From assembly GCA_001983475.1 (NCBI GenBank), contig LJHD01000233.1, positions 1 to 33,977 on the forward strand: a stretch of DNA of 33,977 bases, read 5' to 3'. Made by a program: the position numbers and the translations under genes. The DNA comes from Candidatus Epulonipiscium fishelsonii (GTDB taxonomy: Bacteria; Bacillota; Clostridia; Lachnospirales; Cellulosilyticaceae). Shown here piece after piece: positions 1 through 33,977 of this stretch (position 1 is its first letter; the number at the start of each line of letters is the position of its first letter). A model generated the notes under the pieces. That model was not told the DNA's origin, did not search any database, and was given only the letters and a program-made list of their open reading frames with translations.

Positions 1-10
1 TACACCATAA

Positions 11-115
11 GTGATTGATGGTGGAAGTGGGTGGCTCTTAACACATAATGGTGAAGAAGAAGATATAGTCTGTGCTTTAGTGAAAGCTAAAGAAGTTCCA
101 AGAGAACTGCAATAG
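11..115 (+). pseudogene. short open frame at window edge, possible gene remnant
   Basis: A 34-codon frame opens at a GTG after an in-frame TAA and ends at TAG 113-115. Its predicted peptide (GSGWLLTHNGEEEDIVCALV in the middle) is charged and non-repetitive, so it could be the tail of a decayed gene. There is no Shine-Dalgarno sequence and I do not recognise the family. It may equally be chance; the rest of 1-158 shows nothing else. Confidence 0.15.
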
Positions 116-158
116 GAGTAGCGTCTTATTGTGAACGACAACCTCCACATCTTTATGG

Positions 159-467
159 GTGGGAGGTTCAGATGCTCAAGTGTATGATATGGTTTATAAT
201 ATAGAAAAGTATAGAGGACAAAAGATTAAAATTCAAGGGTTTTATCAGGAATTTGTAATTCCTATGCAAGGCATAAGCAGAGTGTTAATGATTCCAGATG
301 CCACCGCTTGTTGTGAATCAGGAATGTTATTAAAATGGAATACAAATATGCCTGAAACATTTCCAATTCAAAACCAAAAAATTGAAATAGTCGGAACATA
401 TAATAACCATATAGAAGATGATTTGATATATTATTATATAGATGTTGAAAGTATGACTATTATATAA
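159..467 (+). CDS. small protein with a DATACC motif, probably N-terminally truncated
   Basis: The frame encodes 102 aa from a GTG at 159, or 92 aa from an ATG at 189; neither has a convincing ribosome binding site and the frame is closed by TGA at 132-134. The middle carries PDATACCESGM followed by a tryptophan, then a late GTY beta-strand segment. This pattern recalls a family of small secreted or lipoprotein-type proteins common in Clostridia, in which a stretch like YRGQKIKIQGFY precedes an invariant DATACC motif. Those relatives usually have a signal peptide before the KIKIQG strand; here it is absent, so the 5' end seems lost. Cellular role unknown. A strong terminator follows the stop directly. 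Family assignment is from memory of the motif, not a search. Confidence 0.5.
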   Translation: MGGSDAQVYDMVYNIEKYRGQKIKIQGFYQEFVIPMQGISRVLMIPDATACCESGMLLKWNTNMPETFPIQNQKIEIVGTYNNHIEDDLIYYYIDVESMTII

Positions 468-515
468 AGGATAAGAAGGATGAAGTCAAGTTACTTTACC
501 TTTTTTATCCTTTTT
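466..515 (+). terminator. Rho-independent terminator
   Basis: AAAGGATAA(G)AAGG pairs with CC(TT)TTTTATCCTTT across about 20 nt, overlapping the stop codon of the preceding ORF, and runs into TTTTT. A roughly 14-bp stem with one bulge. Confidence 0.8.
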
Positions 516-652
516 GCAGTTTCTATATGTAGTTATATTTTAATTTGATAAATTAATCATATTGTAGTACAATATGTATTATAAGTATTATAATACTCGT
601 ACTTTAAAATAATAAACTAGAAATTTATCCAAAAACTCTGTATAATAAAAAT

Positions 653-841
653 ATGGCATATAGTGAAGATTTTAGAAGACGAGCAATAAATTATAAAAAT
701 GAAGAACATATATTTGAACAGACATGTCAAGTGTTTAAAATAGCTCCAAGTACTCTAAATGCTTGGAGACAAAAATATAACAGGAGTAATATTCATAGTT
801 CGGGGCAACATTTCAAGTGTTTAACCCTCGACCTTCTTTAA
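653..841 (+). pseudogene. IS630-type transposase N-terminal fragment
   Basis: The first 43 residues (MAYSEDFRRRAINYKNEEH, then a helix-turn-helix ending in TLNAWRQKYNRS) match the N-terminal DNA-binding segment of IS630/Tc1-mariner-like transposases, which begin MAYS-DFR and have a ST-x-x-W-x-KY recognition helix. After about residue 44 the sequence (SSGQHFKCLTLDLL) no longer resembles the family and the frame ends. The DDE catalytic part is absent from the whole window, so this is a dead fragment. No clear terminal repeats were found. It lies in the same decayed patch as the truncated Rpn-type gene downstream. Confidence 0.65.
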
Positions 842-930
842 ACAAATATATTTTTAGTCTTAGGAATAAAATATTTAACTAGCACAACTAGTCAACTTAC
901 ATAAGAACATAATAGAAAGTAGGAAATCAA

Positions 931-1350
931 ATGATTATTTTTAATGGCCCTATGAAATACATACGAAGACAAAAAGTTAGCTTTGATATTTTAGGTGGAT
1001 TTTTAACTACATTACTAAAAGAAGACATGACAGTTTTAAAAATTGTTGAAACAAAAGATAAGAAAAATTCACATCAACTAAATAAAGTGGATTTACTAGT
1101 TAAAGATAGTTCTGATCGTAAAATTGTAATTGAAGTTAAACAAAATTGTGAAGGTGATTATTTACAGAAACAAACTATTACAACTGATATAATTGAAAAC
1201 GCTGAAAAAAAAGGGAAATTAGAAGGAATACAAGAAGGAAAGCTGGAAACAGCAAAAGCCATGCTTAATGATGGACGATCAATTGATAAAGTTATTTTAT
1301 ATACTGGATTACCAAAGAATATAATTGAAAATTTAAAGAATTGTGTTTAA
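931..1350 (+). pseudogene. Rpn/PD-(D/E)XK nuclease family transposase, internally deleted
   Basis: The frame of 139 aa joins two recognisable ends of the PD-(D/E)XK-type Rpn transposase family. The N-terminal part has NKVDLLVKDSSDRKIVIEVK, the D-x(n)-ExK/ExQ core strand pair. The C-terminal part has the typical charged KGKLEGIQEGKLETAKAML stretch followed by a DGRSIDKV...TGLPKNII helix-turn-helix-like tail. Family members are usually near 280-300 aa. The normal linking segment after the core, including the conserved Y-x-R region, is missing, so about half the protein appears deleted in frame. A weak ribosome binding site (GAAAGTAGGAA) precedes the ATG. Rpn proteins are recombination-promoting nucleases; this copy is probably inactive. 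Confidence 0.6.
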
Positions 1351-1355
1351 AGAGC

Positions 1356-1404
1356 TTTATAATCTTAATTTTAATCCTGTTTAAGCTTTTTAAAAGATTA
1401 TAAA
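1356..1404. repeat. intergenic inverted repeat upstream of the MATE gene
   Basis: TTTATAATCTT at 1356-1366 is matched by AAGATTATAAA at 1394-1404, a perfect 11-bp stem around a 27-nt loop. It has no T-tract on either side. It sits just before the AGGAGG of the MATE gene and could be a leader hairpin or a small palindromic insert. Confidence 0.5.
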
Positions 1405-1424
1405 TGACTTAATAGGAGGAATAA

Positions 1425-2831
1425 ATGAGTACTCAACAGATTTTAGGAACAGCACCAATACCAAAATTATTATTTAAGTATTCTTTGCCAGCAATTATAG
1501 GGATGATGGTTAATGGGTTATATAATGTAGTAGACCGTATGTTTATTGCAAATATACCAGATGTAGGACATTTAGCAATTACAGGATTGGGCGTTACAAT
1601 GCCCATTATGACAATTTTATTAGCGTTTGGAATGTTGATAGGAGTTGGATCAGCCTCAAATATTTCCTTAAAGATGGGAGAAGGAAAGCCCGAAGAAGCA
1701 CAACGAATTTTAGGTAATGCAATATCTTTATCTGTTATTGCAGGAGGAATTTTAAGTGTTCTTGGACTCATTTTTGTAAATCAGATACTTACTTTATTTG
1801 GAGCAAGTGCAGACAGCTTAATTTATGCAAAAGAATACATAGACATAATTTTACTTGGGGCTATATTTAATATTTTAGGATATGCATGTACTTGCTTAAT
1901 ACGAAGTGACGGAAATCCAAAGTTATCAGCCATAATTATGGGTGTAGGTTGTGGATTAAATATAATTTTAGATGCAACATTTATTTTTGGATTCGGTTTC
2001 GGTATTAAAGGAGCAGCTTTTGCAACAATAATTTCACAAGCAGTGACAGCAACATGGGGTTTAGGATATTATATTAGCCAAAAATCAAACTTAACTTTTA
2101 ATAAATCAAATTTAAAACTACATAAAAATTTAATATTATCAATTATAGCAATAGGAATGGCACCATTTTCTATGCAAATGGCAGCAAGTGGCGTACAGGC
2201 AATTTGTAACAATTCATTAAGACTTTATGGTGGAGATTTAGCTATAGGAGCTATGTCTTCAATAAATTCAATTATTATGATGATTACCATGCCAATTTTA
2301 GGGTTAAGCCAAGGGTCACAACCAATTGTAGGATTTAATTATGGTGCGAAACAATATGATAGATCTACTACAACTTTAAAATTAGCAATGACATGTGCAA
2401 TAACATTTTTAACTTTTGGAACACTAATTATTCAGTTGTTTCCAGAAGTTATAATCGGTTTATTTTCTGGAAATAATCCTGAATTAAGCACAATAGCAAT
2501 AGATGGTATACAAAAATATACACTAGCGTTGCCTTTAATACCAATTTCTATGTTAAGCTCACAATATATGCAAGCTATTGGTAAAGCTAAAATTTCACTA
2601 GTGTTAGCTTTGCTAAGACAAGTAATTGTATTAATACCAATGTTAATTATTTTGCCAACATTTTTTGGCTTGAATGGAGTTTGGTATGCTCAACCTATTT
2701 CTGATATCACTACAGCAATAGTTGCAAGTATATTTACTACAGCTGAATTAAAAAAGCAAAAATTAGCTATGCAACAAATAAATACTGAATTAGAAAGTAT
2801 TAATTTAGAAACAATAGCACAAGAAGCATAA
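1425..2831 (+). CDS. MATE family multidrug/cation antiporter
   Basis: A 468-aa integral membrane protein with the length and about twelve hydrophobic segments of MATE exporters. The N-terminus has the family pattern LLFKYSLPAIIGMMVNGLYN, with GLGVTMP and SQGSQPIVGFNYGA in the two halves, the latter being the well conserved second-half motif. MATE proteins expel cationic drugs or dyes in exchange for sodium ions or protons across the cytoplasmic membrane; the substrate cannot be read from the sequence. The ATG follows AATAGGAGGAATAA, a good ribosome binding site. It is a single-gene unit: an inverted repeat lies upstream and a strong terminator directly after the stop. The upstream neighbours are pseudogenes, so context says little about its role. 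Confidence 0.92.
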   Translation: MSTQQILGTAPIPKLLFKYSLPAIIGMMVNGLYNVVDRMFIANIPDVGHLAITGLGVTMPIMTILLAFGMLIGVGSASNISLKMGEGKPEEAQRILGNAISLSVIAGGILSVLGLIFVNQILTLFGASADSLIYAKEYIDIILLGAIFNILGYACTCLIRSDGNPKLSAIIMGVGCGLNIILDATFIFGFGFGIKGAAFATIISQAVTATWGLGYYISQKSNLTFNKSNLKLHKNLILSIIAIGMAPFSMQMAASGVQAICNNSLRLYGGDLAIGAMSSINSIIMMITMPILGLSQGSQPIVGFNYGAKQYDRSTTTLKLAMTCAITFLTFGTLIIQLFPEVIIGLFSGNNPELSTIAIDGIQKYTLALPLIPISMLSSQYMQAIGKAKISLVLALLRQVIVLIPMLIILPTFFGLNGVWYAQPISDITTAIVASIFTTAELKKQKLAMQQINTELESINLETIAQEA

Positions 2832-2836
2832 AAGTT

Positions 2837-2865
2837 AACCCTCTAGAGTTGTCTAGAGGGTTTTT
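2837..2865 (+). terminator. Rho-independent terminator of the MATE gene
   Basis: AACCCTCTAGA pairs with TCTAGAGGGTT across a 4-nt GTTG loop and is followed by TTTTT. The stem begins six bases after the stop codon. Confidence 0.95.
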
Positions 2866-2892
2866 AGTGATTTATAAGTTTAAATCTACAGG

Positions 2893-3190
2893 TAGGTTAT
2901 CAAAAATAATAAAAAGATTACAATCTGTTAAAATTTTTATTAAATATTGTATATTAGTCACTATTTATTTCTAAATAGCTACTCTAATTGGGTGTAACCC
3001 TACACCGCATATCCCATCTGCTTAAGCATTAGGGAATACTAGTTGATTTTTATACTTATTTTTATAGCCTTTAGTCGTTAGACTTCTATAGTTACTAATA
3101 AAAATTAAAATTACCAACCACATTGAATATTCGCAATTGCTCAGAAGTTTTACTCTAAAATGTTTGCTTTTAGAAACCACTAATATTCAG
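2893..3190. repeat. intergenic repeat copy A, apparently split by about 185 bp
   Basis: Two blocks here match one contiguous element at 15032-15145. Block one (2893-2915) is AGGTTATCAAAAATAATAAA; block two (about 3096-3190) begins AATAAAAATTAAAAT and includes TTGAATATTCGCAATT and CAGAAGTTTTACTCTAAAA. In copy B the blocks abut. The intervening 2916-3095 segment is unique in the window and holds small hairpins such as GGTGTA-ACCC-TACACC. Block two folds back: GAATATT near its start pairs with AATATTC at its end, and GTTT...CTAAAA pairs with TTTTAGAAAC. The 449-nt gap 2832-3280 holds this and the MATE terminator, no gene. Confidence 0.8.
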
Positions 3191-3280
3191 CTGTTTATAT
3201 AATAATTGCCATAAAACAAATTATATAAATATTATTTGTAAAAAATATCAAATATATTATACAGATTTCTGTACTATATA

Positions 3281-4573
3281 TTATGCTTGAATTAATTGTA
3301 GCACAGTGTTTGGTAATTCATTAGCTTTTGAAAGCATCGCTGTTGCACTTTGTGTTAAAACATTTGTACGAGTGTATTCTGCCATTTCCTCTGCCATATC
3401 AGTATCTCGAATTTGTGAAAGTGAAGTTGTCATGTTTTCTTCAGACACACCCAAGTTTTCTACAGTGTGTTCAAGACGGTTTTGATATGCCCCCAAAGCT
3501 GAACGGGTTGAAGAAACTTTATCAATAGCTTCATCAAGAGCCCCAATAGCATAATGTATAGAATCCTCCTCTGTAAAATCTAATCCCGCTCTGGTAATAT
3601 CAATACCTACTCCTTCTTCAATATTAGCAGCCGCACCATATCCAGGTGTTCCTGGACTTGCACTAAGCCCTAGTTTTTGTGAAGACAATGACTCTAATCT
3701 TACCTCTAATAACTGGTTTGCGTTTGCTCCAATTTGAATATTTATATTAGTTTTTGGTATTCCACCATTCGGTGCTATCATATAATTACCTTTACTACCT
3801 CTTTCTTTAGCTGTAAATATATTACTTCCATCAAAATTAAAGTTATCAAACCCTGGAGATGTATCATAATTAGTTAACACATCTTTTGTTGTTCCTGTGT
3901 CCACTCCGTTTACATCTATTGGCACAGCAGAACCTTCATATGGCGCAAGACTTGAATCATAAAATTCAAATACAACACCATCAATAGTAAATCCTGCCCC
4001 TTTTGGTCCTGTAGGAAGCGTTACTTCATATTGAGCATATTCATCAAGTGTAACAAGTCTTAGTCCATCAGTTTCTAAATCTGCTATTTGATTTCCATCT
4101 TTATCCACAGTTCTTTTTAATTCCATCTTAAAACCATCTACCTCAGCAAGTGGTGTTCCTCCATTAAGTAAAGGCATTTGGTTAAACTCTGTATTTCCTG
4201 CTGTTATGTTAATTTCTGAAGTAAGGTGATCAATTTCTTTTTGAATTTGAGCTCTGTCAACTTCTCCATATGTACCATTTGCTGACTGAATTGCAAGCTC
4301 TCTCATACGTTGCAACATGTCATGTACTTCATTTAATGATCCCTCAGCAGTTTGTATCATGGAAATTCCATCCATTGCATTGTCATTCGCTTGTTTAAGT
4401 CCTTGAACTTGTGTTCTCATTTTTTGAGAAATTGCCATTCCTGCAACGTCATCTGCAGCTTTATTGATTTTCAAACCTGAAGATAATTTTTCAAGAGATT
4501 TATTTAATGCCCCTGTGTTTTGGTGTAAAGCATTTAATCCTTGTAAAGCTGGTATATTACTATTAATTTTCAT
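3281..4573 (-). CDS. flagellin (long form, 430 aa)
   Basis: The filament subunit of the flagellum, exported by the flagellar type III system. The N-terminal D0/D1 helices are intact (LEKLSSGLKINKAADDVAGMAISQKM, quoted in part: LSSGLKINKAADDVAG), followed by GISMIQTAEGSLNEVHDML. The C-terminal D1/D0 helices end with RDTDMAEEMAEYTR and LPNTVLQLIQA. Between about residues 140 and 330 is a variable domain that would face the filament surface. ATG follows AGAGGAGTATAAAAT. No convincing sigma-28 promoter is visible: a CGATAT lies about 45 nt upstream of the ATG on the minus strand (4614-4619) but lacks a TAAA box at the right distance. A second, shorter flagellin with clear sigma-28 boxes lies 5 kb away on the other strand. 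No signal peptide, as expected. Confidence 0.95.
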   Translation of the reverse strand: MKINSNIPALQGLNALHQNTGALNKSLEKLSSGLKINKAADDVAGMAISQKMRTQVQGLKQANDNAMDGISMIQTAEGSLNEVHDMLQRMRELAIQSANGTYGEVDRAQIQKEIDHLTSEINITAGNTEFNQMPLLNGGTPLAEVDGFKMELKRTVDKDGNQIADLETDGLRLVTLDEYAQYEVTLPTGPKGAGFTIDGVVFEFYDSSLAPYEGSAVPIDVNGVDTGTTKDVLTNYDTSPGFDNFNFDGSNIFTAKERGSKGNYMIAPNGGIPKTNINIQIGANANQLLEVRLESLSSQKLGLSASPGTPGYGAAANIEEGVGIDITRAGLDFTEEDSIHYAIGALDEAIDKVSSTRSALGAYQNRLEHTVENLGVSEENMTTSLSQIRDTDMAEEMAEYTRTNVLTQSATAMLSKANELPNTVLQLIQA

Positions 4574-4766
4574 ATTTTATACTCCTCTTCTAAAATTTTA
4601 TTCCTACAAAATTATATCGACTAGTTACAATATATATAATAGTATTTTTACAAAATTTAACTTTTTTTGATTGGATCAATTTTAGATATATAATATGCAA
4701 ATTATATAATAATATTATTAGTGTATTATACGCATAAATTATATAATAATAAAAGTATCTCTAGCG

Positions 4767-4796
4767 TTAATCACTAACCATTTAGTTAGTGATTAA
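4767..4796. repeat. perfect 12-bp hairpin in flagellin/amidotransferase gap
   Basis: TTAATCACTAAC and GTTAGTGATTAA form a perfect stem around a 6-nt loop (CATTTA). There is no T-tract on either strand, so it is not a standard terminator, although it lies about 90 nt after the end of the minus-strand amidotransferase gene. The remainder of 4574-4887 is AT-rich, with near-palindromic ATTATATAATAATA tracts and no gene. Confidence 0.6.
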
Positions 4797-4887
4797 TTGA
4801 ATAATATACAAAATATTTTTAGTCTCTATATTTAGAATTTAAAAGAATTAACATTAAACAAGAACTATACGCAAAACTTTTTATTTA

Positions 4888-5607
4888 TTATTTACATGCA
4901 TTAACAAAAGCATTAAACAATGGGTACATATCTTTTGAATGCATAGCCATAATTTCAGGGTGCCATTGCACACCAATACAAAATGGTAAATTAGGATTTT
5001 CTATAGCTTCAACAACATTATCCTTTGTGGTGGCACTAATGATTAAATTATCGCCCAATTTTTTCAAAACTTGATGGTGAAAACTATTGGTAACAAACGT
5101 ATCTCCTAGCAACTCTTTTATTTTAGTATTTTTTCTTGTATATACTGTATGGCACAAATCGCTTCGATGCCCAGATTGCATGTGCATATTTGTTTCTCCT
5201 GGAAAATATTTAATGTCTTGATAAATAGTGCCATTATAAATAACATTTAAAACCTGCATGCCTTTACAAATTCCTAAAATAGGTTTATTTAAAACAATTC
5301 CTTGCTTTCCTAAAAAAATATGGTAATTATCTAATTCCTCATTATAATTTCCAAGCCCTTCTTTTGGTTCTTCTCCGTATAGTAAAGGATAAATATCATC
5401 TCCTCCACCAAGCAAAATTCCATCACATAAATTTGCTTGGGAACAAATTTGCGATTTTCTACTTGTGGGTGGCAACAAAATAGGAACTACACCCATTTGA
5501 AATAAAATTTTACAGTATTCCTCATTTAGATTATAAATTTGTTTACTAAAATTATTAGAAGAAACTATATTATTATTTACTGGAATCCCAATTATAATTT
5601 TTTTCAT
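4888..5607 (-). CDS. class I glutamine amidotransferase / gamma-glutamyl hydrolase (peptidase C26)
   Basis: A 239-aa stand-alone GATase1-fold hydrolase. The nucleophile elbow is PILGICKGMQVL with Cys114, and the His-Glu pair is in GVQWHPE (His216, Glu218). GILLGGGDDIYP near residue 63 is the substrate-side loop of the PuuD/YvdE-like gamma-glutamyl-GABA hydrolase group. Family members cleave gamma-glutamyl amides, for example in putrescine breakdown, but no polyamine genes are nearby, so the substrate is open. It begins at an ATG after AAAGGATGTAAAT, a good ribosome binding site. A TGTTAAGTTAA inverted-repeat element lies 31 bp before the start, inside its leader. It appears to be a single-gene unit. 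Confidence 0.88.
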   Translation of the reverse strand: MKKIIIGIPVNNNIVSSNNFSKQIYNLNEEYCKILFQMGVVPILLPPTSRKSQICSQANLCDGILLGGGDDIYPLLYGEEPKEGLGNYNEELDNYHIFLGKQGIVLNKPILGICKGMQVLNVIYNGTIYQDIKYFPGETNMHMQSGHRSDLCHTVYTRKNTKIKELLGDTFVTNSFHHQVLKKLGDNLIISATTKDNVVEAIENPNLPFCIGVQWHPEIMAMHSKDMYPLFNAFVNACK

Positions 5608-5637
5608 ATATTTACATCCTTTCTATTTATTAGGTCT

Positions 5638-5710
5638 TGTTAAGTTAATTTATGTTAAATTTACTTTATTTTGGCTGGTAGGTACAGGGCATTCGCATTT
5701 TAACTTAACA
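5638..5710. mobile_element. palindromic MITE-like element, TGTTAAGTTAA family, copy 1
   Basis: Perfect 11-bp terminal inverted repeats TGTTAAGTTAA and TTAACTTAACA bound a 73-bp element with a GC-richer core (GGTACAGGGCATTCGC). It lies 31 bp upstream of the minus-strand amidotransferase start. A related element with identical 11-bp ends lies at 17121-17217, and one end recurs at 6019. No clear target-site duplication. Confidence 0.7.
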
Positions 5711-5878
5711 GTTTTGCTTATTATATAATTATTATATGGTTGATAATATAAAGAGGTGTTATAGTAACGCTGGAATATTTTAAGTGATGATATTTACAAC
5801 TATAAAAAATGTGCTGAGTTATTTAATAATATTCATGACCAAATTTGTTATTGTTTATAAGTACAAGTTAAAAATATA

Positions 5879-5907
5879 TTGTCAAAAAACATAATGTATA
5901 GTATAAT
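5879..5907 (+). promoter_or_regulatory. sigma-A-type promoter for the SLH gene
   Basis: TTGTCA at 5879-5884 and TATAAT at 5902-5907 are separated by 17 nt, the optimal spacing. The start codon of the SLH protein is about 240 nt downstream, leaving a long leader. Just before it, 5770-5860 holds an open stretch ending EL-FNNIHDQICYCL in one frame, which may be debris of a gene but is too short to call. Confidence 0.65.
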
Positions 5908-5951
5908 TTTATGGAAAAATAAATTAACATATTGTGTTTCATGTATGAAAT

Positions 5952-6100
5952 TAATGTCATTCATTTACTGATTAATATTCAATATATACTTTGTATATTA
6001 CAAGTGAAACTTCGGAGCTGTTAAGTTAATTGTTTTAAGAATAGGTTTTTACCAACTTTTAAAGTGGAGAGCTGCCCCGAACTCAATATAAATGACATTA
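5952..6100 (+). promoter_or_regulatory. nested inverted repeats in the SLH gene leader
   Basis: TAATGTCATT (5952-5961) is matched perfectly by AATGACATTA (6091-6100). Inside it TTCGG/AGCT (6011-6019) pairs with AGCT/CCGAA (6070-6081), and the inner loop contains TGTTAAGTTAATTG, the end sequence of the palindromic elements at 5638 and 17121. The structure lies wholly between the promoter and the ribosome binding site. It may be a leader RNA element or a decayed insert. Confidence 0.5.
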
Positions 6101-6145
6101 TAAGGTTTTATGAGCACAACATTATACACAAGGAGAAAAAAACAT

Positions 6146-8002
6146 ATGATTAAAAAAATTATTGCTACACTCTTAAGTTTAACAATATCAGCTACACCAA
6201 TTTATGCTGCTGAAAAAGTTGTCTTTAGTGATATATCTCAACATTGGGCAAAATCTAATATTGAGTCATTGACATCCAACAACATTTTAGGAGGCTATCC
6301 AGATGGTACATTTAGGCCAAATGAAAAACTTACAAGAGCTGAATTAGCAGCTTGCTTAAAAAAGATATTTAATATTCCTATTAATATAGAAGGAAAAGAA
6401 TATTATGATGTTGAAGATGGCCAATGGTATAGTGACACAATTGAAACAGTTATGCACTTTGGACTTATGAATGATTACGGCAATGAATTTAAGCCAAAAC
6501 AACCAATCACTAGAGAAGAAGTTGCTTATGCAATTGTGCAGGCTTTTGGAATGAACAGAGAATACATAACAAGAATTAATTCATCTACAAAATTTACAGA
6601 CAGTGACCAAATATCATATTGGGCAAGAAGTGCAGTTGATATTTTGGCTACAAAAGGGTTTCTTATGGGTGACCCTGATGGAAAGCTTCGACCACAATGT
6701 CAAATGACACGAGCCGAAGTTACAATATTGCTTGACCGAGCTATAAAGGAAAGCGGATATAGCTATCCCCGGATGAATATGGATAAAAACGAAGTTGCAG
6801 AAAATAAACATGAAAAAGTTAAAATTATAAAGTATTATAAGGATAGTATTGTTACCAAATCTTCCAGTATATCAAGATGGAATTTTTTAGCAAAACGCAC
6901 TATATTTGAAAAAAATGATATACTACATACTGTTGATATCAATGATAACAAAATTATTATTAATAAATTTAATATGACAACACTTGAAAAAGTAGGTACA
7001 ATATATTTAAACAAGTCATTGCCAATATATGGGGGCTTTTTAGCAACAGAAGATTATTACTTTGTAATATCAGGACAAAACGTAAGGACAACAGAAGAAG
7101 GATACAAGGATAAAGAAGTAATCAATATAGAAAAATATGATAAAAACTTTATTTTAAAAGGAACAACATCTATTAAAGCAGGTGAGATATCTACAACTAA
7201 ACCTTTTGATGTTGGAAATGTGGCTATGAGCTTAGACAACGATAAATTAATTATACATACTAGCCGAACTATGTTTGATGAAAATAATATGCAAAATCCT
7301 CAAGTGCAATTAACTATTCTAATTGATATAGATATGATGGAATATGAAAATTCATATCTGGAAGAGGTCCAAATAAACTATGCACATCCTTCGTTTAATC
7401 AATTTGTTAAATTTGATGGCACACAACCAATCTTGCTTCATCACGGAAATGCACAGCCAAGAGGAATATCAGTTACTAAATATGGCGCAAACGCTAGACC
7501 TATATTTGAAATCCCTGGTACAAAAAAAGCATCTCAAACTGGCCTTACTGTTGGTGGCTTTGAAATTTCGGATAATAAATATTTAACAGCTATAAATCGA
7601 ATTGATTATAATTTAGCAAAAGGATTTTCTAATTTTGTAATTGAAGGATTAAAAAAGCAAGAACGTGATGTAGTTTTATTAATCACTGATAAAAATAAGA
7701 AAACTACAAGGGAAATTAGGTTAACAGATTATGTTGGAACAAATTCAATGGGCAGCACTCCAAAGCTTGTTTCGTTGGGAGAAAACAAATTTATGGTTTT
7801 GTGGATGGAATTTGCTAATGCATATGGATCTGAAGTATTAAGCCAGAGTTTAAAATATATTATTATTGATGAGAATGGAAATAAGTTGAGTGATATAAAC
7901 ACATTTGAAGAAGGAAAACTTTCTGTATATGTTCAACCTATTGTAAAAAACGGAAAAGTTATTTGGGTAGCGGGAGAGTACTATTATTCAATTCAATTAT
8001 AA
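6146..8002 (+). CDS. exported protein with three N-terminal SLH domains and a beta-rich C-terminal region
   Basis: A surface protein of 618 aa. I place the start at the ATG at 6146, not 6110, because AAGGAG lies 9 nt before it and the peptide then opens with a signal sequence (MIKKIIATLLSLTISATPIYA, cut shown as TPIYA|AEK). Three SLH domains follow at about residues 27-70, 88-133 and 150-200, each with the usual pattern such as GGYPDGTFRPNEKLTRAE; these bind secondary cell-wall polymer. From about 230 to 618 the protein has repeated short strands and motifs like FNQFVKFDG and HGNAQPRG, suggestive of a beta-propeller; its function is unknown. It has its own promoter and a structured leader about 240 nt long, and is followed by the TRIC gene after 63 nt. 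Confidence 0.88.
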   Translation: MIKKIIATLLSLTISATPIYAAEKVVFSDISQHWAKSNIESLTSNNILGGYPDGTFRPNEKLTRAELAACLKKIFNIPINIEGKEYYDVEDGQWYSDTIETVMHFGLMNDYGNEFKPKQPITREEVAYAIVQAFGMNREYITRINSSTKFTDSDQISYWARSAVDILATKGFLMGDPDGKLRPQCQMTRAEVTILLDRAIKESGYSYPRMNMDKNEVAENKHEKVKIIKYYKDSIVTKSSSISRWNFLAKRTIFEKNDILHTVDINDNKIIINKFNMTTLEKVGTIYLNKSLPIYGGFLATEDYYFVISGQNVRTTEEGYKDKEVINIEKYDKNFILKGTTSIKAGEISTTKPFDVGNVAMSLDNDKLIIHTSRTMFDENNMQNPQVQLTILIDIDMMEYENSYLEEVQINYAHPSFNQFVKFDGTQPILLHHGNAQPRGISVTKYGANARPIFEIPGTKKASQTGLTVGGFEISDNKYLTAINRIDYNLAKGFSNFVIEGLKKQERDVVLLITDKNKKTTREIRLTDYVGTNSMGSTPKLVSLGENKFMVLWMEFANAYGSEVLSQSLKYIIIDENGNKLSDINTFEEGKLSVYVQPIVKNGKVIWVAGEYYYSIQL

Positions 8003-8065
8003 CATTTGGGTTTGTAAATAGTTCAAAGTGCAATTATAGACAATAAAATTGAAGGGGGAGTATTT

Positions 8066-8707
8066 TTGGATAATTTTTTATTAATTTTAGAATTAATTGG
8101 TACAGTTTCTTTTGCAGTATCAGGAGGAATGGTAGCGATACATAAGAAAACAGATATTTTTGGAGTACTATTACTAGCTGCAGTTACAGCTGTTGGTGGT
8201 GGGATTACTAGAGATGTTATATTGGGAAAAACTCCACCTACCGCTTTTATAAATAAAAATTATGTTTTAATAGCACTAGCCACTGCTTTTGTTTTATTTT
8301 TTATTGCAAAAACTAATCAGAAAAAGTATCAACAGTATGAAATGCAAATTTTTATTATTAATAATATTTTTGATGCTATTGGCTTGGGAATTTTTACTGT
8401 GGTTGGAGTTCAAGTGGGGCAACAAGCTGAACAAGGAGAAAATCTATTTTTCTGTTTATTCCTTGGAGTAGTAACTGCAATTGGTGGTGGAATGATTAGA
8501 GATTTAATGCTAAAAGAAGTTCCTTTTGTATTAGAAAAACAGGTATACGCTGTTGCCTGTCTGTTAGGTGGAGCGAGCTATTGGTATCTAACAAAATTTT
8601 CTGCACTAGAAATTGACGTTATATCAGTGATAAGTATTATAGTTGTGTTTACCATTAGAATGTTAGCAACAAAATATGAATGGAATTTGCCAAAGGCCAT
8701 TGAATAG
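8066..8707 (+). CDS. TRIC / UPF0126 family cation channel
   Basis: A 213-aa membrane protein made of two similar halves, each with the signature GGG-x-x-RD: VGGGITRDVILGKTPP near residue 45 and IGGGMIRDLMLKEVPF near residue 135. Prokaryotic TRIC proteins are homotrimeric potassium-permeable channels with seven membrane helices, related to E. coli YicG. The start is a TTG: GAAGGGGGA lies 6-7 nt upstream and no ATG fits the family's N-terminus (LELIGTVSFAVSGG). It lies 63 nt after the SLH gene and may be read through from its promoter, as I see no terminator between them. Possible termination at the hairpin at 8783. Confidence 0.9.
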   Translation: MDNFLLILELIGTVSFAVSGGMVAIHKKTDIFGVLLLAAVTAVGGGITRDVILGKTPPTAFINKNYVLIALATAFVLFFIAKTNQKKYQQYEMQIFIINNIFDAIGLGIFTVVGVQVGQQAEQGENLFFCLFLGVVTAIGGGMIRDLMLKEVPFVLEKQVYAVACLLGGASYWYLTKFSALEIDVISVISIIVVFTIRMLATKYEWNLPKAIE

Positions 8708-8782
8708 TTACTGATAAGTTCCTATATGGATCATTATAAAATATTCTCATCAAAAACTATGTAGCAACTTTATCTTTTATCT

Positions 8783-8812
8783 TAGGCTGTTGAAAAATTA
8801 TTCACCAGCCTA
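8783..8812. repeat. short inverted repeat with GGCTGTTGAA ends
   Basis: TAGGCTGTTGAA and TTCACCAGCCTA form a 12-bp stem with one mismatch around AAATTA, followed by TTTGG. The left end is the same TAGGCTGTTGAA that bounds elements at 19256 and 25984, so this looks like a minimal remnant of that family; it might also serve as the terminator of the TRIC gene 76 nt upstream. Confidence 0.55.
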
Positions 8813-9021
8813 TTTGGCATATCCTTTTAGAAATTGCCACCTTCATTTAATTATTTAATCTTCAACTATGATTTTATTTTTATGAAGCATATCAAATTTA
8901 CTTGGAGTTCTATTACTAACCAAATTTTCTTGTTGATGTAGAATATTAACAAGAAATTATTTAAAAGTCAAATTTCAAAAAAATGTTTGTGCATTATAAC
9001 AGTATATTAAGTTGATAAAAA

Positions 9022-9138
9022 AGTAAAAAGCTAAAAGATTAATGAGTAGAGCCAGTGAGCTGCAAAAGTTAGAAGAGTGGTGTTAAGTAAAAAGCCAAGC
9101 GATTAATGGAGATGAAAAAGGTAGAAGAGGAATATTAA
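9022..9138. repeat. degenerate tandem duplication, about 50-63 bp units
   Basis: Two purine-rich units start AGTAAAAAGC (9022 and about 9085), share GATTAATG-GA, and close with GTAGAAGAG or GTTAGAAGAG then TGTTA/ATATTA. The wording (AAAAGCCAAG, GATTAATG) resembles the 38-bp array at 26606. No reading frame runs through both. The 979-nt gap 8708-9686 holds this, the hairpin at 8783, the flagellin promoters and leader repeats. Confidence 0.4.
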
Positions 9139-9273
9139 GGAAGTAAAGGTGGGATAGCGGTGTTAGATTATAACTCTTCAAGCATTTTAAGTTATGTTCA
9201 TACGTGTGCAATCAAGTATATTTGTCTAAATACAGATGCAAATTATTTTTTTAAAAATTTTAAAAAAAAACAC

Positions 9274-9301
9274 TAAAGTTTTGTGGGACGAATATCGATA
9301 T
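9274..9301 (+). promoter_or_regulatory. sigma-28 (SigD/FliA) type promoter, distal copy
   Basis: CTAAAG...ATCGATAT: TAAA at 9274-9277 and ATCGATAT at 9294-9301 with a 16-nt spacer, close to the flagellar sigma consensus (TAAA, about 15 nt, GCCGATAA). It is the upstream member of a duplicated promoter region and lies about 390 nt before the flagellin start. Confidence 0.7.
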
Positions 9302-9436
9302 ATTATTTGTAGATACAAAATGTATAGATATACAAGTATATTAGTAATAAAAAATTATATTTAATCGTTAAAAGATACCTATTGAAGTGGGAATGTTTGA
9401 ATATAGATATAAATTGATTTTTTTTCTAAAAAATAC

Positions 9437-9464
9437 TAAAGTTTTGTGTGACGGATATCGATAT
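9437..9464 (+). promoter_or_regulatory. sigma-28 (SigD/FliA) type promoter, proximal copy
   Basis: TAAA at 9437-9440 and ATCGATAT at 9457-9464, again with a 16-nt spacer. The spacer GTTTTGTGTGACGGAT differs from the distal copy at only two positions, and both copies continue into TGTAGATACAAAATGTAT, so a whole promoter plus start region of about 80 bp has been duplicated 163 bp apart. Confidence 0.75.
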
Positions 9465-9514
9465 AAATTGTAGATACAAAATGTATCAAAACATAAATAT
9501 TTAACAAAATATTT

Positions 9515-9630
9515 AAAGCCAAATATCTAAGAAACAAAAAACATTAAAATGTTGAAAGCCAAATATCTGAGAAACGAAATATAAAAATAATATCTAAGAA
9601 CTAAAATATAAAAATAATATGTGAGCAACA
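9515..9630 (+). repeat. tandem repeats in the flagellin 5' leader
   Basis: AAAGCCAAATATCT(A/G)AGAAAC occurs at 9515 and 9555. The second copy runs into three units of roughly 27 nt built on ATATCTGAGAAACGAAATATA, ending shortly before the ribosome binding site. All lie between the proximal sigma-28 promoter and the start codon, so they would be transcribed in the leader. Confidence 0.65.
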
Positions 9631-9686
9631 AAAGAAATATTTAAATTATGATAAGGATATCGAATATAATTCAAGGAGGATTTAAC

Positions 9687-10496
9687 ATGGTAGTAAACAC
9701 TAATTCACTTTCTTTAAACGCGCACAGAAATATGGGATCAAACACAACTCAATTAGGTAAAGCTTCAGAAAAACTATCTTCAGGGTTAAGAATTAACCGT
9801 TCAGCAGATGATGCAGCTGGGTTGGCAGTTTCTGAAAAAATGAGATCACAAATCAAAGGGTTAAACCAAGCAAACAGAAATGTTCAAGATGGTATTTCTT
9901 TTGCACAAACTGCTGAGGGTGCACTTGATGAGGTAAGTGAAATGCTTACACGTGCGAAAGAATTAGCAGTTCAAGGTTCAACAGGTACTTATACTGATAG
10001 TGAAAGAGATAATATTAAATCAGAATTAGAAGCATTAACATCGGAAATTGATAACATTGTTAATACAACACAATTTAATAATATTGGTATAACTACGGCC
10101 GTAAAAGTTGCATCCGGACATGATGGTTCTGTAGAGATAGAAATTCCAGCAGTAGAGACAGGGTTTATCAGTACTTTAGATGGTCTGGTTAGTGCTTTTT
10201 CGGATACAACTGGTGATGGTGCTAAAGCTTTAGCTGATGGGTTAGCTGATATAATTGACGATGTAAGTGCTAATCGTGCTACAATTGGGGCAGTACAAAA
10301 TAGACTTGAACATAGTTTAGAAAATCAAAAAGTTACTGCTGAAAATATAACCACATCTGAATCTCGTATTCGTGATACAGATATGGCAGCTGAAATGATG
10401 AACTTTACAAAATTCAATGTATTAAATCAAGCTGCTCAAAGTATGATGGCACAAGCAAACCAAATTCCAAACCAAGCGTTAGGATTACTTGGATAG
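9687..10496 (+). CDS. hag: flagellin (short form, 269 aa)
   Basis: A second flagellar filament subunit. I start it at the ATG at 9687, preceded by CAAGGAGGATTTAAC, rather than the upstream 9648. The N-terminus is canonical (MVVNTNSLSLNAHRNM, then LSSGLRINRSADDAAGLAVS) and the C-terminus carries RIRDTDMAAEMMNFTKFNVL and IPNQALGLLG. The variable region is short (about residues 140-200), like Hag of Bacillus, and unlike the 430-aa flagellin at 3281. Transcription is probably by the flagellar sigma factor from two tandem promoters; the leader contains tandem repeats, and a terminator follows. The gene symbol is by family resemblance. Relative use of the two flagellins cannot be told from sequence, but the promoter signals favour this as the major one. 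Confidence 0.95.
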   Translation: MVVNTNSLSLNAHRNMGSNTTQLGKASEKLSSGLRINRSADDAAGLAVSEKMRSQIKGLNQANRNVQDGISFAQTAEGALDEVSEMLTRAKELAVQGSTGTYTDSERDNIKSELEALTSEIDNIVNTTQFNNIGITTAVKVASGHDGSVEIEIPAVETGFISTLDGLVSAFSDTTGDGAKALADGLADIIDDVSANRATIGAVQNRLEHSLENQKVTAENITTSESRIRDTDMAAEMMNFTKFNVLNQAAQSMMAQANQIPNQALGLLG

Positions 10497-10514
10497 TATA
10501 TAAGTGTATTAGAT

Positions 10515-10602
10515 ATATCTCTTTTAGGCGAATGCTTAAATGGATATATAACTATAAAAAACTTCTCTTTTTTAGGCAAATGCTTAAAGAGAGAAGTTTT
10601 TA
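10515..10602 (+). terminator. flagellin terminator with a duplicated hairpin core
   Basis: AAAAACTTCTCTTT (10556-10569) pairs with AAAGAGAGAAGTTTTT (10586-10601), the latter providing the T-run, a strong terminator. Its loop region TTTTAGGCAAATGCTTAAA is nearly identical to 10522-10540 (TTTTAGGCGAATGCTTAAA), so a degenerate first copy precedes the working one. Confidence 0.85.
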
Positions 10603-10711
10603 TATATTCCAGAAATCTGTAAATATAGTATATAAACAGCGGAATATAATCTTAACCATTTGGAGTGCTGCTTTAGATCTTATGGGGAAGCTGAAGGTTG
10701 ACCTACACCAT

Positions 10712-11101
10712 TCAGCTTATATAGTAATATTCGTTAGTGCTTATTTTTTGAGTGTTCATATACACATCATATTTTAAATATAAATACAAGGGTTCGTAGG
10801 AATATTTAATTTTATGGGTATCAATTTTTATATCTACATTTCCAATCTCAGTATACAATCTATATTGCCAAGGTTTGTTTTCTGCAAATATTAAAATATT
10901 TTTTGAAACATCATTTTCTTCTTGGTTTATTTCAACTTTTTCATTTTTAATTTTAATATTTATCTTAACGCCCTCGTGTTCATATCTAATAAAAATTGTA
11001 TCGTCTTTTTTTCCTATTTTAGCATCTACTGCGTATTTATGTTCCTCTTGAAAATCTCTATAATTTTTTACTTCTTTAATATTTAGTTTAATTTTATCCA
11101 T
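10712..11101 (-). CDS. DUF1934 family protein (YwiB-like)
   Basis: A 129-aa cytoplasmic protein with the DUF1934 layout: an N-terminal strand set including TIFIRYEHEG, a central LIFAENKPWQYRLYTEIGN, and a C-terminal YLKYDVYMNTQKISTNEYYI. Members have a small calycin-like beta-barrel and no proven function; they often sit by cell-wall or arginyl-tRNA synthetase genes in Firmicutes. It starts at an ATG 26 nt after the murI stop with AAAGGA at a suitable distance, so it is almost certainly the last gene of a ddl-murI-DUF1934 transcript. The calls rest on motif memory; the operon position is directly seen. Confidence 0.75.
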   Translation of the reverse strand: MDKIKLNIKEVKNYRDFQEEHKYAVDAKIGKKDDTIFIRYEHEGVKINIKIKNEKVEINQEENDVSKNILIFAENKPWQYRLYTEIGNVDIKIDTHKIKYSYEPLYLYLKYDVYMNTQKISTNEYYYIS

Positions 11102-11127
11102 GGTTTAATCCTTTAAGTTTTTCAGCT

Positions 11128-11931
11128 TTAGCAATAACATTTTTCAATTTCAACAGTAGTAACTTTCCCTATAGGGCATCCCAAGAACATTTCTGCTGTT
11201 TGTTTCATTCGGTTTGCTTGGTCACTAACATAAAATGAATATGTGGCGTTAGTGTGGGATTTCAAATCCATATTTTCTAAGATTTCCCCAATTGATCTGG
11301 CAACTTCAATTGCAGGATTTATAAGCATAATATCTCCTACAATTTCTTGAATTACTTCTTTTAACATGGGGTAGTGTGTGCAGCCTAAAATTAATGTATC
11401 AATATCTTCTTGAATTAAATCATGTAAATAGTGCGAAGTTATTAAACGTGTAACAAGATGATTTATCCATCCATCCTCTACTAAGGGTACAAACAAGGGG
11501 CATGCCTTTGAGTATACCTCAAAATTTGAATTGTTTATCCTTAATAAATTTTCATATCTATTACTATCAATTGTTGCTTGAGTACCAATAACTCCAATTC
11601 TACCATTGACAGTTACAGTTGAAGCCATTTTCACTCCAGCATCAACAACCCCAACAATATTAATCTTTGGGAACATAGCTCTTAGTTCACTTATACAATT
11701 TGAATTTACAGTGTTGCACGCAATTATAATTGACTTTACATTTTGCTCCAGTAAAAACTTTATAATTTGTGATGAAAATTTTGTAACAGTATCTTTAGAT
11801 TTGCTGCCATATGGTACACGAGCAGTATCTCCAAAGTACACAATTGACTCTTGAGGAAGTTGTCTCATCACTTCTTTTACAACAGTCAATCCTCCAACTC
11901 CAGAGTCGAAAATCCCTATTGGTCTATTCAT
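11128..11931 (-). CDS. murI: glutamate racemase
   Basis: Converts L-glutamate to D-glutamate for peptidoglycan stem peptides, in the cytoplasm. The 267-aa length is usual. The N-terminal signature IGIFDSGVGGLTVVKEV is present, and the two catalytic cysteines are Cys72 in ACNTVNSNC and Cys184 in LGCTHYP. VYFGDTARVPYGSKS near residue 31 is also conserved. Translation starts at the ATG at 11931, after AAGGAG in TTAAGGAGTATTTATT. It lies 99 nt after ddl and 26 nt before the DUF1934 gene on the same strand, consistent with a cell-wall precursor operon making both D-amino acid inputs. The ddl-murI gap contains a small hairpin. Confidence 0.97.
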   Translation of the reverse strand: MNRPIGIFDSGVGGLTVVKEVMRQLPQESIVYFGDTARVPYGSKSKDTVTKFSSQIIKFLLEQNVKSIIIACNTVNSNCISELRAMFPKINIVGVVDAGVKMASTVTVNGRIGVIGTQATIDSNRYENLLRINNSNFEVYSKACPLFVPLVEDGWINHLVTRLITSHYLHDLIQEDIDTLILGCTHYPMLKEVIQEIVGDIMLINPAIEVARSIGEILENMDLKSHTNATYSFYVSDQANRMKQTAEMFLGCPIGKVTTVEIEKCYC

Positions 11932-11989
11932 AATAAATACTCCTTAATTAAAAATCTCTATGACATTATAGTAGGGTATATTAAGGGGT

Positions 11990-12020
11990 GGCAGTGGGAA
12001 GGCTCTTTAACCCATCTGCC
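11990..12020. repeat. hairpin in the ddl-murI intergenic space
   Basis: GGCAGTGGG pairs with CCCATCTGCC with a single bulge around a 12-nt loop. Neither side has a T-tract, so it is more likely an mRNA processing or partial attenuation structure than a full terminator. Confidence 0.45.
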
Positions 12021-12030
12021 AATATATTGA

Positions 12031-13074
12031 CTATATAGTTGCTAGGTTTAAAAGCTTGTTTACAAGTTGCTTGATATCTATTCCTTCTGCATCAAATAAC
12101 ATGGGATACATGCTTATTGAAGTAAACCCTGGCAAAGTATTAATTTCATTAAATATAACTTCATTATCTTCTGTAACAAAAAAATCAACCCTTGATAACC
12201 CTTTGCATTCTAAAGCTTTAAATATTATTTTAGCATATTCTTTAATTTGATTTTTTGTATTTTCTGGTAAATCTGCAGAAATAATAGTTTTTGAATCTGT
12301 ATTATTATATTTGGCTTCAAAATCATAAAATTCTGCAGCTGCTAAAATTTCTCCAACTCCAGAAACCTGCAAATCTTTATTGCCTAAAATAGCAGTTTCA
12401 ACCTCTCTACCAATAATTGTTTCCTCTACTAAAACTTTATTATCATGAAATAAAGCATTTTTAATTCCTTCAATTAGTTGGTATTTATCATGTGCTTTTG
12501 AAATTCCAACTGAGGAACCAGCATTTGCGGGTTTTATAAAGTATGGGTATCCAAATGCACTTTCAATTTTTTGTATAGCAGCCTCTATATCTTCATCTTC
12601 TTTTACTATAACAAATTTTGCTTGTGGAATTCCAGTTTCCTTTATAATTATTTTTGTAAAGGCTTTATCCATTGAAACTGCAGAAGATAACACCCCACAA
12701 CCAACATAGGGAATTTGAGCTAATTTGCACAGCCCCTGTATTGTTCCGTCTTCTCCATATTTTCCATGAAGAACAGGAAAAACCTTGTCTATTCTAATTT
12801 TTACAACTTCTTCATCTTCACGAGTCAAAATCAATCCACCATCAGTAGCATCTGGACTTAAAACACATGATATGCCCTTGTTTATCCAAACGTTCTTTGT
12901 AAAATCAACTTTTGGGTCTTTGTCTAGTAACCATTTACCATTTTTAGTAATGCCTATTGGATATATATCATACTTTTCTTTATCCAAATTATTAAAAATA
13001 GTTGTTGCTGATTTTAAAGAAACCTCATGTTCAGATGATTGACCTCCAAATAAAAGTAAAATATTTTCTTTCAT
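12031..13074 (-). CDS. ddl: D-alanine--D-alanine ligase
   Basis: Joins two D-alanines with ATP to make the terminal dipeptide of the peptidoglycan precursor. It is 347 aa with the ATP-grasp arrangement: LLFGGQSSEHEVSLKSA at the N-terminus, PVLHGKYGEDGTIQGL near residue 100, a Lys-rich ATP lid around IKPANAGSSVGISKA near residue 180, and FNEINTLPGFTSISMYP near residue 310. The YDFEAKY segment matches normal D-Ala-D-Ala enzymes rather than D-lactate-specific vancomycin-resistance ligases, in which the tyrosine region differs. The start ATG follows TTTGGAGGAAATT. It heads the operon with murI and the DUF1934 gene. Confidence 0.97.
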   Translation of the reverse strand: MKENILLLFGGQSSEHEVSLKSATTIFNNLDKEKYDIYPIGITKNGKWLLDKDPKVDFTKNVWINKGISCVLSPDATDGGLILTREDEEVVKIRIDKVFPVLHGKYGEDGTIQGLCKLAQIPYVGCGVLSSAVSMDKAFTKIIIKETGIPQAKFVIVKEDEDIEAAIQKIESAFGYPYFIKPANAGSSVGISKAHDKYQLIEGIKNALFHDNKVLVEETIIGREVETAILGNKDLQVSGVGEILAAAEFYDFEAKYNNTDSKTIISADLPENTKNQIKEYAKIIFKALECKGLSRVDFFVTEDNEVIFNEINTLPGFTSISMYPMLFDAEGIDIKQLVNKLLNLATI

Positions 13075-13163
13075 AAATTTCCTCCAAAATTATTTTTATC
13101 TATATATTTATATGCAACATTTTTATAATTACATCACTTTACAAGTAATAAATACCAGCTACT

Positions 13164-13214
13164 AAAAGTCTTGAAAATAAAAGATTTTAAAATTCTATTA
13201 CATTCAAGACTTTT
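13164..13214 (-). terminator. terminator of spoIIR
   Basis: Perfect 12-bp inverted repeat AAAAGTCTTGAA/TTCAAGACTTTT beginning 15 nt past the spoIIR stop. It is symmetric and gives short T-runs on both strands. Its loop contains a further AAGATTTTAAAATTCT-type fold. Confidence 0.75.
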
Positions 13215-13228
13215 ATATTTGTTTCCAT

Positions 13229-13846
13229 TTATTTAAACCATTGTAATAGTTTAAATCTAATTTGATATGGATGTTCTACTTGGTAAGATATAATCTTATA
13301 TTGTTCTTCGTTTAATGTGTGCAGCAATTCTTTACCTTCTAGTGACTCAAAACCAGTAGCAGCATCGACATAACATAAAGGAGGGTACATTACGCACCAC
13401 CAATTTTCACCTTCTGCCTCCCCTATTAAAATACGACAAGCTTCATAAGTACCAGCAGGAAAAACAATATCGCCATATGATTTAGTGGGAAACTTTGTTT
13501 CGGCAATTTCTATATGTACTTTATAATCTTTTCCCCAGTTATTTATGACTCGCTTTGAGATTTGTTCTATATTCTTGAAGTTCTGACTAATAAGTTCACG
13601 GCTCTCTTCAATTGAAGTAGCTTGTCTAAGTTTTGGCTCCATAAAAGCTAAAACTGCATCACGTACAGTTTCTTTTAATAACTGATCTTGTGAAGTATTG
13701 CTGTTTGCTAATACATGAAATCTAAGAACATCTTTTCTTAAGATTTCGCTGGTCTTTTTGGCAAATGAATTTGTTCCAACTACTAAAGATAAATTTAATA
13801 ATATTGCAATAACTGCTAAGTTTAATAAATTATGTATAATTCTCAT
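13229..13846 (-). CDS. spoIIR: stage II sporulation protein R
   Basis: A 205-aa secreted signalling protein. In sporulating Firmicutes SpoIIR is made in the forespore under sigma-F and acts across the septum on SpoIIGA to trigger sigma-E processing in the mother cell. The N-terminus is a signal/anchor (NLLNLAVIAILLNLSLVVG). Family motifs are LRFHVLANSNTSQDQLLKE, VRDAVL, and ENWWCVMYPPLCYVD. Its start ATG follows GAGGAG by 6 nt. The length is close to the B. subtilis protein. It is transcribed alone towards ddl with a terminator between. In many Clostridia spoIIR is near ispE and a GntR/FCD gene; here those lie 4-5 kb away on the other strand, a rearranged version of the cluster. Confidence 0.92.
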   Translation of the reverse strand: MRIIHNLLNLAVIAILLNLSLVVGTNSFAKKTSEILRKDVLRFHVLANSNTSQDQLLKETVRDAVLAFMEPKLRQATSIEESRELISQNFKNIEQISKRVINNWGKDYKVHIEIAETKFPTKSYGDIVFPAGTYEACRILIGEAEGENWWCVMYPPLCYVDAATGFESLEGKELLHTLNEEQYKIISYQVEHPYQIRFKLLQWFK

Positions 13847-13882
13847 GAGCTACTCCTCTTCTCCTTTAATTTAATCTAATTA

Positions 13883-13911
13883 AAGTATAGACAGCAAAAA
13901 AAAATTTATAC
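13883..13911 (-). promoter_or_regulatory. possible sigma-F promoter of spoIIR
   Basis: On the minus strand GTATA (13911-13907) is followed after 14 nt by GTCTATACTT (13892-13883), which fits the sigma-F -10 at its G, A, A and T positions. The spacing is slightly short and the second G is missing, so this is tentative; the known sigma-F dependence of spoIIR is the main support. Confidence 0.3.
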
Positions 13912-13984
13912 ATATTTCGAAATTTTTTTTTTAGGCTACAGACTATTCTTTGCATATCGCCTTCTAATAAAATTTCCTTTAATT

Positions 13985-14061
13985 AAGTTAATAATTCATT
14001 TAGTACATTTAACTAACAAGTAATTTGGGTTAAAAGCCATGCTCTAAAAATTAGTTACTTA
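13985..14061. mobile_element. partial MITE-like element, GGCTGTTGAATAA family
   Basis: The stretch ATTTAGTACATTTA, then ACAAGTAATTTGGGTT, an AAGC/GCT-TAAAA pair and TTACTTATTCAACA matches in order the larger element at 25984-26140. The left terminal repeat is degenerate (GTTAATAATT). It fills part of the 349-nt gap 13847-14195, in which I see no gene. Confidence 0.6.
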
Positions 14062-14195
14062 TTCAACACTGTATATAAATATAATTTAGCATTACTTGGA
14101 GCGAACTCTATGGAAATATAATTTAAGCATATTACATGACTAAAAATATTTATCCATGCAATATAACTTAAATTATACACATCAAACAGTATTTT

Positions 14196-14693
14196 TTACT
14201 CTGACACTCCCAAATCTTTTCCAAGGTTTGTAGTATAATGCCATTCCACTTTATCACCTTTTTTTACTTTACATAGGTTTGCACAAACTTTTCCGTAGAT
14301 ACCATTTACACTGTACATCCATCCGCTGCCTTTTTCTGCAGACTCTGTTGAGATGCCATTTATAGAAACTACATAAAAATCATCTTTATTTTGTTTAAGT
14401 TCATATTTAATCTTTTTTTCATCTAGTGCTTTTTGCAATACAGACCAAGCAGTTGATTGCTCATCAACTTGGATTGCTGTTGGTGGCATTATTTCACCTT
14501 TGTTTATGGTTTTTGCATTAACTGATACCATAACTGTATTTTGATCTTGCTGATTTGGTGTTTCAGCATTTTTTTCATCCGTTGCTGGAGCTACTGGAGT
14601 TGCTGGAGCTTGAACAGGATTTGATATTGCAGATGTTGAACTTATAGTAAATAACGCCATTGTTAAAATAAATAAACTAAAGTTTTTTTTCAT
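14196..14693 (-). CDS. secreted DUF4430 (transcobalamin-C-like) protein
   Basis: A 165-aa exported protein. A signal peptide (MKKNFSLFILTMALFTISSTSA) is followed by a Pro/Ala/Gln-rich linker to about residue 55, then one DUF4430 domain with AWSVLQKALDEKKI, GSGWMYSVNGIYGKV and VKKGDKVEWHYT. This fold occurs in cobalamin carriers and in surface proteins of Gram-positives; no cobalamin genes or riboswitch were seen nearby, so the ligand is unknown. The start is oddly arranged: the only good ribosome binding site, AAGGAGG, lies some 45 nt before the ATG with a stable hairpin between them (see separate entry). No gene lies within 500 nt upstream. Confidence is high for the domain, low for ligand. 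Confidence 0.8.
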   Translation of the reverse strand: MKKNFSLFILTMALFTISSTSAISNPVQAPATPVAPATDEKNAETPNQQDQNTVMVSVNAKTINKGEIMPPTAIQVDEQSTAWSVLQKALDEKKIKYELKQNKDDFYVVSINGISTESAEKGSGWMYSVNGIYGKVCANLCKVKKGDKVEWHYTTNLGKDLGVSE

Positions 14694-14745
14694 CTAGTTA
14701 TAGCAAGGACATTCCCACTTTTAGAAGTATCCTTGCATCCTCCTT
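14694..14745 (-). promoter_or_regulatory. hairpin between Shine-Dalgarno and start codon of the DUF4430 gene
   Basis: Reading on the minus strand: AAGGAGG (14745-14739), then GCAAGGA (14736-14730), an inner ACTT/AAGT pair, TCCTTGC (14709-14703), TATAACTAG and ATG. With the 34-nt hairpin folded, the Shine-Dalgarno would lie about 11 nt from the ATG; unfolded, about 45 nt. No other ribosome binding site is near the ATG. Confidence 0.6.
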
Positions 14746-15031
14746 TCTGTTAATAAACCTTTTCTTATATTCTTCTCTAAAGTTCTTACATCAAAATAGC
14801 CTGTGGTTCTTCCAAATATAAATCTTTTTAATAATTTTATAGTTTTTAGTGATTTACAAGGCAGCAATGGTTCGCTGTGCATATTTAATACGTATACTTG
14901 GGTTAAGCTTACAAAATCATGTTAACTTCTTCTACTCTAGTAGATGTTTACAGAACCTAGAAATAGGATAAATATTTCAGGGTGGAGTAATAAATAATCA
15001 ACCAAGCTTTTATATCGTCAGAGTAGTTGAT

Positions 15032-15145
15032 TAGGTTATCAAAAATAATAAAAATTAAAATAGTAAACCACGTTGAATATTCGCAATTAAAAATTGCTCA
15101 GAAGTTTTACTCTAAAATGTTTGTTTTAGAAACTGCTAATATTCA
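15032..15145. repeat. intergenic repeat copy B, uninterrupted
   Basis: About 114 bp starting AGGTTATCAAAAATAATAAA and continuing through GTTGAATATTCGCAATT and CTCAGAAGTTTTACTCTAAA to GCTAATATTC. It matches copy A (2893-2915 plus 3096-3190) with few differences, the main one being an extra 7 nt that creates GCAATTAAAAATTGC. The ends are inverted (GAATATT/AATATTC). The remaining 14746-15461 space is AT-rich; an inverted AATCAAC/GTTGATT pair lies at about 14997-15032 and I see no gene. Confidence 0.8.
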
Positions 15146-15394
15146 CTTTTATTATGCCACATAAAAGAAATGTAATACATTTTAAATTAAAAAATACATT
15201 TACTTTAACAAAAAAATATAGAGTACTATCCTTTTTATATATACTCTGAAATATTTTTTTGTGGTTTGGAAATCTAAACAGAAGCTTCTCGTTGTGTTCA
15301 AATTTAGTTACTGTTAATAAATTTTTCGTTTGCACATCATGCATAATTTATTGTTTTCAAGCTGAATATATATTTATTATGATTTAAATTAATA

Positions 15395-15425
15395 GTAATA
15401 ATTGGATAAGGTACAAACATACATT
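15395..15425 (+). promoter_or_regulatory. possible sigma-E promoter of the SPOCS/LysM gene
   Basis: GTAATAAT (15395-15402) and CATACATT (15418-15425) with a 15-nt gap resemble the mother-cell sigma-E pattern (ATA-containing -35, CATA-C-A-T -10). It lies about 37 nt before the ATG, and the product is of a spore-envelope type, which supports the idea. Tentative. Confidence 0.4.
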
Positions 15426-15461
15426 TATTATAGGAAATAATATAAGAGGAGGACTTCTAAG

Positions 15462-17030
15462 ATGGCAATAGAATTAATAAAAAAGTTAATGGATGTGAAT
15501 GAAGCAACTCAAAAAGAAACTTCACAAATTGTAAAAGAAAGAGACTTAATTGTTCCTGATGGAAAACCTGATATGCAAAGAGTACTTTTTCTTGATGGAA
15601 ATTTAAAAATGGATTCATTTGACGTGCAGCAAAATAGAATTATATATAAAGGTGAAGTTGACGTTACAATTTTATACTTGCCTGAGCATGGCAATGGCAT
15701 TTGTAAAATGAAAGGTTCTGTTCCTATTGAAGACTTTATGATTTTTGAAGGAGTAGACTCTGAACAACGTGTAGAATTTATTTATGATATTGAACATCTT
15801 AATTGGAATATATTAAATGAACGAAAACTTAACATTAAAGTTGTTATTGAAGTTGGAGCAATTGTAACCAAAACTAAAGAAATTTATTTAGTTGAAGACT
15901 TAAACACAGATATCCCTATTGAGAAAAAAATGAAAGAATTAAATATTATTAGCATGTCACCTGAAAAAGAAGAAAAGATTATTGTTAAAGACGAGCTAAC
16001 AATTCCATCCAATCAACCATCTATAGGAGACATTTTAAAACTTTCAACTAGTATTAAAGAAGATCAAATCAAGCGTACTGCTGATGAACTTATATTTAAC
16101 GGAATGGTTGAAGTTGCTATTTTATACCAATCAATTGAAGATAACAATATTAGTGTATATACAAATAAAATTCCATTCTCTGGTGCAGTTGACCTTATAA
16201 AGCTTGATGACGAAAAACATTGGGACTGTACTTTAGATGTAGCTCCTACACTTGTTCAAGTCAATCCTGATTATGATGGTGAAGATAGAATAGTTGATAT
16301 TGAATGTATTGTTACAGCAAAATATACAACTTACAATAATGAGCAATTAGAAATTGTTGATGATGTATATTCACCTGGAAAATTTGTTGGTGAAAATAGC
16401 AAGATGGAAAAATATGTTAATCTTGCATTTAAAGATAGCATTTCCTCTGTAACAAAAGAAACCTTAAATATCGATGGATTAAACCCTGATATACATCAAA
16501 TTTATAATATTGAGCTAAAATCAAAAGTTGATGAAGTAGAAGTTAATGATGACAAGCTAACAATTGAAGGAATTATAGAGGTATTAGTAATTTATACAGA
16601 TGAAGAAGGCCCAAGTAAAATTATAACATTTATGGACAGCTTGCCATTTAACTTAGAGTTAAATACTAATTTACCTGAAAATGAAGACTACATCATTGAT
16701 GCAAAAGTTAATCCAAAAGACGTTCAATTGGTATCAATTAACCGTGAAAGTTTAAGCATTGACTATAAACTAGAATACAACTTAAGTATTTATGAAACTA
16801 AACAAATTAGCGTTATTGATGAAATTGAAATTGAAGATATGACAAAAGAAACACTTAATGAATATCCAAGCATTATTGTATACACTGTTAAAAACGGTGA
16901 AACACTTTGGGATATGGCAAAGAAATTTAATACTACTGTTAGAAATATTGCTCAAGTCAATGAATTTGATGAAAGCTACCTACCACATTCAGGTGAAAAA
17001 GTTATTATAATCAAACAATCAAAATTTTAA
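15462..17030 (+). CDS. SPOCS (DUF3794) and LysM domain protein, spore-coat type
   Basis: A 522-aa protein with repeated SPOCS-type segments and a C-terminal LysM at about residues 471-518 (VYTVKNGETLWDMAKKFN ... NEFDESYLPHSGEKV). The N-terminus (KERDLIVPDGKPDMQRVL) is typical of clostridial DUF3794 proteins; SPOCS units recur at roughly 35-120, 190-275 and 330-440, each with a VDVTILY-like or VLVIYTDEEG-like strand. LysM binds peptidoglycan or chitin-like glycans, and the SPOCS/LysM pairing is the layout of spore coat and cortex-associated proteins such as the SpoVID/SafA type. No signal peptide, as expected for mother-cell synthesis onto the forespore. AAGAGGAGGACTTCTAAG precedes the ATG, a sigma-E-like promoter is upstream and a terminator follows. 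Confidence 0.88.
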   Translation: MAIELIKKLMDVNEATQKETSQIVKERDLIVPDGKPDMQRVLFLDGNLKMDSFDVQQNRIIYKGEVDVTILYLPEHGNGICKMKGSVPIEDFMIFEGVDSEQRVEFIYDIEHLNWNILNERKLNIKVVIEVGAIVTKTKEIYLVEDLNTDIPIEKKMKELNIISMSPEKEEKIIVKDELTIPSNQPSIGDILKLSTSIKEDQIKRTADELIFNGMVEVAILYQSIEDNNISVYTNKIPFSGAVDLIKLDDEKHWDCTLDVAPTLVQVNPDYDGEDRIVDIECIVTAKYTTYNNEQLEIVDDVYSPGKFVGENSKMEKYVNLAFKDSISSVTKETLNIDGLNPDIHQIYNIELKSKVDEVEVNDDKLTIEGIIEVLVIYTDEEGPSKIITFMDSLPFNLELNTNLPENEDYIIDAKVNPKDVQLVSINRESLSIDYKLEYNLSIYETKQISVIDEIEIEDMTKETLNEYPSIIVYTVKNGETLWDMAKKFNTTVRNIAQVNEFDESYLPHSGEKVIIIKQSKF

Positions 17031-17038
17031 TAAAGCTA

Positions 17039-17079
17039 TGCCTACTTCAAATAGATATTTTGAATAGGCAATTTTTTTT
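17039..17079 (+). terminator. terminator of the SPOCS/LysM gene
   Basis: TGCCTACTTCAAA pairs with TTTTGAATAGGCA around ATAGATA, followed by ATTTTTTTT. Confidence 0.9.
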
Positions 17080-17120
17080 GCTCTAATATAAGTACGTTTA
17101 CTATATAATAGTATAATAGT

Positions 17121-17217
17121 TGTTAAGTTAAATGAAAAATTGCTTGATTATAATAATAAGTTTTTATGGGGCATCGTTACTGAACCCCCAGCGTTTTTGG
17201 TAGCAATTAACTTAACA
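17121..17217. mobile_element. palindromic MITE-like element, TGTTAAGTTAA family, copy 2
   Basis: Perfect 11-bp ends TGTTAAGTTAA (17121-17131) and TTAACTTAACA (17207-17217), extended inward by ATTGCT/AGCAAT after a 7-nt offset; 97 bp in all with a GC-richer core (GGGGCATCGTTACTGAACCCC). It lies directly before the ribosome binding site of the unknown 218-aa protein, in the same relative place as copy 1 to its gene. Confidence 0.7.
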
Positions 17218-17244
17218 CGACTATTGTTTAAGGAGAAATGTAAT

Positions 17245-17901
17245 ATGACAAGTAAAACTGTAGTTAATGACTTTAAAGAAAAACCTAATACAATAAATCT
17301 TACAATAAAGTGTTCTTATGAAGTAGCAGAAAAATTTAAACAACAGGGAAAAGAAAAAGACATGAACCCTGCTCAATTTTTAGAATATCTAATGCAACTT
17401 TTACCAAATAAGAATATGAAAGTACATAACATAAATGGAATAAAAATTCCTCATAATAATGGAACGTTAAAGTTTTTCTTAAATGAATTTAATATTTTTA
17501 AATCAAAAGAACATTCTTCATTTATACTTGAATTCAATGGAAAATTAATTTATGCTATTTCTGAGATAAGAACACTTCAAAATTTTTCATCAAATAAATT
17601 AAAATCAGATTTCAATTATATTTATGATGATAAAGATATAACCGAATACTTTTTAGTGATTTATTATAATATAGATAATAGGAAATATTTTTTATATGAC
17701 TATATAAACGTAAAATCTAGTCAAAATAATAATATTAACTTAACAGCCTACAGAGGAAAATTTGCAAAAGATTTAAAAGATATAATAAATAAATTAAGTG
17801 GTTATATAACAGCTGAAGAAAGTGATCAGATTGAATTTGAATTAGCTGAAGATATTTCAAATAATCCAAAAATGATTGCAAAATATCTTGAATCAAAGTG
17901 A
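17245..17901 (+). CDS. protein of unknown function, 218 aa
   Basis: I do not recognise this protein. The ATG at 17245 with AAGGAG 8 nt upstream is preferred over the longer track start, whose first 35 codons are encoded by the palindromic element. The first 60 residues (INLTIKCSYEVAEKFKQQGK, then MNPAQFLEYLMQLL) have a beta-strand, helix, helix layout that faintly resembles ribbon-helix-helix proteins. The rest is Asn/Lys-rich, mixed alpha/beta, without signal peptide or membrane helices (FILEFNGKLIYAISEIRTL, YFLYDYINV). It has no operon partner: a terminator and MITE lie upstream and about 185 nt of non-coding DNA downstream. No function should be inferred from the weak N-terminal likeness. 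Confidence 0.65.
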   Translation: MTSKTVVNDFKEKPNTINLTIKCSYEVAEKFKQQGKEKDMNPAQFLEYLMQLLPNKNMKVHNINGIKIPHNNGTLKFFLNEFNIFKSKEHSSFILEFNGKLIYAISEIRTLQNFSSNKLKSDFNYIYDDKDITEYFLVIYYNIDNRKYFLYDYINVKSSQNNNINLTAYRGKFAKDLKDIINKLSGYITAEESDQIEFELAEDISNNPKMIAKYLESK

Positions 17902-18085
17902 AGTACTCAATTTTAAAAACTATGTAACAACAAAAAATATTCCCCATGGGATATCTAAGTACTTATAACTATATTATAATAGATTTAAGATATTTATTTA
18001 GTGAAATATTCATCATATTAAATAAATATTCCTCTATTATAATAATTAATTCAATAGATTTTGATGAGTTAAAGCTCTTATATTG

Positions 18086-18115
18086 TTGACTTTATGTTTT
18101 TTTTAAGAGTATAAT
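18086..18115 (+). promoter_or_regulatory. sigma-A-type promoter of ispE
   Basis: TTGACT (18086-18091) and TATAAT (18110-18115) with an 18-nt spacer, ending about 30 nt before the ATG. The 17902-18085 space before it contains an imperfect AT-rich inverted repeat (GATATTTATTTA/TAAATAAATATT) and no gene. Confidence 0.7.
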
Positions 18116-18146
18116 ATAAAAAACGATAATGCGAAAAGGAGAAGAA

Positions 18147-19034
18147 ATGGAGACGATAACACTAAGAGCAAAAGCTAAAATTAATATTAGTTTAGATGTA
18201 ATTGGAAAACGTGAAAATGGATATCATGATTTGAGAATGATAATGCAAACTATAAATTTGCATGATACAATTTATATTAAGAAAACTAAAAGTCCTAAAA
18301 TACAAATAAATACAAATATTCCTTGGTTACCAATTGATGACAAAAATATTGCTTATCAAGCAGTTCAAGTTTTTTTAAGAGAAACTAAGTTACCTTATGG
18401 AGTATATATTGATATCTTTAAAAGAATTCCTATTTCAGCAGGATTAGCTGGTGGCAGCACAGATGCAGCAGCTGTTTTAGTTGGATTAAACAAAATATTT
18501 AAGACTAGATTTAGTAAAAGAAAGCTTATGAAACTTGGAGTACAACTGGGTGCCGATGTACCTTTTTGTATATTAAGAGGCACTGCTCTTGCAGAAGGAA
18601 TTGGAGAAGTTTTAACGCCTTTACCTCCTTTACCGTATACTTATATTTTATTAGTAAAACCAAATATAAGTGTATCTACCTCGGTAGTATACCAAACACT
18701 TTCAGTGCAAAATATAAAAAAACACCCAAAAACTGATGAAATATTAAATGCAATTAAATGTAAAGATACAAAATTTATATTTAACAATATGGAAAATGTT
18801 CTTCAAGAAGTAACAATTCCACTGTATCCAGAAATTGAAAGAATAAAAAAAGATATGTTAAGACAAGGGGCCATTGCAAGCATGATGAGTGGAAGTGGCC
18901 CAACTGTATTTGGAATATATAAGAATAACAATGAATGTATAAAAGTGGCAAATCATTTTAAAGAAAATTATGGCCTTAAAGAGGTATATGTGACAAGTAC
19001 ATATTATCCTGAGGTTATAAAAGTGAGAGCTTGA
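18147..19034 (+). CDS. ispE: 4-diphosphocytidyl-2-C-methyl-D-erythritol kinase
   Basis: The fourth enzyme region of the MEP (non-mevalonate) isoprenoid pathway, an ATP-dependent kinase of the GHMP fold acting in the cytoplasm. The protein is 295 aa from the ATG at 18147, which has AAGGAG 5 nt upstream; the track start 6 codons earlier overlaps that ribosome binding site. The N-terminal RAKAKINISLDVIGKRENGYHDL, the glycine-rich ATP loop PISAGLAGGSTDAAAVL, LGADVPFCI with the probable catalytic Asp, and C-terminal MSGSGPTVFG are all present. It has its own sigma-A promoter. A GntR/FCD gene follows after 336 nt, an order also seen in other Clostridia, where spoIIR is often next; here spoIIR is elsewhere. 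Confidence 0.96.
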   Translation: METITLRAKAKINISLDVIGKRENGYHDLRMIMQTINLHDTIYIKKTKSPKIQINTNIPWLPIDDKNIAYQAVQVFLRETKLPYGVYIDIFKRIPISAGLAGGSTDAAAVLVGLNKIFKTRFSKRKLMKLGVQLGADVPFCILRGTALAEGIGEVLTPLPPLPYTYILLVKPNISVSTSVVYQTLSVQNIKKHPKTDEILNAIKCKDTKFIFNNMENVLQEVTIPLYPEIERIKKDMLRQGAIASMMSGSGPTVFGIYKNNNECIKVANHFKENYGLKEVYVTSTYYPEVIKVRA

Positions 19035-19255
19035 GTTCATTTTAATAATAATATGTAATTGTTCAAAAAATGTGTTAATTAGTAAAATTTTAAAAAGTTA
19101 AAAAAAGGAGGGAGTTGCCAAATAAAGCTTTGTATATTTAAGTATGTTAATATCCCCATATCTTAGCAAGATTAAATTTTAATGATTCTAAGTGGATAAC
19201 CCTTTGCACTTCGTTAAAATGTATATTTAGTTGAGGTAGATTGAAAAATTAATAT

Positions 19256-19314
19256 TAGGCTGTTGAATAAATAACTTTTAAAGGTAAGCATTAAGATGAA
19301 TTATTCAACAGCTT
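19256..19314. mobile_element. 59-bp palindromic element, GGCTGTTGAATAA family
   Basis: TTAGGCTGTTGAATAAAT on the left is matched by ATTATTCAACAGCTTAA on the right. The interior is only about 25 bp. Identical end wording bounds the elements at 25984-26140 and 8783-8812. The rest of 19035-19370 contains a stray AAAGGAGGG at about 19086 with only an 8-codon frame after it and no gene. Confidence 0.7.
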
Positions 19315-19370
19315 AAATATATGTTAGAGTTTATTTACAAAGTTTTAAATAATATTGGCAACAGTAAACT

Positions 19371-20057
19371 ATGGACATCAATGATTATCAACCACTAAGA
19401 AATGTTGTATTTCAGACAATAAGAAAAGCGATTTTAGAAGGCGAACTTCAACCTGGTGAAAGACTGATGGAAACACAACTAGCCGAAAAATTGGGAGTTA
19501 GCCGAACTCCTATCAGGGAAGCAATACGAAAGCTGGAGACTGAGGGGCTTATTATAATAACTCCAAGAAAAGGTGCACAAGTAGCTCCGTTTACACAAAA
19601 AGAAATTGCAGATGTATTAGAAGTTCGTGGAACGTTGGAAGCATTGGCTGTAAGACTTGCTTGTAAAAGAATAACTCCTAAAAATTTTTTGAAATTAGAT
19701 TTAGTTATAACTGAATATGAATATGCTGTGCAACACAAAGATGTTAATTTAATGATACAAAAAGATATTGAATTTCATGATATTATATTTGCAGCGACAC
19801 AAAATGAAAAGTTAATTCAAATGTTTAATAATATTCGTGAACAAGTTCTTAGATATAGAATTACTTATTTAAAGAATGTTACAGATGGTGCACAAGTATT
19901 GCTTGAACATAGAGATATATTTAAATCATTGGAATTAAAAAATGAAGAAATTGCAGCTCAACTAATCACTAGACATATTGAAAATCAAAGAGACTCAATA
20001 TTATATTATATTAGAGAACAAGAAAAAAAAATTAAATTAAATAGTAAAATAGGGTAA
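19371..20057 (+). CDS. GntR family transcriptional regulator with FCD domain
   Basis: A 228-aa DNA-binding regulator of the FadR subfamily. The N-terminal winged helix (about 10-75) has the GntR signature GELQPGERLMETQLAEKLGV followed by SRTPIREAIRKLETEGL. The C-terminal all-helical FCD domain (about 85-215) includes EVRGTLEALAVRLA, EFHDIIFAATQN and a late EHRDIFKSLELK...RHIEN segment, which supplies the metal- or ligand-binding Asp/His residues in this family. The effector is probably a small organic acid, but cannot be named. There is no clear Shine-Dalgarno before the ATG, though the peptide starts exactly as homologues do. The neighbouring ispE matches a common clostridial order. The terminator overlaps its stop codon. 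Confidence 0.92.
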   Translation: MDINDYQPLRNVVFQTIRKAILEGELQPGERLMETQLAEKLGVSRTPIREAIRKLETEGLIIITPRKGAQVAPFTQKEIADVLEVRGTLEALAVRLACKRITPKNFLKLDLVITEYEYAVQHKDVNLMIQKDIEFHDIIFAATQNEKLIQMFNNIREQVLRYRITYLKNVTDGAQVLLEHRDIFKSLELKNEEIAAQLITRHIENQRDSILYYIREQEKKIKLNSKIG

Positions 20058-20087
20058 ATAGCACTAAGTGCTTCTTACCCTATTTTT
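20046..20087. terminator. bidirectional terminator between GntR and SLH genes
   Basis: AAAATAGGGTAA (20046-20057) and TTACCCTATTTT (20075-20086) form a perfect 12-bp stem, with GCAC/GTGC inside the loop and T/A-runs at both ends. The left arm contains the GntR stop codon, and the convergent SLH gene ends 20 nt further on, so one structure can serve both. Confidence 0.9.
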
Positions 20088-20107
20088 GACATAAATTTTT
20101 CCAATAA

Positions 20108-21601
20108 TTAAAACATCATATATTGATTGTAATCTTTTTGTAAATCATATCTTAAGTAGTCAAAGAAAGAATTTAAAAATGCTGCACAATCTGCATAACT
20201 TACATACTTGTCTGGGAATAGATATCCCCCATCAGCAGGGATAATTCCAAGTTTATTAGCTGCATAAATACTATTTTTTGCATAAGGAGATATTTTGCTA
20301 TCATCTAAAAACGGAGTATAATTTGAATCTGCTCCAAAGCCTAGTCTTTCAAGCCCCAATGCTCTTACATTAAATACATACATTTGCTCTCTATTTAAAT
20401 ATTCGTATGGATTTACTGAGCCACCTTGAATTAATCCCGCATTATATGCTGCTACAGCGTATGGATATAAAGAATGTTCTTCGCTTATATCATTAAATAA
20501 CCCTTTTGGTAAAGGATTTTTCTTGTCATCTGCCTTAGGCACAGGAATTTGCAACGCCTTTACTAGCATCTCTATATATTCTCCACGTGTAACTGGCTGA
20601 TTTGCAGAAAAGCCTCTTGGGTTCACATCAAAAACTTTCATACTATACATTCTTTCAACATCAGATTTTGCTGGGTGGCCCATCAATTGGCTTAGTGAAG
20701 GAATTGGTAATTGTTCCACCCTTGGAGAATCTTCAACTATAAAAGTTCCAACGGCGTCTTTTTCTTCCAATAGGTCGTTTCCAAGCAAAACATTGTACTG
20801 AACAACTCCGCTACCCCTTGCAATCTCTTTATAATTTCCAGCTAAACTAATTGCTTGTGGTTCATTTGATGAATATAACATATCTCTATATGTAGTATAT
20901 GTTGGGGTTTCTTCGATATAATATTGATTTGTTCCAGTATCAATACTTATATTTCGTCTTTGAGTTTCAGAAGTTGCAAATGCTTGGTCATAACCATATA
21001 CCCTTGCATCAACTTGCATAGTAACTTTATTGTCTCCGCCTGTAACATCAGTGTAAACTGCATTATAATATACATCTCCACTATAATATGTCACCCCTGG
21101 AGCTCTATCTTCAAGGATACTTTTAGAAAAGCTAGATAACTCTTCATCTATAGTATAAGTATTTCCTTCTGCAACAACTGTTTCTGTCCAAGCTGTAATT
21201 TCTGAACTCTTAGTTAACTGCTGCGTTCCTATATCGTAAATATAATTTGTATTCAAATCCACCGTTCTTGCTATTTGACTAGTACCATCTTCGCTTTCTG
21301 CTGTTATTATGTATGATTCTTTATAACTCCCGATTGGATTTTCCACAAAATCAATTTCCTCTGGCTTTAACTCAATTGTTCCTTCAACTAAAACTGGTTT
21401 TCCGCTTAAATATATATTTTCTTTATATGGAAGAGTATATTTTGTTACAGGTTTTGCATCTGGATTAGCTGCTTGTGCAACCGATGTTAATTTATATCCA
21501 GGGGAAGTTCCCCCGAAATAGCCTATATCTCCTTGTGCACCATATGCAACATTTGGAGTAAGCGTAATTAAAGATAATAATATTGCTGCTAATTTTCTCA
21601 T
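20108..21601 (-). CDS. exported protein with three C-terminal SLH domains
   Basis: A surface protein of 497 aa. The start chosen is the ATG at 21601, just after AGGAGGATAAAAAAA; the track start at 21622 would overlap the upstream gene and spoil the signal peptide (MRKLAAILLSLITLTPNVAYGA). Residues about 30-320 form a beta-rich region of unknown function with a DIGYFGGTSPGYKL opening. Three SLH-type units follow at about 330-375 (one divergent, ending FSANQPVTRGEYIEML), 392-440 (DISEEHSLYPYAVAAYNAGL) and 455-497. SLH units attach proteins to secondary cell-wall polymer. The gene begins 13 nt after the stop of the upstream exported protein, so the two are co-transcribed and may work as a pair. 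Confidence 0.88.
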   Translation of the reverse strand: MRKLAAILLSLITLTPNVAYGAQGDIGYFGGTSPGYKLTSVAQAANPDAKPVTKYTLPYKENIYLSGKPVLVEGTIELKPEEIDFVENPIGSYKESYIITAESEDGTSQIARTVDLNTNYIYDIGTQQLTKSSEITAWTETVVAEGNTYTIDEELSSFSKSILEDRAPGVTYYSGDVYYNAVYTDVTGGDNKVTMQVDARVYGYDQAFATSETQRRNISIDTGTNQYYIEETPTYTTYRDMLYSSNEPQAISLAGNYKEIARGSGVVQYNVLLGNDLLEEKDAVGTFIVEDSPRVEQLPIPSLSQLMGHPAKSDVERMYSMKVFDVNPRGFSANQPVTRGEYIEMLVKALQIPVPKADDKKNPLPKGLFNDISEEHSLYPYAVAAYNAGLIQGGSVNPYEYLNREQMYVFNVRALGLERLGFGADSNYTPFLDDSKISPYAKNSIYAANKLGIIPADGGYLFPDKYVSYADCAAFLNSFFDYLRYDLQKDYNQYMMF

Positions 21602-21614
21602 TTTTTTTATCCTC

Positions 21615-23384
21615 CTATTCAACAGTCACAAGATATCCAGTTAAAGCTAATATATCTTCTTGTGGAACTTCACCATTAAAGTTTTCTTCTAATACATCAG
21701 ATATACTTTGTTCCATTAAAATATTTATTGTTTCACCAATTTCCAGTTCTTCCCAAGTTACATCGTTTCCGTCTTTTATTACTAGCCCTGAATCGTCCAA
21801 AGTTACAGTTACTCCAAAGTTACTTTTACTGTATTCAGTCCATTTATCTAAATGAGGCTCATAATCATACACATCTTTTAAGGAAATTGTGCCTTCTTCA
21901 ATATCATATATTTCACCTTTAATAACTTCGTTAGTGTATGGCATAGTTGATATGGCAATCGCTTTATCACCAATTGCTAAAATTGTAAATACATCTTCTA
22001 ATTTGTTATTTTCTATTCCATAGGTTATAAAACTTTCTATTCCATTTTCAAGGAAACCATCTTCGTTATAAAATTTTGTTGCATAGTCTATTGTAAATGT
22101 TCTTGGTTGAGGATGATAATACCATTCTGGATAGTTAAATAAAGAAAATGTTTCAACCACAAATTTCTCTCTATCCTCTATTGATTTTATACGACCTCTA
22201 AAGATTTGAATATCTCCATTGAATATACTTGGTAAAATATTTGCCATAGCGATTTTTTCGTCAGCAGTAATTACTGCTTGAATTGTATCACCCACCAATA
22301 TATTTTGTGACTCAACCAATCGATTATCTTTAACAATAATTGCATCGTCAGCTATTATTAAATCTTGCCCTGTTAACAATTTAATTCGGCCTGGTTCCGC
22401 TGAAATAATTTCTGTTGGTTTCAAAGTTGTTTGTTTTGCACTTTGAAAATTCGCTTTTATAACATTTTGCTTGCCCATAAATTCCTCAATAGCAACATAT
22501 GCATACATTCCACCATTTGTTAAATATCTTGCTACATAATCCCAAGAAACTGGTTTACCTATTAAATATGAGCTCATAACAGTGGGGTTTGATGCAAGGG
22601 TTAAAATATCTGTGTATGGCCCCCAACCTGATGGGCCTAAGCTTTGGGCATGTGCTAATTTTAATGTTTGATTAAACTCATTAATATGTAGAAGTTCACC
22701 ACGGAAAATATCTGTTATTACTCGGGTATCTGGGTCAACAACAATTTCTTGAACAACTTCCTCAATAACTCCTTCACCCATAACTTTTTGTGAAACTAAA
22801 AGTTTAATCCATTGGCCTGGTTTTAGATTCCCAAGACTATACCATTTTCCTGCTTTTGTAATAGGTGTTTCAAAATATACATCATATAGATGAAGCTGCC
22901 CGTTTTCATCTTCCAAAGTAAGGTGTCCCATTTTACCGCTAGTAAAATCCCAAGACTTTATTTTCCCATATCTTAATATGTAATCTGTATATGCACTAAT
23001 ATATGTAACATATCCATCTTTATCGGTTCTTAAATAAATATTATCTCCCACTGCTATCTCCGCAATCGTTTTATCTCTCGGATCATACTCAAAGCTGGGA
23101 AACAACTCATCAATATATCCAATTCTATCTTCAAGTTCGTATATATCTTGCTTTTCAACTTTTAATTCATTGGAATAATACTTTGCTGTTATTTCATCCC
23201 CGTTACTATCTCTATAAATAAAATATCCAAATAATGGATAATTTGCAATTACAATCCCTTGGTCTTCATATATTGTTCCTTTCTCTATTTCTTTGTATGT
23301 TTGCTCATCAAGATATGAGGCAGAAGCAGATAAGGGAGTTAACCCTACTATTAATGCCATACCCCATGCAAAAATGTTCTTCAT
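21615..23384 (-). CDS. exported protein of unknown function, 589 aa, partner of the SLH protein
   Basis: An exported beta-rich protein I cannot assign to a named family. The ATG at 23384 gives a clean signal peptide (MKNIFAWGMALIVGLTPLSA, then SASYLDE) and has GTGGGGGA upstream; the track start is 7 codons earlier. Several segments of similar form recur: KIKSWDFTSGKMGHLTLEDE, FRGELLHINEFNQTLKLAHA, FRGRIKSIEDREKFVVETFS and KGEIYDIEEGTISLKDVYDY. Each is a G-x-I-x-x-I/W ... short beta unit, reminiscent of small OB-like or DUF5666-like repeats. There are no SLH domains. The downstream gene, 13 nt away, supplies SLH domains, which suggests this protein may be held at the cell wall through its partner. 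That is inference. Confidence 0.75.
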   Translation of the reverse strand: MKNIFAWGMALIVGLTPLSASASYLDEQTYKEIEKGTIYEDQGIVIANYPLFGYFIYRDSNGDEITAKYYSNELKVEKQDIYELEDRIGYIDELFPSFEYDPRDKTIAEIAVGDNIYLRTDKDGYVTYISAYTDYILRYGKIKSWDFTSGKMGHLTLEDENGQLHLYDVYFETPITKAGKWYSLGNLKPGQWIKLLVSQKVMGEGVIEEVVQEIVVDPDTRVITDIFRGELLHINEFNQTLKLAHAQSLGPSGWGPYTDILTLASNPTVMSSYLIGKPVSWDYVARYLTNGGMYAYVAIEEFMGKQNVIKANFQSAKQTTLKPTEIISAEPGRIKLLTGQDLIIADDAIIVKDNRLVESQNILVGDTIQAVITADEKIAMANILPSIFNGDIQIFRGRIKSIEDREKFVVETFSLFNYPEWYYHPQPRTFTIDYATKFYNEDGFLENGIESFITYGIENNKLEDVFTILAIGDKAIAISTMPYTNEVIKGEIYDIEEGTISLKDVYDYEPHLDKWTEYSKSNFGVTVTLDDSGLVIKDGNDVTWEELEIGETINILMEQSISDVLEENFNGEVPQEDILALTGYLVTVE

Positions 23385-23629
23385 ATTTTTTTCCCCCACT
23401 CTCAACTACCGATTTTTATAATTTTAAATCAAAAAACCACTATACCTTTAGGGTGTGTGGTAATTGACATTTATAATATATTTCGGTCAATTTTATTAAA
23501 AATATTATTACAAATTAGTTACTTTAACTAAATCATATATTTAGACTATTTTTACTAGTGTATTGTTCCTTAATTGTATCATATATGGGAACTTAAGGCA
23601 AAGGTCATTTAATTTTTTGTGGTGATGTA

Positions 23630-23659
23630 GGAGAGCAGCTCTTTCATGAGTTTCTCTCC
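23630..23659. repeat. hairpin downstream of rfbC
   Basis: GGAGAG (23630-23635) pairs with CTCTCC (23654-23659), with CTC/GAG inside. On the minus strand it lies about 47 nt after the rfbC stop but lacks a T-tract, so its role as terminator is uncertain. Otherwise 23406-23706 is AT-rich with no gene. Confidence 0.45.
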
Positions 23660-23706
23660 CAACCTCTCAAAAATGTTTTAACCTATAAGTACGTTTACAA
23701 TATTTG

Positions 23707-24279
23707 TTAAAATTTAAATAAATTTGGTTTTAACATAAATTCTTCAAATGTTTGTTGGTTTTCATCTTTTGGAGACAATAATAATTTTTCAATTCTATCA
23801 AGTGGCCATTGTATACCCACAGTTTTGTCATTCCACAAAATTCCTGCTTCATACGCTGGTGCGTAATAATCTGTACATTTATATTGAAAAGTTGCAAAAT
23901 TTGATATTACTAAAAATCCATGTGCAAATCCACAAGGAACATAAAACTGCTTTTTGTTTTCGGCTGATAAATATACGCTTTCCCACTGGCCAAATGTTGA
24001 TGAGCCTTCTCTTAAATCAATTGCAACATCAAACACTTCTCCTTCCACTACCCTCACTAGTTTTCCTTGGGTGTGTTTTGTTTGAAAATGCATCCCACGA
24101 AGTACTCCTTTTGCCGAGCGACTCTCATTGTCTTGCACAAACTTCATATTTAAACCTATATCATGGAAGTCTTTCTCAGAATATGATTCAAAAAAATATC
24201 CTCTTTCATCTCCAAAAATTTTAGGCTCAATTATAACTAAGTCCTTTATTTGGGTTTCTACAATATTCATTTGTCCCAT
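23707..24279 (-). CDS. rfbC: dTDP-4-dehydrorhamnose 3,5-epimerase
   Basis: The third enzyme of dTDP-L-rhamnose synthesis (RmlC), a cupin dimer in the cytoplasm. The 190-aa length is normal. Family motifs are IIEPKIFGDERGYFFESY, NESRSAKGVLRGMHFQ (with the catalytic-base His), KLVRVVEGEVFDVAIDLR and the C-terminal FYVPCGFAHGFLV. The ATG at 24279 has GAAAGGA 7 nt upstream, so it is kept over the internal ATG three codons later. It begins 2 nt after rfbD, clearly in one transcript. The other two pathway genes, rfbA and rfbB, are not in the window; they may be elsewhere in the genome. Confidence 0.95.
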   Translation of the reverse strand: MGQMNIVETQIKDLVIIEPKIFGDERGYFFESYSEKDFHDIGLNMKFVQDNESRSAKGVLRGMHFQTKHTQGKLVRVVEGEVFDVAIDLREGSSTFGQWESVYLSAENKKQFYVPCGFAHGFLVISNFATFQYKCTDYYAPAYEAGILWNDKTVGIQWPLDRIEKLLLSPKDENQQTFEEFMLKPNLFKF

Positions 24280-24281
24280 GC

Positions 24282-25160
24282 TTATATCCTTTCATCTATG
24301 ATATAATCTTTTAATGCAACGTCCCAATGTCTAAAACTATTTAAATTGTGCAATTTTAACATAAAATTATCTAAACAAGAATATTGAGGTCTTCTTGCTG
24401 GTCTGCTAAATTCTTCTGTTGTAATTGGTACAACTTTAATATCAATATTTTCTAGCTCAAATATTTTACAAGCAAATTCATACCAAGAGCATATACCTTC
24501 ACAAGTAGCATTGTACGTACCATAAAATTTGGTTGGGATTAAATTTTTTATTGCTAATACCAAGTCTTTAGTATATGTGGGGCTTCCAAATTGATCTGCA
24601 ACAACTTTAATAGTATCATTAGACTTGGCTAAATTTAGCATGGTGTTAACAAAATTGTTTCCATCTCCATAAAGCCAGGCAGTTCTTAATATAAAATATT
24701 TGCTTGAAAATTGACGCACTAGTTGTTCCCCTAGCAATTTACTTTTTCCGTAGATGTTTATAGGCTGGCATGGATAATCTTCCTTTAAAGGTAGTAATAA
24801 TTTAGCATTTTCTATTCTTTCTTGTAATGTGTTTCCTAAAAAAATATCTCCGAATACATAGTCTGTGGAAATATGCACGATTTTAGCTCCAAGTTCTTCG
24901 CAAATAATAGCCAAATTTCTTGGGCCAAGAGCATTTATTTTATAAGCCTGTTCTATATCTTCTTCACACTTGTCAACTGCGGTGTATGCTCCACAGTTTA
25001 TAACTATATCAGGCTTTTCTTCATATAAAACTTTTTCTACTTGTTTAAAGTTTGCAATATCCACAGTATCATAATCCGTCACAAATAAATTATACTCTTC
25101 AAGCTGCTTTTGAACTTCTTTTCCCAACTGTCCCTTTCCACCAGTAATAAATGTTTTCAT
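24282..25160 (-). CDS. rfbD: dTDP-4-dehydrorhamnose reductase
   Basis: The last enzyme of dTDP-L-rhamnose synthesis (RmlD), an NAD(P)H-dependent short-chain reductase. The 292-aa protein has the Rossmann glycine motif GGKGQLG at residues 7-13, INCGAYTAVDKCEED, ISTDYVFGD with the conserved Thr/Asp, and the catalytic pair Tyr137/Lys141 in INIYGKSK. The ATG follows CAGGAGGATTTTT. It precedes rfbC by 2 nt, an rfbD-rfbC pair rather than the full rfbBACD set. dTDP-rhamnose would feed a rhamnose-containing wall polymer or S-layer glycan, consistent with the SLH genes next door, though this is inference. Confidence 0.95.
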   Translation of the reverse strand: MKTFITGGKGQLGKEVQKQLEEYNLFVTDYDTVDIANFKQVEKVLYEEKPDIVINCGAYTAVDKCEEDIEQAYKINALGPRNLAIICEELGAKIVHISTDYVFGDIFLGNTLQERIENAKLLLPLKEDYPCQPINIYGKSKLLGEQLVRQFSSKYFILRTAWLYGDGNNFVNTMLNLAKSNDTIKVVADQFGSPTYTKDLVLAIKNLIPTKFYGTYNATCEGICSWYEFACKIFELENIDIKVVPITTEEFSRPARRPQYSCLDNFMLKLHNLNSFRHWDVALKDYIIDERI

Positions 25161-25245
25161 AAAAATCCTCCTGTTTATTCGGTATTGTTAGTTTTTTCTA
25201 TATTATATTAAAGCAATTTATTGTGATAATATGTTTTAACAGTTC

Positions 25246-25272
25246 AGGATTTTGTGAAAAATACAAAATCCT
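25246..25272. repeat. perfect 10-bp hairpin upstream of rfbD
   Basis: AGGATTTTGT and ACAAAATCCT enclose GAAAAAT. On the plus strand it is followed by ATTTTAAA, a weak terminator-like tail, but no plus-strand gene ends here. It lies about 85 nt before the rfbD start on the other strand. Confidence 0.5.
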
Positions 25273-25742
25273 ATTTTAAATATTTCTTAATATCGGCGTA
25301 CTGTACACCTCTATTCAGTCAGAGAATATTTTCTCGTTCCACATTTCTAATATAGCTTTTGTCTTTAACATTATAGATTTTTTATACATTAATGTATTGT
25401 TTCCACTAAACTTCAGGAAGAAACTAAGTAATGCATTAATATGTTAAAAAAATTTTTTACTTATTTTACTTTTATTAAAAACTGTTGTAAACACTTTCTT
25501 TATAGTGTAATAATATTTACAACAAAAGATTAAGGAATAAAGTAATTTTGGTTAAAGCCCCAATTACCTATTTAGTATGCAACACAAAATTATATTTTAT
25601 ACTCTGCGAGCTGCCCGATAATGCTAAAGGATGGAGCTTCTTATTAATAAAGAAAATATACTCTAAACATAAGTTTTAAATCCATCTAAATTATTTATCC
25701 AATCTTATTATTTATCATATATGTTTCAATGCCATTTATAGA

Positions 25743-25776
25743 TTGACACTCCCCACGTCTAAAGGCGGGGGATTCT
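25743..25776 (-). mobile_element. IS200/IS605-type right-end hairpin remnant
   Basis: On the minus strand AGAATCCCCCGCCTTTAGAC followed by GTGGGGAGTGTCAAT is the familiar end sequence found after tnpB genes of IS200/IS605-family elements, where it also forms the 3' part of the omega RNA. No tnpA or tnpB reading frame is present, so only the end survives. The plus-strand form is CACTCCCCACGTCTAAAGGC. Confidence 0.7.
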
Positions 25777-25947
25777 AAAGTAATTAAATGACAAAGTAAA
25801 GATATGTTTAATTGCTTTTCTTGTGGTCATTCGGCTTGTGTTAAATTGTATTGCTAGTTGATTTGCAGAAGGAAATGTAGTATTCGGTAAAAAGATTTTT
25901 TGAATATTAGATATTATAAGTTCGGCGATTATTTCATACTTAACCAT
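25759..25947 (-). pseudogene. GntR-type helix-turn-helix fragment fused to an IS605 end
   Basis: The frame of 62 aa begins MVKYEIIAELIISNIQKIF and continues PSANQLAIQFNTSRMTTRKAI, matching the first half of the GntR winged helix (LPS---LA--F-VSR-T-RKA). After about residue 48 it loses similarity and its last residues, FRIPRL and the stop, are encoded by the IS200/IS605 end at 25743-25776. So the gene seems cut by insertion of an element that later lost its interior. The ligand-binding domain is missing. No ribosome binding site is evident. It is unlikely to be functional. Confidence 0.6.
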
Positions 25948-25983
25948 ATATATTATAAAAAGTATAGCGCTATCTTTTATAAT

Positions 25984-26140
25984 ATAGGTTGTTGAATAAT
26001 TGATTTAGTACATTTATGTAATAATATTTGTTTAAAAACAAGTAATTTGGGTTCAGGGCAAAGCTCCGCTTTAAAAGTTGTTTACTTTTTTACTCTTGAT
26101 GAAAAATTAAAGATTTAGCATCATTTATTCAACATCCTAT
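25984..26140. mobile_element. 157-bp MITE-like element, GGCTGTTGAATAA family
   Basis: Terminal inverted repeats ATAGGTTGTTGAATAATTGAT and ATCATTTATTCAACATCCTAT (shown as matching about 19 of 21) bound an AT-rich interior with AACAAGTAATTTGGGTT and an AAAGC-TCC-GCTTT hairpin. Interior sequence in the same order occurs at 13991-14058; ends alone at 19256 and 8783; a CTTTAAAAATTACTTTTTTACTCTTGA segment, shared in part, at about 28348. No transposase is in the window. Confidence 0.75.
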
Positions 26141-26285
26141 TAAAAAATGTCTTGTGCTTGTAGATTATTAAAATAGCAGCTTTGATTATGGTGCAAAAGT
26201 GAAGCTCATGCTGGGAGCGGCCCCTCATTAGGTAATTTTGCACAAACATATTTAGGGACACATGCAAATACTCAGTTTTATGATA

Positions 26286-26558
26286 GCGGATTTAGGAATA
26301 ACGTGACGAAAGCTGTTATTAGCAGTTAAATTTAAATATAATATAATGAATATTTATGCAACTAAAACTAGAAAATCTTTATTTTTTTTATCTTTAGTTA
26401 ATTTAAATAAACTTATTAACATATAATTTATCCAAAGAAATGTTATTTATTTATAAATTATTAGCTATAATTTTCTGTATCACAGATATATGAACAACGT
26501 GGCGAAATTTGTTATTCATAATTACGGATTGATTAACAACGTGATTAAATCTGTAATT
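26286..26558 (+). ncRNA. three 35-nt hairpin-forming repeats, possible structured RNA
   Basis: Copies start at 26286, 26482 and 26524 and align without gaps. Each has a CGGATT or CAGATA start, an AACGTG in the middle (AACGTGACGAAAGCTGTTAT, AACGTGGCGAAATTTGTTAT, AACGTGATTAAATCTGTAAT) and folds with AACGTG at or near the loop: AATAAC/GTTATT, TGAACAAC/GTTATTCA, ATTACGGATT/AATCTGTAAT. The stems differ while the loop is kept. The third is followed by TTTTTT, terminator-like. Whether it is transcribed is unknown; I call it a candidate only. Confidence 0.35.
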
Positions 26559-26605
26559 TTTTAATAAATCTATAAATGATACTGATAAAAGAAGAGAGTG
26601 GATCA

Positions 26606-26936
26606 GGAATTGACTAGCTAAATGAGAATCAGGAAGTGAATAGCTGGGTGAAAAAGTTAAATATAGATTGGAAGTGAATAGTTGAGCAGAAAAGCTAAGT
26701 GTAGATTGAAAAGCTAAATATAGATTGGAAGTGAATAGTTGAGCAGAAAAGTTAAGTATAGATTGAAATTGACTAGCTAAATGAAAAAGATAGATATAGA
26801 TTGGAAGTGAATAGTTGAGCAGAAAAGTTAAGTATAGATTGAAATTGACTAGCTAAATGAAAAAGCTAAGTATAGATTGGAAGCGACTAGCTGAATGAAA
26901 AAGCCAAGTGTAGATTGGAATTGACTAGCTATGGGA
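26606..26936. repeat. 38-bp tandem repeat array (minisatellite), about nine units
   Basis: The unit reads GGAAGTGAATAGTTGAGCAG, then AAAAGTTAAGTATAGATT. Two subtypes alternate: one with GTGAATAGTTGAGCAG, one with TTGACTAGCTAAATGA. One unit (near 26715) is a half-copy. The 38-bp period is not a multiple of three, and stop codons occur in every unit, so it is not coding. Units abut without unique spacers, which rules out CRISPR. Confidence 0.9.
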
Positions 26937-27058
26937 AAATTCTATACTTCTATTGTTACCTTGTATAGTCTATTTCAAAATATTTTTGCACACTAGAAAC
27001 ATGCCTAAATTACTTTGCCCATTAGTCTTACTCTATTATTTTATAACCTTTACATAAC

Positions 27059-27158
27059 CTGTTTATAATCTCAAATGTACGATTATTATAAGGTAAAGCT
27101 ATGTTTAGGATAAATAACTTTTATTATCCAAGGTTTATTTTGGAGAGATTATAAACAG
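27059..27158. mobile_element. 100-bp inverted-repeat element
   Basis: A perfect 14-bp terminal inverted repeat, CTGTTTATAATCTC (27059-27072) and GAGATTATAAACAG (27145-27158), with an internal GGATAA/TTATCC hairpin. The ends are unlike the other two element families here. A further folded stretch (CCCTGGCCAAGGG within ACTAAGG...CCTTTGGT) follows at 27167-27206. Confidence 0.6.
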
Positions 27159-27233
27159 TATTATATACTAAGGTCCCTGGCCAAGGGTTTTTCCTTTGGT
27201 ACTAAAGCATATTTTGCTTTTAAATCACTATTT

Positions 27234-27396
27234 CTTATCACATTTACAATACACTTTCTTTTTATCACATTTACAATTTTTTTGTTGTTAAGTGTTTGCT
27301 ACTTATTCTTTCACGTCTGTTCTACTACTTATTTTTTCGCTCAATTGCTACTTATTTTTTCGCGATTACTCTGCTAATTGTTTTTTTCACATAGCC
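27234..27396. repeat. pyrimidine-rich direct repeats
   Basis: TTATCACATTTACAAT occurs twice (from 27235 and 27262). Then four units of 23-26 bp built on TGCTACTTATTTTTTCGC start at 27297, 27323, 27346 and 27372. The units are strongly T-rich on the plus strand. No frame is open across them. Confidence 0.6.
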
Positions 27397-27578
27397 TAAC
27401 CATTAAAGTATATACCCATATATAATAAAACACAACTGGCAAAATAACCTAATATATTTATTCCCCATAGTAAATTATGTCCAATATAATTGATATTACT
27501 AAAAAATGCATATTTATACACATTTGTGCAATTTGTACATGCCACTGAAGTGATTCCAACTTTAGTTTTTATTATAGC

Positions 27579-27606
27579 AAAAAAGAGCGAACATTGTTCG
27601 CCCTTT
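27579..27606 (-). terminator. terminator of the HD-domain gene
   Basis: On the minus strand GGGCGAACAATGTTCGCTC is a tight hairpin followed by TTTTTTGC, starting just at the stop codon. An A-run on the other side could also stop plus-strand reading. Confidence 0.92.
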
Positions 27607-28173
27607 TTAAAGTCCTAGCTTGTCGCTAATACTATTCATTGCCTCTAGTGATAGCTTAGCAAAATCTGCAAAAGGAATACCTAGCTCTTCAATACTCATC
27701 ATTGCCTCACGATTTGCACTAGCAGCGAAAGATTTCTCTTTCATTCGTTTTGTAATGGATTTAACTTTTACACTACTTAGTTTTTTATCTGGGTAAATTA
27801 GAGCAATTGCTGTTATGAAACCTGTAATTGGATCTGCAGCATATAGTGCTTTGTCCATTAGGCTTTTACGTTCTGTTCCGTTAACATCTCCGTTGTGAGA
27901 TTTTATTGCTTGCCAAACGTATTCATTCCCTAAACCATTTTCTTTCATTAGCTCAGCAGATTTTAAACCATGATATTTGGTTTGCTCAGGCTTAGTTTTA
28001 TAATCTAAAATGTCAATGTCAATATCATGAAGAAGTCCAGCTAAGGCCCAATCTTCTTCTTTTTCAGGTTCTAATCTTTGAGCCAAAGCTCTCATAACTG
28101 CTTCTACGGCATATGAATGTTTAATTAAGCTGTCTGTTTGCAGACATTTTACTAATAAATCTTTTGCTTTCAT
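27607..28173 (-). CDS. HD-domain (HDIG-type) phosphohydrolase
   Basis: A 188-aa soluble metal-dependent phosphohydrolase. The HD residues are visible in order: His19 in LIKHSYAVEAVMRAL, His49-Asp50 in AGLLHDIDID, His68 in KYHGLKSAEL, His93 in IKSHNGD, and Asp114 in LYAADPITG. This is the arrangement of the HDIG-type group, which acts on nucleotides or other phosphoesters; the substrate is unknown. AGGGAGA lies 8 nt before the ATG. It is a single-gene unit with its own terminator. The RND operon ends 240 nt upstream on the same strand, separated by non-coding DNA with inverted repeats, so it is probably transcribed separately. Confidence 0.88.
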   Translation of the reverse strand: MKAKDLLVKCLQTDSLIKHSYAVEAVMRALAQRLEPEKEEDWALAGLLHDIDIDILDYKTKPEQTKYHGLKSAELMKENGLGNEYVWQAIKSHNGDVNGTERKSLMDKALYAADPITGFITAIALIYPDKKLSSVKVKSITKRMKEKSFAASANREAMMSIEELGIPFADFAKLSLEAMNSISDKLGL

Positions 28174-28291
28174 TTTAATTTCTCCCTTGTATTTTTTTTA
28201 ATATTGTGTAGATTAATTTTAGAGTACTATCCTTTATAAGTAGCTAAATTTGATTATGGTGGGAAGCTCCCCAAACCTTAGGTGTAGTATA

Positions 28292-28356
28292 TTTAAAAAG
28301 CGAATTTCTTTATAGTGCAAAGTAAAACCACGATTACAAACCACACGCTTTAAAAA
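28292..28356. repeat. inverted repeat after the RND operon
   Basis: TTTAAAAAGCG (28292-28302) faces CGCTTTAAAAA (28346-28356). On the minus strand the structure runs into TTTTTAAATA about 110 nt past the RND stop, so it could end that transcript. The CGCTTTAAAA...ACTTTTTTACTCTTGA side resembles part of the MITE at 25984. A second small palindrome, GGGAAGCTCCCC, lies at 28261. Confidence 0.45.
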
Positions 28357-28412
28357 TTACTTTTTTACTCTTGAATGGTGAGAAAGACTCAAACCTATCA
28401 TAAAGGTATAGA

Positions 28413-31373
28413 TTACTTTTTGCTAATAATTAAATAAAATGTTGGCATTAACAGTAAAACTAAAACTGTTGAAGTAAGAAGCCCTCCAATGATAATAATG
28501 CCCATACCTTGAAGCATTTGAGAACCTTCTCCAATACCCAAAGCTAATGGAATCATTGATAATATAGTAGTTGCTGTAGTCATTAAGATTGGACGCATAC
28601 GCATTGAACCACTTTTTACCAAAGCTTCTTCCAAATCCATTTCTTGTTTAAGAGTATTTGCCGTATCCACAAAAAGTATTCCATTGTTTACTACTATACC
28701 AGCAAGCATTAATAATCCAACTAGTGCAACCATTGTTAAGTCTTGCCCAGAAGCTGCAAGCAAACCAAAAGCCCCTATAGCACTAAAGGCTACACTTGTC
28801 ATAACCATAACAGCAAACCTTATTGATTCAAATTGCATAGACATAACTACGAACACTAGAAAAACAGCGGTTAAAACAGCGCTACCAATAGTTGCCATTT
28901 CTCCGTCAAGAGGGTCTTTTACCAGTTGTTCAGTTACTTCAACAATACCATTTTCTGGCATGTTATCTCTTAATTTTTGTACTTCCGCTTCAACATATGG
29001 CAGATATTGCTCTTGTGTAAACGCTTTTAAGTCAATGTTGTATGCCCCATCAACACGTTGAATGGATTGTTCAGTATCTTCAAAAACTATTGTCGCTACA
29101 TCTCCCAAAGTAATTTTTCCTTTTGGGGTTTCAATTGCTAAAGATAATAGCTTGTTAAAATCATCATATGCTCCTTCAGGATAATTGATAGTAATATCAT
29201 ACTCTTTACCTTGAACTTCAAGTGTGCCAACATCTATACCATTGTTCATTGAATATACAATTTGAGAGATATCACTAACTTGTAGGCCATAAAAAGCAGC
29301 TTTAATTGGATCGATATCTAGCTTTGCTTGTGTTCCACCAGTCTTTAAAGTTGATGTAACCTTTGAAACCCCTGCTATTTTGTACATTGCATCTTGAAGT
29401 CTATTTGCCTCGGATTTTACCATATCATAATCCACACCATAAACTGAAATACTTGCTTTTGGCATATCTGAGCTGCCACCAGAAATATCCCTTGTAGTAA
29501 TTGAAAAATCCATATTTGGTACTGAGTGAAAAATTAAATCATATTCTTCGGTTATAGGTGTAGTTGCATATCCTTCAGCTATATACGCTGTAAGATTAAC
29601 AGTATTTCCCTCAATAGTAATACTATAGTCTTCAATTCTTAAATCATTTGCAATTTGTTGTTCTATATCAGAGATAGCTTGGTTTGTAAAATTAATATCT
29701 GTTCCTGCTCTAAAGTCTACTTTAATATCCATAATTCCTTGGTCTACAGAAGGCATCATTTCAATTGAAATCATAGATACTATATAGCCAGCTCCAACTA
29801 AACTAGCTATTGATATTAATACAACTAAAAATTTGCGTTTTAATATTTTACGAATAATTTTTTCGTATGCTTCTTCTAAGAAATTCATTAGTTTATTTAA
29901 TGGAGCGGTATTTTTTTCAATGGGTTGTAATTTGAAGTATACCAGAGGAATAATGGTAACAGCAACTACAAAAGATGCTACCAAAGCAAATATAATGGTA
30001 AACCCTAGTGAAGTAAACAACTCTCCTGATAATCCGCTTAGCATGGTAAGCGGAACATATACAACAACAGTTGTTATTGTGGAAGCAACAACAGAACCAC
30101 CAACAACTTTTACCCCATCAATTGCTGCATCATAAAAACTTTTATCTTCGGTTTTAGATTTAAAAATACTTTCTAAAATTACAATTGCATTGTCAACCAT
30201 AAGTCCAATGGAGATTACTAAAGCACCTGTTGTAATTAAATTAAGATCGAAATTTGACATCCCCATACCAATAATAGTAATAAGCAATGAAGTTGGAATT
30301 GAGCTACCAACAATTAAACTTGCTTTTAAATCGCCTAAAAACATGTACAAAATAAACATACACATACCAATACCCATGACTAAAGTAGAGCCAACAGACT
30401 GCAACGATTCATATATACCGTCTGTTGTATTTGAAACAACTTCCATTTGTACATTAGGATAAGCAATGCGTAGTTCGTTGAGAATATTTTGAATTTGTCC
30501 TGTGACATGTGGAACATTTGCATCTTGAGTTGCTTCAATACTAAGACCAATATTTTCAATGCCATTAACTCTACTGATTGTTTCTGCATCTGTTGGCACA
30601 AAACTAACGCTTGCTATATCTTGTAATAAAATAGTGCTTCCATTGGGCAAAGTAATGGGTACATGCATTAAGTCATATAATCCTGTTGGTACAGAGCTTG
30701 CTAGTACTTGAAAGGATTGATTGCCCTGAGCAATTTCACCTAAAGGCAAAGTATAATTTGCGTTTTGGACTGCGTTTGCTACCATAAAAGAAGACACACC
30801 ATATTGATTCATAGCAGGTTCGTTTAACAAAATCTCAACATATTGACTTGTTCCTCCAAATATAGTTACATCTCCAACACCTAAAACTGTACTAATTTTA
30901 GGTTCCAGAATATCTTCAACAAATGATATTTCGTTTTCACCGGTACTAGAGCGTACAGAGATTTCCATGATGGGAGAATCTGCTGACATTTCTAAAATGA
31001 TAGGTTCTTCGGCATCTGCAGGTAAATCCAATCTATCGATTTCAGCCTTTAGATCAATATAACATTGGTTCATATCTGTTGAATAGTCAAAATCAAGTCT
31101 TACAAAAGAAACATTTTCTTCGGAGGTGGTAATTGATTGTAAAAATCCACTCATATTTTTTCCTATATCTGCAATTGGTTCAGTAATTTCATCTTCGATA
31201 ACATCTGCTGTTGCACCAGCATATACTGTACTTATTATAAACATAGGTAAAGCTAAGCTGGGCATATAGCTCATTCTAAATCCAGTTAATGAACTTAGGC
31301 CAAAAACAAACATCATTACTACACTTAGCATAACTGATACAGGACGTGTCATTGCTATTTTAGTTAGCCACAT
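28413..31373 (-). CDS. RND family efflux transporter permease
   Basis: A 986-aa inner-membrane pump of the AcrB/HAE type, with about twelve membrane helices and two large extracytoplasmic loops. The ATG at 31373 fits the family start (MWLTKIAMTRPVSVMLSVVM); the track's GTG four codons earlier overlaps the adaptor gene's stop. The first membrane helix and the TM4 segment SIGLMVDNAIVILESIFK are typical; the usual VDD of the proton path is VDN here, keeping only one Asp. The TM10 part is LMLAGIVVNNGILFVDTAN. It follows the adaptor gene with a junction of about one base between stop and start, so is translationally coupled. In Gram-positives such systems export lipids, peptides or drugs without an outer-membrane channel; the substrate is unknown. 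Confidence 0.93.
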   Translation of the reverse strand: MWLTKIAMTRPVSVMLSVVMMFVFGLSSLTGFRMSYMPSLALPMFIISTVYAGATADVIEDEITEPIADIGKNMSGFLQSITTSEENVSFVRLDFDYSTDMNQCYIDLKAEIDRLDLPADAEEPIILEMSADSPIMEISVRSSTGENEISFVEDILEPKISTVLGVGDVTIFGGTSQYVEILLNEPAMNQYGVSSFMVANAVQNANYTLPLGEIAQGNQSFQVLASSVPTGLYDLMHVPITLPNGSTILLQDIASVSFVPTDAETISRVNGIENIGLSIEATQDANVPHVTGQIQNILNELRIAYPNVQMEVVSNTTDGIYESLQSVGSTLVMGIGMCMFILYMFLGDLKASLIVGSSIPTSLLITIIGMGMSNFDLNLITTGALVISIGLMVDNAIVILESIFKSKTEDKSFYDAAIDGVKVVGGSVVASTITTVVVYVPLTMLSGLSGELFTSLGFTIIFALVASFVVAVTIIPLVYFKLQPIEKNTAPLNKLMNFLEEAYEKIIRKILKRKFLVVLISIASLVGAGYIVSMISIEMMPSVDQGIMDIKVDFRAGTDINFTNQAISDIEQQIANDLRIEDYSITIEGNTVNLTAYIAEGYATTPITEEYDLIFHSVPNMDFSITTRDISGGSSDMPKASISVYGVDYDMVKSEANRLQDAMYKIAGVSKVTSTLKTGGTQAKLDIDPIKAAFYGLQVSDISQIVYSMNNGIDVGTLEVQGKEYDITINYPEGAYDDFNKLLSLAIETPKGKITLGDVATIVFEDTEQSIQRVDGAYNIDLKAFTQEQYLPYVEAEVQKLRDNMPENGIVEVTEQLVKDPLDGEMATIGSAVLTAVFLVFVVMSMQFESIRFAVMVMTSVAFSAIGAFGLLAASGQDLTMVALVGLLMLAGIVVNNGILFVDTANTLKQEMDLEEALVKSGSMRMRPILMTTATTILSMIPLALGIGEGSQMLQGMGIIIIGGLLTSTVLVLLLMPTFYLIISKK

Positions 31374-31374
31374 A

Positions 31375-33792
31375 TTAAGCACCACCCTTTTTCACTGGGG
31401 TTCCATCTCGTAGTTGAGAAGACCAAGTTGTAATAACGTTGTCGTTTGGAGTCAGGCCTTCAGTAATAACTATGGTGCTATCATCAAAAATACCTGTTTT
31501 AACATATTGCTTTTCGGCTACGCCGTTTCTATCTACATATACAAATTGTTTACCATCTTCAAAATATACCGCTGTATAAGGAATAGTTAAAACTTCACTT
31601 ACTTTGTGTGTATCAGTATTAACTATAACACTTACACCATTTGGAATTGTACCTTGAGAAACATCAACAGTAGCAACTATTTCAAAAAGAGATGTTTGAT
31701 GATCCATATTTGGATCAATTTCAAAAATATGCCCACTGTATTTTTGGCTGTCATATGTAACTATTATTTCTTGGCTAATGCTAAGAGTATCTTTGATTTC
31801 TTGACTTACATAAAATGTTACTTCCATATTAGTATAATCTGATATAACACAAGCAGCATTTGAATTGCTAACAGGATTATTTTCTTCGACATTAACTTCA
31901 TCTACAACTCCATTTACAGGAGATTTTACAATTAATTCATTAAGCAAATAATCAGCATTTTCAATACCTATACTAGCGGTATTTAGTTGTTCGGTATATG
32001 CATCTTCAATTAAAGGTTTTGAATTTTGTGCAGCTGATAAAGAGAGTTCCACTTGCTTGATTTGTTCATTATAGCTATCTATGGTCATACTTAAACCTTG
32101 ATTTGCTTGGTCAATTGCTATTTGTGCTTGTTTAATTTGTTCGTCATAGCTATTTCTGGTTAAATTTATAGCTTCTTCTGCTTGACTAATTCCCAAAAGG
32201 GCCTGTGAAAGTTGTTCTGCATAACTGTTATTCACCAAGCTAACTGCTTCTTCCGCTTGACTAATTCCTAACAGAGCCTGATCAATTTGTTCTTTGTAAG
32301 CTATATGTGTATTTTCGACTGCTTGCTGTGCTTGTTCAACGCCTAACAGAGCCTGATCAATCTGTTCGTCATAAGCACTCATTGCATCATTAATAGATTG
32401 AGTGCTGGAAATCATATAGATATCTTCCAGTATTTTTAGTTGGTCTTCAAGCCCTTTTATAGTTTCTTCTGTCAACTCTCCAGCATTATCAACTTGAATT
32501 TCAGCATTTTCAAATCCGTCTTCCATCTGTTCAAATATTGCTTCGTTTTGGACTTCTTCAGTTTTTGCTTCAGTATAGTTTTCTTGGGCATCTGCAAAAT
32601 CTTTTTGAGCATCAGTTGCTTCTTCTGACAATTCAAATAAATCATATGTTGATAAACCTTCAATTTCGGCATAATACATTGCATAGAAAATTTCTGATAT
32701 ACTATTTATTACAGATTGAGGAAATCCGTCTTCAACTGTAAAATTAATTGCATCATTAATATCTACCCCTGCCAAAGCTGGTACAGAACTTTGAAGAAGA
32801 GCGTATTTCTCTGCTAGTGTTTTTGCTGTTGAAAGTTTAATTTGTGCATCTTCATAAGCTTCCAAAGCTTCATCTAACAACTTATCTTCATCTTCAGCCG
32901 TATTTTTAGCATCATCAAAATCAGTTTTGGCTTCTTCAACATCATCTGAAACCTTGCCAAGATCATCTTCAGCTTGCCGTAGCTGCAATTTAGCATTGGC
33001 TATATTGTTTTTTAATGTTTGAATTTGGTTTTCAAGCTCTAGCAGTTGCATATCAATTCCTGCTCCAACAGATTGGTCACGTGATACAATTAACTGATTA
33101 TATCCTACATTTGCATTATTAGCAACGTTTTCGGCCTGGATTACAGCTTGCTCTTGAGCGACAAGTAGTTGCTCATAGCTTTTATACGCATTATCGACAG
33201 TGTTTTTAGCTTGAGTTGTGGCTTGCTCTTGAGAGACAAGTACTTGGTCATATCCTTTTTTTGCGTTGTTTATTGTGTTTTGCGCTTGTGTAAGTGCTTG
33301 CTCTTTTGCCAGGACGGCTTGGTTATAGGCTTGATTTGCGTTGGTTATATTGTTTCGAGCCTGAATTATAGCTTGGTCACGTGCTAAAAGTAATTGATTA
33401 TAAGATGCTTGAGCAGTTTCGATGTCCAGGGTGGCTTTTAATAAAGCTTGGTTTTTACTGGCTTGAAGTTGATTGTAACTAGCTTCGGCTTGAGCACGTG
33501 AAAGTGATTGTGTATCGTTTCTCATTGTAAAAAGAACTTCCCCTTGTGTAACGGTATCTCCTTCTGTAACATTAATTTTATCAACAATTCCCATCATTGA
33601 AGAAAAGATATAGGTAGTTTCTTTTGGAGACATAGTTCCCATAAAGTCTTCGTTTAAAGAAATCTCTTTATCAGAAGGATGTACAGTTTGAACTATAAGG
33701 GATGCTGTTGAAGTAGGTACAACTTCTTTTTGTGAACAGCCTATAAGACTTATACTACATAATAAAAATAAAGCTTTTTTATATATTTTCAT
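31375..33792 (-). CDS. RND periplasmic-adaptor-type lipoprotein with very long repeated coiled-coil arms
   Basis: The membrane fusion partner of the RND pump, 805 aa, roughly twice the usual 350-450. A lipoprotein signal ends LLCSISLIGC with Cys19. The lipoyl/barrel halves flank a giant hairpin: SMMGIVDKINVTEGDTVTQG (about 66-85) and SPVNGVVDEVNVEENNPVSN (about 628-648). The N-terminal arm has five 25-residue repeats from Tyr106 (starts 106, 131, 156, 181, 206, part at 231) of the Y-NQLLVAQEQA-TQA-N type; the C-terminal arm has five from Tyr474 (474, 499, 524, 549, 574, part at 599) like YKEQIDQALLGISQAEEA. The tip (about 240-470) is acidic helical. Beta-barrel and membrane-proximal domains follow to the end. 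AAAGGA precedes the ATG. Confidence 0.9.
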   Translation of the reverse strand: MKIYKKALFLLCSISLIGCSQKEVVPTSTASLIVQTVHPSDKEISLNEDFMGTMSPKETTYIFSSMMGIVDKINVTEGDTVTQGEVLFTMRNDTQSLSRAQAEASYNQLQASKNQALLKATLDIETAQASYNQLLLARDQAIIQARNNITNANQAYNQAVLAKEQALTQAQNTINNAKKGYDQVLVSQEQATTQAKNTVDNAYKSYEQLLVAQEQAVIQAENVANNANVGYNQLIVSRDQSVGAGIDMQLLELENQIQTLKNNIANAKLQLRQAEDDLGKVSDDVEEAKTDFDDAKNTAEDEDKLLDEALEAYEDAQIKLSTAKTLAEKYALLQSSVPALAGVDINDAINFTVEDGFPQSVINSISEIFYAMYYAEIEGLSTYDLFELSEEATDAQKDFADAQENYTEAKTEEVQNEAIFEQMEDGFENAEIQVDNAGELTEETIKGLEDQLKILEDIYMISSTQSINDAMSAYDEQIDQALLGVEQAQQAVENTHIAYKEQIDQALLGISQAEEAVSLVNNSYAEQLSQALLGISQAEEAINLTRNSYDEQIKQAQIAIDQANQGLSMTIDSYNEQIKQVELSLSAAQNSKPLIEDAYTEQLNTASIGIENADYLLNELIVKSPVNGVVDEVNVEENNPVSNSNAACVISDYTNMEVTFYVSQEIKDTLSISQEIIVTYDSQKYSGHIFEIDPNMDHQTSLFEIVATVDVSQGTIPNGVSVIVNTDTHKVSEVLTIPYTAVYFEDGKQFVYVDRNGVAEKQYVKTGIFDDSTIVITEGLTPNDNVITTWSSQLRDGTPVKKGGA

Positions 33793-33977
33793 TGTTATTC
33801 CTTTCTTTAAATATAGTTATCGCACATTATGATAAGGTAAAAATACCGAAGAGCTTTTTCTTCTATTCCTGACGGATTTAGTCACACTACTATATAAAAG
33901 GATAGCACTTTACTTATTATAAGGATGACTATTTTCGGCTTGTTAGGTGATAGGTGCTGCTAAAAAAATATTTGTAT
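33793..33977. other. upstream region of the RND operon, window end
   Basis: No gene is seen. On the minus strand it contains GTGCTATCCTTTTATATAG, partly shared with TACTATCCTTT motifs at 15225 and 28224, and a small GAAGA/TCTTC hairpin. A promoter for the RND operon must lie here or beyond, but I cannot place it with confidence. Confidence 0.4.

Follow-up and report, generated by a model that had tools for sequence, protein, structure and literature searches.

An RND pump adaptor of Candidatus Epulonipiscium fishelsonii carries 25-residue blocks added equally to both hairpin arms, apparently letting the pump reach across a thick wall without an outer membrane

The adaptor gene and its surroundings

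The window analyzed here is the whole stretch of 33,977 nucleotides of contig LJHD01000233.1 from Candidatus Epulonipiscium fishelsonii. Two adjoining genes of a transport system lie towards its end:

31375..33792, minus strand: gene for an RND adaptor (membrane fusion protein) of 805 aa with an ATG start, recognized by profile TIGR01730
28413..31385, minus strand: gene for an RND permease (ACR_tran, 579.7 bits), whose listed GTG start gives an 11-base overlap with the adaptor stop

The adaptor scored 133 bits against the RND_mfp profile TIGR01730 (cut-off 94.9, E = 1.1e-38), with further domain matches to HlyD_3 and Biotin_lipoyl_2, and its lipobox cysteine, Cys19, was invariant in eight homologues. 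An RND permease adjoined the adaptor in the window and in every long-armed homologue examined, and this gene order was kept in genomes G013, G022 and G014 and in genus g3. Profile and gene order both place the protein in the RND adaptor family, in agreement with the original prediction, which had been made from the sequence alone. The window also encodes the sporulation protein SpoIIR and S-layer-homology (SLH) proteins, with flagellins nearby, and 185 bases of contig remain upstream of the adaptor gene. An Rfam search of the window returned no matches, and a search for related loci in genome contigs gave one weak relative only.

Several other features of the neighborhood were recorded. Tandem DNA repeats occupy window positions 26632-26931 (38/57 bp units) and 27219-27386 (units of ~26 bp), both inside a 2.4-kb stretch that has no long ORF and lies between rmlD and an HD-domain gene. 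At the corresponding locus of G013 (L049), the interval from the HD-domain gene to the permease holds two near-identical 410-aa genes (4441-5670 and 5736-6965) that are absent there in the window, and the region upstream of the adaptor (12448-13934), which in the window would fall beyond the contig end, encodes a probable TetR-type regulator and a probably secreted protein of 267 aa. The RND permease ORFs at three g3 loci (L051 8875-12630, L054 8504-12079 and L053 9056-12340) specify 1095-1252 aa, compared with 990 aa for the window permease.

Repeats and predicted fold of the two arms

Segments of the 805-residue adaptor were delimited by sequence, profile matches, homologue alignment, repeat analysis and an AlphaFold2 model, as follows:

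33736..33792, minus strand: lipoprotein signal, residues 1-19, ending in LIGC (sequence; Cys19 invariant in 8 homologues)
33520..33657, minus strand: N-terminal beta region with the first lipoyl half (Biotin_lipoyl_2), residues 46-91 (profile and AlphaFold2)
33091..33516, minus strand: N arm of the proximal hairpin, residues 93-234, a single predicted helix of 142 residues (AlphaFold2)
33103..33477, minus strand: N-arm repeats, five units of 25 aa at residues 106-230, with a partial sixth at 231-243 (repeat count and lag analysis)
33049..33090, minus strand: break with the conserved Gly243, residues 235-248 (homologue alignment and AlphaFold2)
32785..33048, minus strand: predicted outgoing helix of the distal, heptad hairpin, residues 249-336 (AlphaFold2 and hydropathy period)
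32644..32784, minus strand: predicted distal tip without Arg, residues 337-383 (AlphaFold2 and sequence)
32410..32643, minus strand: predicted returning helix of the distal hairpin, residues 384-461 (AlphaFold2 and hydropathy period)
32368..32409, minus strand: predicted break facing that of the N arm, residues 462-475, mirror sum about 711 (AlphaFold2 and mirrored pLDDT)
31939..32367, minus strand: C arm of the proximal hairpin, residues 476-618, a single predicted helix of 143 residues (AlphaFold2)
31999..32373, minus strand: C-arm repeats, five units of 25 aa at residues 474-598, with a divergent sixth at 599-623 (repeat count and lag analysis)
31378..31932, minus strand: second lipoyl half, beta-barrel and membrane-proximal domains (HlyD_3, RND_mfp), residues 621-805 (profiles and AlphaFold2)

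The repeats of the N arm begin at Y106, 131, 156, 181 and 206, with the partial sixth at 231, and those of the C arm at Y474, 499, 524, 549 and 574. At a lag of 25 residues, the N arm had an identity of 47% and a mean BLOSUM score of 2.48, and the C arm 44% and 2.14; the maxima among 1000 shuffles, each scored by the best of 57 lags, were 0.43 and 0.24, respectively. The arm repeats are far above chance, and the five full units counted earlier from Tyr106 and the five from Tyr474 were recovered at exactly those starts. Hydropathy varied with a period of 3.570 residues in the N arm and 3.555 in the C arm, that is 25/7, the value expected for a unit of two heptads plus one hendecad (7+7+11), which is how the unit had been read at the outset. 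Set against the 3.6 residues of a helical turn, this period would impose only a slow supercoil and leave the arms nearly straight. The 25-residue unit is a clean natural case of a near-straight coiled coil and of in-register lengthening of both arms.

The AlphaFold2 model (alignment of 8 sequences, mean pLDDT 72, pTM 0.29) placed the helices of residues 93-618 as an insertion between the lipoyl halves, with Biotin_lipoyl_2 matching residues 64-90 and HlyD_3 starting at residue 622. The distance from base to break was 151 residues on each arm (break centers 243 and 468), and the pLDDT blocks of the two halves were mirror-correlated, with r = 0.94 at a residue sum of 711 in the window adaptor and r = 0.93 at 813 in its longer homologue L048. 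Arms of equal length would give just these sums, and the correlation dropped on both sides of each. The helices and the mirrored register of the arms are predicted, and the arms would probably pair antiparallel; the model, read through its helix limits and confidence values, gave no sign of a fold with unpaired arms, which would have spoken against a hairpin. The matched-arm hairpin proposed originally was supported in its equal predicted helices and mirrored breaks, but the proposal had overlooked what lies between the arms, which are not directly joined: ~230 residues separate the two repeat sets and are predicted to form a second hairpin (249-461) with a mostly non-helical tip of 47 residues. 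This distal hairpin has a heptad-like period of 3.47 residues. The adaptors MexA, AcrA, MacA and BesA ranked among the top Foldseek matches.

Arm lengths among homologues and across the lineage

To compare arm lengths, we measured full-length family homologues, taking the N arm from unit 1 to the motif 'QIxTLKN' and the C arm from 'LExxL..LE.IY' to 'SPxxG'. The N/C counts of units of exactly 25 residues were 3/4 (G014), 4/5 (five g3 genomes), 6/7 (the window and G013, both g1) and 8/9 (G022), and these four counts, from four genera of one clade, contained no out-of-step residue or indel; the constant offset of one follows from the choice of landmarks. A matrix of unit identities indicated that the end units are orthologous across genera and that the inner units alone multiply, with N/C counts of 1/1, 4/4 and 6/6. 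In g3 the repeats have diverged almost past recognition, yet the 4/5 units are retained in all five genomes without any indel, and such strong divergence at exact spacing suggests that both the length and the register of the arms are under selection. Growth of the two arms in step is shown by this series: the survey of homologues that had been set beforehand as a check found unit counts that co-vary and met no homologue with unequal arms, so that the predicted paired gain of units held in four genera. Outside the clade, the N-arm query against 392 genomes of the order matched within the clade only, and the C-arm query against 391 genomes of the class matched the window and short-armed relatives only.

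Paired lengthening was observed a second time in a separate adaptor. The window genome (G000) also encodes a MacA-like ABC-pump adaptor, which has heptad repeats and a TolC-like neighbor. Counted from lipoyl to tip and from tip to lipoyl, its arms had 99/97 residues in nearly all of the short-armed genera that were checked, the value in g6 being 98/97, and 151/150 (G014), 206/202 (G000) and 220/216 (G013) in the long-armed clade. Between the congeneric G000 and G013, the difference was exactly +14/+14, or two heptads per arm, with the remaining hairpin unchanged. The gene cluster (L055, G000:C112 4251-10061; L067, G013:C89 5230-11510) comprises the MacA-like adaptor, an ABC ATPase, a MacB-like permease and a TolC-like protein of ~380 aa. 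The C-terminal third of the G013 adaptor (L067 5230-8316) carries a repeated 'RSGDGITTEKR...' tail, and the G000 copy carries an acidic tail of 'ATEDE' repeats.

We then measured hairpin spans in 61 adaptors with an HlyD_3 domain. All 16 measured adaptors of the clade formed by g1, g3, g4 and g8 spanned 286-630 aa, compared with 122-297 aa for the 45 adaptors of the sister genera g2, g5, g6 and g9. In the RpoB tree the long-armed genera make up one side of a branch (support 100/99), and three adaptor classes with differing repeat types are long within the clade and short outside it. Since all adaptors of the clade are long and the clade corresponds to one RpoB branch, the elongation is one lineage-level change affecting at least three adaptor classes rather than a quirk of a single pump, and it counts as a single phylogenetic event, so that the p value of a Mann-Whitney comparison of the spans, being blind to phylogeny, does not amount to a test. 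The third class is made up of adaptors with giant hairpins (L128, L129, L130, L131 and L132; 743-942 aa) of a 'DIADLEDDY'-type coiled coil and occurs in g3, g4 and g8. The presence of an S-layer was considered as a discriminator between long- and short-armed genera and was ruled out: SLH proteins occurred in 24/24 family genomes, and an S-layer by itself therefore does not account for the elongation.

Possible roles of the long hairpin and comparison with known systems

Omp85 was matched in none of the 24 family genomes (the window genome bin being 76% complete and G013 97%) compared with 7 of 14 controls, so the bacterium most likely lacks an outer membrane, and the presence of one was rejected on this ground. 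Despite the absence of Omp85, the family often encodes helical proteins of the TolC family (OEP) with ~350 aa; they were matched in 17/24 family genomes, including the window's own, where the match lies beside the ABC adaptor, and none was matched in the long-armed g3 and g8 genomes. The tip of the window adaptor (residues 337-383) contains no Arg and thus lacks the canonical TolC-docking motif of the RLS type. At the RND adaptor loci inspected, none of the OEP matches lay beside the pump and no OMF-like gene was recognized there, the sequence available upstream in the window being the 185 bases to the contig end. The window adaptor lacks the outer-membrane-dependent features of a tripartite pump for which we tested.

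We favor, at a probability of roughly 0.6, a modular RND adaptor hairpin of adjustable length that spans the wall as a stalk or a duct, in which the wall crossing, the oligomer and the cargo path are what we infer. The adaptor would be lipid-anchored in the cytoplasmic membrane, with its lipoyl, barrel and membrane-proximal domains seated on the permease and a very long antiparallel hairpin of two storeys directed outwards. The proximal storey would be the nearly straight coiled coil of 25-residue units (7+7+11), and the distal storey the heptad hairpin, bearing a tip without the usual TolC-docking motif. Equal gain or loss of units on both arms would keep the mid-hairpin break and the distal hairpin in register, so that unit number could serve as a ruler for reach at 3.7 nm per paired unit, with a predicted reach of ~36 nm for the window adaptor (151 + 88 residues at 0.149 nm; 22.5 + 13). 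The hairpins, probably arranged as a ring or bundle at the pump mouth, would carry or shield an export path through the thick wall towards the S-layer. As proposed originally, the hairpin may cross the wall or S-layer to guide export, a possibility that gains in likelihood from the absence of Omp85 and the length of all adaptors of the clade. A broader version, which we hold tentatively and consider doubtful on balance, is that the whole clade lengthened its pump adaptor hairpins in at least three classes using different units (25-mer, heptad and other), with conduit length matched to envelope thickness by paired repeats.

The main rival to an export path, which we judge unlikely but the strongest of the alternatives, is that the hairpin acts as a stalk, tether or folding cage, holding the distal tip far out to bind the wall, the S-layer or a partner, or shielding cargo. 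It would account for a tip without an OMF-docking motif and for the lack of a recognizable OMF-like gene beside the pump at the loci inspected, and it gains from a Foldseek match to PrgA, a Gram-positive protein reported by its authors to extend far outside the cell, and from the foldase role for Gram-positive adaptor hairpins proposed in a review (PMC4446572). However, all genera keep the pairing with the permease, and an ABC adaptor with a canonical docking tip and a TolC-like neighbor has likewise been lengthened in the clade. We regard as improbable a neutral or near-neutral length polymorphism, in which coiled-coil repeats slip, selection purges mismatched arms only and total length has no meaning: multiplication of inner rather than end units is what array slippage would give, and each genus has its own unit number, but the five g3 genomes hold 4/5 units without an indel despite repeat divergence, and three adaptor classes with different repeats are all long in the clade and short elsewhere. 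We consider very improbable a tripartite pump of the ordinary kind, bridging a longer distance to an OMF-like partner encoded elsewhere, for which the OEP matches, that of the window genome among them, would provide candidates, but which is opposed by the absence of such matches in long-armed g3 and g8, by Omp85 in 0/24 genomes and by a tip without Arg or the usual motif.

The adaptor literature leaves open why cells without an outer membrane retain long hairpins. The lengthened adaptor described here provides a natural series whose predicted reach runs from about 24 nm (g4, L050) to 43 nm (g8, L048), with a constant increment of 3.7 nm, and close relatives have short hairpins. A role in spanning the wall can therefore be put to a direct test, by imaging and by the gain or loss of unit pairs.

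Like AcrA and MexA (TIGR01730), the window adaptor has a lipoprotein anchor, a split lipoyl domain with an inserted helical hairpin, beta-barrel and membrane-proximal domains and a paired RND permease; unlike them, it has a hairpin span of 533 aa, tandem 25-aa units, two storeys, no RLS-type tip and most likely no outer membrane, and its predicted ~36 nm compares with 47 Å for MexA and 58 Å for AcrA (PMC4158417). EmrA of Aquifex aeolicus, whose 'exceptionally long' hairpin comprises 168 residues over 127 Å, with 11 heptads per helix and isolated phase shifts (PMC4158417), shares stutters in both helices and the antiparallel two-stranded coiled coil predicted for the window adaptor, whereas the window adaptor is about three times as long and has a stutter in every 25-aa unit, which bears out the unusual length originally claimed for it. 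Long hairpins are also found in Gram-positive adaptors of the MesE, PlnH and ComB type, whose cells lack an outer membrane, and the available text of one review describes these 'extremely large hairpin domains' as hard to explain and records heptad-wise lengthening of both adaptor helices (PMC4446572); they are ABC-transporter adaptors, and that text does not describe a modular 25-residue unit or co-variation of unit number for them. An older view held the adaptor hairpin to be dispensable in some Gram-positives (PMC2850547). Enterococcal PrgA (PDB 6z9l) resembles the window adaptor as a long helical stalk on a Gram-positive surface, but it is not a pump adaptor, and the Foldseek match reflects general helical shape only (TM 0.17, rmsd 105 Å). 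Long Gram-positive adaptor hairpins and their heptad-wise growth are thus already known; we found no description of 25-residue units in adaptors in the open-access literature, and nothing within the literature searched seems to anticipate this unit, the range of sizes, the exact pairing of units or the elongation across the lineage.
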